NCBI GenBank assembly: GCA_015206785.1
Contig: JADEZQ010000003.1
Location: 1-64,000, forward strand
DNA: 64,000 nucleotides
Reading direction: 5' to 3'
DNA from: Quinella sp. 2Q5
Lineage (GTDB): Bacteria; Bacillota; Negativicutes; Selenomonadales; Selenomonadaceae
In this document: one piece after another, positions 1-64,000 of the stretch
Numbering within the stretch: the stretch's first letter is position 1
Layout of the letters: each line of letters starts with the position of its first letter
Position numbers and translations under genes: made by a program
Notes under the pieces: model-generated
The model's database searches: none
Told to the model about the DNA's origin: nothing
Seen by the model: only the letters and a program-made list of their open reading frames with translations

Positions 1-134
1 CCCGTTTTTACCAGATACAACACCGCATTGACCAATTCCTGCTTATCCCATTTGTACTTACGCATATTGGAAAACAAAGGTGCGATAACGTCCCATTGCT
101 CGTCCGTTAAATCTGTTTCGTATTTTTCTCTCAT
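1..134 (-). mobile_element. IS5-family transposase, N-terminal fragment cut by window edge
   Basis: Reading leftward from an ATG at 134, 44 codons stay open to the window edge. The peptide begins MREKYETDLTDEQWDVIAPLF, which matches the start of IS5-family (DUF4096-type) transposases, where a short helix-rich segment precedes the DDE domain. Only this N-terminus is in the window, so an intact element cannot be told from a remnant. A minus-strand -10-like TATAGT lies at 145-150. I could not define a terminal inverted repeat or target duplication between this gene and mgsA. Its AT-rich, AAA-rich codons differ from the neighbouring genes, which fits transfer. Confidence 0.7.
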
Positions 135-255
135 AATGCACTTACTATACCACTTTTTTGCTGTGAACACACATTCTAAGGAAACGTTGCGATGAGTGAT
201 TACGACGCGGCGTTGGATAAATTGTTCACGGCGATTGTTGGGGAAGGGAGCACAC

Positions 256-1509
256 ATGGATTTATTCACTGCAAACGACGACGCCCGATACAAACCGCTT
301 GCCGAGCGAATGCGCCCGCGGACGTTGCGTGACTTCGCGGGGCAGGCTCAAATTTTGCGCGGCGGGCTCGGCAAGATGATTGCTCAAGGTCAGACGCCGT
401 CGCTGATTTTTTTCGGACCGCCCGGCACCGGCAAGACCACGCTCGCCAAAATCATAGCCGACACCACCGACGCAGACTTCGTCAAGGTCAACGCGGCACT
501 GTCGGGCATCGGCGAACTGCGCACAATCGTCAAGCAGGCGGACGACCAACGCAAGTTCTATCGCAAGCGCACGATTCTGTTCATCGACGAGATTCACCGC
601 TTCAACAAGGGGCAACAAGATTTTCTTCTGCCGTATGTGGAGGACGGGCGGTTGACGCTCATCGGTGCGACGACGGAAAATCCTTTCTTCGAGGTCAACG
701 CCGCACTCTTGAGCCGCGTGAAGATCGTGCGCCTGTCGAAGCTCACGCCCGCCGACATCAAACGGATACTTCGCCGCGCCGTGGACGTTGAGCACTTCGA
801 CGCAGACGAGACCGCGCTCGACATCATCGCCGACTTTGCTGACGGGGACGCGCGTTTGGCGTTGAACTTGCTGGAGCAGACGGCTTTCGCCGGAAAAATT
901 TCCGTCGACAATCTGCGCGACTTGCTCGGTGAAAAAATCCGACGTTACGACAAGGGCGGCGACGTCCACTACGACACGGCAAGCGCGTTCATCAAGAGCA
1001 TGCGCGGTTCCGACGCCGACGCCGCGATTTACTACCTTGCCAAAATGATTGACGGCGGCGAGGATTTGACGTTCATCGCGCGGCGGATTGTCATTTGCGC
1101 GGCAGAGGACGTTGGCAACGCTGACCCGCGGGCACTGGTCTTGGCGAACGCGGCGGCTCAGGCGGCTCAGTTCGTCGGCTTGCCGGAGGCGCGGATAATT
1201 TTGGCGCAGGCAGTCACCTACATCGCGGGCGCACCCAAATCCAACGCGGCGTATCTGGCGATTGATTCTGCGCTGGCGGACGTCAAGCACAGCGAAGGCG
1301 AAGTTCCCGTTCATCTGCGCGACACTCATTACAAAGGCGCGAAAACTTTTGGGCACGGCGTCGGCTACAAATATCCGCACGACTTCCCGAATCACTTCGT
1401 CCGCCAAAGATATCTGCCCGAAAAAATTTCCGCGCATTATTACCGACCGACGACTCAGGGCGCGGAGTCCGACATCAAGCGGCGGTTGGAAGAACTTTGG
1501 CGCGATTGA
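256..1509 (+). CDS. mgsA: Replication-associated recombination protein A (MgsA/RarA AAA+ ATPase)
   Basis: AAA+ ATPase related to the clamp-loader and RuvB families; in other bacteria RarA/MgsA acts at stalled replication forks. The 417-residue protein has the N-terminal 'LAERMRP.TL..FAGQ' signature, Walker A GPPGTGKT at about 54-61, Walker B FIDEIHRF near 113, then the lid and C-terminal oligomerisation domain, ending in the family's conserved GHGVGYKYPHD and QRYLP segments. Length is normal. I chose the ATG at 256 because GGGAAGGGAG (241-250) precedes it and MDLF begins the conserved region; an in-frame upstream start at 196 would add 20 unconserved residues. It is a single gene, convergent with the phosphofructokinase gene. 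Confidence 0.95.
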   Translation: MDLFTANDDARYKPLAERMRPRTLRDFAGQAQILRGGLGKMIAQGQTPSLIFFGPPGTGKTTLAKIIADTTDADFVKVNAALSGIGELRTIVKQADDQRKFYRKRTILFIDEIHRFNKGQQDFLLPYVEDGRLTLIGATTENPFFEVNAALLSRVKIVRLSKLTPADIKRILRRAVDVEHFDADETALDIIADFADGDARLALNLLEQTAFAGKISVDNLRDLLGEKIRRYDKGGDVHYDTASAFIKSMRGSDADAAIYYLAKMIDGGEDLTFIARRIVICAAEDVGNADPRALVLANAAAQAAQFVGLPEARIILAQAVTYIAGAPKSNAAYLAIDSALADVKHSEGEVPVHLRDTHYKGAKTFGHGVGYKYPHDFPNHFVRQRYLPEKISAHYYRPTTQGAESDIKRRLEELWRD

Positions 1510-1528
1510 TGTTCCGAACAATCAAAAT

Positions 1529-1568
1529 CCCCCGCCGCTCGTGATGAGTGACGGGGGAAATTTTTTTC
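1529..1568. terminator. Bidirectional intrinsic terminator between mgsA and pfk
   Basis: CCCCCG (1529-1534) pairs with CGGGGG (1552-1557). A T-run follows on the plus strand (1561-1567) and an A-rich flank on the other side. It sits between convergent genes, so it can end both transcripts. Confidence 0.75.
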
Positions 1569-1582
1569 GTCAGTCGTTCGGC

Positions 1583-2845
1583 TCAGAGTGTCGGCTCGTT
1601 GTCGAACAGATACATGTAACGGTTCTTGAACTCTTCGGGCTCCATGCGGAAGGCGTTGGCGACGCCGGCGTCGTCCAAGTCGCCGCGCTCAAGGCGTGTC
1701 ATGAAGCCGCGGGCGATTCTGTAATGCACGGAATTGATGTTGACCTTGCGGACGTAGGTCTTGCCGGTTTCGGGGTCGCGAATGTCTTCGAAGCGCAGAG
1801 GCACCGCCTTATTGTCTTGGATGGTGATGAGCGCACCGCTCTCGCCGCGCATGAGGAATTGCATTGCCTCATAGCCGAGGTTGCGAGCGTAGTCGATGTC
1901 GTAAGCGATGGGAGCCGTGCAACGCAGTTCGTAGCCGATTTCCTTGTCGACGATGGAGAACTTGAGCCCGATGCGTTTCAATTCAGCCAGAACTTTTTGC
2001 TTGAGGATCTCGCCGAAGTCCAGCTCAGCGTAGCGAATGTGACCGTGTTCGTCGAGCTGAACGTTGCCGAGCTCTTGGAAGTCTTCGTCGGCAATTTTTT
2101 CGATGACGCCTTCAGCAACGACCGCGACGCCGTAATTCTTGCCGATGAGGTAGCGTTTGACGATTGAGCCGGTGATGATGTCGACGATCTGTTGCAGACG
2201 AATCTTCTCCTGCGGAAATTCTTCGGGGATAATCGTCAGCGCGGCACCGGCGGAGCGTCCCATACCCAGCGCGAGATGACCGGCGGTTCTGCCCATTGCG
2301 ATGGTGAAGTACCAGCGATTATTCGTGGTGTGCGCGTCCTCCATGAGGTTTTGAATTTCCGTTGTGCCGAATGCGCGGGCGGTCTCGAAGCCGAAAGTCG
2401 GAATGCCTTCGGGCAGCGGCAGGTCGTTGTCGATGGTCTTGGGCACGTGCACGACGTTAATCGTCCTGCCGAGCTTGCGGGCGTATTCGCTCACGGCAGA
2501 GGAGCTGAACGCGGTATCGTCGCCGCCGATGGTGACGAGATAGCCGACGCCGAGTTCTGTGAGCGTGTCGACGACGGTGCGCAGGTCAGATTCTTTCTTC
2601 GTCGGGTTGAAGCGCGACATACGCAGAATGCAACCGCCCGTCAGGTGAATGCGATTGACAGCCGCCGCGTCCAGGCGAATGTAGCTCTTCTCGCCGCGAC
2701 CGAGATGACTGAAGCCGTCGTACATGCCAAGGACGTCCCAGCCGTGACGATTGGCAGTGTTGGTTACGGCGTTGATGACAGCGTTGATGCCGGGCGCGGG
2801 ACCTCCGCCGCAGACGATTGCTACAACATTTCTAACACCAGTCAT
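1583..2845 (-). CDS. pfp: Phosphofructokinase with pyrophosphate-type active site
   Basis: Phosphofructokinase superfamily enzyme of glycolysis converting fructose 6-phosphate to the 1,6-bisphosphate. The 420-residue protein shows the N-terminal phosphate-donor loop GGGPAPGINAVI (about 13-24), GGDD at 107-110, PKTIDND at 135-141, and a later MGRTAGHLALG segment. In this family Asp in GGDD and Lys in PKTIDND mark pyrophosphate-dependent enzymes, whereas ATP-dependent ones have GGDG and usually PGTIDND. The likely donor is therefore PPi and the reaction reversible; this is inferred from residues. Start at ATG 2845 because GAAAGGAGAA lies just upstream; a 40-residue upstream extension looks like repeat DNA and is not conserved. 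Monocistronic, sharing a terminator with mgsA. Confidence 0.92.
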   Translation of the reverse strand: MTGVRNVVAIVCGGGPAPGINAVINAVTNTANRHGWDVLGMYDGFSHLGRGEKSYIRLDAAAVNRIHLTGGCILRMSRFNPTKKESDLRTVVDTLTELGVGYLVTIGGDDTAFSSSAVSEYARKLGRTINVVHVPKTIDNDLPLPEGIPTFGFETARAFGTTEIQNLMEDAHTTNNRWYFTIAMGRTAGHLALGMGRSAGAALTIIPEEFPQEKIRLQQIVDIITGSIVKRYLIGKNYGVAVVAEGVIEKIADEDFQELGNVQLDEHGHIRYAELDFGEILKQKVLAELKRIGLKFSIVDKEIGYELRCTAPIAYDIDYARNLGYEAMQFLMRGESGALITIQDNKAVPLRFEDIRDPETGKTYVRKVNINSVHYRIARGFMTRLERGDLDDAGVANAFRMEPEEFKNRYMYLFDNEPTL

Positions 2846-2909
2846 GAAAATTCTCCTTTCGCGTTCGCGTAATGTTTTGGCGTTGAACTTCGCGCACGAG
2901 AAAAATTTT

Positions 2910-3075
2910 CCTGCCGAAGCCGAACAAAAATCTTGACGGTCGTCGGACGGCTTCAAGGTGCTCACATTGGATGCAACGTCACGTTGTTCCTGCCGAAGCC
3001 GAACAAAAATCTTGACAGTTGTCGAACTGCTTCAAGGTGCTCACATTGGATGCAACGTCACGTTGCTCCTGCCGC
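2910..3075. repeat. 79-bp tandem repeat, about 2.1 copies, upstream of pfk
   Basis: A unit beginning CCTGCCGAAGCCGAACAAAA starts at 2910 and again at 2989, with a third truncated start at 3068. The two full copies differ at only a few positions. Each contains GGATGCAACGTCACGTTG (2969-2986 and 3048-3065), an 18-mer that recurs inverted at 15044-15061. It occupies the gap between pfk and the small peptide gene. I see no convincing coding potential. Confidence 0.85.
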
Positions 3076-3080
3076 CAAAT

Positions 3081-3115
3081 AAAAAATCCCCGCCGATTTG
3101 TGCAGGGATTTTTTT
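3081..3115. terminator. Intrinsic terminator, bidirectional
   Basis: AAATCCC (3084-3090) pairs with GGGATTT (3105-3111); a T-run follows on plus and the A-run at 3081-3086 gives a T-run on minus. On the minus strand it ends the small peptide gene that stops at 3140. Confidence 0.7.
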
Positions 3116-3139
3116 GCGGTACGTCGTGTCCGCCGCTGT

Positions 3140-3325
3140 TTAAATAATCGTCATCAGCGGCTTCATGCCGACCCGAGCAGTTGAGGCGGGCGGAATGTAT
3201 TCCGCTTTCTCCGTCGCGACGTTTACACCGGGTCGACCTTGCTGACCTATCCAAACACCGCCGTTGATGCTGTCGAGTTGCTCATCACGGAGGATCTCGG
3301 TTTTCAAAATTTTTTCGTTCGTCAT
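3140..3325 (-). CDS. Small peptide with double-glycine-type leader (putative bacteriocin or signal precursor)
   Basis: A 61-residue product beginning MTNEKILKTEILRDEQLDSI and continuing NGG at about 21-23. Charged residues followed by L-x-x-E-Q-L-x-x-I-N-G-G is the layout of double-glycine leaders, which C39-peptidase ABC exporters cut after GG. The remaining 38 residues contain GQQGRPG and no Cys, so there is no lanthipeptide or disulfide core. An AAAGGCGG ribosome-binding site precedes the ATG, and a terminator follows the stop. It lies 77 bp downstream of the MFS gene on the same strand. No C39 transporter or modification enzyme is in the window. It may instead be a leader-like remnant. 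Function is inferred from the motif only. Confidence 0.55.
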   Translation of the reverse strand: MTNEKILKTEILRDEQLDSINGGVWIGQQGRPGVNVATEKAEYIPPASTARVGMKPLMTII

Positions 3326-3402
3326 GGTGATTACCGCCTTTCGATTTGGATTTTGTTTTCAGTGCTTATACGGCGGTCGACGAATTTTGTTACGCGCGAA
3401 AT

Positions 3403-4542
3403 TTATCGGCGGCAAGATTGAATCATGCACGCCGCGCCGACGAAGCTGACAATCGCTCCGCACCAGAGCAACGCGCCGATTCCGAAGCCGTCCATGAGGA
3501 AGCCGCCGAGCAAGCTGCCGAGCACCAAGCCGACGGGTTCGGTCGCCGCCATGTAAGCTTGACCGGTCGCCTCGTGTTTCTTGCCGATAGTCTCGTCGAC
3601 GTAATAGACGCGCGCCGCCGCCATCAAGCCATACGAAATTATCTGCAGGCACTGCACCAGGTAAATCATCGTGACCGACTGCGCGAAGACGAACAGAGCC
3701 GCCTTGACGAAGAACGCCACGCCCGAAGCCGTCAGGAAAATTTTCGACGGCGTGTTGCCTTTGATTCGCGTGTACAGGAACAGCACGGGCAATTCCAGCG
3801 CGGCGGCCAATCCGAGCGCGACGCCCATGTCCGAGCTGTCGCCGCCGACGTTTTCAATCGCGTAGATGAAATACGTCATCAGCATGTTGTGGAACAGCAG
3901 AATCAAACTTGCGCCGATCAACATCATGCGGAAGGCGGGGAACTTCGTCAGCTTGAGCGTCGAGGTTTGCGCACCGGACGTGTTGCCTTTGAGCGTAGGC
4001 ATTGTCAGCAGAATGGCGAACAGCGACGCCGTCAAGATTCCGAAAGTCAGCGGCACGACGTCGGTTCCGAACTGCGCCACGAGATATCCGAGCACCACCG
4101 AGCATACGGCAAAACTTATCGACCCGCAGCCGCGAGCCGCGCCGTAATTGACGGAGACGCCGCGATTCTCGTAAAAGAAGCTGAACGAATTTAGCACAGG
4201 CAACATCACGAACGTCAGGCAGTACATCGCGCCGAAGAGCACAGCCTTGCCGCCGCCGCTGATGTTCATGCCGACGAGACTGACCGCCGCCAAAGTCATC
4301 GCCGCCGCCAGCCGGAGCAGAAGTTTGCGCCCGTCAATGATGTTCCTGTCGACGAGCCGCCCGACGAATTGTTGAAGCCCAACCGCCAAAAGACAGCTCA
4401 CCGCAACGACAATGCCGACGGTGCGCGCGGAAATCTGCGCGTCGTTCAGATATGGCGCGACGAAACTTATCGCGGGGCAAGTCATCATCGTGTGCACGCC
4501 GAGCAACGCCGCGTATCGAATATTTTCTGTGCGTTCGTTCAT
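3403..4542 (-). CDS. MFS permease (MFS_1-like)
   Basis: A 379-residue polytopic membrane protein with about 12 hydrophobic segments, resembling major facilitator proteins of the MFS_1-like group (the group of the phenylpropionate and nucleoside permeases). The loop RLVDRNIIDGRKLLLR after the second segment corresponds to the MFS loop 2-3 motif. The substrate is not evident. I placed the start at ATG 4542, with GGAG about 10 nt upstream; an in-frame TTG at 4551 lies too close to that site. The small double-glycine peptide gene follows on the same strand, so co-transcription and a peptide-export role are possible but unproven. Confidence 0.85.
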   Translation of the reverse strand: MNERTENIRYAALLGVHTMMTCPAISFVAPYLNDAQISARTVGIVVAVSCLLAVGLQQFVGRLVDRNIIDGRKLLLRLAAAMTLAAVSLVGMNISGGGKAVLFGAMYCLTFVMLPVLNSFSFFYENRGVSVNYGAARGCGSISFAVCSVVLGYLVAQFGTDVVPLTFGILTASLFAILLTMPTLKGNTSGAQTSTLKLTKFPAFRMMLIGASLILLFHNMLMTYFIYAIENVGGDSSDMGVALGLAAALELPVLFLYTRIKGNTPSKIFLTASGVAFFVKAALFVFAQSVTMIYLVQCLQIISYGLMAAARVYYVDETIGKKHEATGQAYMAATEPVGLVLGSLLGGFLMDGFGIGALLWCGAIVSFVGAACMIQSCRR

Positions 4543-4560
4543 GTCAACCAAACTCCAAAC

Positions 4561-4998
4561 TCATCGGACGCCGAACTTCACACGGACGGAGCCTGCGCCC
4601 AAAATTTTTTCGAGACCCGCCGCGTCGTCAATGCGCCCGAGCCTCGTGTAGCTGTAGCTCGTGGCGAAGTCCCTGTAGAAAATCACGACGCAGTTCGCGC
4701 CGAAGAGCATCACGTCGCCGGAATGAATCTGCCCGACGTGTTCGGCATCGTTCGGCAAATCGTCGTCCAGGTAAAAATATTTTTCGTTGCCGTTGAGTTC
4801 GGTCATGTCGGCTTCAAGCGGCAGGCGTTCGGCAAAGGCGCGGGCAGTCGCGTTGTCGTCGAGCGTCGCGGAAAAATTTTTGCCGTTGACTTGAATCGTC
4901 ATCGCTGTCAAAGCTTTCGCCTCCCGTGCGTGAGAATTTTCGCCGCAACCCGTAACGAGCAGTGCCGCCGTCAGCAACGCCATCAAAAAATTTTTCAT
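4561..4998 (-). CDS. Cyclophilin-like-fold lipoprotein
   Basis: A 145-residue exported protein. It has a hydrophobic signal (residues 4-17) ending in the lipobox LVTGC, so Cys18 or so would be lipidated and anchor the protein to a membrane. The rest matches the bacterial cyclophilin-like domain: IQVNGKNFSATL at the start, LNGNEKYFYL, then HSGDVMLFGANCVVIFYRDF and SYSYTRLG. Such proteins are usually not proven isomerases; the ligand is unknown. The ATG at 4998 overlaps the TGA of the acetyltransferase gene (TGATG), so the two are translationally coupled. Confidence 0.85.
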   Translation of the reverse strand: MKNFLMALLTAALLVTGCGENSHAREAKALTAMTIQVNGKNFSATLDDNATARAFAERLPLEADMTELNGNEKYFYLDDDLPNDAEHVGQIHSGDVMLFGANCVVIFYRDFATSYSYTRLGRIDDAAGLEKILGAGSVRVKFGVR

Positions 4999-5615
4999 CA
5001 GATATGCCCCGCGGTGTAGTCGACGGGTGAGCCATCCTCGGTGTCGTTGTCGACGCGGCGGATGAATTTGGCGGGGACGCCGCCGACGACCGTGTAGGGT
5101 TCCACGTCGCGGGTGACGACGGCTCCCGCCGCAACGACCGCCCATTCGCCGACGGTGACGCCCTGCAGAATCACGGCGTTCGAGCCAATCCACGCGTTGT
5201 CGCCAATGACAATCGGCTTGTAGTGGAGCTTACGGCTCTTCGAAGGCGCAAGGTCATGCGTCGCCGTGGCAAGAACGACGTTGTGCCCGATCAACACGCC
5301 GTCGCCGATGGTGATGCCGCCCTGGTCTTGGAAGCGGCAGCCCGCGTTGACGAAAACATTTTTGCCGAAGACGATGTTCTTGCCGAAGTCAGCAGTGAAC
5401 GGCGGGAACAGTCGAAACGTCGGGTCAACGGCTCGGTGCGTCAGCCGCGACATAATCTCGACGATTTGTTCGGGCGTGTGATAGGCACTGTTGAGTTCCA
5501 TTTCGATGCGGCGGCTCTCTTGGCACAGCTCGCGGAAAAAATCCAGGCGGTCGGGATTTTTGTTGGCCGGATGATTTTCGTCGGCAAAGCTTGCGCGAAG
5601 TTCTTCAAGTGTCAT
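4998..5615 (-). CDS. Sugar O-acetyltransferase, LacA/Maa/NodL hexapeptide family
   Basis: Acetyl-CoA-dependent O-acetyltransferase, 205 residues. It begins with the Mac domain (EELRAS... FFRELCQESRRIEMELNSAYHTPEQI) and continues into left-handed beta-helix hexapeptide repeats (GDGVLIGHNVVLATATHD, IGDNAWIGSNAVILQGVTVG, VVAAGAVVTRDV). The His in ATHD is the usual catalytic residue. The acceptor is a sugar such as maltose, galactoside or an envelope glycan and cannot be fixed from sequence. Start at ATG 5615 with GGAGGT 7-12 nt upstream; the in-frame TTG at 5630 overlaps that site. It forms a two-gene unit with the lipoprotein gene. Confidence 0.9.
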   Translation of the reverse strand: MTLEELRASFADENHPANKNPDRLDFFRELCQESRRIEMELNSAYHTPEQIVEIMSRLTHRAVDPTFRLFPPFTADFGKNIVFGKNVFVNAGCRFQDQGGITIGDGVLIGHNVVLATATHDLAPSKSRKLHYKPIVIGDNAWIGSNAVILQGVTVGEWAVVAAGAVVTRDVEPYTVVGGVPAKFIRRVDNDTEDGSPVDYTAGHI

Positions 5616-5688
5616 GTAATCGACCTCCAATCTCGTTTCGATTGTACAGTTGCAGTTCGCTCCGTGTCAAACAAAACTTTTCGGCGGC

Positions 5689-5717
5689 TTGCAATTGCAC
5701 CGCGCGGCAAGTAGAAT
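5689..5717 (+). promoter_or_regulatory. Sigma-70-type promoter for ygbA-metH
   Basis: TTGCAA (5689-5694), a 17-bp spacer, and TAGAAT (5712-5717), 28 nt before the ygbA-family start. It lies in the gap divergent from the acetyltransferase gene. Confidence 0.65.
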
Positions 5718-5745
5718 TAATCCACCCCAAGAAAGGAGAATGACT

Positions 5746-6240
5746 ATGGGAATCCTCGACAAGGTGAAGAGCCTGCTGCCCAAACGCAAGCCCCCCGAAC
5801 TCAAGAACAATGTCCCGCAGGAGAAGGAGAATATCCGCAAGACCTTCGGCAAATTTTGCAACGCCAACCACGGCACCACCGACGGAAAACTCTGCGCCAA
5901 ATGCACCGCCGTCCTCAGCACCGTTCTGATAAAAATCAACCGTTGTCCTTACGGTATCGGCAAACCCATCTGCGAGCAATGCGAGACGCCCTGCTTCGGC
6001 GAAAACTTCACGAAAGACTTTCTGGCTATCATGAAGGGCGGGCAGAAGAAAATGCTCTTCAGCCACCCCGTGATGACCATCAAGCACAAGATGGCGAGCC
6101 TCGGCGCGGAATACGCCAAGATTCAGCGCGACAAGAAGACTTCCGACAAGCAGAAGGAAGACGCCGAACGCGTCAAGGCAAAGTTCGCCAACGCAACCCG
6201 TTCGCCCAAAACCAAATCCAAGAAACGCCGCAAGAAGTGA
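5746..6240 (+). CDS. YgbA/nitrous oxide-stimulated promoter family protein
   Basis: A 164-residue protein carrying the Cys pattern of the YgbA_NO family: FCNANH, LCAKC, RCPYG, KPICEQCETPC, then KKMLFSHPVMTIKHKM. These Cys and His residues suggest metal binding. In enterobacteria ygbA belongs to the NsrR nitric-oxide regulon and helps growth under nitrosative stress; its biochemistry is unresolved. Here a Lys/Arg-rich tail of about 45 residues (ending KSKKRRKK) extends the usual C-terminus. Start at ATG 5746, seven nt after GAAAGGAG; an ATG at 5740 is too close to that site. It has its own promoter and lies six nt from metH, so both are probably on one mRNA. Confidence 0.82.
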   Translation: MGILDKVKSLLPKRKPPELKNNVPQEKENIRKTFGKFCNANHGTTDGKLCAKCTAVLSTVLIKINRCPYGIGKPICEQCETPCFGENFTKDFLAIMKGGQKKMLFSHPVMTIKHKMASLGAEYAKIQRDKKTSDKQKEDAERVKAKFANATRSPKTKSKKRRKK

Positions 6241-6246
6241 TACGCC

Positions 6247-8592
6247 ATGACGATAGAAATTTTTGACGGGGCAATGGGCACGATGCTCCAGGCGGGCGGC
6301 TTGAAGGCTGGTGCTTGCCCCGAACTGATGAACATTGACGCACCCGACGTCGTGCGAAGAATTCACCGCGCGTACATTGACGCCGGAGCGACGATTGTCG
6401 AGACCAACACCTTCGGCGCGTCGCGGATCAAGCTGGCTCATTACGGCATTGCCGACCGCGTTCGCGAACTGAACTTTGCCGCCGTGAAGATCGCCAAGTC
6501 CGCGGGCAACGTCAAAGTCGCGGGCTCAATCGGACCGACGGGGAAGTTTATCGCTCCGCTGGGTGATTTGGAATTCGACGCCGCCTACGACATCTTCCGC
6601 GAACAATCCGAAGCTCTTGCCGAAGCGGGCGCGGACTTCTTGATTATCGAGACGTGCATTGATATCCAGGAGATGCGCGCGGCTCTGCTTGCCGCCCGTG
6701 ACGCGTGCAACCTGCCCGTGATATGTCAGCTCAGCTACAGCGAAGACGGTCGCACCGTCACCGGCACAGACCCGCAGACCGCCGCCGTGATTCTGGAGGC
6801 GATGGGTGCGTCGATTGTCGGCGTAAACTGTTCGCTCGGTCCTGAACAGCTCGTGCCCGTCGTGAAGATTTTGTCGGCGAACTGTCGCGTGCCCGTCAGT
6901 GTTCAGCCCAACGCGGGTATGCCCTACCTCGAAGGCGGCGTCACGAAGTTCCCGATGGACGCTGAGACTTTCGGCGCGTGGGGCAAAGCTCTCGTCGAAG
7001 CGGGTGCGACTTACCTCGGCGGCTGTTGCGGCACGACGCCTGAACATATCCGCGAGCTGTCTGACACCGTGAAAAATCTTCAGCCCGCGCCGCGAACGTT
7101 CACCCGTCAGCTGATGTTGGCTAGTCGAAGCAAAACCGTCGTCGTCGACAAAAATTCCACGACGCTTATCGGCGAACGCATCAATCCCACGGGACGCAAG
7201 AAGCTCGCCGCGCAGATTCGCGAAGGCTCGTTGCTCGGCGTCAAACGCGACGCGCTCAACCAGGTCAAGGCGGGCGCGGCAGTTCTCGATGTCAACATGG
7301 GCGTCGGCGGAATCAATCAGCCGCTGATGATGGCGCGTGCCGTCCGCGAAGTTGCGCAGATTGTCGACGCACCGCTTGCAATCGACACGGGCGACGATCA
7401 AGCTCTGGAAGCCGGTCTGAAAAATTTTCCCGGACGTGCGCTGATAAACTCGGTCTCGGCGGAACCTGAACGTCTCGAAAAATTTTTGCCGCTCGCCAAA
7501 CGATACGGCGCAGCGATTTTGATTCTGCCGCTGACGGAGCACGGCGTGCCAAAGACTGCTGACGAACGAGTCGACGTGGCGAAAAAAATTTTGGACGCGG
7601 CACGGGCTCACGGGCTCGACGACGGCGACTTCCTGCTCGACGCGCTGGTGATGACGATATCCGCCGACGCCACAGCTTGCCTGGAAGTTTTGCGGACGCT
7701 GAACCTTTACCGCGAACTGAATCTGCCGACGACGATGGGCTTGAGCAACATCTCGTTCGGGCTGCCCAATCGTCCGCTGATAAACTCGACGTTCTTCGCG
7801 ATGTGCCTGGCGAACGGTCTGGACGCGCCGATAATGAATCCGTACGACGAAGCGATGATGAACGTGCTTAAGTCCGCCGACGCGCTACTCGCCCGCGACC
7901 CAAACGGTTTGAATTTCAGCCGACTTGCCGTCGTCAACGCCGAGCCGCCGAAAAAAATTTCACTGCCGACGATTGACGCGATTAAGCTTGCGATTCGTGA
8001 CGGCGACAAGGACGAAGTGCCCGCGCTGATTCGCCGAGCTGTGGACGAAAATTTTTCTGCCGACGATATCACCGAACGCGCCTTGACCGCCGCGATGAAC
8101 GAGATGGGCGACGACTTTGGTGCGGGAAAAATTTTTCTGCCGCAGGTGCTCTTGAGTGCCGAGACCATGCGCCTTGCCTTCGACGAGCTGAAAAAAAATT
8201 TCCCCGCGCAGAAAACTTCCACGCAGGGAACGTTCGTCATTGCCACCGTCAAAGGCGACGTGCACGACCTGGGCAAGAACATTGTCGGCGCACTGATATC
8301 CAACAGCGGCTTCAAGCTCATTGACCTGGGCAAGGACGTTGACTCTGCCGAAATCGTTCGAGCCGCCATTGAACACGACGCGGACATTGTCGGCTTGTGT
8401 GCGCTGATGACCACGACGATGGTGCAAATTGATCGGGTGATTGCTGATTTACGCGCGGCGGGCTGTCGGTCAAAGGTGATGGTCGGCGGCGCGGCTCTGA
8501 CCCGTGAATACGCTGACAGTGCCGGTGCCGATGCCTATGCCCGCGACGGCGTGGAGGCAGTGCGCTTGGCGAAGGATTTGCTCACGAAATAA
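6247..8592 (+). CDS. metH: Cobalamin-dependent methionine synthase, lacking reactivation domain
   Basis: Transfers a methyl group from methyltetrahydrofolate through cobalamin to homocysteine. Domains in order over 781 residues: homocysteine-binding barrel (about 1-285) with the zinc ligands NCSLG near 197 and GGCCG near 259; pterin-binding barrel (about 300-560) with GERINPTGRK; cobalamin cap and Rossmann module (about 575-781) with the B12-ligand motif DVHDLGKNI. The C-terminal SAM-binding activation domain of E. coli MetH is absent, so reductive reactivation must use another protein, as in many anaerobes with short MetH. It follows the YgbA-family gene by six nt, with a weak GAAGTGA site for ATG 6247. 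Convergent with sbcC, two bases between the stops and no visible terminator. Confidence 0.95.
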   Translation: MTIEIFDGAMGTMLQAGGLKAGACPELMNIDAPDVVRRIHRAYIDAGATIVETNTFGASRIKLAHYGIADRVRELNFAAVKIAKSAGNVKVAGSIGPTGKFIAPLGDLEFDAAYDIFREQSEALAEAGADFLIIETCIDIQEMRAALLAARDACNLPVICQLSYSEDGRTVTGTDPQTAAVILEAMGASIVGVNCSLGPEQLVPVVKILSANCRVPVSVQPNAGMPYLEGGVTKFPMDAETFGAWGKALVEAGATYLGGCCGTTPEHIRELSDTVKNLQPAPRTFTRQLMLASRSKTVVVDKNSTTLIGERINPTGRKKLAAQIREGSLLGVKRDALNQVKAGAAVLDVNMGVGGINQPLMMARAVREVAQIVDAPLAIDTGDDQALEAGLKNFPGRALINSVSAEPERLEKFLPLAKRYGAAILILPLTEHGVPKTADERVDVAKKILDAARAHGLDDGDFLLDALVMTISADATACLEVLRTLNLYRELNLPTTMGLSNISFGLPNRPLINSTFFAMCLANGLDAPIMNPYDEAMMNVLKSADALLARDPNGLNFSRLAVVNAEPPKKISLPTIDAIKLAIRDGDKDEVPALIRRAVDENFSADDITERALTAAMNEMGDDFGAGKIFLPQVLLSAETMRLAFDELKKNFPAQKTSTQGTFVIATVKGDVHDLGKNIVGALISNSGFKLIDLGKDVDSAEIVRAAIEHDADIVGLCALMTTTMVQIDRVIADLRAAGCRSKVMVGGAALTREYADSAGADAYARDGVEAVRLAKDLLTK

Positions 8593-8594
8593 AT

Positions 8595-11234
8595 TCACGA
8601 CACGAACTTTGCAGTCGAGCCCGTCTTGCCCTTGATGACCTCAAGGCGGACGGGCATTTGATTTTTCAGGTCTTCCACGTGCGAAATTATGCCGACCAAT
8701 CTTCCGCCGCTCTGGTCGATGATTGTGGCGATTGCGGCGTCGAGCGTTTCCGAATCGAGCGAACCAAAGCCTTCGTCGATGAAGATTGTGTCGAGCATTA
8801 TGCCGCCCGAATTATTCTGCGCCACTGCCGCCAGCCCCAGTGCCAGCGACAACGACGCGAGAAAACTTTCACCGCCGCTCAACGTTTCGACGGGACGAAG
8901 CGCACCGGTGAATTCGTCGCGAATCTCAAGGTTCAGACCGGCGGATTGTGCGCGAGTTCTGCCCGCGTCCTTCATGTGGAAGCTGTAACGCCCGCCGCTC
9001 ATCTTCTTCAAGCGGTTGTTCGCCTCGGTGACGACCTCATCAAACATCGTCGACAGGTAGTAGCGTCGGAAGGAAATCTTCAGCGCGGCACCGCCTCTGC
9101 CCGTTCCGTTAGCGACGTCGGAGAGCCTGCGCCAGGTGTCGGCGATTTTTTCTTTGGCGGAGAGTTGGCGTTTGATGTCGTCGCGTTCGGAGGAAATTTT
9201 TTTCAGCGTGTCCAGTTGCGTCCGGAGCCTGGTCTTTTCGTCGCGGGCAATGCCGTAGCTTTCGCTTGCCGCAGAAAATTTTTGTTCAAGGTCGGCAACA
9301 TCGGGCGGCGTCTTGTCTTTGAGGGCGGCTTGGCGTTCGGAGCGGTCGCGGCTGACGGTCTCGAAGGTGGCGGCGCGTGCGGAACGATTTTCCTTGGCGG
9401 CGTTGAAAATTTTTTGTGCGGCGTTCCATGCGGCGTCGAGTTCGGCGAAAATTTTTTCGGCGGCAGAAAGATCCGCGGCGAGGCGTTTGCCATCCAAATA
9501 GGCGTCGGGGATATCGCGCTTGACCTCGGCTATCGCGCTTTCGAGCTTGGCAACGGCGACGGTCGCCGCGTCGCGTTTGGTCTTGGCGGTCTCAAGAGCC
9601 TTGCGGTTGTCTTTGATGCAGGCGTCGCCCGTGTCGATGCGTTGCAGGCAGTCAGCGAGCGCGGCGGATTTTTTTCGTGCGGCGTCGTGATTCTGTTGGA
9701 CGGTCGGACTGTCGGGCACGTCGACGAAATCTTTCAGTTGCCTTTGGGCTTCGTCAAGCTCCGTAGAAATTTTCGTGACGGTTCCTGCCTGCTGACGTTG
9801 CTCCTTGGTTAAGCGTTCCAAATTTTTTTCGGCGGCGTTGAGTTCGGCGGCGGTTGGCATTGCCTCGGCTATGACCGCGGGGTGAACGAGTGAGCCGCAC
9901 ACGGGGCAGGGTTTGCCGTCTTCGAGCGTGGTTGCAAGGTGCGCCGCGCTGTTGACGATTTGCAAGCGAGCCAGCTCAATCTGCGCGGCATGAAAGTTTT
10001 CGTCGACGACGGAAAGTTTTTTCTGCTCCATCGCCAAAGAATTTTCCAGCCGCGAAATTTTCTGCGTGAGGTCGTCGCGTTGCCGTGCCCTGTCGAGAAG
10101 CGTCTTGAGCCGTTCGAATTCCACGTCCGCGCCCGCCAACGACGCTTGCTGTGCCTTGAGATCTGCCATGCGCGTTTCGTAACGTTTCGCCTTCGCGTCG
10201 CACTTGTCGAACGCCGCCGTCGCCGCCGAAAGTTCTGAGCGTTCGTTCGCGAGCGACTGTTCTTTGCGATTGAGTTCGGTCAGCGTCGATTGAATCTTTT
10301 GCAGGTCGCGAATCCGTTGCTCCAGTTCCTTGCGTTGGGGCTGTTCACCTTCGCGCCGCGTGTATTCCGTTTGCGCCGATGAAAATTTTTCCGACGCCGC
10401 CTCCAGCTGAAGTTGCGCCTCGTTGAGCGAAGACGTTGCCCGCTGAAGTTCGTCGAATTGCCGCGCCAAATTTTTCCCGTCGGTCAGCTGACGTTGCGCC
10501 GCGTCGAAAAATTTTTTGCGTTCGGATAAAACTTCTTCCGCCGCCAAAATCTTCGCCGCGACGTCGGCAACCGAATCCGTACCCGCGTCGCCGAGCTGTG
10601 CGTCCAAAGTTTCCAGTCGGGTCTTGAGCTTATCGACCTGCGCCGTGGCAGCCGCCGCCCGCTGTGCAAGCGCGTCCTCGATGTTTTTGTAGGGTTCGCT
10701 GTCGAACAGCACGTTCAAAACTTCCTGTCGCTTGTCGGAATCGGCGGCGAGAAATTTTTTGAATTCGCCCTGCGGCAACAGCACGACCTGCCGAAATTGT
10801 TCTGCCTTGAAGCCGATGAGTTCTTCCACTTTGGCGGTGACGGCGCGGTCACGAATGGCAATCAACTCTCCGTCGCAGAAAAGTTCAGCGGCCGCGGGTG
10901 TCGACGTCAAACCGGAGCCGCGTCTCTTGGCGATGGTCTGCGCGGGCGAACGATGAGCCGTGAAAATTTTTTCGCCGAGCTTAAAGGTGAATTCGACTTC
11001 GGTCAGCAAATCGTCGGGCGCGTCCGTGGAACGCATGTCCTTGCCTTCGCGAGCCTTGCCGGAAGTTTCGCCGTAAAGCGCGTAGGAAATCGCGTCGAGG
11101 ATTGTAGTCTTGCCCGCGCCCGTCATGCCGTGGATCAGAAAAATTTTTTCGCCGCCGAGCCCTGACACGAAGTCGAGCGTTATCGGCTTGACGTACGGTC
11201 CGAAGGCGGTCATCTGCAACTTAATCGGTGTCAT
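8595..11234 (-). CDS. sbcC: SbcC, ATPase subunit of the SbcCD nuclease
   Basis: Rad50-like SMC-family ATPase that works with SbcD to open hairpins and process DNA ends. Over 879 residues: Walker A GMTGAGKT near 36-43, long coiled-coil arms broken by the zinc hook CPVCGSLVHP at about mid-length, the ABC signature LSGGESFLASLSLALGLA, and Walker B TIFIDEGFGSLD near the C-terminus. Length is slightly short of E. coli SbcC. The start is ATG 11234, nine nt after GGAGG, giving a 14-bp overlap with sbcD and likely translational coupling. The gene is unusually rich in AAAATTTT runs. Confidence 0.95.
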   Translation of the reverse strand: MTPIKLQMTAFGPYVKPITLDFVSGLGGEKIFLIHGMTGAGKTTILDAISYALYGETSGKAREGKDMRSTDAPDDLLTEVEFTFKLGEKIFTAHRSPAQTIAKRRGSGLTSTPAAAELFCDGELIAIRDRAVTAKVEELIGFKAEQFRQVVLLPQGEFKKFLAADSDKRQEVLNVLFDSEPYKNIEDALAQRAAAATAQVDKLKTRLETLDAQLGDAGTDSVADVAAKILAAEEVLSERKKFFDAAQRQLTDGKNLARQFDELQRATSSLNEAQLQLEAASEKFSSAQTEYTRREGEQPQRKELEQRIRDLQKIQSTLTELNRKEQSLANERSELSAATAAFDKCDAKAKRYETRMADLKAQQASLAGADVEFERLKTLLDRARQRDDLTQKISRLENSLAMEQKKLSVVDENFHAAQIELARLQIVNSAAHLATTLEDGKPCPVCGSLVHPAVIAEAMPTAAELNAAEKNLERLTKEQRQQAGTVTKISTELDEAQRQLKDFVDVPDSPTVQQNHDAARKKSAALADCLQRIDTGDACIKDNRKALETAKTKRDAATVAVAKLESAIAEVKRDIPDAYLDGKRLAADLSAAEKIFAELDAAWNAAQKIFNAAKENRSARAATFETVSRDRSERQAALKDKTPPDVADLEQKFSAASESYGIARDEKTRLRTQLDTLKKISSERDDIKRQLSAKEKIADTWRRLSDVANGTGRGGAALKISFRRYYLSTMFDEVVTEANNRLKKMSGGRYSFHMKDAGRTRAQSAGLNLEIRDEFTGALRPVETLSGGESFLASLSLALGLAAVAQNNSGGIMLDTIFIDEGFGSLDSETLDAAIATIIDQSGGRLVGIISHVEDLKNQMPVRLEVIKGKTGSTAKFVS

Positions 11235-12348
11235 CGCGCAACCCTCCGCAAATTTCATTGAGCGCGGTCTTCTCGTCGTCGGTCAAAGGTCTGCCCGTCA
11301 TCTCCGCAAAAAATTCCGCGAACTGCTCCCAAATCGTCGAGCCTTCGCGGAATTTGCGCGTCGAGTTCGTTGCCGAAGCGTAAGGCGATTTATTCTTCGC
11401 CTCCATCAGATTGGGAAAGGTCGCGCGAAGTTTCTGCGCCGCTTCGTAAACAAACTCGTCGTCGGTGAGCGTGACGTAAGCGTAATCGTCGCAGGGCGGT
11501 CGGCTTTGAAATTCGGCGAGCGTGCCTTCGACGACGATCAGGTCGTGCTTGGGGACGAGCGGAATATTTTCTGCGCGGACAAAACCTTCGGCGTTGAGTT
11601 CGACGAGCGTGACGCCCTTGACGTGATCGAATTCCCTGGCGGAATATTTCAGCGGCGAGCCGGCGTAACGAACGTTGTCGGCGGTGATGCTCTGCGGTCG
11701 ATGAAGATGCCCCAGCGCGGCGTAATCATAGCCCGAAAAATTTTCCGCAGAGACTTTACCTGCCGTGCCGACGAATTTGCGTTCGGAGTCGGACTCGATG
11801 CCGCCTTCAACGAAGACGTGAGCGACGGCGACGGAGCGTTTGCCGCGGGGAATTTTTTTCCGCGCCTCGGCGATGTAGAACTTTGCGGCGGCGTCGAAGG
11901 TCATGCGCTCGGAATTTTCGCCGAAGAACTTTGCGCGAATCTCGCTCGGCTCGAAGTAGGGAATCAGCGAAAAATACACGTCGCCGAATTCGTCGGGCAG
12001 AGCGATGGTCTTGGGCTCGAAGGCGGTCTTGGCGGTGATGAAAAATTTTTTTCCCGCGAAGAGTCTGCTACCGAAACTCAGACGCGCCGCGCTGTCGTGG
12101 TTGCCGGCGATGCAAAGGACGGGGATTTTCCGTTCGGTGAGCTTGAAGAGAATTTCGTCGAAGAGGTTGACGGCGTCGGTGGAAGGGTCGGCGCGGTCAT
12201 AGACGTCCCCCGCGATGATGATGGCGTCGGGCTTTTGGTCGTCGACGATGTTCAGCAGCCGGTCGAAGATGTAGCGTTGGTCGTCAATCAGCGAACGATT
12301 CAGCAGCGTCTTGCCCAGGTGCCAATCCGCCGTGTGGAGCAGCTTCAT
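11221..12348 (-). CDS. sbcD: SbcD, nuclease subunit of SbcCD
   Basis: Mre11-type calcineurin-like phosphoesterase, 375 residues. Metal ligands are visible in order: HTADWHLG (residues 5-12), AGDVYDRADPS, AGNHDSAARL, VAHVFVEG and GHLHRPQ. It is an exonuclease and hairpin endonuclease with SbcC in DNA repair. The gene begins 18 nt after hisD and overlaps sbcC, so hisD-sbcD-sbcC form one transcription unit. Confidence 0.95.
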   Translation of the reverse strand: MKLLHTADWHLGKTLLNRSLIDDQRYIFDRLLNIVDDQKPDAIIIAGDVYDRADPSTDAVNLFDEILFKLTERKIPVLCIAGNHDSAARLSFGSRLFAGKKFFITAKTAFEPKTIALPDEFGDVYFSLIPYFEPSEIRAKFFGENSERMTFDAAAKFYIAEARKKIPRGKRSVAVAHVFVEGGIESDSERKFVGTAGKVSAENFSGYDYAALGHLHRPQSITADNVRYAGSPLKYSAREFDHVKGVTLVELNAEGFVRAENIPLVPKHDLIVVEGTLAEFQSRPPCDDYAYVTLTDDEFVYEAAQKLRATFPNLMEAKNKSPYASATNSTRKFREGSTIWEQFAEFFAEMTGRPLTDDEKTALNEICGGLRDDTD

Positions 12349-12366
12349 ACAAATCGCCTCCCGATG

Positions 12367-13686
12367 TCATTGGCGTTTGCGGATTGCTTGCGCGTGTGCC
12401 TTCAAACCTTCGGCTTCTGCCAGGCGGATGATGTTGTGTGCCGAATTGAGCAGGTCGCCGCGCGTGTAGCTGATGAGGCTCGTGCGCTTGAGGAAGGTCT
12501 CGACGTTTAGCACGCTGAAAAATTTTGCAGTGCCGCCCGTAGGCAAGACGTGGTTTGGTCCGGCAAGATAGTCACCCAAAGGTTCGGGGGAATATGCGCC
12601 GAGGAAGACTGCGCCGGCGTTGCGAATCTTCGGCAACAGCGCGAAGGGTTCACGCGTCAAAAGCTCAAGGTGTTCGGGTGCGGAGAAGTTTGCAAATTCA
12701 ATTGCCTCGTTCAAATCCTGCGCGACGACAATCAGCCCGTTGCGGTTGATGGAGTCGGCGGCGATGTCTCTGCGCGGGAGCTTGGTAATCTGTTCGTCAA
12801 TTTGCGCGGAAACTTTTTTGGCAAGCGCGGCGTCGGTGGTGATGAAGATACTGCAAGCCAGCGGGTCATGTTCGGCTTGGCTGAGCAGGTCGGCGGCGGC
12901 AAAGACAGGGTCGGCGGTCTCGTCGGCGATGATCAGAATTTCCGACGGTCCGGCAAGCATGTCGATATCGCAGTGACCATAGACTTCCTTCTTGGCGAGC
13001 GTGACGAAGATGTTGCCGGGGCCGACGATTTTGTTGACGCGGGGAATTTGTTCCGTGCCGAAAGCCATAGCCGCGATAGCCTGTGCGCCGCCGATGTTGA
13101 AGATTTTGTCGACGCCCGCAAGTTTCGCCGCAGTCAAGACGTGCGGATTGGTCTTGGGCGTGCACATAATGACTTCGCGAACGCCGGCAACCTTGGCGGG
13201 GATAATGTTCATCAGCACGCTTGAGGGATAAGCAGCCGTGCCGCCCGGCACATAGACACCGACGCGGTCGAGCGGGACGACGGATTGACCGAGCATGGAA
13301 TTTTCGCCGCGATAAGTTATCCACGAGCGCGGAAGCTGTTCGACGTGGAAACTGCGAATGTTCTCTGCCGCCGCCCGCAACGCCGTCAATACCTCGGCAC
13401 TGATGAAACTTTCCGCCGAAGGGATCTTCGACATATCGATTGCGAAGTCACCTGACAGCTCCACGCCGTCAATTTTGCGCGTCCATTCGATTAACGCTGC
13501 GTCCCCGCGCTTGCGCACGTCGTTGACGATTCGGCGGACGATCTCGCTTGCGGTCAGGTCTTCGCCAAAAATTCTTTTGTTCGCCGCCCGAATCTTTGGC
13601 GACAGCTCCAGCTCGTCGAAAGATTTTTTCGTGAGCATCCGTTCGATTTCGCCGCGTCCAATTTCCCTGCTGTTGACTATCCTCAT
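12367..13686 (-). CDS. hisD: Histidinol dehydrogenase
   Basis: Catalyses the last two steps of histidine synthesis: L-histidinol to L-histidine with two NAD+, zinc-dependent. The 439-residue protein shows VPGGTAAYPSS, NIGGAQAIAAMAFGT, KIVGPGNIFVTLAKKEVYG, MLAGPSEILIIAD, LLSQAEHDP (zinc ligands Gln and His, then the catalytic Glu-His pair in SAPEHLEL) and YLAGPNHVLPTGG. Start at ATG 13686 after GGAGG; a TTG nine codons upstream is unsupported. No other his gene is nearby, so it is separated from the rest of the pathway and grouped with sbcDC. A minus-strand promoter lies at 13712-13740. Confidence 0.96.
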   Translation of the reverse strand: MRIVNSREIGRGEIERMLTKKSFDELELSPKIRAANKRIFGEDLTASEIVRRIVNDVRKRGDAALIEWTRKIDGVELSGDFAIDMSKIPSAESFISAEVLTALRAAAENIRSFHVEQLPRSWITYRGENSMLGQSVVPLDRVGVYVPGGTAAYPSSVLMNIIPAKVAGVREVIMCTPKTNPHVLTAAKLAGVDKIFNIGGAQAIAAMAFGTEQIPRVNKIVGPGNIFVTLAKKEVYGHCDIDMLAGPSEILIIADETADPVFAAADLLSQAEHDPLACSIFITTDAALAKKVSAQIDEQITKLPRRDIAADSINRNGLIVVAQDLNEAIEFANFSAPEHLELLTREPFALLPKIRNAGAVFLGAYSPEPLGDYLAGPNHVLPTGGTAKFFSVLNVETFLKRTSLISYTRGDLLNSAHNIIRLAEAEGLKAHAQAIRKRQ

Positions 13687-13711
13687 GTCGTGCCTCCAAA
13701 GTTTTTTCGCC

Positions 13712-13740
13712 AATGTACAACAAAATTTTCAAGTTGACAA
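13712..13740 (-). promoter_or_regulatory. hisD promoter
   Basis: On the minus strand TTGTCA (complement of 13735-13740), a 17-bp spacer and TACATT (complement of 13712-13717). The -35 overlaps the kptA -35. Confidence 0.6.
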
Positions 13741-13762
13741 GTTCAACGCTTTGCAATAGGAT
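13734..13762 (+). promoter_or_regulatory. kptA promoter
   Basis: TTGACA (13734-13739), a 17-bp spacer and TAGGAT (13757-13762), 30 nt before the kptA start. Its -35 shares five of six bases with the divergent hisD -35. Confidence 0.65.
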
Positions 13763-13792
13763 TGACGAAATTTTTTGGGGAGGCGCAGGCAG

Positions 13793-14329
13793 TTGTCGCT
13801 GAAAGACTTGAGCAAGTTTTTGAGCCTGTTGCTTCGGCACAAGCCGCAGCTGATTGGTCTTGAGCTGGACGAACACGGCTGGGCTGACGTCGACGATCTG
13901 ATTCGCCGCCTGAACTCACGACGCCCGATTGACCGCGCTACACTCGAACGAATCGTTGCCACCGACGACAAGGGACGATATTCCTTCAGCGCGGACGGCA
14001 AACTCATTCGCGCCAACCAAGGGCATTCCATTCCCGTGGACGTGGAGCTTGCCGAAGTCGCGCCGCCGAAGATTTTGTATCACGGCACGGGCGCAAAGTC
14101 TGTCGCGTCCATTCGTCGGCAGGGTCTGCTGAAAATGTCGCGGCTGTATGTTCACCTGTCCGCCGACATCGAAACCGCAACCAAGGTCGGCTCTCGGCAC
14201 GGCGTCCCGAAAATTTTCGTCGTCGACAGCGCGGCAATGTCCGCCGAAGGCTACAAGTTCTTCCGTTCAGTCAACGGCGTATGGCTGACCGAACACGTGC
14301 CCGCAAAATTTTTGGAGGAGAGATTTTAG
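13793..14329 (+). CDS. kptA: RNA 2'-phosphotransferase (Tpt1/KptA)
   Basis: Moves an internal RNA 2'-phosphate to NAD+, releasing nicotinamide and ADP-ribose cyclic phosphate. The 178-residue protein has the family's catalytic positions: SLLLRHKP (Arg-His near 14-15), DEHGWADVDDLI, IRANQGHS (Arg and His), LYHGT and later VHLS. In fungi the enzyme ends tRNA splicing; bacterial substrates remain unsettled. The start is a TTG at 13793, eight nt after GGGAGG; an earlier in-frame TTG at 13775 lies upstream of that site. It has its own promoter and leads directly into two small genes. Confidence 0.93.
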   Translation: MSLKDLSKFLSLLLRHKPQLIGLELDEHGWADVDDLIRRLNSRRPIDRATLERIVATDDKGRYSFSADGKLIRANQGHSIPVDVELAEVAPPKILYHGTGAKSVASIRRQGLLKMSRLYVHLSADIETATKVGSRHGVPKIFVVDSAAMSAEGYKFFRSVNGVWLTEHVPAKFLEERF

Positions 14330-14593
14330 ATGGAAGCTTACACCTATCAACCGCAACGCGTCTGTTCGAAGCAGATTGACTTCAGCCTTGACGAGCAGGG
14401 TCGTCTGCACGGCGTGAAATTTTTTGGCGGCTGTCCCGGCAATTTGTTGGCAATCGGCAAACTCGTCGAAGGCAAAGACGCCGCCGAGATCGCGAACGTT
14501 CTGCGCGGCAATGACTGCGGCGGGCGCGGCACCAGTTGCGCCGACCAGCTGTCCATCGCCATCGACGCGGCTCTTGCCAAACGCACGGCTTAA
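14330..14593 (+). CDS. TSCPD-domain protein (TIGR03905-like)
   Basis: An 87-residue protein whose whole length matches stand-alone TSCPD-domain proteins: F.GGCPGNL.AI..L..G......L.G..CG..GTSCADQL, with the name motif appearing as TSCAD. The paired Cys residues suggest metal or nucleotide binding. TSCPD domains also occur at the C-terminus of class II ribonucleotide reductases, but the free-standing form has no settled function. The ATG abuts the kptA stop, with GGAGGAGA in the end of kptA, so the two are co-translated. Confidence 0.85.
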   Translation: MEAYTYQPQRVCSKQIDFSLDEQGRLHGVKFFGGCPGNLLAIGKLVEGKDAAEIANVLRGNDCGGRGTSCADQLSIAIDAALAKRTA

Positions 14594-14611
14594 ATTTTTG
14601 GAGGGATCATC

Positions 14612-14962
14612 ATGGACAAACAAACGCTCATCGGCAAGATTCAGGATATGGCGGCGGCTTACAGCTGTTGCGCCGAACTCAAGCAAGCGGTCGCGGCTTA
14701 TCTGGCGGCTGTCGGCACGGCTGACGAGAAATCTGCCGCGCAAGCTCTCATCGCCGAGATCGAAGAGGACATCACCACCGTCGACAATCTTGTCGCCTTC
14801 GCGCACTCGCAACACGCCGTCGACATCTTCGGCGCGGACGGGCAAAAAAAATTCGCCGCACATGCCGACGAACTCAAAGCCGGCGGCGCGAAGTATTGTG
14901 ACTGCCCTGCCTGTGCGCGTGGTCTGGAAATTTTGGCGAACAAAGAAATTCTCCTTGCGTAA
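14612..14962 (+). CDS. Small Cys-containing protein of unknown function
   Basis: A 116-residue soluble, acidic, helix-rich protein. It has YSCCAELKQA near the N-terminus and a C-terminal CDCPACARG motif, both suited to metal or redox chemistry. I recall similar small proteins in Negativicutes, some labelled chaperone without clear support; I assign no function. The start is ATG 14612 with TTGGAGGG upstream, 18 nt after the TSCPD gene. It is the last gene of the kptA unit, followed by three hairpin repeats. Confidence 0.7.
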   Translation: MDKQTLIGKIQDMAAAYSCCAELKQAVAAYLAAVGTADEKSAAQALIAEIEEDITTVDNLVAFAHSQHAVDIFGADGQKKFAAHADELKAGGAKYCDCPACARGLEILANKEILLA

Positions 14963-14984
14963 AAACTTTTCCACCGACAACAAT

Positions 14985-15137
14985 CCCCGTCATCGCGGCG
15001 GGGGCAACGCGTTCATACAAAGTCCCCGTCATCGCGGCGGGGGCAACGTGACGTTGCATCCGGTTATCGCGACGTGATGTTTCACGTTTTGAGGTCAATC
15101 ACCGCGTTCATACAAAGTCCCCGTCATTGCGGCGGGG
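14985..15137. repeat. Three copies of a GC-rich hairpin repeat, the last a terminator
   Basis: CCCCG and CGGGG arms around a TCAT(C/T)GCG loop occur at 14985-15004, 15024-15043 and 15119-15137. GTTCATACAAAGT precedes the second and third copies. Only the third is followed by a T-run (15139-15143), so it is a plausible terminator for the kptA unit. Between the second and third lies an 18-mer shared, inverted, with the repeats near 2.97 and 3.05 kb. Confidence 0.75.
15044..15061 (-). repeat. Inverted copy of the 18-mer found at 2969 and 3048
   Basis: The minus strand reads GGATGCAACGTCACGTTG, identical to 2969-2986 and 3048-3065 about 12 kb away. The inner CAACGT(C/G)ACGTTG is a near-perfect palindrome. 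Confidence 0.8.
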
Positions 15138-15142
15138 ATTTT

Positions 15143-15820
15143 TCATTCGGCGAAGCACGCATACACAGCCAACGTCCCGCGCCCGACGCTCACGGAAATT
15201 TCTGCGGCGTCAGCTCGGTTGCTCACGGCGTTGGGAAAATTTTGCGTCAACGTCGCGCCGTCAAGTTCCCAATGCAAACCGCGCGTCGTCACGCCCGAAC
15301 ATGCGCCCGACATCGGCAACAGGCTCACGGCTTTTGGCAGACGATTGAACTGCACGCCGACGGTCTCGCTTTTGACGAACAAGACAAGCTCGCGCTCGTC
15401 CGCCATGAAAATTTTTCCATCCGCCGCCGCGCAGGTGAACAGCACGCTGAACAAATGATCCGCCCGCCCGCCGAAGCCGCCCGTCAAAATCGCCGCGTGC
15501 TCGCCGAAAATTTCTGTCGCACGGCTGAGGGCAAGCTGCGTGTCGGTGAAGTCTTTGTCCGCCGGAAATTTTTCTGCGGGAATTTTTTTCGCCCGCGCCC
15601 AATCGACTGCATCGGGGCTCGCGCTGTCGAAGTCGCCAATCAAAATGTCGGGGACGACGCCGCACGCTCGACAGACCTCGACGCCGCGGTCGACGCCGAA
15701 AATTTTTCGCCCGACAGCAACGTCGCTGAGCCAACCGACATCCGGTGCACGCCCGCCGACAACGAACAGAATCTCCTGCGCGACGGTCGCTGAAAAAATT
15801 TCACACTGCGGCAATTTCAT
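15143..15820 (-). CDS. thiN: Thiamine pyrophosphokinase
   Basis: Makes thiamine diphosphate from thiamine and ATP. Over 225 residues the family motifs appear in order: GVDRGVEVCRACG, PDILIGDFDS, FPADKDFTDTQLAL and GGFGGRADH, followed by the C-terminal beta domain with the substrate-binding SLLPMSG and a TTRGLHWEL strand. Start at ATG 15820, six nt after GGAGGT; a GTG three nt upstream is too close. It is convergent with the kptA unit, its stop abutting the shared terminator region. Confidence 0.93.
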   Translation of the reverse strand: MKLPQCEIFSATVAQEILFVVGGRAPDVGWLSDVAVGRKIFGVDRGVEVCRACGVVPDILIGDFDSASPDAVDWARAKKIPAEKFPADKDFTDTQLALSRATEIFGEHAAILTGGFGGRADHLFSVLFTCAAADGKIFMADERELVLFVKSETVGVQFNRLPKAVSLLPMSGACSGVTTRGLHWELDGATLTQNFPNAVSNRADAAEISVSVGRGTLAVYACFAE

Positions 15821-15881
15821 CACGCCACCTCCTTCGGCTGAATCTTAGCACGCCGCGTTGATGAGCGCACGAAAAATTTTC

Positions 15882-15912
15882 TTGCGTCGGAGTCGGCTCA
15901 ACGTGTTATAAT
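15882..15912 (+). promoter_or_regulatory. Promoter for the iron alcohol dehydrogenase
   Basis: A consensus TATAAT lies at 15907-15912. The best -35 is TTGCGT (15882-15887), with a long 19-bp spacer. It is followed by an AAAAAAATTTTTT run and the ribosome-binding site. Confidence 0.55.
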
Positions 15913-15947
15913 CGCCGCGAAAAAAATTTTTTGGAGAGTGATTAACC

Positions 15948-17114
15948 ATGAGCTTCACCTGGCACATTCCGACGAAGATTTTGTTCGGCGCGGGCAAACT
16001 CGGCGAACTGCACAAGGAGTCGCCACTCGGCAAGAAGGCGTTGGTCGTCATCTCGAACGGCAGGTCAACCAAAACCAACGGCAGCCTCGACAAGCTTCAA
16101 GACGAGCTGAAACTTTGGGGCGCGAGCTTCGTCGTCTTCAACAAGATAGCCGCCAACCCGATTGCCCCGACCGTCGACGAGGCGATTGCTTTCGGGCGCG
16201 CTGAAGGTTGCGATTTTGTAATCGGGCTCGGTGGCGGCAGTGTGTTGGACGCCGCAAAAGCCATCGCCACAATGATTCCGCAGGAAGGCTCGCGCGTTTG
16301 GGATTACATCATGTTCGGCACGGGCGGCAAGAAGCAATTGACCGCATCCGCCCTGCCATACGTCGCCATCACCACCAGCGCGGGCACCGGCTCGGAAGTC
16401 GACGCGGGCGCAGTCATCACCAACCCCGACACCAACGAGAAGACTGCGTTCTTCGGCGGCTATCCCGTCCTGGCGATTGTCGACCCGCTGTACATGCTGA
16501 CCGTTCCCAAACATTTCACCGCCTATCAGGGCTTCGATGCCTTCTTCCACAACGCCGAGGGCTACATCTCCAACGCCCGCAACGAGGCTTCCGCGATGAT
16601 TGAGCTGACGGCTATCAGCAAGCTCGCCAAATATCTGCCCGTTGCCGTCAACGACGGGAAGAATCTTGAGGCGCGCACGCAGGTCGCCTTCGCCAACACT
16701 CTCGGCGGCTTCTCGATGGACGTCTGCGTCTGCACGTCGGAACATTCGCTTGAACACGCCTTGAGTGCCTATCACCCCGAACTGCCGCACGGCGCGGGGC
16801 TTATCATGCTGTCGGTTGCTTACTTCTCGCACTTCGTCGACGCTCACGCCTGCGACGACAAGTTCATCGATATGGCTCGCGCAATGGGCAACGTCAACGC
16901 CGACAAACCCGAAGACTTCATCACCGCGCTAAAGAATCTGCAGAAAGCTTGCGGCGTGGACAACCTCAAAATGAGCGACTGGGGCATAACGCCCGACGAG
17001 TTCCCCAAGATGGTTCAGAATACCCGCGACGCGATGGGCTTCCTTTTGCAGTTTGACCCCGTGCCCTTGAGCGATGACGACATGTTGAACATCTACCGCA
17101 AGTCCTATCGCTGA
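15948..17114 (+). CDS. Iron-containing alcohol dehydrogenase
   Basis: Group III metal-dependent dehydrogenase, 388 residues, reducing aldehydes or ketones with NAD(P)H. The dinucleotide-binding GLGGGSVLDAAKAIA lies near 93-107, and TTSAGTGSEV near 144. Metal ligands fit DPLYM, FFHNAEG, EHSLEHALSAYHP and the downstream PHG. It resembles butanol-dehydrogenase (YqhD/BDH)-type members but the substrate is open. A good promoter and GGAGAGTG site precede ATG 15948. Codon use is GC-biased with no AAAATTTT inside, as expected for a well-expressed gene. Monocistronic. Confidence 0.92.
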   Translation: MSFTWHIPTKILFGAGKLGELHKESPLGKKALVVISNGRSTKTNGSLDKLQDELKLWGASFVVFNKIAANPIAPTVDEAIAFGRAEGCDFVIGLGGGSVLDAAKAIATMIPQEGSRVWDYIMFGTGGKKQLTASALPYVAITTSAGTGSEVDAGAVITNPDTNEKTAFFGGYPVLAIVDPLYMLTVPKHFTAYQGFDAFFHNAEGYISNARNEASAMIELTAISKLAKYLPVAVNDGKNLEARTQVAFANTLGGFSMDVCVCTSEHSLEHALSAYHPELPHGAGLIMLSVAYFSHFVDAHACDDKFIDMARAMGNVNADKPEDFITALKNLQKACGVDNLKMSDWGITPDEFPKMVQNTRDAMGFLLQFDPVPLSDDDMLNIYRKSYR

Positions 17115-17118
17115 CGGC

Positions 17119-17262
17119 TTGCCAAAATTTTCCGCGGCTGATACAATCCGCCGCGAGTAACAACAGAAAAGAGATCGTCCATTGTACTCACGGGCGCAAA
17201 GAAAATCCCCCGGGCAGGTTCGCTCAAACCTTCCAGGGGATTGCGTCACTTATTAACGGCGG
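17119..17262. other. Hairpin RNA element, copy A (promoter, large hairpin, small hairpin)
   Basis: On plus: TTGCCA (17119-17124), 17-bp spacer, TACAAT (17142-17147), then at about 50 nt a branched hairpin, AATCCCC (17204-17210) with GGGGATT (17236-17242), then TTGCGTCACTTA and a short CGT/ACG stem. On minus the same large hairpin is followed by a T-rich run, so it could end a minus transcript. Two related copies lie at 47.5-47.84 kb. Nothing here codes for protein, and neither neighbour runs on the minus strand. Confidence 0.6.
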
Positions 17263-17305
17263 CGATTGGGGCGAAAATTTTGTTCGACGGCGTTTTTGTC
17301 AAGAC

Positions 17306-17334
17306 TTGTCAGGGGAAAGTTTTCGTGCTATTAT
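17306..17334 (+). promoter_or_regulatory. Strong sigma-70 promoter of the 6S-like RNA
   Basis: TTGTCA (17306-17311), exactly 17 bp, and TATTAT (17329-17334). Transcription should begin near 17341. Confidence 0.75.
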
Positions 17335-17340
17335 CTGCGC

Positions 17341-17530
17341 GAAGAAGAAAACTTCTGGGGTGTACGAGGACTTGAGTAATGTCTAACCTACATAAATTTT
17401 AGGGAACCCGAATTGATTTCGGAAGATGGAGAATTGTCCGCGTGGCAAGTAACAGAGACCGAGCTTAGGGAGCCCACCTGCGAGTAAGCAGGTTTAGACA
17501 TTTGGAGGAACCGGCACTTTGGAGCCCTTT
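17341..17530 (+). ncRNA. ssrS: Probable 6S RNA
   Basis: A non-coding stretch of about 190 nt behind a strong promoter folds as one long rod. AATGTCTAACCT near 17379-17390 pairs with AGGTTTAGACATT near 17489-17502 across a large interior loop, and CTGGGGTG near 17354 pairs with CACTTTGG near 17515 through several G-U pairs. A small ACCTGC/GCAGGT hairpin sits on the 3' side of the central bubble. This layout (closing stem, long duplex, open central bubble with a 3' hairpin) is that of bacterial 6S RNA, which mimics an open promoter and binds RNA polymerase. It lacks the T-box and tmRNA signatures. Identity rests on fold and context, not on an alignment. Confidence 0.55.
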
Positions 17531-17536
17531 TTCAGG

Positions 17537-17570
17537 AGAGATTGCTGATGTCAATCGGCAGTCTCTTCTT
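17537..17570 (+). terminator. Intrinsic terminator after the 6S-like RNA
   Basis: AGAGATTGCTGA and TCGGCAGTCTCT form a 12-bp stem with two G-U pairs; the T tract (TCTTCTT) is weak. Confidence 0.5.
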
Positions 17571-17618
17571 GCGTTTGCGGGGGAAATTGTATAAACTTGC
17601 CGGCGAGGTGAATTGACA

Positions 17619-18074
17619 ATGGCAGTAAAAATCGGCAGCGCGGGCGTAGCGACATCCCCGCTTGAAATTTTGCGCGGCGGCGGCGAACATCCGCACGGCA
17701 AGGAGCTGACGTTTGAGGCGGAGCTGAACGAGCAACAGACCGAAGGCGTTTCTCACGAAGAGATGGAGCAGATGCTCAAGAAGATTGACGAGCAGGCTGC
17801 GCGCCTTGGCAAAACGCCGACATATGACGAGCTCAAGGAGTATCGCACGCTGATAAAAAATTTCGTCGGCGCGGCGGTCAGCAACATGTACGAGGTGCAC
17901 ACGTCCGCCGGCTGGGACCGCATGGGTCGTCAACGGGTCTACACCACCGTTCGCAAGATTGACCGCAAGCTGGAGGAGATGGCGGAGAAAATTCGTCTGG
18001 GGCAATCCGATCAACTGGACATCGTTGCGGCGCACGACGCCATACGCGGCATGCTAGTCGATTTGTATATGTGA
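17619..18074 (+). CDS. yaaR: YaaR/DUF327 family protein
   Basis: A 151-residue, helix-rich cytoplasmic protein of the Bacillota YaaR family (DUF327), recognised by HEEMEQMLKKIDEQ, LKEYRTLIKNFVGAAVSNMYEV and RKIDRKLEEMAEKI. Its biochemical role is unknown. In Bacillus the gene likewise sits directly before holB and ricT, so the order is conserved. Start at ATG 17619, nine nt after GAGGTG. Its TGA overlaps the holB ATG (TGATG). Confidence 0.9.
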   Translation: MAVKIGSAGVATSPLEILRGGGEHPHGKELTFEAELNEQQTEGVSHEEMEQMLKKIDEQAARLGKTPTYDELKEYRTLIKNFVGAAVSNMYEVHTSAGWDRMGRQRVYTTVRKIDRKLEEMAEKIRLGQSDQLDIVAAHDAIRGMLVDLYM

Positions 18075-19063
18075 TGGGTTGGGAAAAATTTTTCGGGCAC
18101 GCGGCGACTGTCGACTATCTGCGCAAAAATATCGCATCGGGAAAATTTCCGCACGCCGTCATCTTCGCTGGCACTGAGGGCATCGGCAAACGCACGGCGG
18201 CTGACATCTGCGCGGCGGCACTTCTATGCGATAACCCCGTCGACGGCTCTCCCTGCGGCGTGTGCGAAAGTTGTCGGCTCACGGCGGCGAAGAGTCATCC
18301 CGATTTTTATATCGTTGAGCCCGAAGCTAACAAGAGCAAGACCCGCCTCATCAAGATTGGGCAAATCCGCGCCATGCAGACCGAGGCAGCCTTGCGCCCG
18401 ATAAATTCCGAACGACGCGTGGTGATTATCGACGGGGCGGAGCTGATGAACAACGCCGCCGCCAATTGTCTGCTAAAGACGATTGAGGAGCCGCCGAGCC
18501 AAACGATATTCGTCCTGGTCACTGCAAACCTGTCGAGCTTGCCGATAACGATTCGTTCGCGGTGCATAACCGTTCACTTCGACAGACTGCCCCCCGCGCA
18601 GATTCAAGACGCGCTCATTGCTCGCGGCGCGGAATTTGACGAAGCGCGGCGGCTGTCAGTCATTGCGGGCGGAAGTTTCGGGCGGGCGTTGACGCTCAAA
18701 GATTCGGGCGGCGCACAGCTTCGCGAGGACGCCTTCAACACGCTGGAGAAAATTTCACGCGGCGAGTTCAACAACGAAGACATCTTCACGTTCGGCGCGA
18801 CCGTTGCCGAGTGGCCACGCGACAGGTTCGCCGACTTCGTGATCTACATCCAAAAAATTCTGCGCGACGTTTATTCCGCCGACGTGTCGGAGCCGCTCAA
18901 CCCCGACCTGTCGGAGCGAACGGCGGCGTTGAACATTTCCGAGCAAAAAATTTTCGCGCTGATGGAAACGGGCACGACCTTCCACAGGCGGCTCAAGTCC
19001 AACGCGAGCTTGCGGCTGATGGCGGAAGCGTACCTGATGAGCCTGCGAAAAATTTTTCGGTGA
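18074..19063 (+). CDS. holB: DNA polymerase III delta' subunit
   Basis: Clamp-loader subunit of the replicative polymerase, 329 residues. It has the AAA+ fold with a Walker A variant GTEGIGKRT near 33-41 and a zinc module CDNPVDGSPCGVCESC, followed by RVVIIDGAELMNNAAANCLLKTIEEPP and the SRC motif in TIRSRC. The start is ATG 18074, coupled to yaaR; a GTG one codon earlier is also possible. The gene is the second member of the yaaR-holB-ricT-trmN6 unit. Confidence 0.95.
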   Translation: MGWEKFFGHAATVDYLRKNIASGKFPHAVIFAGTEGIGKRTAADICAAALLCDNPVDGSPCGVCESCRLTAAKSHPDFYIVEPEANKSKTRLIKIGQIRAMQTEAALRPINSERRVVIIDGAELMNNAAANCLLKTIEEPPSQTIFVLVTANLSSLPITIRSRCITVHFDRLPPAQIQDALIARGAEFDEARRLSVIAGGSFGRALTLKDSGGAQLREDAFNTLEKISRGEFNNEDIFTFGATVAEWPRDRFADFVIYIQKILRDVYSADVSEPLNPDLSERTAALNISEQKIFALMETGTTFHRRLKSNASLRLMAEAYLMSLRKIFR

Positions 19064-19099
19064 CGCGCCACGTCGCCGAAATTTTTGAGGAGTGAGCCA

Positions 19100-20200
19100 A
19101 TGCAAATTATCGGAGTCCGCCTGAAGAAGGCGGGCAAAATATTTTTCTTCGACCCCGACGGCGAAGCGATATCCAAAGGCGATTGGGTGCTGGTGGAGAC
19201 GGCGCGCGGGCTTGAATGCGCTCAGGTGATTGTGGGTGCGCGGGAGCTTTCTGCCGACGAAAACCCGCAGTCAGAACCCGGCGTGCCGCTGAAAAAAATT
19301 TACCGCAAAGCGACGGCGGAAGACCTTCGTCAGCTGGAAGAGAACCACGAGGGCGAGCGTCGGGCGTTCGATATCTGTGCGCAAAAAATTTTGGAGCACG
19401 ACTTGCCGATGAAGCTCATCAACGTGGAGTTCACCTTCGACGTCAACAAAATGATCTTCTTCTTCACGGCGGACGGGCGCGTCGATTTCCGCGACCTGGT
19501 GCGGGATTTGGCGTCAATCTTCCGCACGAGGATTGAACTGCGGCAGGTTGGCGTGCGCGACGAAGCAAAACTTTTGGGCGGCATGGGCGGTTGCGGGCGA
19601 CCGCTGTGTTGTGCGTCGTTCCTGGGGGATTTTGTTCCCGTGTCCATCCGCATGGCGAAGGATCAGAATCTGTCGCTGAACCCGACAAAAATTTCCGGCG
19701 TGTGCGGGCGGCTGATGTGTTGCCTGAAGTTCGAGAACGATCTTTATTGCGAGAACTGTCCGCGCCAGACGACGACCTTGCGACCGAAGGTGGGCAGCCG
19801 AGTCATCGTTGCTGACGGCGAGGGCAAAGTTGTCGCCGTGAGTTTTTCGCGCAGGAACGCGACCATTCTGCTGGACACGAGCAAGACCGTCGTCATCGGC
19901 TGGGAAGAGATTTTGCCCGTCAACGCCGAGGATTTTGAATCTGCAGACGATGCGCCCGCCGAGGAGCCTAAGCCCGTTGAAGAATCGCCGCGACCTGAAC
20001 GGCGCGAACGCCCGCCACGTGAACGCCCGCCGCGCACCGAACATTCCCCGCGAGAACGTCCGCCGCGGAATTCCGAACGCCCGCGCAAGCCTGAAAACTT
20101 CAGCCGCCACTACGAGCGACCGCGTGCCGAACGAGCTGAACGCCCGCCGCGCAGTTCCGAACGTCCGCGCCGACCTCCGCGCCGAGACCCGCGCAAGTGA
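19100..20200 (+). CDS. ricT: RicT/PSP1-domain protein with Arg/Pro-rich tail
   Basis: PSP1-family protein; in Bacillus RicT (YaaT) with RicA and RicF forms an Fe-S complex that aids RNase Y in mRNA maturation. The 366 residues include the conserved GGMGGCGRPLCCASF near 155-170 and CGRLMCCLKFE with YCENCP near 205-230, the Cys set linked to Fe-S binding. Beyond about residue 285 comes a tail of repeated ERPPRERPPR-type units absent from typical homologues, likely disordered and suited to RNA or acidic partners. Start at ATG 19100 with GAGGAG upstream. Bacillus has yabA next; it is missing here. Confidence 0.93.
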   Translation: MQIIGVRLKKAGKIFFFDPDGEAISKGDWVLVETARGLECAQVIVGARELSADENPQSEPGVPLKKIYRKATAEDLRQLEENHEGERRAFDICAQKILEHDLPMKLINVEFTFDVNKMIFFFTADGRVDFRDLVRDLASIFRTRIELRQVGVRDEAKLLGGMGGCGRPLCCASFLGDFVPVSIRMAKDQNLSLNPTKISGVCGRLMCCLKFENDLYCENCPRQTTTLRPKVGSRVIVADGEGKVVAVSFSRRNATILLDTSKTVVIGWEEILPVNAEDFESADDAPAEEPKPVEESPRPERRERPPRERPPRTEHSPRERPPRNSERPRKPENFSRHYERPRAERAERPPRSSERPRRPPRRDPRK

Positions 20201-20931
20201 CCGGCTTCCTGCGCGAGGGCGAACGGCTCGACGACCTTATGCGTTCGGGCAGACGAATAATCCAAGACCCGCGCGAATTCTGCTTCTCGATGGACGCGGT
20301 GCTGATTGCGCACTTCCCGCGCTTCAAGCTCAACGCCCGCGTGATTGACCTGGGCACGGGCACCGGCGTCATACCCCTGCTCATTGCCGACGACGTCAGC
20401 GAAATTTGCGCGGTGGAGCTGAATTCACGGGCGGCGGACATTGCGCGGCGAAACGTCGAACTTAACGGTCTGAGCGAAAAAATTTCCGTCGTCGAGGGCG
20501 ATTACCGTCGGCACCGAGAAATTTTTTTGGCGGAGAGTTTCGACGCGGCGATTGCCAACCCGCCATACGTCCCCATTGCAAACGGCGCAGTCAATCAAAT
20601 CGTCGGCATTGCCCGCGCACGCCACGAGTTCACCGCCACGCTTGACGACGTCGTCAGAGCCGCGCGGTTCGTGCTGAAATTCCACGGCGCGTTCTTCATG
20701 ATTCACCTGGCGTCGCGTTTGAGCGAGATTGTCGACACGTTGCACCGCCACCAGATGGAAATGAAGCGCCTGCGAATGATTCACCCGAAGCCGATGCGCG
20801 AGGCTAACCTCGTGATGATTGAGGCTCTCGTCGGCGCGAACGTCGGCAACCTGAAAATTCTTCCGCCGCTGATCGTCCACAACGACGACGGCTCCTATAC
20901 CGACGAAATTCACCGAATCTACAACGCGTAA
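20197..20931 (+). CDS. trmN6: tRNA1(Val) (adenine-N6)-methyltransferase family
   Basis: SAM-dependent methyltransferase of the YfiC/YabB family, which methylates A37 of tRNA(Val). Over 244 residues: GERLDDLM at the start, SAM-binding DLGTGTGVIPLL near 49-60, EL.S.AADIARRN, and the N6-amine catalytic NPPY near 126. Start is GTG 20197, overlapping the ricT stop by four bases; the conserved GERLDDL segment follows at once, so a later start is unlikely. Last gene of its unit, followed by a terminator. Confidence 0.92.
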   Translation: MTGFLREGERLDDLMRSGRRIIQDPREFCFSMDAVLIAHFPRFKLNARVIDLGTGTGVIPLLIADDVSEICAVELNSRAADIARRNVELNGLSEKISVVEGDYRRHREIFLAESFDAAIANPPYVPIANGAVNQIVGIARARHEFTATLDDVVRAARFVLKFHGAFFMIHLASRLSEIVDTLHRHQMEMKRLRMIHPKPMREANLVMIEALVGANVGNLKILPPLIVHNDDGSYTDEIHRIYNA

Positions 20932-20938
20932 ACCCAAA

Positions 20939-20974
20939 AGCCCTCGACGATTTGTCGGGGGCTGAAATTTTTTT
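20939..20974 (+). terminator. Intrinsic terminator of the yaaR-trmN6 unit
   Basis: AGCCCTCGAC pairs with GTCGGGGGCT (one G-U), followed by a seven-T run. It may also serve the convergent rubrerythrin gene. Confidence 0.8.
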
Positions 20975-20982
20975 CGGACGAA

Positions 20983-21858
20983 TTATTTTTTGCGGAAGGC
21001 TGTCGACGGCTGACCGCACACGGGACATACATCGGGCGGATTGTCGCCGACGTGTTCATAGCCGCAGACGGAGCAGACCCATTTCTTGCCGCCGCTGAGA
21101 TTGGGAGCGTGCTTGGCAATCAGCTCGTCAATGACAACGCCGTGGTGCCATTCCTGTTCAGCAAAGACTTCCATCTCGTCGGCGACAGCAGTCAATCCCA
21201 AAGCCCGCACCCGGTCGGCGAAAGCTTTGATCTTCGTCTTGCCGCTGTATTCGGCTTTGGCGACGCCCGCGACGAACTGCCAGAAATCTTTCGGGACCTT
21301 GCCGACGAGCGTGGCGTAGAAGCCGGCATGAACTGCTTCCTGATTCGCCGACTCAATGAAGGTCTCCGCCACGTCGTTGAGCCCCTGTTCCTTAGCAAGA
21401 CGCGCCAGAGCGTAATACATCATCACGCCGTTAGCCTCGCCTTGAGCCAGAGCTGCAGCCGCCGCCTCAATCGCCGTGCCCTTCGCCAGACCGTGAATGC
21501 TGGATTTTTTTGACGGACCGCGATTAATCTTCGGGTACTCGAACGCATTGCCCACGCCGAAGTGAATGACCCATTCGGGCTTTTCGGGGATGGGAATCCA
21601 GTAGCCGTAAGCTCTGCCGAACGCGCCGTCGTAGCGGACGAATCTGGCTTCGCCGCTGTCAATCGCCTCGTTGCAAAGACAGCCGCGGTGATCTTCGGGC
21701 TTGCCGATGGAAGAACACTTGATGCCCGCTTGCAGACCGAGTTCGGCCGCCTTCTTGTTCACGGCGACAATCTCGCGGCTCCTCTGCGTAATCGTCACCG
21801 CTTCGGGGAAGTTGTCCCACATCAGGTGGAACGCGCGAATGATTTCTTCGTTGCTCAC
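20983..21858 (-). CDS. PAS-like domain fused to rubrerythrin and rubredoxin
   Basis: A 291-residue three-part protein. Residues about 1-110 resemble a PAS-type sensor fold (EIIRAFHLMWDNFPEAV, IVAVNKKAAELG, YWIPIPEKPEWVIHFGVG) and hold the CLCNEA cysteines. Residues about 130-235 are a rubrerythrin four-helix di-iron domain (EANGVMMYYALARLAKEQG, ESANQEAVHAGFY, EQEWHHGVVIDEL). The end is a rubredoxin-type FeS4 site, CSVCGYEHVGDNPPDVCPVC. Rubrerythrins reduce peroxide in anaerobes; the N-terminal part could sense a redox ligand or dock a donor. Start is GTG 21858 after GAGGGA, the only site that fits; upstream codons are unconserved. Confidence 0.85.
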   Translation of the reverse strand: MSNEEIIRAFHLMWDNFPEAVTITQRSREIVAVNKKAAELGLQAGIKCSSIGKPEDHRGCLCNEAIDSGEARFVRYDGAFGRAYGYWIPIPEKPEWVIHFGVGNAFEYPKINRGPSKKSSIHGLAKGTAIEAAAAALAQGEANGVMMYYALARLAKEQGLNDVAETFIESANQEAVHAGFYATLVGKVPKDFWQFVAGVAKAEYSGKTKIKAFADRVRALGLTAVADEMEVFAEQEWHHGVVIDELIAKHAPNLSGGKKWVCSVCGYEHVGDNPPDVCPVCGQPSTAFRKK

Positions 21859-21977
21859 ACGAATCACTCCCTCAAATGTACTGCAAGCAAAGAATAACCC
21901 GCCGCAGGATTTTCTGCAACGGGTTGGGTCGAAAGTTTTACGCCGCGACGATTTTGTAAAGCCGCGCCGACGAATGT

Positions 21978-22853
21978 TCACAGGCTCCGTTTAATCAGCG
22001 TCCATTGCGTGGCGAACATGCCCGCCAACATCATCAGGCAGCCGAAGATTTCACGAGATGTCATCACTTCGCCGAGGATCAGCCAGCCCGCCAGCGCACC
22101 GAAGATTGCCTCGAAGCTCATCAGGATTGCCGCGGCTGACGGGTCGGCATAACGTTGCCCGTAATTTTGCAATGTGAACGCCACCGCCGAGCTCATGACG
22201 CCGCCGTAGAGTATCGGCAACCACGCGTTGAGCATTGCGGTCAGCGACGGCGACTCGAACGCGAACATCGCCGCGAAACTCAAAACCGTCGTCGTGAAAA
22301 TTTGCGCGGCGGACAGTTCCATCAAGTCCACACGCGCGGCGAAACGGTCTATCAGCAAGATTTGCGCCGTCCAGAAGAATGCGCCGATGAACAGAATCGC
22401 GTCGCCGAGCTGAATCGAAAAATCCGTCACCGCCAAAAGATACAGCCCCATCAACGCCAGAGCCGCGCCGATAAAATTTTCCCGCCGAATGACTTTGCCG
22501 AGCAATTTGACGCCCAGCGGAACGAAGACGATGTATAGGCACGTGATGAACGCAGCTTTGCCTGCCGTGGTGAACTGCATGGCGACCTGTTGAAGTGAGC
22601 TTGCGACGAAGAGCACGAGACCTATTGCCAAGCCGACGCCGAAGCCTCGCCGATAATTCATGCGTTGACGTTCGCGAGCACGTTGCCTGCGCGTGACGAT
22701 TAACACCGCCGCCAAAGAGACCGTGCCCGCCAAATATCTCGCCGCCGCATACGAGAACGGCCCCAGCCCGTCCATGCCCGCCATCTGCGCCACGAACGTC
22801 GTTCCCCAAAAAAACGCCGCGCCCAAGAGCATCAGCGTTCCGCGAATTTGCAT
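21978..22853 (-). CDS. EamA/DMT-family permease
   Basis: A 291-residue membrane protein with ten hydrophobic segments in two EamA repeats, the first beginning LMLLGAAFFWGTTFVAQMAGMDGLGPFSYAAARY and the second near AILFIGAFFWTAQILLIDRFA. Family members move drugs or metabolites; the substrate is unknown. Start at ATG 22853 with AGGCGG seven nt upstream, 12 nt beyond the rimI stop. It is the last gene of the tsaE-led minus-strand unit. Confidence 0.88.
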   Translation of the reverse strand: MQIRGTLMLLGAAFFWGTTFVAQMAGMDGLGPFSYAAARYLAGTVSLAAVLIVTRRQRARERQRMNYRRGFGVGLAIGLVLFVASSLQQVAMQFTTAGKAAFITCLYIVFVPLGVKLLGKVIRRENFIGAALALMGLYLLAVTDFSIQLGDAILFIGAFFWTAQILLIDRFAARVDLMELSAAQIFTTTVLSFAAMFAFESPSLTAMLNAWLPILYGGVMSSAVAFTLQNYGQRYADPSAAAILMSFEAIFGALAGWLILGEVMTSREIFGCLMMLAGMFATQWTLIKRSL

Positions 22854-22865
22854 TGACACCGCCGC

Positions 22866-23309
22866 CTAAAGTTTCGTGTTCCACATGATGAGCGCGTCCT
22901 CGCCGTTGTCGATGTAGTAGCCCTTGCGCCGACCGACGCTGTGTAAGCCGAAGCTCTCGTACAGTTTGATTGCGGCGACATTGCTCGGACGAACCTCAAG
23001 CGTGACGGACTTTGCCCCGCGGCGTTTGACGGCATCAATCAACGCGCCGAAGACCAAGGTGCCGACGCCTTGCCCGCGCAGTTCTGAAGCAACAGCCACG
23101 TGCATGACCTCCGCCTGGTCGAACGAGACCCACGCGCCCGCGTAGGCAATGACGCGCCCGTCCAATTCGCCAACAACGTATTCGGCAAGCTCGTTGCGCA
23201 TCTCCCGCCAAAAATCTTCGCGGCTCCACGGCATTGCAAAACATTGAGCCTCCAGCGCGGCGACTGCCTCCGCGTCGTCGGGCGTTATCTTTCGCAGTAA
23301 AAGTTCCAT
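22866..23309 (-). CDS. rimI: GNAT acetyltransferase, RimI-like
   Basis: A 147-residue GCN5-type N-acetyltransferase. It has the acetyl-CoA loop ELRGQGVGTLVFGAL (R/Q-x-x-G-x-G) near 75-90 and the RimI hallmarks ALEAQCFAMPWSREDFW, EVRPSNVAAIKLYESFG and GRRKGYY near the end. RimI acetylates the N-terminal residue of ribosomal protein S18. Position beside tsaB and tsaE is the usual one. Start at ATG 23309 after a GGAG. Confidence 0.9.
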   Translation of the reverse strand: MELLLRKITPDDAEAVAALEAQCFAMPWSREDFWREMRNELAEYVVGELDGRVIAYAGAWVSFDQAEVMHVAVASELRGQGVGTLVFGALIDAVKRRGAKSVTLEVRPSNVAAIKLYESFGLHSVGRRKGYYIDNGEDALIMWNTKL

Positions 23310-23319
23310 AATCGCTCCG

Positions 23320-23772
23320 TCAAAACTCCCTGACCATAATCCAAGCATCCTCGTCGCCGTAAAAATTTTCCGCGCGCTCGACGATTTGAAAGTCGAAGCT
23401 GTCATAAAGCTTGACGGCCGCCGCATTGCTCGGACGAACCTCCAGCACGACGAACGTCACTCCGCGACCGGTGAGGACGTCCAGAAGTTCAGCCAGCAAC
23501 TTTTTGCCGACGCCGCGTCCGCGAAATTCTGGGGCAACCGCCACAGTCTCGACCTCCGCCTGGTCGGCGGAAATTTCTGCGCCCGCGCAGGCGACAATCT
23601 CCCCGCCCCGTTCGCCGACGACGAATGCAAAGTTCGCGTCCATTGCGGCAGAAAAAAAATCTCCGCTGTTCCAGGCGTCGGCTTGCTTGAAGCATTGGGC
23701 GTCCAGCGCGGCAAGTTTGTCGGCGTCGTCAGTCGTCATTGGGCGGAAGACAAGCCGTGCCGTTTCTCCCAC
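23320..23772 (-). CDS. Second GNAT acetyltransferase, RimI paralogue
   Basis: A 150-residue GNAT protein with the same frame as its neighbour: LDAQCF, AVAPEFRGRGVGKKLLAELL (acetyl-CoA loop), and LEVRPSNAAAVKLYDSFDF. The shared EVRPSN.AA.KLY.SF stretch and direct adjacency suggest tandem duplication followed by divergence; the C-terminal GRRKGYY of RimI is here ERAENFYGDED. It may acetylate a different target. The GTG start overlaps the 3' end of tsaB by 37 bp, with GAGG four nt before it. Confidence 0.87.
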   Translation of the reverse strand: MGETARLVFRPMTTDDADKLAALDAQCFKQADAWNSGDFFSAAMDANFAFVVGERGGEIVACAGAEISADQAEVETVAVAPEFRGRGVGKKLLAELLDVLTGRGVTFVVLEVRPSNAAAVKLYDSFDFQIVERAENFYGDEDAWIMVREF

Positions 23773-24407
23773 AATTCCTCAGCCTCCGCTCGGCGCACAT
23801 ACAGCGGCTCCAAGTTCATCACGTTGCCGACCTGCAGACCCTGCGCACACACTGCCACTGCCGAAGCTCGCGGCATTTTGACGTTCGGCGGCGCGATCCT
23901 GACGTTCGGCGGCAAAGGTGCTTTGATTTTGTGCAAGACGTCCCCGCACAAAAAAATTTCCCCGTCGACGTCTGCCAGCTCGGTGACTGCCTCGTCGATG
24001 GGTTTGACTGCCAGCTCCGCCGCCGCGACTGAATCCGCGAACAGTTGGCAATACGCCCGATTCTTTTGCGCGTCGATGAGCGGCAGAACCTTTGCGCCGG
24101 GGAAGTTGCATGCCATTGCCGCGAGTGTCGGCACGCCGATGATTTTCGCGTCCCACGCGTAAGCCAGAGCCTTTGCCGTCGCCAAGCCGATGCGCAGCCC
24201 CGTGAATGAGCCCGGTCCTATTGAAACGGCAACCGCGTCGATTTTGCCGAATGCGCCCGAAACTGCGATGACCTCTTCGACCTGCGGCATGAGTGTCTCG
24301 GAAAAACTCTGCGGCGAAGAGCGAACGACCTCCGCCAAAATTTTTTCGCCGCCAACGACCGCAACGCTCGCCGCGCGCGTGGCAGTCTCTATCGCCAAAA
24401 TTGTCAA
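23736..24407 (-). CDS. tsaB: tRNA t6A synthesis protein TsaB
   Basis: Non-catalytic ASKHA-fold partner of TsaD in making the t6A37 tRNA modification. The 223 residues begin ILAIETATRAASVAV, with SIGPGSFTGLRIGLATAKALAYAW near 65-88, both family signatures. I chose the TTG at 24407 because GGAGG lies seven nt upstream; an upstream ATG at 24431 precedes that site. It is 13 nt after tsaE. TsaD, often the next gene, is not in the window. Confidence 0.93.
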   Translation of the reverse strand: MTILAIETATRAASVAVVGGEKILAEVVRSSPQSFSETLMPQVEEVIAVSGAFGKIDAVAVSIGPGSFTGLRIGLATAKALAYAWDAKIIGVPTLAAMACNFPGAKVLPLIDAQKNRAYCQLFADSVAAAELAVKPIDEAVTELADVDGEIFLCGDVLHKIKAPLPPNVRIAPPNVKMPRASAVAVCAQGLQVGNVMNLEPLYVRRAEAEELWEKRHGLSSAQ

Positions 24408-24420
24408 GTTCCCGCCTCCG

Positions 24421-24915
24421 TCAATCGTCACCGGTAACGAACTCCTCCAGCTCGTCGATGAAGTCCCGATGTTCCTCGCCCACGCAGCTGAAAGTTATGC
24501 GGCGCATGTTCTTGGCGTCTTTGATGCGTTCGATTTTGATGACCACGTAATCTTCGGGCAGGGCGGCAGGAAACTTTTCTGCCCATTCGATGAAGACGAT
24601 GCCTTCGGGAAAATCGGTGTACTCGTAGAAGCCGATGTCCTCAAGCTCCGCCTCGTTGTGCAGACGATAAAGATCGAAGTGGACGATGGGGCAGAAGCCT
24701 TCGTAGACGCTCATCAGGTTGAACGTCGGGCTGGTGACTTCGCCTTGAACGCCGAGCGTGCGCGCCATAGATTGGACGAACAGCGTCTTGCCCGCGCCGA
24801 GCCCCCCTTCCAGACAGATGACCGTACCTTCGCGCACACGTTGCGCAACCTTGGTCGCCAATTTTACCGTCCCATAGGGGGACTGGGTTATGTGCGTAAA
24901 CAAAACGTCGCTCAC
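24421..24915 (-). CDS. tsaE: tRNA t6A synthesis ATPase TsaE
   Basis: P-loop ATPase of the t6A complex, 164 residues, with Walker A GGLGAGKT near 37-44, TSPTFNLMSVYEG, HFDLYRL and IEWAEKF. It drives turnover of TsaB-TsaD. The GTG at 24915 directly abuts a GAGGAG, so a TTG at 24903, eleven nt from that site, may be the true start. First gene of the tsaE-tsaB-GNAT-rimI-EamA unit. Confidence 0.93.
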   Translation of the reverse strand: MSDVLFTHITQSPYGTVKLATKVAQRVREGTVICLEGGLGAGKTLFVQSMARTLGVQGEVTSPTFNLMSVYEGFCPIVHFDLYRLHNEAELEDIGFYEYTDFPEGIVFIEWAEKFPAALPEDYVVIKIERIKDAKNMRRITFSCVGEEHRDFIDELEEFVTGDD

Positions 24916-24935
24916 TCCTCGAAGATTTATTTAAA

Positions 24936-24969
24936 GCCCCGCCGTCGCAGGTCGGGGCAAAATTTTTTT
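24936..24969 (+). terminator. Plus-strand intrinsic terminator between divergent genes
   Basis: GCCCCG (24936-24941) pairs with CGGGGC (24953-24958), followed by AAAATTTTTTT. No plus-strand gene ends here, so it may block antisense readthrough from further left. Confidence 0.55.
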
Positions 24970-25081
24970 GACGATAGACGAAGTTTATCAGACGGCAAAA
25001 AATTTTTCAACACGGGAACGGTTTTTGTTGCCGCGCTGTGATAGAATACGCGGGTTAAAAATTTTTCGGGAGATGACAGCT

Positions 25082-25708
25082 TTGAAGGTCGAAGAAATTT
25101 TTTTCCGCGATGTTTACCGCCAGATATGTTTGCTCACGGGAGCCGTCGTTGGAGCTGTGAAGTTGCGTGACGTGTTCGAATTCCCGCCCGACGAGAAGCT
25201 TGATGGTCTGCTTGCGTACGCGACGATTGACGGCGAGGCGTTCGGCTTTGAGATTTTGGCGGGGGCGCAGATTGTCGGCAACCGCATAAAAATTTTTCCC
25301 GGCAGCTACAAGAAGATTTGCCGACTCAAACGCGCGGAAGTCGACGCCGAGATTCGAATCGTCACCGCCGAATACGCCCTGCCCTTCCGCGACCGAATGG
25401 CGATGATTGACGACCGCATTGCCTCTGCACGCGAAGACACCCGTCGGATAAAGACGCTCGACGCCTTCCGCCACCCCGATTATCCCGACGATGTTGTCGT
25501 CTATTTCTTCGGCACCGACGCCAGGCCCGAACTGCTGTGGGTGCGTTGCAATTCCGTCGACGAAAATATTTTGACGGGCGAGCTGCTCAACGAGCCGCGC
25601 AATGATTTCGGTTGCCACGCGGGCGATGTGGTCAAGTTCGGCGTGGCTCAGGTTAACGGGCAGAACATTCTGTTGCACCTGCCGAAGGAGGACAGCTCTC
25701 GTGCGTAA
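25082..25708 (+). CDS. Protein of unknown function
   Basis: A 208-residue soluble protein that I do not recognise. It starts MKVEEIFFRDVYRQICLLTG, has no signal or membrane segment, and contains a charged helical middle (DRMAMIDDRIASAREDTRRIKTLDAF) and a beta-rich end with VVVYFFGTDARPELLWVRC. A TTG at 25082 lies nine nt after GGGAG; an ATG at 25073 touches that site. A -10-like TAGAAT is at 25042-25047. Its stop overlaps the GTG of the FAD protein, so the two are coupled and probably share a task. Confidence 0.65.
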   Translation: MKVEEIFFRDVYRQICLLTGAVVGAVKLRDVFEFPPDEKLDGLLAYATIDGEAFGFEILAGAQIVGNRIKIFPGSYKKICRLKRAEVDAEIRIVTAEYALPFRDRMAMIDDRIASAREDTRRIKTLDAFRHPDYPDDVVVYFFGTDARPELLWVRCNSVDENILTGELLNEPRNDFGCHAGDVVKFGVAQVNGQNILLHLPKEDSSRA

Positions 25709-26576
25709 GCGCAACGCGATAATCGTCGGCGCGGGCGTGGCGGGGCTGATTGCGGCGTGGCGGCTGCTCAAATCGACTGACGTGCGACCAATCGTCCTTG
25801 AGCGGGAGAAATTTATCGGCGGGCGGAAATTTTTCGTGGATGAGCTGACGCTTTCGACGTGGCGGGAAATTTTGTCGGACGTGGCGGCGGACGCTGTGCC
25901 GAGGAAAATCTTTTGCCGCGGGAAATTTTTTGATTGCCCCGTCGCGGGCGGCTGGTCGACATTCAAACGTTTCGGGTTGATTGAAGGTCTGACGATGGGC
26001 GCGAGCTTTTTGCGGACGAAACTTTTTCCGCGCGACGAGCTGACTGACGAAGACCGTCTGATAAACCGCGTCGGGCAAAAATTTTTCGAGACCGTTTTGC
26101 GCGGCGTCGACGATGAAAAAATTTTCCGCCCCGATGTGCGCGGCGTCTGCGAAAAAATTTCCAACGAAGTCAAACGTCTCGGCGGCGAAGTTCTCACCGA
26201 TGCCGACGTCAAAAATTTCCGCGTCGCGGGCGATATCGTCAAGGCGGTGCAAGTTTCGTCGCCCGCGGGAGAGCTGACCTTCCCCGCCGATTTTTTTCTG
26301 GCGGCACCCGCGAAGACCCCGACCGTGGAGCTGACCGCCGATGTTTTACTCAACGCGCCGTGTCGGATTTACGTCAATGACCCGAACGTCAAGCTTGCTC
26401 GCGTCGATATCTGCGGCAACCGAATCCGCGCCGAAGGTTGCGACGTTTCCCGCGCCGTTGAAGAACTCGTTGCAATGGGCGTCGTCAATGCGGCGGAGGT
26501 TCTCGGCGAAGGTTCAGGCTTCGACATTGCCGCGAAAAATTTTTATGACGTTCACGATGCGGAGGCGGTGCGATGA
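25701..26576 (+). CDS. FAD/NAD(P)-binding oxidoreductase, amine-oxidase-like, short
   Basis: A 291-residue flavoprotein. It opens with the FAD-binding dinucleotide fold AIIVGAGVAGLIAAWRLL and continues to VLEREKFIGGRKFF, the layout of protoporphyrinogen-oxidase, phytoene-desaturase and amine-oxidase relatives. It is much shorter than those enzymes (usually 430-500 residues), so the substrate domain is reduced and the reaction unknown. Start is GTG 25701, nine nt after AAGGAGG, overlapping the previous gene by eight bases; its TGA overlaps the next ATG. Confidence 0.8.
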   Translation: MRKRNAIIVGAGVAGLIAAWRLLKSTDVRPIVLEREKFIGGRKFFVDELTLSTWREILSDVAADAVPRKIFCRGKFFDCPVAGGWSTFKRFGLIEGLTMGASFLRTKLFPRDELTDEDRLINRVGQKFFETVLRGVDDEKIFRPDVRGVCEKISNEVKRLGGEVLTDADVKNFRVAGDIVKAVQVSSPAGELTFPADFFLAAPAKTPTVELTADVLLNAPCRIYVNDPNVKLARVDICGNRIRAEGCDVSRAVEELVAMGVVNAAEVLGEGSGFDIAAKNFYDVHDAEAVR

Positions 26577-28183
26577 TTGTCCGCGCAATTTTTTTGACGG
26601 CGGGCATTGCGCTGTGGCAGACATTCTATCGTTTCGTGGAGCAGGCTGACACGCGCTTCGTGATGAACATTGGGCGATACGTCCTTGAACACGGCATACC
26701 GCGCGTCGATCCGTTCACGGTGCATGAGGGTTTGCAGCTGGTTGCGCAACAATGGTTGAGCGGCGTATTTTTTTGGGAGACGTACAAAAATTTCGGGCTG
26801 GAGGGTTTGCTGGCAGTCGATTACGTCTTCGGGGCGGCGGCGGTGATAATCTTCTGGCGGCTGTGTTTGATGGTAAGCGACGGGAATAAATCTGCGGCAT
26901 TCATGATGGCGTTGGCAGGCGGATTGTTCGTCGCGCCGATGATTGTTCCGCGCCCGCATATTCTGTCGGCGGTCGTGTTCGTGGCGGAAGTTTTTCTGCT
27001 GGAGAAATTCACGCGCACGGGCTCGGCGAAGTTCCTGTTGCCCCTGCCGGTGATGTCGGCTCTGCTGGTGAATTTGCACGCGGCGATGTGGGCGATGTCG
27101 TTGGTGCTGTGCTTGCCGTTCCTGTTCGTCAAGAACGTTCGCCACGCGAAGATTTTGCTCGCGGCAATGGCGGGAATTTTTCTGTGCGGGCTGATGAATC
27201 CCTACGGTTTCGACGCGATGACTTACGTCGTGCGCTCGTATGGCGTCGACCTGATTAACGCCATCATTCCCGAAATGCGCACGCCCTCGGCTCACGGGTT
27301 GGGCGGGAAAATTTTCTACGCGACGGCGGCTCTGACAATCTTCGCGGCGGCAAAGTCTCATGCGCCGTGGCGATACGTCTTGCTCGGCGGCGGGCTGATG
27401 TATTTGGCGGTTATGCATTGGCGCAACGTTATGCTGTTCTTCCTGGCGGGGACGTTGCCGATTGCTTGGGCGGCGCGAAATTTCTCGGCGGAAAAATTTT
27501 TCGGCAACAGGTTTCGTCCGCTGATGATGGCGACGTTCTTCATGTTGCTCGCCGTCAACACGCTGATGATCACGCTGACGTTGCAGGACGTAGACAAAGT
27601 TCCCGCGCCACTGATGATATTGTTCGCCGCCGCGCTGATGAGCGTGCTGTGGATTTTGTTCGCCGTCAAAGCCGAAAGTCGCGTTCTTCACCCGACGATA
27701 TTGCCGCGGAAAAATTTTTTGTTGCTGATGACTGCTCTGGTCGTGTGCGGAATTTTTATCGCCACTTCCGACGACAAACGACTTCCACCGCCAAAGACCG
27801 TCACTGACGCGATTGGATTTATCCTGCGCACCGAACGCCCCGAAGACGTCCGCCTCTACGTCGAGCAGGGCTATGGCGGGCTTGCGGGCGAATTCGGCAT
27901 CCGCTACTACATTGATTCGCGTTCGGAAGTTTTCCTCAAGGCAAATAACGCCCGCGCGGATATCCTTGCCGAGTACACCGACTTCATGGACGGCAGGATC
28001 AATTACCGCGACTTCTTCGCCCGCTACAAATTCACGCATATCATTCTGACGAGCGAGGAGCCGTTTTTGCTTGATGAGCTGACCGCCGATAAAAGTTTCC
28101 GCGTGATTTACGAGAGCGAACGCGCCGAAGGTTCAGCTGTCGTCCGTTGCAAAGTTTTCGTTCCGAAGGAGTTTCACCCATGA
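26573..28183 (+). CDS. Polytopic GT-C-like membrane protein
   Basis: A 536-residue protein with about ten transmembrane segments and a soluble C-terminal part from about 415. An Asp pair follows the first segment, in YRFVEQADTRFVMNIGRYVLEHGIPRVD, where GT-C glycosyltransferases carry their catalytic acid, and QQWLSGVFFW follows, as in lipid-linked sugar transferases. The C-terminus contains VRLYVEQGYGGLAGEFGIRYYID. I infer transfer of a sugar to an envelope component; donor and acceptor are unknown. It overlaps both neighbours by four bases (ATGA), so the unit is tightly coupled. Confidence 0.75.
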   Translation: MIVRAIFLTAGIALWQTFYRFVEQADTRFVMNIGRYVLEHGIPRVDPFTVHEGLQLVAQQWLSGVFFWETYKNFGLEGLLAVDYVFGAAAVIIFWRLCLMVSDGNKSAAFMMALAGGLFVAPMIVPRPHILSAVVFVAEVFLLEKFTRTGSAKFLLPLPVMSALLVNLHAAMWAMSLVLCLPFLFVKNVRHAKILLAAMAGIFLCGLMNPYGFDAMTYVVRSYGVDLINAIIPEMRTPSAHGLGGKIFYATAALTIFAAAKSHAPWRYVLLGGGLMYLAVMHWRNVMLFFLAGTLPIAWAARNFSAEKFFGNRFRPLMMATFFMLLAVNTLMITLTLQDVDKVPAPLMILFAAALMSVLWILFAVKAESRVLHPTILPRKNFLLLMTALVVCGIFIATSDDKRLPPPKTVTDAIGFILRTERPEDVRLYVEQGYGGLAGEFGIRYYIDSRSEVFLKANNARADILAEYTDFMDGRINYRDFFARYKFTHIILTSEEPFLLDELTADKSFRVIYESERAEGSAVVRCKVFVPKEFHP

Positions 28184-29298
28184 GAAAAATTTTTGTCGCC
28201 CTGATGGTTTTGTTGTTGCTGACGGGAACTGCTTGCGCCGAAAAAAAATCTGCCTGGTCGCCCGAAATGCGAATCGGTCTTACAAGCGGCGTCAAGCGCG
28301 TTGAACTCAAGGTCTCTGCGGCGTGCGTGCTGATTGATACGGCGACGGGCAAACGCCTCAGCAAAATCCCCGCCGAGAAGAAATTTGTCATTGACGCGGC
28401 AAAGCTCAAGGTGGACACCGTTGAAGTTCGCCCGAAAGAGATTCGCCTGCAGGATTTGCAGACGACCATCGACGGGAAAAAATTTTTTGGCGGCGTGCGC
28501 CTGAACAAAGTCCGCGACACATTGACGGTGATAAATCTTGTGCCGACAGAAGAATATCTGCGCGGCGTCGTCGCGAAGGAAATGATGCCGTCGTATCCGT
28601 TGGAGGCTCTCAAGGCGCAGACGGTGGCGGCGCGTTCATTCGCGATGAAAAATCGTTCACGCCACGAGACGGAAGGCTTTGACCTTTGCGCCACGACCCA
28701 TTGCCAGGTTTATGACGGCTACGCGGAGTTTGATGCGGTCAATCGTGCCGTGGAGGAGACTCGCGGGCGGGTGCTCATGTTCAAGAACAAAATTGCCGAC
28801 GCGAACTTCCACACCGATTCGGGCGGAATGACCGAGAACGTCGCCGACGTGTGGGGCACGTACGCGCCGTATCTCGTCGCCGTCAAGGAGCTACTTACTC
28901 TTGGCGAACCGTGGACAGTCAAAGTCACCGCCAAAGATTTTTCCGCGCACATGGGCGAGGGTTTCGGCGAGGTGAAATCCTTCAAGCTCAGCCCGCTGAC
29001 AATCGGCAAGGACGCTGACGACAGAAGCTCATCGGGACGCGTCAAGAGCATGCAAATCGTCGGCACGAAGAAAACCGTCAAGCTCACGGGCGCGGACTTG
29101 CGGCTCAAGTTTTCGTTGCCGAGCACGCTGTTCGACATTAAACTTGACGGCGAGGCGGTGATCTTTGAGGGCTACGGGCGCGGGCACGGCGTCGGCATGA
29201 GCCAGCTCGGTGCCAAAGCCTACGCGACCGACGGCTGGTCGTATGAAAAAATTTTGGCGCATTATTATCGCGGCGCACAGCTCAAGAAAGTTTACTGA
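28180..29298 (+). CDS. SpoIID/LytB-domain secreted protein
   Basis: A 372-residue exported protein. The signal peptide (about 1-22) ends LLTGTACA, a good signal-peptidase I site. A SpoIID/LytB domain follows: LRGVVAKEMMPSYPLEALKAQTVAARSFAM, CATTHCQVYDGY, FHTDSGGMTENVADVWG, and at the end GYGRGHGVGMSQLGAKAYA. In sporulators SpoIID is a lytic transglycosylase cutting denuded glycan; in other bacteria homologues modify amidase activity or the wall. The Glu of VAKEM is the expected catalytic residue. ATG 28180 follows GAAGGAG. Confidence 0.92.
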   Translation: MRKIFVALMVLLLLTGTACAEKKSAWSPEMRIGLTSGVKRVELKVSAACVLIDTATGKRLSKIPAEKKFVIDAAKLKVDTVEVRPKEIRLQDLQTTIDGKKFFGGVRLNKVRDTLTVINLVPTEEYLRGVVAKEMMPSYPLEALKAQTVAARSFAMKNRSRHETEGFDLCATTHCQVYDGYAEFDAVNRAVEETRGRVLMFKNKIADANFHTDSGGMTENVADVWGTYAPYLVAVKELLTLGEPWTVKVTAKDFSAHMGEGFGEVKSFKLSPLTIGKDADDRSSSGRVKSMQIVGTKKTVKLTGADLRLKFSLPSTLFDIKLDGEAVIFEGYGRGHGVGMSQLGAKAYATDGWSYEKILAHYYRGAQLKKVY

Positions 29299-29311
29299 GG
29301 GTGGTTAGGGC

Positions 29312-30433
29312 ATGAAGACACTTATCAACGGGCGGCTGATTGTTCCCGACGAGAGCGGCAACTTTGTAATTGCGCAGGGCCAGGCGTTGAACTTCGGCGC
29401 GGAAATTTTTTCAATCGGTGAACCTGTCGGCTCCGAGATCATCGACGTGCAAGGGGCTTTCGTATCGGCGGGCTTCATCAACGTTCACATTCACGGCGCG
29501 GACTCTGTCGACACTATGGACGACGACATTGCCGCGCTGAAACGTCTGGCGAAATTTTTGCCGACGACTGGCGTGACATCTTTCTTGCCGACGACGATGA
29601 CTATGCCGTTGGAAAAAATTCACGGGGCACTGACGAGGATCCGCGCGGCGAAAAAATTTTCCGACGGCGCACGCATTCTCGGGGCTCATCTGGAAGGTCC
29701 TTTCATCAGCAAAAAATTCCACGGCGCACAAAATCCCGCTGACATCATTCCCGCCGACTTCGCGCTGATTGAGCCGTTCGCCGACGTCATCAAGATCATC
29801 ACCGTTGCCCCCGAAGAGTGCCCCGACGAATTCATCACGCGTTGCCGAAGGCGTTCAATCGTCGTGAGCATTGGACACAGCGCGGCCGCTAGCGACGAAG
29901 CTTTGAGGGCGATTGACTTGGGTGCCAATCACATCACCCACCTTTTCAACGCGCAGACCGGCATTCATCACCGACAAGGCGGCGTGGCTCTGGCGGCATT
30001 GATATCGCACGCGACGGTTGAACTCATTGCCGACGACGTTCACGTTTGCCCCGCGGCTCAATGTCTCGTTGCAAAGTGCAAGCCGCGCAGTGAGATCGTG
30101 CTCGTGACCGATTCATTCCGTGCCTGCGGCGTTGGCGACGGCGAAAGCTCCCTTGGCGGGCAAAAAGTTTTCGTCCGCGGCACTCTCGCCACTCTAGCCG
30201 ACGGGACTATTGCCGGCTCCGTCGCGTCGATGAACACCGTGCTGAAAAATTTCCGCGCGAATGTCGGCTGGGACGTCGCCGCCTGCGTTGAACTCGTCAC
30301 CAAAAACCCCGCGCTCGAACTCAACCTTTACGACAAGCTCGGCAGTTTGGAAGCGGGCAAGCTCGCCGACATCACCTGCTTCGACGACAACTTCAACATC
30401 GTGGGCACATTCATCGGCGGGCATGAAATCTGA
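29312..30433 (+). CDS. nagA: N-acetylglucosamine-6-phosphate deacetylase
   Basis: Removes acetate from GlcNAc-6-phosphate in amino-sugar recycling. The 373-residue amidohydrolase shows NVHIHGADSVDTMD (metal His pair near 57-59), GAHLEGPF, a GHS motif near 189, HLFNAQTGIHHRQGG and ADDVHVCP. The catalytic Asp sits in VTDSFRACG, where TDAM.A.G is usual, a mild variation. It lies 13 nt after the SpoIID-type gene, so peptidoglycan turnover links the two. Confidence 0.93.
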   Translation: MKTLINGRLIVPDESGNFVIAQGQALNFGAEIFSIGEPVGSEIIDVQGAFVSAGFINVHIHGADSVDTMDDDIAALKRLAKFLPTTGVTSFLPTTMTMPLEKIHGALTRIRAAKKFSDGARILGAHLEGPFISKKFHGAQNPADIIPADFALIEPFADVIKIITVAPEECPDEFITRCRRRSIVVSIGHSAAASDEALRAIDLGANHITHLFNAQTGIHHRQGGVALAALISHATVELIADDVHVCPAAQCLVAKCKPRSEIVLVTDSFRACGVGDGESSLGGQKVFVRGTLATLADGTIAGSVASMNTVLKNFRANVGWDVAACVELVTKNPALELNLYDKLGSLEAGKLADITCFDDNFNIVGTFIGGHEI

Positions 30434-30469
30434 AATCATCACCGCACTCGTCATCGAAGCCGACAACGA

Positions 30470-30577
30470 GGCCGCCCATGGACGGGCGGCCGCCGGCATA
30501 CGACGACGTGATGCGTCGTTGCCGGCTCGGAGGTCCTTTCTTTTGCTACTTTTCTTTGGACCAGCAAAGAAAAGTAG
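30470..30577. repeat. Three consecutive strong hairpins after nagA
   Basis: GGCCGCCC/GGGCGGCC (30470-30491); GCCGGCA...ACGACG with CGTCGTTGCCGGC (30492-30526); CTACTTTTCTTTG/CAAAGAAAAGTAG (30546-30577). The second is followed by a broken T-rich stretch and may terminate nagA transcription. No gene is seen in 30434-30830. Confidence 0.75.
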
Positions 30578-30712
30578 ATTCAAACGCAAACGCAGTGAGC
30601 AACGGCAGACACCGTCAGCAGACGCCGACGTCAACCGTCACCCGTCGCGGGTAGCTGATACCCAACCGCACATTGCCGGCAAAGAAAAGTAGATCTAAAC
30701 GCAAACGCAGTG
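30564..30712 (+). repeat. Direct repeat pair, about 34 bp
   Basis: GCAAAGAAAAGTAGAT..AAACGCAAACGCAGTG occurs at 30564-30597 and 30679-30712, differing at two bases. The stretch between shows no gene. Confidence 0.75.
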
Positions 30713-30761
30713 GCACACGCAATAATCAAACACGCAACCCATCTGCGGGCGTTGAATACAT

Positions 30762-30790
30762 TTGACTTTATGGCGCGGGACGTTTAGAAT
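30762..30790 (+). promoter_or_regulatory. oadG-oadB promoter
   Basis: TTGACT (30762-30767), 17 bp, TAGAAT (30785-30790), 40 nt before the oadG start. Confidence 0.75.
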
Positions 30791-30830
30791 TGCGGGTAGT
30801 TTTGCAAATTTCAATCGAGGTGATTTTTTC

Positions 30831-31190
30831 ATGGGACATTCCCCCGTTACGACGAACCCGCTGATAATCATGATGATTAACATGACGGTCGTCTTCATCG
30901 TGCTGGTGGTGCTGATGTACCTGATCAAGCTGATTCATATCGTCGACCCGACCAAGCCGAAGGAAGAGCCTGCCGCCGCTCCAGTTGACGACGAACCGCT
31001 AGTTGCAGTCAAATCCGCCGCGCCCGAACCTGTCCTCGACGCGGGACCAACGCCCGAAATCATCGCGGCAATCTCCGCCGCCATCACGGCTTACGGTTTC
31101 GTCGGGCAAGTCAAAGCCGTCCGCATCATCAACCACGAAGGCACACCGTGGCGTTCGTCGGCAAGATTCAACACGCTCAAGCGCAAGTAA
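30831..31190 (+). CDS. oadG: Na+-pump decarboxylase gamma subunit (OadG family)
   Basis: A 119-residue small membrane subunit: one N-terminal helix (about 11-33), a Pro/Ala-rich linker, and a C-terminal module PEIIAAISAAITAYG followed by GTPWRSSARFNTLKRK. This layout is that of gamma subunits of oxaloacetate or methylmalonyl-CoA decarboxylase, which hold the alpha and beta subunits together and may bind zinc. Start at ATG 30831 after GAGGTGA. Coupled to the beta gene 12 nt downstream. Confidence 0.85.
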   Translation: MGHSPVTTNPLIIMMINMTVVFIVLVVLMYLIKLIHIVDPTKPKEEPAAAPVDDEPLVAVKSAAPEPVLDAGPTPEIIAAISAAITAYGFVGQVKAVRIINHEGTPWRSSARFNTLKRK

Positions 31191-31202
31191 GGGGTGATAT
31201 TT

Positions 31203-32336
31203 TTGGAAGCATTAAACGCGTTTGCGGTGTCGCTCCAGGCGGTGTGGAACGACAGCGGCTTTTCCGCCTTCACCATGGGCAACGGCATAATGATCCTCGT
31301 GGGTCTGTTGCTGTTGTATATGGCGTTCGTCAAAGAGTTTGAGCCGCTCCTTTTGGGACCGATTGCCTTCGGGTGCATCTTGGCGAACTTCCCGAACACC
31401 GGTTTCTTCGGCGAAGAGATGAACGTCATGAAGGCAATCAACTTCGGCATCACCAACGAAATTTTTCCGCCGCTAATCTTTTTGGGCATCGGGGCAATGA
31501 CAGACTTCAGCCCGTTGCTCGCTCGTCCGTCGACGCTGCTCCTCGGCGCGGCGGCTCAAATCGGCGTCTTCGTGGCTCTCGGCGGGGCAATGCTCGTCGG
31601 CTTTAACGTGCACGAGGCGGCGGCAATCGGAATCATCGGCGGCGCGGACGGTCCCACGTCCATTTACCTTTCCACGAAGCTGGCTCCCCATCTGCTCGGC
31701 GCAATCGCTGTGGCGGCGTATTCTTACATGTCGCTGGTGCCGTTGATTCAGCCGCCGATAATGAAGCTCATGACCACACAAGCCGAACGCGAAATCGTTA
31801 TGACTGAACTGCGCCCCGTCACCAAGTTTGAACGCGTGGTTTTCCCCATCGTCGCGACGATCTTCATCAGCCTGCTCCTGCCGCCGATAGCCGCTTTGCT
31901 CGGTTGCTTGATGTTGGGCAATCTCTTCCGCGAATCGGGCGTCACTGACAGATTGAGCGACACCGCACAGAACTCGCTGATTAACATCGTGACCATCTTC
32001 CTGGGCACGGGCACCGGCATGACCATGAGCGCGGAAGGTTTCCTTCGCACGGATACGTTGCTGATTATTGCGCTCGGACTTGTCGCTTTTATGGGCGGCA
32101 CCGCCGGCGGGCTCATCTTCGGCAAGATCATGTGCAAAGTCACCGGCGGCAAGGTCAATCCGCTCATCGGCTCGGCGGGCGTCAGTGCTGTTCCTATGGC
32201 GGCGCGCGTCAGTCAGCTCGTCGGCATGAAATCCAAACCCGGCAATTATCTTCTTATGCACGCAATGGGTCCGAACGTCGCCGGCGTTATCGGCACGGCA
32301 GTCGCCGCGGGCACCATGCTTGCAATGTTGAAATGA
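31203..32336 (+). CDS. oadB: Na+-pumping decarboxylase beta subunit
   Basis: A 377-residue integral membrane subunit that decarboxylates carboxybiotin and exports Na+. Family signatures are GNGIMILVGLLLLYMAFVKEFEPLLL, GIGAMTDFSPLL, AAIGIIGGADGPTSIYLS (essential Asp near 160) and GTAGGLIFGKIMCK with GSAGVSAVPMAARV. Sequence alone does not separate oxaloacetate from methylmalonyl-CoA or glutaconyl-CoA enzymes. I chose TTG 31203, six nt after AAGGGGTG; GTG 31194 overlaps that site. The carboxyltransferase (alpha) subunit is not adjacent. A terminator follows. Confidence 0.93.
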   Translation: MEALNAFAVSLQAVWNDSGFSAFTMGNGIMILVGLLLLYMAFVKEFEPLLLGPIAFGCILANFPNTGFFGEEMNVMKAINFGITNEIFPPLIFLGIGAMTDFSPLLARPSTLLLGAAAQIGVFVALGGAMLVGFNVHEAAAIGIIGGADGPTSIYLSTKLAPHLLGAIAVAAYSYMSLVPLIQPPIMKLMTTQAEREIVMTELRPVTKFERVVFPIVATIFISLLLPPIAALLGCLMLGNLFRESGVTDRLSDTAQNSLINIVTIFLGTGTGMTMSAEGFLRTDTLLIIALGLVAFMGGTAGGLIFGKIMCKVTGGKVNPLIGSAGVSAVPMAARVSQLVGMKSKPGNYLLMHAMGPNVAGVIGTAVAAGTMLAMLK

Positions 32337-32342
32337 ACGTTC

Positions 32343-32382
32343 GCGGTTGACGGTTAGCTTCTAATCGCCGACCGCTTTTTTT
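32343..32382 (+). terminator. Intrinsic terminator after oadB
   Basis: GCGGT...TTAG pairs with TAAT...ACCGC, followed by a seven-T run. Confidence 0.75.
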
Positions 32383-32418
32383 AACGCAATCATAACCTTT
32401 CGCGGGCGGTCTCACAGC

Positions 32419-32424
32419 TATAAT
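32419..32424 (+). promoter_or_regulatory. -10 element of the giant gene
   Basis: A perfect TATAAT, about 70 nt before the start codon, implies a 5' leader of about 65 nt. No good -35 lies 16-18 bp upstream (CCTTTC at best), so an activator may be needed. Confidence 0.5.
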
Positions 32425-32494
32425 CGCGTTAACTTGCAGTGCGCTTCGTCCGATAAATACAGAGGAGATACTAACGGAAAGGAGACCGAACACC

Positions 32495-35400
32495 ATGGAA
32501 AAATTCACCTTCGACCTGCAACGATTCGCCAACACGTGGAAAATGAACGACAAGGAATATACTTCGCTGAAGGCGGCGGTTAATGAGGCACCGACCGACG
32601 GCACCGAGACTGTAATTAACCTCACGAATTCCGACAATTCAAAGGAAGACAACCCCACGTTTAAATCCGGTCACAACATTACGATAAGTTGCGGCAATTC
32701 CACAAACTTGAAACTTAACGGAAACGTAACCATTCCAAGCGGCGCAACCGTGACATTCACTGCCAACAAACTCAACTTAACAAACGACTATAGTACCGAG
32801 CAGCCTGTCTTTACGAACAGCGGCACCCTCACGTTGAATGGTATAACTTCGGATCGTGCGATAGTTACCAACAGCGGCGGCACGACGCATCTTTATAATT
32901 CTGCCGTAACCATGCTAAGCAGCAAAGTCGCTGTAGCCTATACCGACGACGACGGAAATAAGGTTCAATACGCGATGGACACCGCGGTCAAAGGGAAGAC
33001 TTTGACGTTCTCGTTCGATGAGAACGGCGCGGCTTCCGTCAGCGGCATAGGAGCACCCAGCGGCAACGTTAAAGGTACCAAGTTCACCGCCGTCACAACC
33101 AAAACAGACGGCACTTCCGAAACCGTCATCTACGAGGCAACAGCCGTCGCGTTGACTGCCACCCGTGGCACCGACACCCGTCCTTATATCGGTGCTTATG
33201 AAGGCAAGTCGATACCAATGTCTTCGCTGATCTACGACAACATTCACCCCGCCATCATGGTGCCGGACATCAGCGAATTGCCGCTCGATTATGCCACGAT
33301 AACCGGTTGGGGCGACTACGAGAACGACGAGATCAACATCGTCAACGAAAACGAGATCACCAAAGAATACGGCAAAGTCATCTATCGCGGCAACGACACC
33401 GTCGAAGTCTACAACGCCGACAACACCAAATGGGGCAAGGTCACCGTGGACGCGGGGCTCATTGCCGTGTTCGCCAAAGAGTTCCAGAACATTCCCATCA
33501 CCGTCGACACGACGCAATTCACTTCAACGACGGAAGACGCTTTCACCGTCAACGGCGCGGGCAGCAATGTTTCCGTGGACGGGGCAGTCTCCCTAACTTT
33601 GACGGACGGCACGCTTCTAACCGCGCAGAATGACCAGACCATCGTTGCGGACTCCCACACACTCACGGGCTACACTGATTCGGGCAAAGACAAAAACGGT
33701 CTGCTCGTCACCCCCTACGATATTGACGACATAAACGAAGGCGAGAGCTTCAAGCTCGACGACGCCACCTATACCAAAGCCGCGGTCGGGATAATCAGCA
33801 CGGATCAAAACGGCGGCATCGACAAGTTCTACACGGGCGACTCCGAAGCTCCAATCACGTTGAGCAGTTTTGCCGACAAGATGAAAACCGCCATCACTCC
33901 CAACGACGACAAAGTTCTGATTCTCGGCGTGGGTAAAGCTACTGCAGACGCCGCGGTCTTGAGCTCAACCGACGTCGACGATGCGTCTAGGCTGGCGGAT
34001 CTGACCGTCAAGGGAAAGAACCACACGCTCGACACCATTGACGGCGGGGACGTTGCCGACTTCAAGAGCGCGGTCGATACCATCAGCGTAGCCGGCGGGG
34101 CAACGACTATCAATTACTCCCTCATCAGCGGCGACGGCACCGTTATCGTCACATCGACGGGCGCGACGTTCATCGTCAACCAATGCACGGATTCGTTCAC
34201 CGTCAACGGCACGACATCAAACCCGACCGTCACCGACGCCGACGAGCTGACTTTGTTGGGCGGAAGTATCACCGCTTCGGCAGACCAAACCATCAACATC
34301 GGCAACAGGAAATTCGTCGCGGGCGGCAACATGACAATCGCCTTCACCCCCGCAACCGACACTGAACCCGCCGTTGCGACCGTCACGGGCAAGACCGGCA
34401 ACACCTTCAAGCTCGACGGCACCGAATACGCTCTGGGCGAAAACGGCGACGGAATGACCTTCGACATCAGCAACGCCGACGTCATCATCAGCGGCTTCGA
34501 CAAGACCAAGGAAGCTCTCACCATTGGCACGACGAACTACTCACTCAACAGCGCGGGCTTCATGCGGGAAGATTCCAACAGCAATATCAGCCTGTGGAAT
34601 AAAACCGACTATCATACGTTGGAAGGCGGCACCGTCACCTATTCCGACCTGACCGTTAAGAGCAGCTGGGCGACGCTCGCGACCGTGGACGCCGAAAACA
34701 ATTCCGCAACCGTCGCCGCGGATACGGGCACCGTCATCCTCATCGGCGACGACTACGCGAGTCTTTACGGCTCGCTGACCAAGAGCGGCTCTGCCTACAA
34801 TTTGCAGACCGTCACTGGCGGCGCGACCTTCGACAGCCTGACCATCAACGACAAGCTGACCGTTACATTGGGCGCAGGTTTGACCGACGTCACCATCAGC
34901 GCGGACGGTGTCGCCACTCTAGCCGTCACCGACGACGCCGCCGACGGCTATCAGCTCACGCTGTCGGGTGCTGCCGCGCAGATTTCCAACGGCGAGACCT
35001 TGACGCTGATTGAAGGTGCGCTTGCGGCTGATTCAAATGTCACCGTCAACACCAACTCCAAAGATTTCTACGCGCTGGGCACGGCGACCGTCACCTTGGA
35101 CGCCACGTCCTCCGACGCCACTATCAACGGCATTGACGCGACGGAAGCCTTCAGCTACGGCGGCATATCCTATACGTTGCTGTCGGACGTGGAAAGGTTC
35201 ATTCGTTCGGACGGAATGGTTTGGAGCGACGACGAAATTTCCGACGGCTCCGTTGTGCTCAGTGAATTGACCGACAACAACTGGAATGCCGTCATCGCGG
35301 GGGCGGCTAGCTTCACTCTCACCGGCGAAATGGTTAACAGCCTCAGCAACGGCGGCGTGGCTTTCATCGTCGACGACACCGCCAATCCCACGGAAATTTA

Positions 35401-38400
35401 CGGCTCATTGACCAGAAACACCGCCAAAGCCGTCACGTTGAGCATGGACGGTTCCAACACGAAATTCACCGCCGTGACCGTGCCGAACAACGTCGCCGTC
35501 ACCTTCACCGACGAATTCCAGAACATCTCCGTCACTGCGGGCTCCGCAACCTTCACCGCGCCGAACAAGGAAGAATTCACCGTCACCGCCACGACATCGG
35601 CAGTCACCGTTGCCGACGCCAAAGTCCTCAAACTCCTCAGTGGCACGCTGACGCTGACCGATTCGAAGCAAATCGTCACCGCGGGCAAACATTCCGTCAA
35701 TCAAGAGTCGGGCACCGTCACCGTCAACTACGACGGCACGAACGTCACCGTGGGTAGCTTGGACGAGGCTGGCGACTCCGTCACCGTCAACAATGTCAAA
35801 TACACGCTCAGCGACGGCGACGGCATCAGCGTCAAGATCAGCGGCAACAAAACTCTGGTGGAAGGCATTACATCTGGCGACATCTTCACCATCGGCGAAG
35901 ACACCTTCGTCAAGACGAATTTCGGCTTCATCAAGAACGATTCGTATCTGTGGACGAACACCGACGCTGAAACCGAGGTCGACGTCAGCAGATTCACCGG
36001 CACCTCAACCGACGACTGGACGCACATCATCGCCAGCCCCGACGGCGTCATCACCATCACCGCAACCGAGACGGGCATACTCGTTGACCAAGCGGGCGAA
36101 GACGGAACTCCCACGACGATTTACGGGCAGCTGACAAACGTCAAGAACGTTTACACCCTGACGCAATACGAAAACAACACTCCCACCGGCGTCAAGCTCA
36201 TCAGCGTGGACGGGCTCAACGCTTCCATCGCCAAGGAATACGCCAAGATTCCCGTCAACGCCACGAACAAAGCAGTCATCACCACGGACGGCACGGAACT
36301 GACCTTTGCGCCCGAAACTGGCGACACCTTTACCTTCGGCGGCACCAAATACGTTATGACCGACGCGGGCTTGACCCACGGCAACTACATCTGGACGACG
36401 GCGGGCGAAGATCAATACGTCCTGCCCACCAAGCTTGACGCAAGATCATGGTCGAAGATGTTGGTGCTCACCGATGACGGCGTGCTAAACCTCAACAGCT
36501 CCACGCCCGACAGCGGCTTAAACATCGTCGTCGACAGCGGCAAGGAAGAACGCATGGCGCAGTTGACATATGCGGCGAATGATTACGACTTCCGCGGCGA
36601 GGGCGACAACACCGTTGAGACTATCCAAATGCCCGCGGGGACTATGACCGTCACCACAAATTTTGATACGACGATTAATACCGGCGAGGGCACTTACACC
36701 GTCAACGACGCCAATTACGTCGGCAAGAACTTGAGCATATCGGCAACGAGTTCGGGCTCAACGCTCTTCGACGGCACCGTAACCATCAGCGCGGACAGCG
36801 TCACTGCCAACGAGACCATCAGCGTGGAAAACGGCTCCATCACCGCCACGGCAAAGGAAGGCGAATGGACTAGGCTGGGTTCGCTCTCGACGGGCGACAA
36901 GTTCAAAATCGGCGACACCACCTACGCAGTGGGTACGGGCGGCACTTTGGCGATATTGGACGCGAGCGGCAACTACGAGAGAATTTACACGTCATACATC
37001 ACGGGCTCGGCGATTGATTATGCCGCGCTAACTGACGAGAACAACTACAGCACCATAGTCGAGCTGACGGCTGACGGCGTGCTGAATCTGGACTTCGACT
37101 ACGCCGGCGCAATCGTCACTGCCAAGGGCGACCCGACCACGCGCGTTGCTGATGTGACCTTCAGCGGCTCAAGCTACACGTTGACCAAACGCACCGACGG
37201 CGATACTTCCGTGCTAAAGAGCGTCAACCTCGGAAGCAATTCATTGACAACCGACATAGACACCACCGTCAACACGACGGGCGCAGGCGAATTCGATATC
37301 AACGGCAACAACTTCACTGCCCGCGGCGATCTGACATTCGTCACGCCGAAGAACAACGCGTACCTGACGGCAGGCTCGGTCACCGTATCCAGCGGCGACA
37401 GCGTCATCGTTCGTCGCAAAGTCAACAGCGCGAACAAGGACGAAAACATCACTTCCACGGGCGGCACGTTCACCGTCGAGGCAACGGGCACCGTCACCAC
37501 CATCAGCGCACTCAACGAAGGCACGTCGTTTAGCGTGGGCTCCTCTGCCTACACCATGACGAGCGTCGGTTTGGCGACGAGCGAACTGACCAAACTCAAC
37601 ACGAACATAACCGATTCGGTAACCACTGCGGATTTGGGCACCGACCTAAAGACCGTGCACGTCGTAGAGAACGGCGCGTTGGTCGTCACGCAATCAACCG
37701 GGGCTGATGTTGTGCTGGCTAATTTGGACGACCCGACCAATGCGACTTACTACGGCACGCTGACCAAAGCTAATGGGCTCTACACTTTGACGACTTCCGA
37801 CACTGAATTGACGTCCATCACGGCTGACGGCGTGAAGATTTCCTTGCCGCCGACCGAAACGTCAATCACCGCGGGCACTGCCACCTTCACCGCCGAAGCG
37901 ACCGACAACTTCACCGTGGACGGGGCAAAGTCTTTCACCGACGCGCCGACCGTTTACCTGACCGCCGGAATCGTCAACGTCTCTAAGGGCACAACCGTTC
38001 ATGCGGGCGGATATCAGATTGCCGCGACTTCAGACATCAGCGTTTCCATCTACGACGACGTCGTCATCGGCAACTTGAACACCGGCGACACCTTCAGCGT
38101 GGACGGCACCGCCTACACCATGAACGCGGGCGGGCTCTACGTCACTGAAAGCAAACAGATCGTCACCGCCGGCGTCTCGGAAGATTTGACGACGTTCACG
38201 CCGTCGGAGGCTCAACTCAACGACATCATCGCGCCCGAAGGCAACGTCCTAGACCTGACCAATCAAAAATCCGCCGCGCTGGTTTATGACGACCTGACTG
38301 CGCCGAAAGTTTTGCTCGGCACCGTAAGCGTCGGTTCAGTCCTTGAGCTTGAAGGCACGACCTCTGCCGCCGCCAACATCAAATCCGTCATCATTCCTGC

Positions 38401-41400
38401 CACGCCGTTCACCGTCGACTTCGTTACGCTCGTGACTGCACCCGCGGGCACCGTCACCGTCAACGATACCGTCTTCGACGCCGCCGAACAGATCATCGTC
38501 CAATCCGACGGGGAAACCGCCACGCTTTACAGCGGCTCGGTCGTCCTCGACAACGCCACGCCTTCCGCCACAGCCGACGTCACCATCCAAATCGGAAGCG
38601 GAACTTTCACCGCCAAAGCCGACGCCGGCAAGTTCACGTCAATCAGCGGGCTCGACGCCGACGAAAGCTTCATCTACAACGGCACGACTTACACGCAGAC
38701 AGCTCTCGGTTTGGTCAACGACTTCACGATTGCTCCCGACTTGACCGGCACGACGATTGATTTGAGCAAGCTCACCTCGGCGAAATGGTACAACATCGTC
38801 AACGCTCAAGACGTGCTCGACCTCAACACAATCACGGCGGACAGTCTCGTCATCGACGGGGACACTAAGCTCGGCACAGTCACCGTCAGCAATGGCGCGT
38901 TCACGATTGACTTCAGCACGCAGGTTAAGGCTTCGGGCACCGTCACCATCAATGGCACCGAATTCAATTCCGCCGAAGAAATGATTCTGGACGTGACGGC
39001 TGACTCTGCGACGCTCAACACCGGCACCGTCGCCGTGAATGGAACTGCTACCGCTACCAACGACTCAATCAGCGGCAAAGGCTTCACCGCCACCGCAGAG
39101 AACGGCAAGTTCATTCAGATTGACGGGCTCAACGCGGGCGAGACGTTCACATATGGCGGCACGACTTACACGCAGACGGATCTTGGTCTCATCAGCGGCA
39201 ACACCATCGCCACCGATTTGAGCGGCTCGACCATAGAGCTGAAGACGCTGGACGCCGCAGATTGGCAAGGCTTCATCACTCCCACCGACGGCGTCATCGA
39301 CCTCAACACAATCACCGCGGACAGCCTCGTCATCGAGAAAAATATTTTGCTCGGCACAGTCACCATCAGCAATGGCGCATTCACCGTGGACTTCAGCACG
39401 CAGGCTAAGGCAACGGGCACCGTCACCGTCAATGATGTGGCTTACGACGCGACGGGCGAAATAATTCTGGACGTGACGGCTGATAGTTCCACCCTCAACA
39501 CCGGCACCGTCAACGTCAACGGAACTGCCACCGCTACCAACGATTCAATCAGCGGCAACGGTTTCAATGCCACGGCGAAGGCGGGCAAGTTCACGTCAAT
39601 CAGCGGGCTCAACGCGGGCGAGACGTTCACATACAACGGCACGACTTACACGCAATCGGATCTCGGTCTGGTCAATGGCAACACAATCGCTACGGACTTG
39701 AGCGGCACGACGATTGATTTGAGCAAACTGGCTTCGGCGAAATGGTTCAACATCGTCAATCCCACCGACGGCTTGCTCGACCTCAATACCATCACCGCGG
39801 ACAGCGTCATCATCGACGACGGCAAGAAGCTCGGCACCGTCACCGTCAGCAATGGCGCATTCACCGTGGACTTCAGCACGCAGGCTAAGGCTTCGGGCAC
39901 CGTCACCGTGAACAAAGTCAGCTACGACGGCGCGGGCGAAATAATTCTGGACGTCACCGCTAAGATCGCGACCTTGAACGCGGGCACCGTCAACGTCAAC
40001 GGCAACGTCGTCGCGACGAATGACACCATCAGCGGCAAAGGCTTCACTGCCACCGCTCTGGAAGGCAAATTCACCACGGTCAGCGGGCTCGACGCCAACG
40101 AGACCTTCACATACGGCGGCGACAAGTTCAAGCTCATCAGCAATGTCGGGCTGTTCAATTCGACGGATAAAACGCTGGTCACGAGCGGCTACGCCAACGG
40201 CACCGTCAACCTAGACGCAATGGTTCAGACCGCGACCATCGCCCCGACCAAAAACGTCATCGACCTCACCAAGGCGACAACTTCTATCGTCGTCGATAAC
40301 GCGACCAATCCCACTAAAATTCTCGGCAACCTCACCGTCAGCCCCGCGACATTCACGCTGGACTTTGCCACGCAGGTTAAGACCGCGGCTGATGTGGTCA
40401 CCGTCAACGGCGCGACTTACAATGCGACTACTGCCCTCACGCTCGACGTCACGGCTCAAGGCTCCACGCTCACCGAAGGCACCGTTACCCTCGCCAGTGG
40501 CGAAAGCGTCACTACCACCGGCGGCTCGACAATTTCTTCGGGGACGAATGCCGTGTTGCTCATGGCGGCGGATACGTCAATCATCACCCCAAGCGACGTC
40601 ATCAGCGTCAAAGTCAAGGGCGACACCGTCACCATCAGCGACTTCGACATCGACGACACCTTCAGCGTGGACGGCAAGACTTACACCGTCACTCAGGCGG
40701 GCATAATCAGCGGCAACAAACTTTGGGCGGGTTATGGCACATCGGTTACCACAGACGACCTTGCCGACGAGAGCAATTGGAAGGCTTTGGCTCAAGCTCC
40801 CGACGGCAACATTCGCCTCAGCGCGGATTCGACAGGCGGCGTAATTCTCGTTGACGACATCACCAACCCCACGAAGAATTACGGCACTCTTGCCAAAAAC
40901 GGCGACAAGTTCACCCTAACCGCCGGCTCCGACGCTCCGAACAAAATCACCGTCGACGAAGTGGCAGTGACCTTCGACAGCGACTTTGCTTCCGTGCCGA
41001 TTACCACCGTCAACGCCGACAACACCGATACCACCTTCAGCGTCACCACCAAGAAAGCGCAATTTACCGTGGACGCTACCGGCACTGAGCCCGTCGTCGG
41101 TAATGTCAGCTCCTTGGACCTTTCCGCCGGCAAGATTCGTGCTCAATCGGGCGTGGCTATCACCGGCTCCGGTCAGGTTTTGGCAACCAGCGGTTCCTAT
41201 TCCATCGGCTCATCAACCGTCAAGCTAACCGACCAAACTCAAGACGCTGTCATCAACCTCAGCAACAATCAGATTACTTCCATCGCTTTGCCCACCGCCG
41301 GTGCTACTCTCTCTCTTGACGGCACGACTTATACCGTTCCCGCCGCAGACAGCGTTCTTGCTTACTCCGACGGCGAATGGTTCTTCCAAGGCTACGAGCC

Positions 41401-44400
41401 CACCAGCTACACCGTCTACGTCGACAAGAGCGGCAAGATTTCTGCCGACCCGGGTATCAGGCTCAGCGACGTCGTCGGCTCCGGCAACACCCTCGTCAAT
41501 GGCGCATTGACTTTGGCGACCGATAAACCCGTCACCATCGTCAACAAGACCAACCTCACCGTCTACCGCGACAGTTCCCGTATCGTCGCCATCAACGGCA
41601 CCGGTTCCATTACCATCAACCCCAACTCCATCAGCGACGGCAAGAGCACCATCTCCGTCTCCGGCGACTCCGGCGGCTTTGCAGTCTCGTTGAAGGGCTC
41701 CGCCATCAATGCCATCAGCGATATCGCCAACGCTACTGTCACCGGTTTCTCCAACGGCTCCATCACCACCGACGCCCAAGGCACCATCACCGTCGATAAA
41801 ACCTTCTTCGCTCCCGCCGGCACCGTCTACACCGTCACCAAGTCTAAGATCACCGCCGCTACTGCCGATTCAATCAGCGGCGACTTCTCCAACGGCGTCA
41901 AGGTCAACGGCACCTACTACAATGTTTCCGGCGGCATGGTCACCGTCAACGCCGAAGGTAACGTTCAAGCCAACGCGGGCACCTACTCGCTCAACGGCAA
42001 GAGTTTCGTCACCGACGTTCCCACCACTTTCCTCATGGGCAAGAATACCGTCACCGGCGCAAGCCTCAGTGCCAATGGCACCATTGCCGTCTACAACGAC
42101 GATAGATATTTCGCCGTCAACAATTCCGTACTCTCCTATCAGGGCAACTACGCCGTCACGCTCACCGTTGCCGACGATTCCGTCACCGAAGTTGATGGGC
42201 TCACCGGTTCTATCGCTGGGCTGGTCAATGCCACCGTCAACGATATCTCCAACGCCACAGTCAATGGCACCGCGCTCGTCGTTTCCGAAGCAGATGTTGT
42301 GGTCGAAAGCGGGCAAGTCTCCAAGCTCACGGGCGTAGACAGCGGGGCAACGGTGACCACCGCGCCGAATATGACGGTCAGCACTGCGCAGAACGGAACG
42401 TTCGCCTTCCCCAACGGGGCGTACAACATCAACGACACGGTGGACGGCAGCGTCGAGTTCATCACCGACAAGAAGAGCAACGTCGCCGACATCGCCAAGT
42501 TCGCCGGCTCCATCAGCGGTTCGCTAGAATCGGTCAGGCTCAACGGCAAGCAAGTGAGCACCAACGGGGCGGTGACCATCAGCACCGACGGCACGAATAT
42601 CACGGGGGTCAACGGTATGGCGGACGGCACCAGCATCAAAGGCGACCTTGAAGAGGTGACGTTTAGCCTGCCCTCTGGAAGCGTGACCATAGAGGGCGCG
42701 GCGTACACATTGGCAGGGGATGGCGTGGCAGTCAGAGACAACGTCATCACCGGTTTGGCAAACGGGGCGACAGTCACGTTGGGCACGGCGGGTGAATACT
42801 CAATCGACTCAGCGGCGGTCAGTGCCAAAGCCGGCGACGCTTACACCGTCAACCGCGACGGGCTCTACAAGATTGAACCGAGCCATCAGCCCATCAGCGA
42901 CGATTCGACTGTTCCGAGCGCGGTCATCGTCATCGACACGGACGAGAGCATTGCCGCGGGCGACGACTCCATTGCCGTTCGCCACGACGCGGACGCGACC
43001 ATCGACGTTGCCGACGGCTCCCCGACAATAATGGCGGTAAGTGGCTCGGTCACGCTGGAGAATTATCACGACAACGCGCCAATCGCCACGAGTGCCTACA
43101 GCAACGTCATCGGGGCAGTCAAGCGCGGGGAAATCAAATTCGGCGACGGCACCATGACATTGGGCGACGCGGTCATCACCTTCGACGACGACGCCACCGC
43201 CAAGGGCAAGACTGCCGCCGAGATCATCAACGCCACGGGCGACGAGGTTGAACTGGCATTCACACATTCGGACGGCGGCACCATCAACACATCGAGTTCA
43301 AGCTCACCGTATCTGCTCAAAGGCAACTACGCCGAATCCACCGGCGACACGCAAAAGAGCGGCGGCTCCACGTTGACATCGGGCGCGGGCAACGATACCC
43401 TGCTCATCGGTGCCGGTGACGTGGCAAACGCCGGCGCGGGCAACAATCAAATCTTCATCACCGACGGGGCACTGCGCACCGAGGCGGCGACAGTCGTCCT
43501 AAGCTCCGGCAAGACTGTCGTCCACAACTTCAACGACGGCTTCGGCGAGGCAAGCGACAAAATCCAAATCACCGACCTTGGCGCGTTGGAATACGATTAC
43601 GGCACGAGCGGCTTGAAGTTGACATCGGGCAATGCGCAGTTGAGTTTCGATAACGACCCCGACAAGCTCAAGCTCACCGACGGACGCAGGACATACACCG
43701 CGCAGTTCGCCGCCGACGACGAGGAGCTCAAGGTTGATGAACCCGCCGATATCTTCTACGGCAACGAGGCAGGCATAAACTTCGGCGAATACAAAGGCAC
43801 CGTTCAAGTCAACCTTGGCAACAATCTGGCGACACTCGACGGCTCGACGGCTCGCATGTACGGCATAAACAAAGTCACCGCCGGCGCGGGCGACGCCACA
43901 TTGACGGGCTCGTCTGGCTCGGATACTCTGGCGGCGGGCTCGGGCAATGCCGTCATCAACAGCGGCAAGGGCAACGACCTCATGCAAGGCGGCTCCGGCG
44001 TTGCAACCTTCCAATACACCGCGGGCGACGGCTCCGATACCGTCGAAGGTTTCAAGTTCATGGCGGGCGAAGACGACACTCAAGCCGACGTCATCAGCCT
44101 CAACACCGCCCGCAACACCATCACCGACATTCACCTTGACGGCTCGGACGTCGTCATCGGTATCAACGGCTCGGACAGCGATTGGCTCACCGTTAAAGAG
44201 GCTCAGGGCAAGCACATGCTGTTCAACGACATCATCGCCAAAGTCGATACCAACATCGCTTACGACGGCTACACCGATTGCTACGTCGGCGGCGCGGACG
44301 ATTCGACCCTGCAAGTGGGCGCGGGCTTCGACGTAGCGGATATCTGCCTTGGCATAGAAGACGGCACGCAACAATACATCGGGCGAATCACCGTGCTAGA

Positions 44401-44788
44401 CGCTTCCAACGCCGACGGCATCACCGCCCTTGTCGGCAACGAACTCAACAACCTCATCATCGGCGGCAAAGGGCAAAATTCCATCTGGGGCGGCGACAAT
44501 ACCGACGATACTCTTGTCGGCGGCACAGGGCAAAATACATTCTTCTTCGCGCTGGAGAACGGCAACGACATCATCCGCAACGCCCACGACGGCGACATCA
44601 TCGACCTGCACGGCGTCTATCTGGACAACATCGCTTCGACCAACATCAGCCGCGAAAGCGTGTCCATCACCCTCAGCGACGGCTCCAAGCTCAACGTCCA
44701 ATCGGCGGCGGCTGTGGAATACAAACTTGCCGACGGCTCAACCTACACAGCTGACCACACTACTGGCGAATGGGAACGCAAGGAATAA
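32495..44788 (+). CDS. Giant repetitive RTX-like surface or secreted protein
   Basis: A 4,097-residue protein, acidic and rich in Thr, Asp, Gly, Val and Ala, with no classical signal peptide and almost no Cys. It opens with MEKFTFDLQRFA, a start shared by large repeat proteins of Negativicutes. Most of its length is beta-rich repeat modules; residues about 2045-2560 hold near-identical 159-160-residue units. Glycine/aspartate nonapeptide-like repeats cluster near 3630-3660 (GAGNDTLLIGAGD), 3795-3850 (GSSGSDTLAAGSGN, GKGNDLMQGGSG) and 3980-4015 (GGKGQNSIWGGDNTDDTLVGG), resembling Ca2+-binding RTX motifs. The absent signal and C-terminal RTX suggest type I secretion; no exporter is nearby. AAAGGAG precedes the ATG. 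An adhesin or surface-layer role is inference. Confidence 0.85.
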   Translation: MEKFTFDLQRFANTWKMNDKEYTSLKAAVNEAPTDGTETVINLTNSDNSKEDNPTFKSGHNITISCGNSTNLKLNGNVTIPSGATVTFTANKLNLTNDYSTEQPVFTNSGTLTLNGITSDRAIVTNSGGTTHLYNSAVTMLSSKVAVAYTDDDGNKVQYAMDTAVKGKTLTFSFDENGAASVSGIGAPSGNVKGTKFTAVTTKTDGTSETVIYEATAVALTATRGTDTRPYIGAYEGKSIPMSSLIYDNIHPAIMVPDISELPLDYATITGWGDYENDEINIVNENEITKEYGKVIYRGNDTVEVYNADNTKWGKVTVDAGLIAVFAKEFQNIPITVDTTQFTSTTEDAFTVNGAGSNVSVDGAVSLTLTDGTLLTAQNDQTIVADSHTLTGYTDSGKDKNGLLVTPYDIDDINEGESFKLDDATYTKAAVGIISTDQNGGIDKFYTGDSEAPITLSSFADKMKTAITPNDDKVLILGVGKATADAAVLSSTDVDDASRLADLTVKGKNHTLDTIDGGDVADFKSAVDTISVAGGATTINYSLISGDGTVIVTSTGATFIVNQCTDSFTVNGTTSNPTVTDADELTLLGGSITASADQTINIGNRKFVAGGNMTIAFTPATDTEPAVATVTGKTGNTFKLDGTEYALGENGDGMTFDISNADVIISGFDKTKEALTIGTTNYSLNSAGFMREDSNSNISLWNKTDYHTLEGGTVTYSDLTVKSSWATLATVDAENNSATVAADTGTVILIGDDYASLYGSLTKSGSAYNLQTVTGGATFDSLTINDKLTVTLGAGLTDVTISADGVATLAVTDDAADGYQLTLSGAAAQISNGETLTLIEGALAADSNVTVNTNSKDFYALGTATVTLDATSSDATINGIDATEAFSYGGISYTLLSDVERFIRSDGMVWSDDEISDGSVVLSELTDNNWNAVIAGAASFTLTGEMVNSLSNGGVAFIVDDTANPTEIYGSLTRNTAKAVTLSMDGSNTKFTAVTVPNNVAVTFTDEFQNISVTAGSATFTAPNKEEFTVTATTSAVTVADAKVLKLLSGTLTLTDSKQIVTAGKHSVNQESGTVTVNYDGTNVTVGSLDEAGDSVTVNNVKYTLSDGDGISVKISGNKTLVEGITSGDIFTIGEDTFVKTNFGFIKNDSYLWTNTDAETEVDVSRFTGTSTDDWTHIIASPDGVITITATETGILVDQAGEDGTPTTIYGQLTNVKNVYTLTQYENNTPTGVKLISVDGLNASIAKEYAKIPVNATNKAVITTDGTELTFAPETGDTFTFGGTKYVMTDAGLTHGNYIWTTAGEDQYVLPTKLDARSWSKMLVLTDDGVLNLNSSTPDSGLNIVVDSGKEERMAQLTYAANDYDFRGEGDNTVETIQMPAGTMTVTTNFDTTINTGEGTYTVNDANYVGKNLSISATSSGSTLFDGTVTISADSVTANETISVENGSITATAKEGEWTRLGSLSTGDKFKIGDTTYAVGTGGTLAILDASGNYERIYTSYITGSAIDYAALTDENNYSTIVELTADGVLNLDFDYAGAIVTAKGDPTTRVADVTFSGSSYTLTKRTDGDTSVLKSVNLGSNSLTTDIDTTVNTTGAGEFDINGNNFTARGDLTFVTPKNNAYLTAGSVTVSSGDSVIVRRKVNSANKDENITSTGGTFTVEATGTVTTISALNEGTSFSVGSSAYTMTSVGLATSELTKLNTNITDSVTTADLGTDLKTVHVVENGALVVTQSTGADVVLANLDDPTNATYYGTLTKANGLYTLTTSDTELTSITADGVKISLPPTETSITAGTATFTAEATDNFTVDGAKSFTDAPTVYLTAGIVNVSKGTTVHAGGYQIAATSDISVSIYDDVVIGNLNTGDTFSVDGTAYTMNAGGLYVTESKQIVTAGVSEDLTTFTPSEAQLNDIIAPEGNVLDLTNQKSAALVYDDLTAPKVLLGTVSVGSVLELEGTTSAAANIKSVIIPATPFTVDFVTLVTAPAGTVTVNDTVFDAAEQIIVQSDGETATLYSGSVVLDNATPSATADVTIQIGSGTFTAKADAGKFTSISGLDADESFIYNGTTYTQTALGLVNDFTIAPDLTGTTIDLSKLTSAKWYNIVNAQDVLDLNTITADSLVIDGDTKLGTVTVSNGAFTIDFSTQVKASGTVTINGTEFNSAEEMILDVTADSATLNTGTVAVNGTATATNDSISGKGFTATAENGKFIQIDGLNAGETFTYGGTTYTQTDLGLISGNTIATDLSGSTIELKTLDAADWQGFITPTDGVIDLNTITADSLVIEKNILLGTVTISNGAFTVDFSTQAKATGTVTVNDVAYDATGEIILDVTADSSTLNTGTVNVNGTATATNDSISGNGFNATAKAGKFTSISGLNAGETFTYNGTTYTQSDLGLVNGNTIATDLSGTTIDLSKLASAKWFNIVNPTDGLLDLNTITADSVIIDDGKKLGTVTVSNGAFTVDFSTQAKASGTVTVNKVSYDGAGEIILDVTAKIATLNAGTVNVNGNVVATNDTISGKGFTATALEGKFTTVSGLDANETFTYGGDKFKLISNVGLFNSTDKTLVTSGYANGTVNLDAMVQTATIAPTKNVIDLTKATTSIVVDNATNPTKILGNLTVSPATFTLDFATQVKTAADVVTVNGATYNATTALTLDVTAQGSTLTEGTVTLASGESVTTTGGSTISSGTNAVLLMAADTSIITPSDVISVKVKGDTVTISDFDIDDTFSVDGKTYTVTQAGIISGNKLWAGYGTSVTTDDLADESNWKALAQAPDGNIRLSADSTGGVILVDDITNPTKNYGTLAKNGDKFTLTAGSDAPNKITVDEVAVTFDSDFASVPITTVNADNTDTTFSVTTKKAQFTVDATGTEPVVGNVSSLDLSAGKIRAQSGVAITGSGQVLATSGSYSIGSSTVKLTDQTQDAVINLSNNQITSIALPTAGATLSLDGTTYTVPAADSVLAYSDGEWFFQGYEPTSYTVYVDKSGKISADPGIRLSDVVGSGNTLVNGALTLATDKPVTIVNKTNLTVYRDSSRIVAINGTGSITINPNSISDGKSTISVSGDSGGFAVSLKGSAINAISDIANATVTGFSNGSITTDAQGTITVDKTFFAPAGTVYTVTKSKITAATADSISGDFSNGVKVNGTYYNVSGGMVTVNAEGNVQANAGTYSLNGKSFVTDVPTTFLMGKNTVTGASLSANGTIAVYNDDRYFAVNNSVLSYQGNYAVTLTVADDSVTEVDGLTGSIAGLVNATVNDISNATVNGTALVVSEADVVVESGQVSKLTGVDSGATVTTAPNMTVSTAQNGTFAFPNGAYNINDTVDGSVEFITDKKSNVADIAKFAGSISGSLESVRLNGKQVSTNGAVTISTDGTNITGVNGMADGTSIKGDLEEVTFSLPSGSVTIEGAAYTLAGDGVAVRDNVITGLANGATVTLGTAGEYSIDSAAVSAKAGDAYTVNRDGLYKIEPSHQPISDDSTVPSAVIVIDTDESIAAGDDSIAVRHDADATIDVADGSPTIMAVSGSVTLENYHDNAPIATSAYSNVIGAVKRGEIKFGDGTMTLGDAVITFDDDATAKGKTAAEIINATGDEVELAFTHSDGGTINTSSSSSPYLLKGNYAESTGDTQKSGGSTLTSGAGNDTLLIGAGDVANAGAGNNQIFITDGALRTEAATVVLSSGKTVVHNFNDGFGEASDKIQITDLGALEYDYGTSGLKLTSGNAQLSFDNDPDKLKLTDGRRTYTAQFAADDEELKVDEPADIFYGNEAGINFGEYKGTVQVNLGNNLATLDGSTARMYGINKVTAGAGDATLTGSSGSDTLAAGSGNAVINSGKGNDLMQGGSGVATFQYTAGDGSDTVEGFKFMAGEDDTQADVISLNTARNTITDIHLDGSDVVIGINGSDSDWLTVKEAQGKHMLFNDIIAKVDTNIAYDGYTDCYVGGADDSTLQVGAGFDVADICLGIEDGTQQYIGRITVLDASNADGITALVGNELNNLIIGGKGQNSIWGGDNTDDTLVGGTGQNTFFFALENGNDIIRNAHDGDIIDLHGVYLDNIASTNISRESVSITLSDGSKLNVQSAAAVEYKLADGSTYTADHTTGEWERKE
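38627..40160 (+). repeat. Intragenic tandem repeats, period 477-480 bp
   Basis: Units beginning with GGCAA(G/A)TTCA start at 38627, 39104, 39584 and 40064; the first three are complete and the fourth diverges after about 30 codons. Each encodes GKF....GL.A.E.F.Y.GTTYTQ..LGL, then LDLNTITADS and a DFSTQ.KA.GTVTVN stretch. Silent and conservative differences dominate, indicating recent duplication. Confidence 0.85.
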
Positions 44789-45002
44789 CCCAAACGCAGT
44801 CGCACCCAATACGTGGTGCGTGGATTGAAATAAATATCATCGTGCAATCGGCGGCGGCTGTGGAGTATACAAACTTGCGGACGGCACGACCTATACCGCC
44901 GACCATACGAAACGCGAATGGGAACGCAAGTAACCCAAACGCAGTCGCACTCCTCACGGGGTGCGTGGATTGAAACCGGCGAATGGGAACGCAAAGAATA
45001 AT
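44699..45002 (+). repeat. Tandem copies of the giant gene's 3' end
   Basis: CAATCGGCGGCGGCTGTGGA (44699) recurs at 44845; both copies run through GAATGGGAACGCAAG and a stop into CCCAAACGCA and then a CRISPR-like repeat. A third fragment, CGGCGAATGGGAACGCAAAG, follows at 44977. The period is 145 bp. The second copy is frameshifted relative to the gene (GTGGAGTATAC for GTGGAATAC) and is not expressed as part of it. Confidence 0.85.
44799..44976 (+). CRISPR. Two isolated CRISPR-like repeats, type I-C style
   Basis: 33-nt units at 44799-44831 and 44944-44976 share GTCGCAC at the start and GGTGCGTGGATTGAAA near the end; arms CGCAC and GTGCG form the hairpin. These are hallmarks of type I-C CRISPR repeats. 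The 112-nt interval is far too long for a spacer (usually 33-37 nt) and is a copy of the giant gene's end. No cas gene or leader is in the window, so this is not a working array as seen. Confidence 0.55.
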
Positions 45003-45037
45003 CCTGAACGTAATCCCGAACGAACGATTCAAATCAG

Positions 45038-45064
45038 TCCCGCTCAAGTGGCGGGATTTTTTTT
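45038..45064 (+). terminator. Intrinsic terminator after the giant gene
   Basis: TCCCGC pairs with GCGGGA around CTCAAGTG or similar, followed by an eight-T run. Confidence 0.8.
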
Positions 45065-45114
45065 GAAAAAATTTTTCGGCGAGCGGCAGGAAAATCGAAC
45101 ATCTTCGGCGAACC

Positions 45115-45170
45115 ACCCCTTGGGGTTGGGGGGCGGTCGGCTGAGCCGCCCATCCCCCCCTTCCGGGGGA
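45115..45170 (+). promoter_or_regulatory. Structured leader before iorA
   Basis: Three hairpins in 56 nt: ACCCCTTGGGGT (45115-45126), GGGCGG/CCGCCC (45131-45151), CCCCC/GGGGG (45156-45169). GGGGGG before and CCCCCC after the middle stem could pair instead, giving two exclusive folds eight nt from the ribosome-binding site. I recognise no riboswitch. Confidence 0.45.
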
Positions 45171-45190
45171 TAGATGAGAAGGAGATGCTT

Positions 45191-46924
45191 ATGAGAGAGT
45201 TGATGTTAGGCAACAAGGCACTTGCTAGAGGCTTGTGGGAAGCGGGCGTCGGGTTCGTATCGAGTTACCCCGGCACACCGTCGACGGAGATCACCGAGGA
45301 AGCGGTTAAGTTCGACGACATGTATTGCGAATGGGCACCGAACGAGAAGGTGGCGATGGAGTCGGCGTTTGGTGCGTCGTTGGCGGGACGAAGGGCGTTC
45401 TGTGCGCAGAAGCACGTTGGGCTGAATGTGGCGGCGGATCCACTGTTCACGCTGAGCTACACGGGTGTCAATGCGGGATTGGTGGTCGTGGTGGCGGACG
45501 ACGCGGGTATGCACTCGTCGCAGAATGAGCAGGACAGCCGACACTACGCCATAGCCGCGAAGGTGCCGATGTTGGAGCCGAGTGACAGCCAAGAGGCATT
45601 GACCTTCGCCAAGCTCGCCTACGACATTTCCGAGGAGTTCGACACGCCCGTCCTGATCAAGATGTGCACGCGCGTTGCTCACAGCCAATCCATAGTGGAG
45701 ACGGGTGAACGCGTTGAACATTCCCGCCCGTATGCCAAAGATATCGCCAAGTACGTGATGATGCCTGGCAATGCGAAGAAGCGTCACCCAATCGTTGAGG
45801 AGCGCACCCAAAGGCTGATTGCCTACGCCGAGACCACGCCGATTAATCGCGTCGAGTTCACGTCGGACGCGCTGGGGATTATCACGTCGTCCACGAGCTA
45901 TCAATACGTCAAGGAAGTTTTCGGCGACGGGGCAAGCGTCCTCAAGCTCGGCATGGTCAATCCCTTGCCCGACGCGCTGATAAAAGATTTCGCCGCCAAG
46001 GTCAAACGTCTGGTCGTCGTCGAAGAGCTGGACCCCATCATCGAGACGCACGTCAAGTCGTTGGGGCTCGCGGTGGAAGGCAGTGACATTTTGCCGCGGA
46101 TAGACGAATTCAGCCCGAACATGATTGCCGCCGCTTTCGGCAAAGAAATTCCCGCGGGCATTTCGCTCGACGACGCCATTCCGCCGCGCCCGCCGGTGAT
46201 GTGCGCGGGCTGTCCACATCGCGGGCTGTTCTATTCGCTCAAGAAACGCAAATGCACCGTCCTGGGCGATATCGGTTGCTACACGTTGGGAGCCGTCCCG
46301 CCGCTGTCGACGATTGAACTGACGCTGTGCATGGGCGCGAGTATCGGCGCGACTCACGGCTTCAACAAAATGCTCGGCAAAGAATCCGAAGGCAAGACCG
46401 TCGCAGTCATCGGCGATTCGACGTTCATTCATTCGGGTATGACGGGTTTGGCGAACGTCGCCTACAACCAATCCAACTCGACGGTCATAATCCTCGACAA
46501 CTCCATCACGGGCATGACGGGTCATCAGCAGAATCCGTCCACGGGCTTGAACATCAAAGGCGACCCCGCCGGCAAGATCGACCTCGAAGCTCTGTGTCGG
46601 GCTATGGGCATTGAACGCGTGCGCGTCGTCGACCCGTACAACCTTGCCGAATGCGACGCCGCGTTGAAGGAAGAACTTGCCGTCAATGCCCCGTCCGTCA
46701 TCATCAGCCGCAGACCCTGTGCCCTGCTCAAGACCGTCCATCACAAGCCGCCGCTCACCGTCGACGCCGACAAATGCATCGGTTGCAAGTCGTGCATGAA
46801 GATCGGTTGCCCCGCCATCAGCATGGTTGACGGCAAGGCTCGCGTCGACCAAACTCAATGCGTCGGTTGCGGCGTCTGCAGTCAGCTCTGCCCGAAGAAG
46901 GCGTTCATCAGCAAGGAGGCTTGA
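45191..46924 (+). CDS. iorA: Indolepyruvate:ferredoxin oxidoreductase, alpha subunit
   Basis: Thiamine-diphosphate enzyme that oxidatively decarboxylates aryl pyruvates to aryl-acetyl-CoA, reducing ferredoxin. The 577 residues hold the pyrimidine domain (GNKALARGLWEAGVGFVSSYPGTPSTEI), the TPP-binding domain with GDIGCYTLG and GDSTFIHSGMTGLAN, and two C-terminal 4Fe-4S motifs, CIGCKSCMKIGCP and CVGCGVCSQLCP. ATG 45191 sits six nt after AAGGAG; an ATG at 45185 touches that site. Three nt separate it from iorB. Confidence 0.95.
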   Translation: MRELMLGNKALARGLWEAGVGFVSSYPGTPSTEITEEAVKFDDMYCEWAPNEKVAMESAFGASLAGRRAFCAQKHVGLNVAADPLFTLSYTGVNAGLVVVVADDAGMHSSQNEQDSRHYAIAAKVPMLEPSDSQEALTFAKLAYDISEEFDTPVLIKMCTRVAHSQSIVETGERVEHSRPYAKDIAKYVMMPGNAKKRHPIVEERTQRLIAYAETTPINRVEFTSDALGIITSSTSYQYVKEVFGDGASVLKLGMVNPLPDALIKDFAAKVKRLVVVEELDPIIETHVKSLGLAVEGSDILPRIDEFSPNMIAAAFGKEIPAGISLDDAIPPRPPVMCAGCPHRGLFYSLKKRKCTVLGDIGCYTLGAVPPLSTIELTLCMGASIGATHGFNKMLGKESEGKTVAVIGDSTFIHSGMTGLANVAYNQSNSTVIILDNSITGMTGHQQNPSTGLNIKGDPAGKIDLEALCRAMGIERVRVVDPYNLAECDAALKEELAVNAPSVIISRRPCALLKTVHHKPPLTVDADKCIGCKSCMKIGCPAISMVDGKARVDQTQCVGCGVCSQLCPKKAFISKEA

Positions 46925-46927
46925 ACC

Positions 46928-47506
46928 GTGGAAACGAAGAACATCATCATCGTCGGCGTCGGTGGGCAAGGAAGTCTGCTCGCCAGCAAAATTCTCGGTC
47001 ATCTGCTGTTGAACGCGGGCTTCGACGTCAAAGTCAGCGAAGTGCACGGCATGAGCCAGCGCGGCGGAAGCGTCATCACCTACGTTCGCTTCGGGGAAAA
47101 AGTTTTCTCGCCCGTCGTCGACAAAGGTCAGGCAGACTTCATCGTTTCGTTCGAGATTTTGGAAACGGCGCGTTGGCTGTCATATCTCAAACCTGGCGGG
47201 CAAATCGTCACCAACACACAGCAGATTGACCCCATGCCCGTCATTACCGGCGCGGCGAAATATCCCGCAGACCTCGTCGATAAAATCCGTGCGGCGGGCG
47301 TGAAGATTGACGCTATGGATTGCTTGACGCTGGCGCAGTCGGCGGGCTCTGCCAAAGCCGTCAACATCGTTCTGCTCGGCAGATTGAGCCACTACTTCGA
47401 CATCAGCGAAGACGCTTGGCAAGCTTCATTGGCGGCGTGTGTCCCCGCAAAGTTTCTGGAGCTCAACCGTCGGGCGTTCGATCTGGGAAAAAATTTCGTC
47501 GGCTGA
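46928..47506 (+). CDS. iorB: Indolepyruvate:ferredoxin oxidoreductase, beta subunit
   Basis: The gamma-domain partner of IorA, 192 residues, with NIIIVGVGGQGSLLASKILG and EVHGMSQRGGSV, the family motifs for CoA or subunit binding. A GTG start at 46928 follows AAGGAGG. With IorA it forms the complete enzyme; PaaK downstream can make the same CoA thioesters from free acids, so the cluster handles aromatic amino-acid fermentation products in either direction. Confidence 0.94.
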   Translation: METKNIIIVGVGGQGSLLASKILGHLLLNAGFDVKVSEVHGMSQRGGSVITYVRFGEKVFSPVVDKGQADFIVSFEILETARWLSYLKPGGQIVTNTQQIDPMPVITGAAKYPADLVDKIRAAGVKIDAMDCLTLAQSAGSAKAVNIVLLGRLSHYFDISEDAWQASLAACVPAKFLELNRRAFDLGKNFVG

Positions 47507-47509
47507 TTC

Positions 47510-47683
47510 TTGCCAAAGACGACGGCGGCGGCTATAATGTCAGCAGACAGATACCGTCCATACAATCAAACGACGACAAAAAAATCCCCCAGGCAGGTTC
47601 TGCTAAACCGCTTGGGGGATTGCGTCACTTAGGAACGCGATTAGACCATTTTACAGCCCGCCGAAAATTTCAGCGGCTGATTC
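47510..47683. other. Hairpin RNA element, copy B
   Basis: TTGCCA (47510-47515), 17 bp, TATAAT (47533-47538) on plus; large hairpin AATCCCCC (47583-47590) with GGGGGATT (47614-47621); then TTGCGTCACTTA, a GCGT/ACGC stem and GATTAGACCATTTTACAGCCCG. On minus the hairpin is followed by a seven-T run. It is tandem, 174 bp apart, with copy C. Confidence 0.65.
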
Positions 47684-47850
47684 TTGCCAAAGACGACGGC
47701 GGCGACTATAATACCGGCAGACAGACAAATATAGCCAGTCAAGAATCCATGGTCAACACAGACGCAAAAACCCCCAACCGAGTTTTCCGATCAAACCGGT
47801 TAGGGGTTGCGTCATCTATTGACGCGATTAGACCATTTTACAGCCCGTCG
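47684..47850. other. Hairpin RNA element, copy C
   Basis: TTGCCA (47684-47689), 17 bp, TATAAT (47707-47712) on plus, 187 nt before paaK. Hairpin AACCCC (47769-47774) with GGGGTT (47813-47818) and an inner AACCG/CGGTT stem differ in sequence from copy B yet keep pairing. A GCGTCA/TGACGC stem follows. Minus strand: five T after the hairpin. It may be the paaK promoter and leader. Confidence 0.65.
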
Positions 47851-47898
47851 AAAATTTTGGCAGCGGCTGATGAAGTTTCACGGAAAGAGGTAGTTTGA

Positions 47899-49200
47899 AT
47901 GAGTCATTACTTCCAAGAGGACATCGAGTGCGCACCGGTTGAAAAGATTCGCGCCCTGCAAGACGAGCTTTTGCCCAAGCAAGTGCGTCACGCCTGGGAC
48001 AACGTGCCCTATTACCGCAAGAAGATGCAGGAACACGGCGTTACGCCCGAAGACATCACCTGCGCGGCGGACGTGGCGAAGCTCCCGTTCCTGTCGAAGG
48101 CGGACTTGAAGGCGGCGTATCCTTACGGGCTGTTGGGCGTGCCGTTGAGCGAATGCGTGCGCATTCAATCCACGTCGGGCACAACCGGCAAACGCGTCGT
48201 TGCTTTCTACACGCAGAGCGACATCGACCTTTGGAACGACTGCACGGCGCGGGCAATCTGCGCGGCGGGCGGCACCAAAGACGACGTCTGCCAAGTCTCC
48301 TACGGCTACGGACTGTTCACGGGCGGCGCGGGTCTTGACGGCGGAAGTCACAAGGTCGGTTGCTTGACAATCCCCACAAGCTCCGGCAACACCGAGCGGC
48401 AGATTATGTTCATCATGGATTTGCAAGCGACGATTCTCTGTTGCACGCCCAGCTACGCCGCCTACATCGGCGAGACGCTCAAGGAGATGGGCTACGGTCC
48501 CGACGACATTCCGTTGAAGATCGGTATCTTCGGCGCGGAAGCCTGGTCGGAGGAAATGCGCCGCGACATCGAAAAAACTTTGGGAATCAGGGCTTACGAC
48601 ATCTACGGCTTGACGGAAATCAGCGGCCCCGGCGTCGCTTTCGAATGTGAAGCTCAACAGGGCATGCACATTCAGGAAGACCACTTCCTCGCCGAGATCA
48701 TTGACCCCGACACCGGCGAAGTCCTGCCCGAAGGAAGTCAAGGCGAACTCGTCTTCACCGCGCTGGACAAGAAAGCTTTCCCGCTCATCAGATATCGCAC
48801 CCGCGACATTTGCACATTGACCCGCGAGAAATGTTCTTGCGGCAGAACTCATGTGCGTATGACCAAGCCGAAGGGGCGTTCCGACGACATGCTGATTATC
48901 CGCGGCGTCAACGTCTTCCCCAGCCAGATTGAAACCGTGCTCATGAACAACGGCTACGCGGCGAACTATCAGATCATCGTCGGGCGCGTCAATAACACCG
49001 ACACCTTCGAAGTCAAGGTCGAAATGACGCCCGACATGTTCACCGATAACGTCGGCGAAGTTCAAGCCCGCCGCAAAGTTCTGGAGGACGGCTTGCGTGC
49101 AATGCTCGGCATCAAAGCCAAAGTCACGCTCGTCGCGCCGAAAACCATCACCCGCTCCGAAGGCAAAGCCGTCCGCGTCATCGACACGCGCAAGATTTAA
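47899..49200 (+). CDS. paaK: Phenylacetate-CoA ligase
   Basis: AMP-forming ligase activating phenylacetate or related aryl acetates to CoA thioesters. The 433 residues show the adenylation P-loop QSTSGTTGKR near 90-99, GIFGAEAWSEEMR, AYDIYGLTEISGPG, YRTRDICTL and the C-terminal GRSDDMLIIRGVNVFPSQIE. Its position behind iorAB and before an ACT-domain gene is a common anaerobe arrangement. Start at ATG 47899 after AAAGAGGTAG. Confidence 0.95.
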   Translation: MSHYFQEDIECAPVEKIRALQDELLPKQVRHAWDNVPYYRKKMQEHGVTPEDITCAADVAKLPFLSKADLKAAYPYGLLGVPLSECVRIQSTSGTTGKRVVAFYTQSDIDLWNDCTARAICAAGGTKDDVCQVSYGYGLFTGGAGLDGGSHKVGCLTIPTSSGNTERQIMFIMDLQATILCCTPSYAAYIGETLKEMGYGPDDIPLKIGIFGAEAWSEEMRRDIEKTLGIRAYDIYGLTEISGPGVAFECEAQQGMHIQEDHFLAEIIDPDTGEVLPEGSQGELVFTALDKKAFPLIRYRTRDICTLTREKCSCGRTHVRMTKPKGRSDDMLIIRGVNVFPSQIETVLMNNGYAANYQIIVGRVNNTDTFEVKVEMTPDMFTDNVGEVQARRKVLEDGLRAMLGIKAKVTLVAPKTITRSEGKAVRVIDTRKI

Positions 49201-49212
49201 GGAGGTGCAGTC

Positions 49213-49638
49213 ATGAGCGTCAATCAAGTTTCCGTCTTCCTGGAGAACAAGCCAGGCACGCTGAACCGAATGACCGAAGTTCTCGCCGCCAACAACATCA
49301 ACATTCGCGCCTTGAGTCTGGCGGACACCAGCGAATTCGGCATCGTGCGCATGATAGTCAACGACGTGTTCGAGGCAACCAACGTCCTCAAGGAAAATAA
49401 TTTCGTCGCAATCCTCACGCCCGTTCTGGTTTATGCCATCGCTGACGAAGCCGGTTATCTGAACAATCTGCTCGCCAAATTCAGCGAAGCCGACGTCAAC
49501 ATCGAATACATGTACGCCTTCGCGGGCAAGGAGCGCGCCTATATGATTTTCCGCGTCAGCGACACCAAGAAAGCCGAAGCCGTCCTCAAGAGCAAGGGCA
49601 CCAAGTCCCTGACGGCGGAGGAAATTTCGGCGGTCTGA
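49213..49638 (+). CDS. Tandem ACT-domain protein
   Basis: A 141-residue protein made of two ACT domains (VSVFLENKPGTLNRMTEVLAANNINIRALSL, then AGYLNNLLAKFSEADVNIEYMYAF). ACT domains bind amino acids; a free-standing pair next to paaK and iorAB probably senses an aromatic amino acid or keeps the pathway in check, but the partner is unknown. ATG 49213 follows AAGGAGGTG, 12 nt after paaK. A terminator follows. Confidence 0.9.
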   Translation: MSVNQVSVFLENKPGTLNRMTEVLAANNINIRALSLADTSEFGIVRMIVNDVFEATNVLKENNFVAILTPVLVYAIADEAGYLNNLLAKFSEADVNIEYMYAFAGKERAYMIFRVSDTKKAEAVLKSKGTKSLTAEEISAV

Positions 49639-49658
49639 AAAAATTTTTATCGCACATC

Positions 49659-49693
49659 AGCCGAGGGCATCATACGCCTTCGGCTAATTTTAT
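49659..49693 (+). terminator. Intrinsic terminator after the paaK unit
   Basis: AGCCGAGGGC pairs with GCCTTCGGCT (two G-U), followed by AATTTTAT. Confidence 0.65.
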
Positions 49694-49706
49694 CGGAGGT
49701 GACGCC

Positions 49707-52700
49707 GTGGACAAGTACAGATTGTCTATCGCCGACAAAAAAATTTTCTTCCGCCTCTTCGACGGCGTCGGCTTGAACTTCAACGACTGCATTTTTAAGG
49801 ACGCCATCATCACGCCGTCGACCAACCATTGGCAGATCATCATTCACACGCCCGAAGGTTTTGATCAACAAATTTCACGCAACGCCGAGGCTTTCCTCAA
49901 GCAACGCTACCATGTCACCGCCGAGATTCGCCACGAGGTTTCCGCTTCTGACGATTTTGTTCCCGCGCCGAAAAAATCTTCCGCTACAACCGGCGGCAAG
50001 GGTCAGCGTCGGGAGCGCAAGCGTGAAAAACTTTCTGCACCCGCCACGAAAATCAGCGACATCACCGGCGACGGCGCGGTCGTCATCGAAGGGGAGATCG
50101 GCTCCGGCGACATCAACGGCGTCAAAGTTCGCGAGTTCAAGAACGACACCGCCTGCGTTTCGTTTGCCGTGACCGACGAGACCGACGGCATCGTCTGCAA
50201 AAAATTTTTCAAGGGCGACAAGAAGTCCGACGCGAAAACTTTTGCCGACACATTGAAGGCGGGCATGCTCGTCAAAATTTCCGCCGTGCCAAAGTTCGAC
50301 GACCGTACCAAAGAGACCGTGCTGTTCGTCAATGCGCTTGAGGCTTTGGAACGCGAAGCCCCCCGCGTCGACACAGCCGAGGTCAAGCGCGTGGAACTGC
50401 ACGTGCACACGAAGATGAGCGCAATGGACGCCGTCATCGGTGTGGACAAATTGATTCAGACCGCCGCGGATTGGGGCTGGAGTTCCGTCGCCATCACCGA
50501 CCACGGAGTAATTCAGGCGTTCCCATTAGCCGCGCAGACCGCCGCCAAGCTCGCCAAGGCGGGCAAAAACATCAAGGTCATCTACGGCATGGAAGGCTAT
50601 CTCGTCGGCGACGACTACAAGCAACGCCACGCCAACCACGTCATCATTTTGGCGCGCAACAAAGTCGGGCTCGGCAACCTTTACAAGCTCGTTTCAATCA
50701 GCCAGATTCGGTTCATGTATTATCGTCCGCGCATTCCGAAAAAAATTTTGGCACAGCTGCGCGAAGGTCTTATCATCGGCTCGGCGTGTGAAGCGGGCGA
50801 AGTCATTCGCGCCATCGTCGCGGGCAAGACGGATTCGGAGCTTGAAGAGATTGCCGCGTTCTATGATTACCTGGAGATTCAGCCCATCGGCAACAACGCC
50901 TTCCTCGTGCGCAGCGAAGACTTCCCCAACATCAAGACCGACGACGATCTTCGCGCCATCAATCTCAAAGTCGCCGCCCTCGCCAAGAAGCTCGGCAAGC
51001 CGCTCATCGCCACCACCGACGCGCACTTCCTCAACCCCGAAGATTCAATCTGCCGCGCCGTGCTCATGGCAAGCAAGGGCTATCCCGACGCCGACAATCA
51101 GCCGCCGCTGTACCTGCGCACGACCGACGAAATGTTTGCCGAATTCGATTATCTGGACGAGGCGACGGCTTACGAAGCGATTGTAACCAACCCGAACAAG
51201 ATTGCCGACGCGTGCGAAGAACTCAAGCCCATCCCCGACGGCACATACAGCCCGCAGGTGCCTGGTGCGGAAGAGGAGATTCGCGAAATTTCCTACGCCC
51301 AAGCCCGCAAGCTTTACGGGAAGAATTTGCCGCACATCGTCGAAGCCAGATTGGAGCAGGAGCTCAAGCCCATCATCGGTCACGGTTTCGCCGGACTGTA
51401 TATGATTGCCCGCCGCCTCGTCAAGAAGTCCAACGACGACGGATATCTCGTCGGCTCGCGCGGAAGTGTCGGTTCATCGTTCGTCGCCACGTTGACCGGC
51501 ATCACGGAAGTCAATCCCTTGCCGCCGCATTATCGTTGCCCGAAATGTCAGCACAGCGAATTCTTCACGCAAGGTCAGGTCGGTTGCGGTTACGATTTGC
51601 CGCACAAAGACTGCCCCATCTGCGGCTATCCGCTCATTAAGGACGGGCACGACATTCCGTTTGCGGTGTTCCTCGGCTTCGACGGCGACAAGGTTCCCGA
51701 TATCGACTTGAACTTCTCCGGCGAATACCAATCCACCGCGCACAAGTACACCGAAGTTCTTTTCGGCAAGCACAACGTCTATCGCGCGGGCACCATCACC
51801 ACCGTGGCGGAGAAGTCGTCGTTCGGGCTGGTGAAAAAATTTTTCGAGGAGCGCGGCAAGCATAAGCACGGTTCGTTTATCGCCAAGATTGCGGCGGGCT
51901 GTCAGGGCGTCAAGAAAACTTCCGGTCAACACCCCGCGGGGATCATGGTCGTGCCGCGCGACATGGACGTCCACTACTTCACGCCGATTCAATATCCCGC
52001 CGACAACAAAGACGCCGCTACGACCACGACGCATTTCGACTACCATTCCATCAGCGAACGATTGGTTAAGCTCGATATCCTCGGTCACGTCGACCCGACG
52101 ATGATTCGTATGCTGGAGAATCTCACGCACCGCGACCCGAAGACTATTCCATTGGACGACAAGCCGACGCTGAGCCTGTTTAATTCCACCGACGCCTTGG
52201 GTTTGACGAGTGCTCAACTTCACAGCAAATCCGGAACGTTCGGTCTGCCGGAGTTTCGCACGAGTTTCACGCGGCAGATGATTGACGACACGCACCCCGA
52301 TTGCTTCAGCGACCTGGTGAGGATTTCGGGCTTCTCTCACGGCACGGACGTCTGGCTCGGCAATGCGCAGGAACTCATTCGCCGCGGCACCTGCACCTTG
52401 AAGAACGCCATATCCGCCCGCGACGATATTATGATGTATCTGATCCATCACAACGTCGACGCGCTCAAGTCCTTCAAGACCATGGAGTCCGTGCGCAAAG
52501 GACGCGGCATAAAGCCCGACGACATTGACGACCTGAAAGCTCACGACGTGCCCGACTGGTACATCGACAGCTGCCAAAAGATCAAGTACCTGTTCCCCCG
52601 CGCCCATGCCACCGCCTACGTGATGATGGCGTATCGCATCGCCTACTGCAAGGTTCATTACCCGCTGGCGTATTATGCGGCGTACTTCAGCAAGCGCACC

Positions 52701-53123
52701 GAGAAGTTCGACGCCAACGAAGTCATCAAGGGTCAGCAATACATCAAGCGCAAGCTGGACGAGCTGGAAGATTTGGCGGACGAACGCAAGCTTGACGACA
52801 AGGAATCGGATTTGCTGGCGGATTATCAGGTGGTGAACGAATTCTTCCTGCGCGGCTTCAGCTTCCAACGGGCAAGCCTGTATGATTCGGCGGCGGAAGA
52901 CTTCATCATCAGCGGCAACGGGCTGTTGATGTCGCTAAGTTCAATCGACGGCGTGAGTGAGGCGCAGGCTCGGTCAATCGTTGCGGCGCGTGCGAATGGA
53001 AATTTCATCTCCGTCGACGACTTGAAGACCCGCGCCGGTCTCAACAAGACGTCCATTGCCGCGTTGACTGCGCACGGCTGCTTGAACGGCTTGCAGGAAA
53101 CGAATCAGTGCACGTTGTTTTGA
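49707..53123 (+). CDS. polC: PolC-type DNA polymerase III alpha without exonuclease domain
   Basis: Gram-positive-type replicative polymerase, 1,138 residues against about 1,430 usually. In order: N-terminal domain (1-80), OB-fold (about 115-215), PHP domain beginning ELHVHT (His 232 and 234), polymerase core with the PolC zinc site (Cys 611 and 614, later CPICG), catalytic PDIDLNF near 664-670 and third Asp in KLDILGH, fingers, and a C-terminal clamp-binding NQCTLF. In typical PolC a DnaQ-like exonuclease of about 190 residues splits the PHP domain after the V.YG.E strand; here IYGMEGYLV runs straight into HANHVIILARNKVGLGNLYKLV. GTG 49707 follows GGAGGTG. Confidence 0.94.
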   Translation: MDKYRLSIADKKIFFRLFDGVGLNFNDCIFKDAIITPSTNHWQIIIHTPEGFDQQISRNAEAFLKQRYHVTAEIRHEVSASDDFVPAPKKSSATTGGKGQRRERKREKLSAPATKISDITGDGAVVIEGEIGSGDINGVKVREFKNDTACVSFAVTDETDGIVCKKFFKGDKKSDAKTFADTLKAGMLVKISAVPKFDDRTKETVLFVNALEALEREAPRVDTAEVKRVELHVHTKMSAMDAVIGVDKLIQTAADWGWSSVAITDHGVIQAFPLAAQTAAKLAKAGKNIKVIYGMEGYLVGDDYKQRHANHVIILARNKVGLGNLYKLVSISQIRFMYYRPRIPKKILAQLREGLIIGSACEAGEVIRAIVAGKTDSELEEIAAFYDYLEIQPIGNNAFLVRSEDFPNIKTDDDLRAINLKVAALAKKLGKPLIATTDAHFLNPEDSICRAVLMASKGYPDADNQPPLYLRTTDEMFAEFDYLDEATAYEAIVTNPNKIADACEELKPIPDGTYSPQVPGAEEEIREISYAQARKLYGKNLPHIVEARLEQELKPIIGHGFAGLYMIARRLVKKSNDDGYLVGSRGSVGSSFVATLTGITEVNPLPPHYRCPKCQHSEFFTQGQVGCGYDLPHKDCPICGYPLIKDGHDIPFAVFLGFDGDKVPDIDLNFSGEYQSTAHKYTEVLFGKHNVYRAGTITTVAEKSSFGLVKKFFEERGKHKHGSFIAKIAAGCQGVKKTSGQHPAGIMVVPRDMDVHYFTPIQYPADNKDAATTTTHFDYHSISERLVKLDILGHVDPTMIRMLENLTHRDPKTIPLDDKPTLSLFNSTDALGLTSAQLHSKSGTFGLPEFRTSFTRQMIDDTHPDCFSDLVRISGFSHGTDVWLGNAQELIRRGTCTLKNAISARDDIMMYLIHHNVDALKSFKTMESVRKGRGIKPDDIDDLKAHDVPDWYIDSCQKIKYLFPRAHATAYVMMAYRIAYCKVHYPLAYYAAYFSKRTEKFDANEVIKGQQYIKRKLDELEDLADERKLDDKESDLLADYQVVNEFFLRGFSFQRASLYDSAAEDFIISGNGLLMSLSSIDGVSEAQARSIVAARANGNFISVDDLKTRAGLNKTSIAALTAHGCLNGLQETNQCTLF

Positions 53124-53135
53124 GGAGGCGACCCT

Positions 53136-55103
53136 GTGAACTTAAAGCGTATCCAAAAAATTTTGTCGTCCGCCGAAAAATTTTTGTCGTCGCGGCAGAT
53201 TGATAGCCTCGCGGAAAATTTCTTCCGTCTGCGCTACGCAATCGGCGCGGCGTTTTTATTGCTGTGCGTGCTGTTGGAAGTGCACGGCTCGTCAATCGGC
53301 ATGTACGGAAAATTTCTCGACCACCCCGAACTTCAATCGATAATCTTCGGCGTGCCTCGTCAGATTCGTTCAGACGAGTACATCGTCTTCACGCCGTTTG
53401 CCTTCGCGCAATATTTCACGGGCTTCAGCATGATTAGCGACATCGTCCGCGGCGCGGCGACGAATATGTTCATGACGTACGGGCAAGCAGTCTGGCACCC
53501 CGCGATAATTTTCCGCCCCGCGCAGATTGGTTACCTGTTCCTCGATCAAGGCTCCGGTCTCGCGTTCTTCTGGGTCAGTCGAATGGTCGTGCTGATGCTC
53601 GTGTCGATTGAGTTCGCGCGAAAAATTTTGCAGGTTAACCGACCGCTTGCCGTGCTCTATGCGCTGATGGTGACGTTCTCGCCGCTGGCTCAATGGTGGT
53701 GGTCGGTGAATTCAATCGCGGAGATTTTGGCGGCGGGTCAAGGCGTCGTCCTCTGCTGGAAATTTTATTTGGCGACGGAGAGCAAGCGTCGGTTCCTCTA
53801 TGCGGCGGCAGGTCTGTGGTGCGCGGGCGTCTACATCTTCGGAATCTATCCCGCCTGGCAAGTTCCGTTCGGTTGGACGTTCCTGCTGTGCCTGATTGCC
53901 GTGACGTCCAAAGGTGCGCTGAAAATTCTTCGCCGCGATAAAATCTTCTGGCTGGTCGGGCTGACGGTAATGCTCGCGCCGATTGCTCACGCGCTGTACG
54001 TTTCGCGCGATATGATTGCAATTCAAATGGCGACGGACTATCCCGGTCAACGCTTCGAAACCGGCGGGCACTGGTCGCCGATTATCATGCTTTATTACGG
54101 AATGGATTGCTTGATTCCGTTCCTGGACACGTGGCATTCGGGCGGGCTGAACAATCTGGAGTTCGCTACGTTCTTCAGCATGGCACCTTTGGGCTGGCTC
54201 ATGTTCTTCTGGCTGACGTTCGAGCTTAAGCAGAGAGATTTTTTGATGACTGCGCTGTTTGGGCTGAGCGTCTTCCTGCTGATTTGGGAGACCGTGGACT
54301 TCCCGCCGCTCGTGGCGAAAGTCACGCTGATGAGCAACGTCATTGCCAACAGGGCGCGGACGGTCATTGACTTTGCGCAAATGCTGATGGTCTTCCGCGG
54401 GCTGAGCCTGATGAAAAATTCTCAGCCGACGTTCATTGCGCGTTTGGTCTTGGCGGCGATTATCGCGCTGATGTCGGCGGCGGCTCTGAAGATGATGATG
54501 CCCGCGTGGTTCGGCGTCAAGAAGTTCATCGCCGTGACCGGCTTCGTGTCTTTAAGCACGTTCCTGATAATCAGCCCGATGAGCCGGCTCCGCGCGATAG
54601 CCCTCGCCCTGATGATGCTGTTCATGGGAGCGACGGTCAACCCGATTAACCTCGGCGTGGATGTCGTCTTCAAGATGCCCGTCGGTCAAAAGATTGCCGC
54701 CATTGCCCGCGACGACAAAGGTCTTTGGATGGTGGAGAACGACGGCGTGTGGATAAACGACTTCCCGATAATGTTCGGCGCACCGACGATTAACAGCGTC
54801 AACGTCTATCCCGTGCTCGACCGCTGGAAGAAGATTGACCCCGACGGAAAAAATTTCACGCGCTACAATCGCTACGCCAACATCATAATGACGCTGACTG
54901 CCGCGCCGACTGAGTTCATCGACATGGGGCTTTTGGATCATTGCAAGATAAACCTCAACGTCAACGACCTGCCTAAGCTCGACGTGCGCTACATTCTCTC
55001 GCGCAACGGTGACCTGGAAAAATTTTCCACGGGTGCAATCAAAATCCGCAAGCTCTTCGACGACGCGGGCAGCTTCATCTATTCTGTTGACTATGCAAGT
55101 TGA
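53136..55103 (+). CDS. Large polytopic membrane protein, GT-C-like
   Basis: A 655-residue protein with about 12-13 membrane segments and a C-terminal extracytoplasmic domain from about 520. RQIRSDEYIVFTPFAFAQY, after the first segment, has the acid position of GT-C transferases, and QWWWSVNSIAEI is typical of this uncharacterised family (DUF7657-like). A role in envelope glycan or polymer assembly is inferred. GTG 53136 lies after GGAGG, 12 nt from polC, so it may share its transcript. Confidence 0.72.
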   Translation: MNLKRIQKILSSAEKFLSSRQIDSLAENFFRLRYAIGAAFLLLCVLLEVHGSSIGMYGKFLDHPELQSIIFGVPRQIRSDEYIVFTPFAFAQYFTGFSMISDIVRGAATNMFMTYGQAVWHPAIIFRPAQIGYLFLDQGSGLAFFWVSRMVVLMLVSIEFARKILQVNRPLAVLYALMVTFSPLAQWWWSVNSIAEILAAGQGVVLCWKFYLATESKRRFLYAAAGLWCAGVYIFGIYPAWQVPFGWTFLLCLIAVTSKGALKILRRDKIFWLVGLTVMLAPIAHALYVSRDMIAIQMATDYPGQRFETGGHWSPIIMLYYGMDCLIPFLDTWHSGGLNNLEFATFFSMAPLGWLMFFWLTFELKQRDFLMTALFGLSVFLLIWETVDFPPLVAKVTLMSNVIANRARTVIDFAQMLMVFRGLSLMKNSQPTFIARLVLAAIIALMSAAALKMMMPAWFGVKKFIAVTGFVSLSTFLIISPMSRLRAIALALMMLFMGATVNPINLGVDVVFKMPVGQKIAAIARDDKGLWMVENDGVWINDFPIMFGAPTINSVNVYPVLDRWKKIDPDGKNFTRYNRYANIIMTLTAAPTEFIDMGLLDHCKINLNVNDLPKLDVRYILSRNGDLEKFSTGAIKIRKLFDDAGSFIYSVDYAS

Positions 55104-55128
55104 TATTTGCTTCGCCGTGTGCTACGCT
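55100..55128 (+). promoter_or_regulatory. Possible promoter for the aminotransferase unit
   Basis: TTGATA (55100-55105) over the previous stop codon, 17 bp, TACGCT (55123-55128). Confidence 0.4.
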
Positions 55129-55153
55129 TGAAAAAAATTTTGGAGTGATGGAC

Positions 55154-56440
55154 GTGACTGAATTCATCGGCGCGAAAAAAATCATCGACAAGAAACGCCA
55201 ATACATCATGCCCTGCCTTGGGCACTTCTACGCTGACCCGCCGCAGTTCGTGCGCGGCAACATGCAGTATCTCTTCGACAGCGCGGGCAAAAAATATCTC
55301 GACTGCTACGCGGGCGTATCGGTCATCAATTGCGGGCACTGCAACCCGTTCATTACCGCGCGAATGATTGAGCAAATCCAAACGCTTCAGCACGTGTGCA
55401 ACATCTACCTGACGGAAAACTTTGTGAACCTCGCCGAACGTCTTGCGCAGGTGACGCCGGGCGACCTGCAGAAAAGTTTCTTCTGCTCCACCGGCACCGA
55501 GGCCAACGAAGGCTCGTTGCTGTTGGCTTCGATTTACACGGGCAGCTCGGAGTTCATTGCCCTGCAGAGCGGTCTTCATGGGCGAACGAAGCTGACTATG
55601 AGCTTGACGGGCATCGGCATGTGGCGAACGGACCCCAACCCCGTCGGCGGCATAAACTTCGCGCCCAATCCTTACTGCTATCGTTGTCCGCTCGGCTTGA
55701 AGTGCGACAGTTGCGACCTTGCCTGTGCCGACAGAATCGAGACGATTATTCAGACGGCGACGTCGGGGAAGATTGCCGCGCTCATCGCCGAACCCATTCA
55801 GGGCAACGCCGGCATCGTCGTCCCGCCGAAAGGTTACTTCCGCCGCGTCAAAGAGATTCTCGCCAAATACGGCGCGTTGCTCATCGCCGACGAAGTGCAG
55901 ACCGGTTTTGCACGCACGGGCAAGATGTTCGCCATTGAGAACTTCGACGTCGCGCCCGACATCATGAGCGTCGCCAAAGCATTGGGCAACGGGCAGCCAA
56001 TCAGCGCGTTCATCGCCACGAAAAAAATCGCCGACACCTACACGCGACCTGGTGCCTCGACTCTCGGCGGCAACCCCGTGTCATCGACGGCGGGGTTGGT
56101 TGTGCTGGATTACATCGCCGAAAAAAATCTCATGGCGAACGCCACGGCTCGCGGTCAACAGCTCATGGACGGACTGCGTCAACTGCAGGCGAAGCATACG
56201 ATTATCGGCGACGTGCGCGGCATCGGGCTGATGGTCGGCGCGGAATTCGTTCATGCAGACAAATCTCCCGCCGCCGCTGAATTGGACGCGCTGATTGAGG
56301 AGCTTAAGAACCGCGGCTTCATCGTCGGCAAGAACGGCGTCGGCAGAAACGTCCTCGCCTTCCAGCCGCCGCTGGTCATCACCGCTCAAGACATCGACGA
56401 CGTGTTGAACGCCATTGATTTGATTCTGCAGGGCAAGTGA
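55154..56440 (+). CDS. Class III PLP-dependent aminotransferase
   Basis: A 428-residue fold-type I aminotransferase of the ornithine, GABA and alanine-glyoxylate group. FFCSTGTEANEGSLLLA binds PLP phosphate, LIADEVQTGFARTGKMF holds the Asp for the ring nitrogen, and the Schiff-base Lys is in SVAKALGNGQPISAF. A CYRCPLGLKCDSCDLACADR insert is also seen in relatives that I would place nearest alanine-glyoxylate-type enzymes. Substrate is not fixed. GTG 55154, eight nt after GGAG, is the better start; ATG 55148 is only two nt from that site. Confidence 0.88.
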   Translation: MTEFIGAKKIIDKKRQYIMPCLGHFYADPPQFVRGNMQYLFDSAGKKYLDCYAGVSVINCGHCNPFITARMIEQIQTLQHVCNIYLTENFVNLAERLAQVTPGDLQKSFFCSTGTEANEGSLLLASIYTGSSEFIALQSGLHGRTKLTMSLTGIGMWRTDPNPVGGINFAPNPYCYRCPLGLKCDSCDLACADRIETIIQTATSGKIAALIAEPIQGNAGIVVPPKGYFRRVKEILAKYGALLIADEVQTGFARTGKMFAIENFDVAPDIMSVAKALGNGQPISAFIATKKIADTYTRPGASTLGGNPVSSTAGLVVLDYIAEKNLMANATARGQQLMDGLRQLQAKHTIIGDVRGIGLMVGAEFVHADKSPAAAELDALIEELKNRGFIVGKNGVGRNVLAFQPPLVITAQDIDDVLNAIDLILQGK

Positions 56441-56441
56441 C

Positions 56442-57071
56442 ATGGGCTCCGACAATAAACCCGCAACCTTCACCGAACGCGTGTCGAGTAGCTTTCTGCG
56501 CGGGCTGTTGATTGTCGTGCCGCCCGCGATAACCGTCGCCGTGGTCACGTGGCTGTTCGACCTGACGGAGTCGTCCATCGGCAAGATTCTGCCCGTCAAA
56601 GTTCCTGGCGTCGGCTTGCTGATTGTCGTCGTCGGGATTTGGGCGGTCGGCGTATTGAGCGGCAACTTTCTCTCGCGCAAAGTCATCGACATCTTCGACG
56701 CCATCATCGGAAAAATTCCCGTCGTCAAGTTTATCTACGGCTCGGTCAAGCAGGTGACGAAGGCTCTGTTCGAGACGGATTCCGCGTTCAAGAACGTCGT
56801 GCTCGTGCCGTATCGCGGGGCTTACGTCCTCGGCTTCCAGATGTTGAGCATACCCGAACCCGTGCGCAAAAAGCTCGGCGACGATTACGTTTGCGTCTAC
56901 ATGCCCTGGAGCATGAACATGACGGCGGGAATGAATTTCTTCGTGCGAAAGAGCGACGTCATTCCCGTGGACATGTTGCCGCCGGACGCCTTCCAGTTCA
57001 TCTTGACGGCGGGCACGATATCGACGGCGGGGCTCGTGTCTAAGGACGCGCTCAAGGGTGCGGCGAAATGA
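56442..57071 (+). CDS. DUF502 membrane protein
   Basis: A 209-residue protein with two transmembrane segments (about 18-40 and 55-78) and a soluble C-terminal domain. FLRGLLIVVPPAITVAVVTWL, IIGKIPVVKFIYGSVKQVTKAL and VLVPYRGAYVLGF are DUF502 signatures. Function is unknown in bacteria. It starts one base after the aminotransferase stop and overlaps recO by four bases, so it is co-translated with both. Confidence 0.9.
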   Translation: MGSDNKPATFTERVSSSFLRGLLIVVPPAITVAVVTWLFDLTESSIGKILPVKVPGVGLLIVVVGIWAVGVLSGNFLSRKVIDIFDAIIGKIPVVKFIYGSVKQVTKALFETDSAFKNVVLVPYRGAYVLGFQMLSIPEPVRKKLGDDYVCVYMPWSMNMTAGMNFFVRKSDVIPVDMLPPDAFQFILTAGTISTAGLVSKDALKGAAK

Positions 57072-57814
57072 CTGACACTTACACCGTTGAAGCTGTCGTC
57101 TTGCGCACGGACGACTTTGGCGACGCCAATCGGGTGGTCACGCTCTTCACGCGGCAGTTCGGCAAAATCGAAGCCAACGCTTACGGTTGCCGAAGGGCAC
57201 GCTCTCCGCTGTCGGGTGCGTTGCAAATGTTCAACCACATCAGCGCGACTCTGACCCGCGGCTCGAAGGTCGACACCATTCGCGAAGCCGACATCGTGAA
57301 CTTTCACGACGCATTGACCGCGGATTTGGATCGGCTGGCGTACGCGTCGTTGCTGTTTGAAATCGTCAACCGCATGACATTTCCGCACCAAGCTGAACCT
57401 GAAATCTTCCGCCTGCTGACGGACGCTCTGCCCGCGCTGAATCGTCGCAACCCGCAGATAGCCGCGCTCATCGGTGCCTGTCAATTCATGGAGCACAGCG
57501 GCGTGCAATTGAGCTTCAGCCGTTGCGTTCACTGCGGCAGGGACATCGACGGCGACGCGGCAATCAGCTTGCTCGACGGCGGCGCGGTCTGCAACAATTG
57601 CATCGACGCCGCGCAGGACGTTGAGCCTTACCCCGCGGCCTTGCGCACGACGTTCGAGACCATGCTCGCCTTCGATTGGCAAGACGCAACTCAATTGACA
57701 TTCAGCCGCCGACAGATCATCGCCGCAGAAAAATTTTTCATCGACTACGTTCAGGGCGTCATCGGTGCCGAATTGAAGAGCGTGCATTTTATCCGCGAAT
57801 TCGTCGCCCGCTGA
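57068..57814 (+). CDS. recO: DNA repair protein RecO
   Basis: Helps RecR load RecA onto SSB-coated DNA. The 248-residue protein has the N-terminal OB-fold (VEAVVLRTDDFGDANRVVTLFTRQFGKI), a helical domain, and the zinc finger CVHCG...CNNC near 157-178. ATG 57068 overlaps the DUF502 stop. Last gene of the unit. Confidence 0.94.
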   Translation: MTDTYTVEAVVLRTDDFGDANRVVTLFTRQFGKIEANAYGCRRARSPLSGALQMFNHISATLTRGSKVDTIREADIVNFHDALTADLDRLAYASLLFEIVNRMTFPHQAEPEIFRLLTDALPALNRRNPQIAALIGACQFMEHSGVQLSFSRCVHCGRDIDGDAAISLLDGGAVCNNCIDAAQDVEPYPAALRTTFETMLAFDWQDATQLTFSRRQIIAAEKFFIDYVQGVIGAELKSVHFIREFVAR

Positions 57815-57823
57815 AGAAAAAAC

Positions 57824-57852
57824 TTGCAAATGATTTGGAATTTGTTTACAAT
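57824..57852 (+). promoter_or_regulatory. Promoter of the rimP-nusA-rnpM-infB unit
   Basis: TTGCAA (57824-57829), 17 bp, TACAAT (57847-57852), giving a leader of about 160 nt before rimP. Confidence 0.7.
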
Positions 57853-57915
57853 ATGGCGCGAAGTCACACGGAACGTCTTGGAAATTGGAGGGCATCTTTT
57901 GCAGGCAGTCTTTGA

Positions 57916-57984
57916 CCCCGCGCACGGGGAACGATTAACACGAACACAGCTTAGTTGAAAGAGTGGGCGCGCGTCCACTCTTTC
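57916..57984 (+). promoter_or_regulatory. Structured leader of the rimP operon
   Basis: Hairpins CCCCG/CGGGG (57916-57929) and a perfect 10-bp GAAAGAGTGG/CCACTCTTTC stem (57957-57984). The second lacks a T-run, so it is not a simple terminator; a role in NusA feedback or mRNA stability is possible. Confidence 0.5.
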
Positions 57985-58017
57985 ACGTTGTAAGGGAAAA
58001 TTTTCGGGGGTGAGCGA

Positions 58018-58458
58018 TTGAGCAAGGTTGAAGCACAAGTTGAAGGTTTGATGGCAGAAATTTTGTCGGGCACGGACTATGAGCTTGTCGACGTGGAATA
58101 CGTCAAGGAGCGCGATTGGTACCTGCGTGTCTTCGTTGACAAGGCGGGCGGCATCGATTTGGACGACTGCCAAAGTTTGAGCGAGAAACTCGGCGCGCGG
58201 CTCGACTCTTCCGACATCATCGGCGGCGCATACATTTTGGAAGTCTCATCGCCCGGCATCGACCGCATCCTCAAGAAAGACAGAGACTTCGTGCGCGAGG
58301 CGGGCAAGGTCGTCGACGTGACGCTTTATGCGCCGCTCGACGGGAAGAAATTTTTCACGGGTGAACTTGTCGGACGCGACGAAAATTTTTTGCGCCTGAA
58401 GGACATCACATTGCCGCGGGACAAGGTCGCGCAGGTTCGCTTGCACATAGATTTTTAG
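58018..58458 (+). CDS. rimP: Ribosome maturation factor RimP
   Basis: Needed for 30S subunit maturation. The 146 residues show ELVDVEYVKERDWYLRVFVD, CQSLSEKLGARLD and the signature LEVSSPGIDRIL. A TTG start at 58018 follows GGGGTG. Usual position before nusA. Confidence 0.94.
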   Translation: MSKVEAQVEGLMAEILSGTDYELVDVEYVKERDWYLRVFVDKAGGIDLDDCQSLSEKLGARLDSSDIIGGAYILEVSSPGIDRILKKDRDFVREAGKVVDVTLYAPLDGKKFFTGELVGRDENFLRLKDITLPRDKVAQVRLHIDF

Positions 58459-58473
58459 GGAGGCAGAATTTAC

Positions 58474-59634
58474 TTGGCAGGAAGAAGGAAGAAACCCGAA
58501 CTCAGCTTGATGGACGCGTTGAAGGATTTGTGCGCGGAGAAAGAAATTTCGCCCGACGTTCTGTTTGAGGCGGTGGAGAGTGCGCTCAAGGTCGCGTACA
58601 AAAAAAATTTCAACCAAGACGACAACGTCGAGATCACCATTGACCGCGAGGACGGCAGCTATCATGTCTATTCGCTCAAAAGCGTCGTTGAGGTCGTCGA
58701 AGATCCCGTCATCGAAATTTCCAAGGAGGACGCTCAAGAGATCAGCCCCGGTTGCGACATCGACGACGTGGTTGAGATTGAAGTCACGCCCAAAGATTTT
58801 GGACGCATTGCCGCGCAGGCAGCCAAACAAATCGTCGTGCAGAAGTTGCGCGAGGCTGAACGCGGCGTTATCTACGACGAATTCACCAACCGCGATTCGG
58901 ATTTGGTTCGCGGCAAGATAGTCCGCATTGAAGACGACAACTTGATAGTCGAGGTCGGCAAGACCGAAGCCATCCTTGTGCCCGGCGAACTCACCATCAG
59001 CGACAACTATCAGGTCGGCGATTTTGTTCGCGCTTACATCATCGAGGTCAAGAAGGGCGGCAAGGGGCCGCAGGTTTATCTGTCGCGCACGCACCCGAAT
59101 TTTTTGCGGCGGCTGGTGGAGCTGGAGGTTCCCGAAATTCAGGACGGTATCATCGAAATCAAAGCCATCGCTCGCGAGGCAGGTGCTCGTGCAAAAATCG
59201 CCGTCAGCTCCAAAGACCCCAACGTCGAGGCGGTCGGCTCGTGCGTCGGTCAACGCGGCACCCGAATCCAACCCGTTCTTGATGAACTCGGCGAGGAAAA
59301 GCTCGACATCGTCGAATGGAGCCCGAAGGCGGGCGTCTTCATTGCCAACGCGCTTAGCCCGTCGAAGATCATCAGCGTTGCCATTGCCGACGACGACAAG
59401 AACTGCCGCGTGGTCGTCCCCGACAATCAGCTAAGCCTGGCAATCGGCAAGGAAGGTCAGAACGCGCGTCTTGCGGCAAAGCTCACCGGCTGGAAGATCG
59501 ACATCAAAAGTTTTCGTCAGGCAAAAGACGACGCTCTTCCCGACAACATGCACGAGGTCGACATAACCGAGGCGATGGCGGTTGTCAAGCCGCGCCAGAA
59601 GAAGCCGAAGAAGTCACCGCAGGCAGAAACCTGA
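58474..59634 (+). CDS. nusA: Transcription factor NusA
   Basis: Pausing, termination and antitermination factor, 386 residues: N-terminal RNA-polymerase-binding domain, S1 domain (about 135-200), and two KH domains with VGSCVGQRGTRIQ and LAIGKEGQNARLAAKLTGW. It lacks the acidic C-terminal repeats of E. coli NusA, normal for Bacillota. TTG 58474 lies after GGGAGG. Its TGA overlaps the rnpM ATG. Confidence 0.96.
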   Translation: MAGRRKKPELSLMDALKDLCAEKEISPDVLFEAVESALKVAYKKNFNQDDNVEITIDREDGSYHVYSLKSVVEVVEDPVIEISKEDAQEISPGCDIDDVVEIEVTPKDFGRIAAQAAKQIVVQKLREAERGVIYDEFTNRDSDLVRGKIVRIEDDNLIVEVGKTEAILVPGELTISDNYQVGDFVRAYIIEVKKGGKGPQVYLSRTHPNFLRRLVELEVPEIQDGIIEIKAIAREAGARAKIAVSSKDPNVEAVGSCVGQRGTRIQPVLDELGEEKLDIVEWSPKAGVFIANALSPSKIISVAIADDDKNCRVVVPDNQLSLAIGKEGQNARLAAKLTGWKIDIKSFRQAKDDALPDNMHEVDITEAMAVVKPRQKKPKKSPQAET

Positions 59635-59921
59635 TGGCGCGGGGAAAATCTGCCAAGGGCACGGCGATTAAACCGATTGAGATGCGTCGATGCGTCGCTT
59701 GCCGCAGTGTCCGCCACAAATCGGAGCTCGTGCGAATGGTCAAATCCAACGACGAAATTTTCATCGACACCGCGGGCAAGGTCGAAGGTCGCGGCGCATA
59801 CGTTTGCAGGTCAGCCGAATGTGTGCAGGCTCTTCGCAAACGCCGCGGGCTCGAAAAAACTTTCAAGCTCAAGGTGCCGAACGAATTTTACGAGATGCTA
59901 AAGGAGACAGTCCTTATGTAA
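59634..59921 (+). CDS. rnpM: RnpM/YlxR (DUF448) protein
   Basis: A 95-residue RNA-binding protein with [20 protein letters not shown] and the late [14 protein letters not shown], the DUF448 pattern; in Bacillus RnpM binds and tunes RNase P. It is coupled to nusA by a one-base overlap. The L7Ae-type YlxQ gene often found next is absent. Confidence 0.93.
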
Positions 59922-59938
59922 ACAACGGGGGTGGATCT

Positions 59939-62614
59939 ATGTCAAAACCGGTCAAATACAGAATCTACGACATGGCGAACGAATTCAATCAGGATGTGCA
60001 GGTCATCATCGATTTCCTCAACAAGCGCAAGGTCAAGGCGAAGAATCGTTTCAGCGGCGTGGAAGAGGACGCCTATCAGATGGTCAAGGCGCAGTTCGGG
60101 CGGCGCAATAAGAAACCCGAAGCTCCCGCTCCGGAACCGCAGCCGCAGACTCAACAACGCAAGCCTCAGCCTCAGCCACAAGTTCAACCGCAAGCTAAAC
60201 CTCAACAACGCCAGCCGAAGCCGCAACCTCAACCGCAAGGGCAACAGCAAGTTCAGCAACCGAAGCCGCGTCCTCAACAGGGCAAGCCTCAACCGCAAGT
60301 TCAACAGCAAGCCAAACAGTCGCAACCTCAGCAACAAGTTCAACAGCAATCCAAACAGTCGCAACCTCAACAACAAAAGCCCAAGCCCGCTCCCAAACCT
60401 CAGCGACCCAAAGCCGATGTCAAGCCCGACCGTCAAGAACAGCAGCCCAAAGCTCAGGCGACGGGTCAGCGGCGCGGCGAACGTCGGCAGGACAATCGCC
60501 CCGACCGTCAGGAAGCACGCGGCGGGCAGGAACGTCAGCGTCGGCAGGACAATCGCTCCGACCGTCAGCAGGAAGCACGCCCCGACCGTCAGCAGGAAAC
60601 GCGCGCTCAGGATAAGCCCGACACTCGTCAGGAACGCGGCGACCGTCAATCCAAAAACCGCGGCGAACGTCAGCGCGAAGACGGCAACAAGAACGCCCGT
60701 CAACGTGGACGCAACCAGCGCGGTCCCGCCAACGCCAAGGAAGCCGCTAAGACTCAGGCGGCGCAGTCCGGCGACAAGACCCGCAGTCCTCGTTCGGCAC
60801 GCAAGAAACGCCCCGCGCCTCAACCCGTCCATAAAGCCGAAATCGCTCGCCCGACTCACATCAAGATCGGCTCGTCCATTGCCGTCAAAGACCTGGCAAG
60901 CAAGATGAGTTGCACCGCCGTCGAAGTCATCAAGAAGCTTCTGCTGATGGGTGCCGTCGCCACGATTAACCAGGAGATTGACTTCGACACTGCCGCGCTC
61001 GTCGCCGCTGAATTCGGTGTCACCGCCGAGGAACTGCCGCCGGAAGTCGACCCCACGCTCATTCCCGAAATCGAAGACGACCCCGCTTCATTGAAGATTC
61101 GCCCGCCCGTCGTCACGGTCATGGGGCACGTCGACCACGGCAAGACCTCTCTGCTCGACGTCATCCGCAAATCGTCCGTCACCTCCACGGAAGCCGGCGG
61201 CATCACCCAGCATATCGGCGCATACCAAGTCATCTGCAACGACAGGAAGATAGTCTTCCTCGACACGCCGGGTCACGAAGCTTTCACTGCAATGCGTGCT
61301 CGCGGCGCACAGGTCACCGACATCGCGATTCTCGTTGTCGCGGCGGACGACGGCGTTATGCCCCAGACGATTGAGGCAATCAATCATGCCAAGGCGGCCA
61401 ACGTTCCCATCATCGTCGCCATAAACAAAATCGACAAACCGGGTGCCAACCCCATGCGCGTCAAGCAAGAGCTTATGGAGCACGGGCTGGTCACTCGCGA
61501 ATACGGCGGCGAAACCACAATGGTCGAAGTCTCCGCCAAGAAAAAACTCGGCATCAACGACCTGCTCGAAGAGATTCTGTTTGAAGCCGACGTTCAAGAG
61601 TTCAAAGCCAACCCCAACCGTGAAGCTCGCGGCGTCATCATCGAAGCGCAGTTGGATCGCGGCCGCGGACCCGTCGCCACCGTCCTGGTGCAGAACGGCA
61701 CGTTGCGCATCGGCGATTCAATCGTTGCCGGCACGACATACGGCAAGGTTCGCGCCATGATGAACGAACGCGGCGACAACCTAAAGAAGGCGGGACCTTC
61801 CGTCCCCGTCGAAGTGCTCGGTCTCAACGACGTGCCCGAAGCCGGCGACATCCTTGCCGCGCTCGACGAGAAGCTCGCCAAATCCATCGCCGAACATCGC
61901 ATCGGCAAGAAGCGCGACGAACTCATCAAGAGCAAGAAAGTTTCCCTCGACGATCTGTTCACGCAGATTCAGGAAGGCTCGCTCAAGGATTTGAACATCG
62001 TCATCAAGGCGGACGTCCAAGGCTCGGTTGAAGCTCTCAAGGGTGCTTTGCTCTCTCTCAACAAGAACGACGAAGTCCGCGTAACCATCGTTCATTCAGG
62101 CGTCGGCGCAATCTCGGAGAACGACGTTATGCTCGCAAGCTCGTCGAACGCTTTAATCATCGGCTTCAACGTCCGCCCCGACGCAAACGCCCGCAAGTCC
62201 GCCGCGACAGAGAACATCGACATCCGCACCTACCGCGTCATCTACGACGCCATTCACGACGTGCAAGACGCCATGAGCGGTCTGCTCGCGCCCAAGTACA
62301 AAGAAGTCATTCAAGGCCGCGTGGAGATTCGCAAGGTCATGAAGTTCAGCAAAGCTCTCGTTGCTGGCTCATACGTTCTGGAAGGCAAGATCTTCAACAA
62401 CAGCAAGATTCGTATCCTGCGCGACAACGTTGAGATTTTCGACGGGGCGATTGATTCGCTGCGCCGCTTCAAGGACGAAGTCAAAGAAGTTGCTGCGGGT
62501 TATGAATGCGGCATTTCAATTGTGGACTTCCGCGACTTCCGCGAGGGCGACATAATCGAAGCGTACAAGATGGAGGAGATTGAAACTTCCATCGAAGACG
62601 TTAACAGGGAGTGA
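59939..62614 (+). CDS. infB: Translation initiation factor IF-2
   Basis: GTPase that places initiator tRNA on the 30S subunit, 891 residues. An N-terminal IF2_N domain ([22 protein letters not shown]) is followed by a linker of about 260 residues rich in Gln, Pro, Arg and Lys, including a 39-bp tandem DNA repeat near 60298-60375 and repeated RQDNR.DRQ units. A second IF2_N-type segment precedes the G domain: [23 protein letters not shown], and SAKK; then domains II-IV. I chose ATG 59939 after GGGGGTGG; earlier codons overlap rnpM. Codon use marks high expression. Confidence 0.96.
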
Positions 62615-62620
62615 CGCGCA

Positions 62621-64000
62621 TTGATTACGTTCATTATCGGGTTGGTGATTCTGTTCGTCGGCGCGGCGATTTACGGCTCAATCTGTGAACGCATAATGAA
62701 ACCCAATTCCAATGTCAAAACGCCCGCCATCAAACTGCATGACGGCGTTGACTTCGTGCCCATGAACAAATGGCGCAACACGCTGATTGAACTGCTAGAC
62801 ATCGCGGGGACGGGACCGGTGCTCGGACCGATTCAAGGTATCCTCTTCGGACCGATTGCCTTCCTGACAATTCCAATCGGTTGCGTCCTCGGCGGCGCGT
62901 TCCATGATTATATGAGCGGCATGATCTCCTTGCGCAACAACGGCGAACAAATGCCCATGCTCGTCAAACGCTTCCTCGGCGGCGGCACCTACAAGTTCTA
63001 CAACGTCTTCGTCTGCTTCCTGATGCTGTTGGTCGGCGCGGTGTTCATCTATACCCCCGGCGATTTGTTCATCGCGCATATTCTCCACGCCGACGCTTCA
63101 TCGCTAAACACCACGGTCGTTGCGGTTTATGGCGTCATCTTCGTCTACTACATTATCGCAACGCTACTGCCCATCGACAAAATCATCGGGCGCATTTACC
63201 CCATCTTCGGGCTGATACTCCTGCTCAGTGCCGTCGGGATATTCTTTGGGCTGTTCATCAACGACTACCCGCTCAAGGAAATTTGGGAAACCGGCGTCGC
63301 CAACGTCCACCCCTTCGGAGAAAACTTCATCCCGATTTTCTTCATAACGGTCGCTTGCGGCATAACCAGCGGCTTTCACTCCACCCAAGCCACGATGATT
63401 GCCCGCACCGTCGAAAACGAGAAACACGGCCGCATGATTTACTACAACACGATGATCGCCGAAGGCTTTATCGCGATGAGCTGGGCGGGCGCGGCAATGG
63501 GCGCGGTTTATTCCGGCCTGGCAACCAACGAGAACCTCTCCAAGTCGGCGGCGGTTGTCGTGGGCGTCATTGCTCAAGATATGCTCGGCTCCGTCGGCGG
63601 CATGGTCGCAGTTTTGGGCGTTATCGTCCTTGCCATCACCTCCGGCGATACTGCGTTGCGTTCACTGCGCCTCATGCTCGGCGAGGCTCTGCACATTGAC
63701 CAGCGCAAAAAAATTAACGCCCTCGCGCTGGCGGCGGTGATCTTCTCAATCGTCGCGTTCGTGCTTTATTTCGCCAAGACCGACAAGAGCGGCTTTGCTC
63801 TGCTGTGGAGATATTTCTCCTGGGTAAACGAAACAATCGCCGTGTTCGCCTTCGCGATGATTACCGTCTACATGATTCGCAACAAAATGCCCTACTTCAT
63901 GGCGATAATCCCCGGCACGTTTTATATGTACGTTATCTCGACGTACATCTTGCACGCGCAGATAGGTTTCGGTTTCAGCTACACGGTCAGCTACATACTC
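62621..64000 (+). CDS. CstA-family carbon starvation transporter, truncated by window edge
   Basis: The first 460 codons are open to the window end. The product has many membrane segments with the CstA pattern: FVGAAIYGSICERIMKPN, DFVPMNKW, DIAGTGPVLGPIQGILFGP, and GCITSGFHSTQ-like GITSGFHSTQATMIARTVENE. Family members import peptides or pyruvate. The start is TTG 62621, nine nt after AGGGAG, seven nt beyond the infB stop. Its place behind infB, where rbfA is usual, is uncommon. Confidence 0.88.
   Translation, partial: MITFIIGLVILFVGAAIYGSICERIMKPNSNVKTPAIKLHDGVDFVPMNKWRNTLIELLDIAGTGPVLGPIQGILFGPIAFLTIPIGCVLGGAFHDYMSGMISLRNNGEQMPMLVKRFLGGGTYKFYNVFVCFLMLLVGAVFIYTPGDLFIAHILHADASSLNTTVVAVYGVIFVYYIIATLLPIDKIIGRIYPIFGLILLLSAVGIFFGLFINDYPLKEIWETGVANVHPFGENFIPIFFITVACGITSGFHSTQATMIARTVENEKHGRMIYYNTMIAEGFIAMSWAGAAMGAVYSGLATNENLSKSAAVVVGVIAQDMLGSVGGMVAVLGVIVLAITSGDTALRSLRLMLGEALHIDQRKKINALALAAVIFSIVAFVLYFAKTDKSGFALLWRYFSWVNETIAVFAFAMITVYMIRNKMPYFMAIIPGTFYMYVISTYILHAQIGFGFSYTVSYIL

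Follow-up and report, generated by a model that had tools for sequence, protein, structure and literature searches.

Introduction

Whole genes and gene segments are exchanged among bacteria. The 64,000-nt stretch of Quinella sp. 2Q5 DNA analysed here (the window) raises the question of how a hairpin resembling a type I-C CRISPR repeat came to lie twice behind a giant gene, each time followed by a copy of the 3' end of that gene, and whether the hairpin has a part in the replacement of gene ends.

Results

Anatomy of the locus

The features of the locus are collected in Table 1. The two repeats, R1 and R2, lie 145 nt apart; both had been predicted from the sequence, as repeats of 33 nt, and both are present at a length of 32 nt each. 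Their pattern, with up to three mismatches allowed, occurs twice in the window and in none of 100 shuffles, which rules out a chance origin. R2 folds into an I-C hairpin (-13.5 kcal/mol, z -3.0), and the fold of R1 is weaker (-9.4 kcal/mol, z -1.4; 19 of 200 shuffles were equally stable). In pattern and hairpin, the window repeats are thus of the I-C type, and CRISPR-DR9, the sole CRISPR family listed by Rfam, matches R2 below threshold (18.9 versus 45 bits, E 0.17). The genome itself has four copies of R, one of them weak (E 0.058). Pair counts in the R stem do not exceed those of shuffles, and we therefore claim no selection on the stem.

Table 1. Features at the 3' end of the giant gene, in window coordinates
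Feature	Position	Strand	Description
Giant ORF	32495-44788	+	4097 aa; no Pfam match at E 0.001
X1	44691-44788	+	In-use 3' end of the giant ORF, terminating ..TADHTTGEWERKE*
R1	44799-44830	+	I-C-like hairpin, GTCGCACCCAATACGTGGTGCGTGGATTGAAA; tail TGGATTGAAA; 10 nt 3' of the ORF stop codon
X2	44831-44943	+	Gene 3' end copy (..TADHTKREWERK*) between R1 and R2, 113 nt
R2	44944-44975	+	Second I-C-like hairpin, GTCGCACTCCTCACGGGGTGCGTGGATTGAAA
X3	about 44976-45010	+	Short third gene-end copy (..GEWERKE*), continuous with downstream DNA
Hairpin	45037-45064	+	Terminator-like, with T run, 3' of X3 (by eye)

The copies between and behind the repeats are as the original prediction had them: X2 is identical to X1 at 81 of 95 aligned bases and X3 at 29 of 32. 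The homology of X2 to the ORF end spans about 44837-44933 and includes a 2-nt insertion that shifts the frame; where X2 differs from X1, it matches the end of a different gene in this genome over 26 bases without a break. With the ORF C-terminus as query, the genome contigs gave one distant match. We read X2 as a displaced older gene end and X3 as the oldest.

Relation to CRISPR arrays

A pair of CRISPR-like repeats is no proof of an array, and the window repeats are not one, because X2 exceeds the length of a spacer, the genome, 79% complete, yielded neither Cas1 nor Csd1, and csd1 was found in 2 of 66 genomes of the genus. A regular series of unique spacers, each about 34-37 nt, is lacking in the window, the interval between R1 and R2 being filled by the gene-end copy, and the search for type I-C cas genes suggested with the original prediction found neither Cas1 nor Csd1 in the 79%-complete assembly of the genome itself. 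An ordinary array is ruled out by this spacing and the missing cas genes. The first refuting case named with the original prediction, a repeat that is never part of a true array, does not apply, since an array with a near-identical repeat does occur in the same genus: genome G135 has a type I-C operon with Cas1, Cas4, Cas7, Csd1, Cas5 and a Cas3-like protein (Pfam), adjoining an array of 29 copies. The commonest repeat of this array departs from R2 at two positions, and the spacers measure 34-37 nt (six examined). Like type I-C repeats, R is 32 nt long with a hairpin and the tail GTGGATTGAAA; unlike them, it has few copies, variable stems and no spacers, and gene ends lie between the copies. 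Of 17 genomes in which R was matched at E up to 1e-3, 15 yielded no Csd1.

R sites elsewhere in the genus

Solitary R-like hairpins with a similar tail are present in the genus behind coding genes, behind tRNAs and inside a tmRNA, often in sense orientation directly behind stop codons and tRNA 3' ends; many of the assemblies compared are incomplete, and the constancy of the tail is partly produced by the search patterns and the model with which R was found. The concern that the repeat might be an ordinary dispersed one behind unrelated genes is thus half justified, R being a dispersed element. Several of the neighbouring genes look, from their translations, like housekeeping genes; neighbours were taken as the two longest ORFs on each side, which short genes may escape. 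The sample of sites comprised the strong matches first and the weak ones in part, several weak ones having been set aside by eye as not being hairpins behind genes.

Gene 3' end copies recur behind some of these hairpins, at phosphoglucomutase, rubrerythrin and several tRNAs. A crude shuffle test looked, in the first 45 nt behind R, for a copy of the 130 nt that precede R. It was positive at p<0.02 for 11 of 42 sites, where about 0.8 would be expected, and these 11 include the two sites of the window. The other 31 sites have no significant copy, in part because the test does not pick up matches as short as the 8-nt tRNA copies, so that insertion without displacement seems to occur too. By eye, tandem units share a common right end at the tail and have a variable left end, with lengths of 12-24 nt where they contain a truncated R and of 53, 107 and 145 nt where they contain a gene end.

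Two other candidates were set aside. A structured sequence of 138-153 nt with the same tail, considered as a full-length master, occurs in 4 of 66 genomes, with five strong copies in all, and is missing from the genome of the window; it therefore does not explain R. At a G104 locus (L078), the 60 nt that separate the gene from R were considered as the end of another gene; they lie in frame behind the first stop, and nothing is therefore inferred from them.

Coding loci and codon positions

The phosphoglucomutase locus of G145 has the same architecture as the window, with a stop, R, a 75-nt copy with its own stop, and R again, and in G147 one R alone occupies the corresponding place, with no gene-end copy. 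Among 49 other phosphoglucomutase ends compared (58 matches, 50 retrieved), the in-use end is nearer than the copy to 33, the copy is nearer to 7 and 9 are equal, and the copy is thus not just a further intact allele; drift may have contributed, or may be the sole cause where changes are few.

At the rubrerythrin gene of G102 and G119, EVNAENY is the reading of the copy behind R, which continues into relative-like downstream DNA; the copy in use has NSENY, and the two differ at 5 of 24 positions. Among 22 genomes with a recognised end (30 of 61 matches with loci; a second, 99% identical G104 match excluded), 16 have NAENY, four have other ends and only G102 and G119 have NSENY, so that the copy behind R has the form of the relatives. 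The gene body differs by 1.5% between G102 and G119 and by 14-25% between G119 and the other genomes.

Over the phosphoglucomutase, window and rubrerythrin copies, 21 of 29 differences fall at third codon positions (p 2e-5 against an expectation of 1/3, and 0.0036 against 0.46, the value that we estimated for a pair in which one copy is coding and the other drifts), as counted in hand-chosen stretches of these three loci with indels omitted and the two window pieces compared separately. Other coding copies (G129, G104) were excluded as short or uncertain.

tRNA loci

The tRNA comparison covered 60 loci of a longer list spanning 24 genomes and five tRNA kinds. At tRNA-Leu, the flanks of G102 and G119 are almost the same; what sets the two loci apart is R with CGGCACCA, together with a changed T-stem, giving one exact occupied/empty difference for R. 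The direction of this difference is not fixed, as the 8-nt junction recurs across six genomes, once with a base change, which suggests a single old event followed by later losses. The comparison of tRNA-Thr between G147 and G131 looks like an insertion with a 21-nt duplication, and the 21-nt tRNA copies behind R extend from the T-loop to CCA. In the tRNA-Ala of G149, the T-arm in use differs from that of the copy behind R, which equals the G119 tRNA end from T-loop to CCA and is followed by nearly the same downstream DNA; as at rubrerythrin, the displaced copy thus has the form of the relatives.

Discussion

A proposed one-ended unit that displaces gene ends

The reading that we prefer, at a probability of about 0.4, is that R is the right end of a one-ended mobile unit by which a new gene end displaces the resident one. 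R would be a mobile hairpin that descends from, or is shaped like, a type I-C CRISPR repeat, and its 3' tail (..GGATTGAAA) would form the fixed right end of the unit. A strand ending at this tail would bring in a gene's 3' end, whether of a paralog or from a different strain or species, and would pair by homology with the resident gene. The gene part of the incoming strand would then replace the resident end, and the R end would be joined to the resident DNA ahead of its stop or CCA, at a position that varies, giving the order new gene end, R, displaced old end and native downstream DNA. In the window, two such events may have followed each other, X2-R2 displacing X3 and X1-R1 then displacing X2. 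The data show this anatomy, its return at unrelated genes, the occupied/empty difference at tRNA-Leu, the third-position excess at three coding loci and, at two loci, the relatives' form in the copy behind R; we infer that replacement and insertion of R are one event and that the tail is the cut or strand end; an HUH-type nickase or a reverse transcriptase would be the candidate enzyme, neither of which is tied to R. The fuller proposition, that a CRISPR repeat was turned into the terminal signal of a one-ended unit that moves gene 3' ends between species, exchanges them for that of the matching resident gene and leaves the old end as a scar, is on the doubtful side.

The original prediction had offered a repeat acting as a recombination joint for giant proteins as one of two options. 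Such a joint would fit better than its other option, an amplified pair, but the swapping would not be special to giant proteins, since rubrerythrin, phosphoglucomutase and tRNAs show the same.

Alternative explanations

The same arrangement might arise in two steps, if R inserts in the manner of a REP or MITE with a variable target duplication and the upstream gene is later replaced by homologous recombination with a relative, so that the copy behind R is the old target duplication. Recombination between relatives is common, a visible copy is absent at many R sites, and the tRNA-Leu (8 nt) and tRNA-Thr (21 nt) comparisons do look like insertion with duplication. These points make the two-step origin a serious contender, yet we consider it somewhat unlikely: the copies differ with a third-position excess at all three coding loci tested, the changed stretch of tRNA-Leu adjoins R within otherwise near-identical flanks, copies of 75-100 nt are long for a target duplication, and the truncated tandem R copies with their common right end are left unexplained. 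Those right ends, together with the variable left ends, resemble 5' truncation, and with the frequent sense orientation of R just behind stops and tRNA 3' ends they speak for retro-insertion, in which RNAs ending at the R tail are reverse transcribed into 5'-truncated cDNA that recombines at its source gene. RVT_1 was found in 10 of 30 genomes, the assemblies being incomplete; it was found in five R carriers (G102, G145, G151, G092, G107) and not in nine others (G000, G101, G119, G125, G129, G133, G147, G149, G157). cDNA from the same cell would not by itself supply foreign-looking ends, and we consider this route improbable.

If R is a passive hairpin, the layout may stem from tandem duplication through slippage or unequal crossing-over, which corresponds to the amplified pair of the original prediction; the layout is indeed tandem and hairpins promote slippage. 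We nevertheless think that it has little chance of being the whole explanation, because of the third-position differences between copies and the 26 bases that X2 shares with another gene, and similar layouts occur at unrelated loci. That the structure is the scar of an integrative element, whose integrase attaches at gene 3' ends, is the least probable of all: the 21-nt tRNA copies do resemble integrase cores, which in tRNAs run from T-loop to CCA, and in the viral contig L211 such a repeat lies, by eye, just upstream of a serine-recombinase-like ORF, but no larger insert lies between R and copy at the loci examined, and phosphoglucomutase, L14, L29 and 5' leaders are unusual sites for integrases. 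The resemblance to type I-C could also mean a remnant of an ordinary array or a solitary repeat unit left by a phage as an anti-CRISPR (Racr). In PMC10651486, solitary repeat units are single CRISPR-repeat mimics outside arrays, carried on viral and plasmid sequences and matching the host subtype in 83% of cases where the host has cas operons; an I-C example, 11 nt behind a gene, works as an RNA anti-CRISPR. R is likewise a single unit outside arrays and behind genes, and viral contig L213 carries such a repeat behind a tRNA; it differs from Racr as described there in its housekeeping-like neighbours, in the gene-end copies and in that no I-C system was found, Csd1 being missing from the 79%-complete assembly of its own genome. 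Since, in addition, inserts of 113 and 75 nt are not spacers when set against those of G135, and Csd1 is as rare in the genus and among R carriers as reported above, this origin is very improbable. In viral contigs, the pattern of a tRNA end plus R gave no match; the general R pattern gave six stretches, part of them arrays and part solitary, and a comparison with phages by similarity gave two weak matches.

Relation to known elements

A hairpin with a spare gene tail behind it suggests an undescribed route of gene-end swapping. In a limited literature search covering partial texts, we found no description of the order gene end, R, displaced copy, from which we do not claim that it is absent from print. 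If our reading is true, a small dedicated signal at gene 3' ends would be a new route for the exchange of C-termini and tRNA 3' ends, the displaced ends would be readable scars that give the order of events, and CRISPR-type repeats would have a life apart from immunity, in genomes where no matching cas genes are detectable.

The tyrT/rtT repeats of E. coli, 178-bp units, are similar in that copies of a tRNA 3' end are repeated behind the tRNA; to our knowledge, they have no CRISPR-like hairpin. REP elements, the 20-40 nt extragenic palindromes with several copies associated with RAYT, share their size and position with R, which has four copies in its own genome; the GTAG/CGTC tag was not seen in R by eye, the R tail is on the 3' side, and no word beginning with "duplicat" occurs in the main text of PMC3733652.

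In the one-ended transposition of IS91 and Helitron rolling-circle elements, one end is fixed and the other variable, and neighbouring DNA is picked up, as proposed for the R unit. These elements resemble the R unit in having a hairpin near one end (PMC4778049). The R unit differs in that it is tiny, has no identified transposase and would be guided to its insertion site by gene homology.

Repeats and gene-end copies in the window

Two copies of R, a hairpin repeat resembling those of type I-C CRISPR arrays, lie 3' of the giant ORF at 32495-44788 (4097 aa), and 10 nt separate its stop codon from the first (see table). The interval between them holds X2, a copy of roughly the terminal 97 nt of the ORF; it has a 2-nt insertion and is identical at 81 of 95 aligned bases to X1, the end in use. 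Behind R2 follows a shorter copy, X3 (29 of 32 aligned bases the same as X1), and then a terminator-like hairpin. The alternation of I-C-like repeats with copies of the gene's 3' end, as had been noticed in the sequence, was confirmed: both repeats, X2 and X3 are present, and the pattern appeared in 0 of 100 shuffles of the window. The C-terminal readings are TTGEWERKE (X1), TKREWERK (X2) and GEWERKE (X3), and 26 consecutive bases of X2 recur at the 3' end of a contig 24 gene whose C-terminus reads TKREWNSK. Read together with the other loci, the ends may have arrived in the order X3 (first resident), X2 with R2, and X1 with R1 last; no orthologs of the ORF that could serve to check this order were found. 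The window also contains a 79-bp tandem duplication (2.1 copies, 2908-3074) and, within the giant ORF, a 480-bp repeat (3.1 copies, 38626-40114).

R copies in the window and tRNA-linked R copies in the genus
Feature	Location	Length	Description
R1	44799-44830	32 nt	type I-C shape: hairpin and tail TGGATTGAAA
R2	44944-44975	32 nt	type I-C shape: hairpin and tail TGGATTGAAA
tRNA-Leu + R	G000, G102, G104, G125, G147, G149		
tRNA-Thr + R	G147, G157		
tRNA-Val + R	G101, G149		
tRNA-Ala + R	G149		
tRNA-Arg + R	G129		

Relation to CRISPR loci and known repeats

The R1/R2 locus is not a CRISPR array in its own genome (1.82 Mb, 42 contigs, 79% completeness), in which the pattern has no further match at up to 3 mismatches and, at this completeness, no Cas1 was found. 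Csd1, the type I-C marker, was found in 2 of the 66 genomes of the genus: G135 carries a type I-C operon and a 29-copy array, and G111 has R and csd1, the latter with an internal stop, on one contig. Across the family, the pattern (up to 2 mismatches) is present in 17 of 101 genomes, with array-like spacing at most places among the matches listed.

R has the tail and hairpin of type I-C repeats. Solitary repeats on viral or plasmid sequences can function as RNA anti-CRISPRs (PMC10651486), and REP elements (PMC3733652) are the dispersed kind nearest to R; displaced gene ends are described in neither source in the parts considered here. We file R under none of these classes, because for each a tested defining feature was lacking. 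By eye, a tRNA followed by a solitary I-C-like repeat was seen on a 115-kb viral contig (L213, minus strand), and on another viral contig an I-C-like repeat (L211:626-657) lies just upstream of an ORF that looks like a serine recombinase gene; a further repeat, degenerate in sequence, is located upstream.

Dispersed copies behind genes

A covariance model built on 19 R copies was used to scan the 66 genomes, and matched in 40 at E up to 1, the weak matches being doubtful, and in 17, including G135 and G111, at E up to 1e-3. The tail is near-constant, a constancy partly built in because the searches that found R required it, and stem and loop are variable. The model added two further copies in the window's own genome: at L066 (E 7e-6) R lies 3' of a coding gene, and at L084 a weak match (E 0.058) lies immediately 3' of tRNA-Leu. 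In a scripted check, a same-strand ORF ends 2-34 nt upstream of R at 14 of 37 sites, the 14 representing 11 distinct places because three recur in relatives; an opposite-strand ORF ends within 40 nt behind R at two, and the remainder have neither arrangement among the ORFs listed. One copy lies within tmRNA. Beside ribosomal protein genes (L072, G125), a second repeat, GTGCGTAGGGAGTAATTACTGTCAAGGATGAC, precedes R at both sites, directly adjoining or one base away.

Twelve sense-orientation copies accompany tRNA genes of five kinds, whose anticodons all start with C; R is present at 6 of 60 tRNA loci among those listed. Behind R, copies of the tRNA end, 21 nt long and starting in the T-loop, were found at tRNA-Thr (G147) and tRNA-Ala (G149), and the tRNA-Leu copy has 8 nt. 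At the tRNA-Ala locus, the copy 3' of R is identical to the end of the tRNA of G119, and near-identical DNA follows it; the T-arm in use is a different one. The tRNA-Leu loci of G102 and G119 are embedded in near-identical flanks on either side; what separates them is R with 8 nt, together with an altered T-stem, a difference that may reflect either gain or loss.

Some coding genes also have end copies behind R. In G102 and G119, the rubrerythrin copy 3' of R ends in NAENY, an ending shared by 16 of the 20 other genomes in which the end was recognised, and continues into downstream DNA resembling that of relatives; the ending in use, NSENY, is confined to these two genomes. Behind the phosphoglucomutase gene of G145 lie R, then a 75-nt copy of the gene's 3' end that includes the stop, and then a second R. 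Among the 49 phosphoglucomutase ends listed, only that of G145 carries R; G147 (L043), seen separately from these, has a single R at the equivalent place and no end copy. Compared with 49 other ends, X1 of this gene is closer to 33, X2 to 7, and 9 are equal, by small margins; X2 has probably drifted somewhat, and at this locus either copy may have been the resident one. The gap between PGM and PGI in L093, L100, L109, L119, L125 and L126 contains palindromic inserts of low complexity that differ from genome to genome.

Possible origin of the gene-end copies

A crude alignment test for a gene-end copy behind R (p<0.02) was significant at 11 of 42 sites, two being the window's own, and not at 31, some copies being too short for it. 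If an end were copied in place and one copy then drifted, differences would be expected at all codon positions of the drifted copy. At three loci, in hand-chosen stretches with indels excluded, third positions instead hold 21 of the 29 differences (p 2e-5 when one third is expected, 0.0036 when 0.46 is expected, our estimate for one drifting copy).

We favour the reading that the R tail is the fixed right end of a one-ended mobile unit that brings a new gene end and displaces the old one. Tandem units, measured by eye, have a common right end at the tail and a variable left end, with lengths of 12-24 nt where they hold a truncated R and 53, 107 and 145 nt where they hold a gene end. We infer that a strand, either nicked DNA or cDNA, whose one end is fixed at the tail and whose other end is guided by homology would produce such shared right and variable left ends. 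The cDNA form is weakened because RVT_1, present in 10 of 30 genomes including five R carriers, was not found in nine other carriers, among them the window's own genome. A serious rival, which we consider less likely, is plain insertion of R followed by replacement of the upstream gene through ordinary recombination.

A longer structured sequence

A structured sequence of 138-153 nt is inserted at differing loci (L217, L218, L223, L226, L242), its conservation ending exactly at GGATTGAAA. An Rfam search of four of these loci gave a single, sub-threshold match. Five strong copies are present, in 4 of the 66 genomes.
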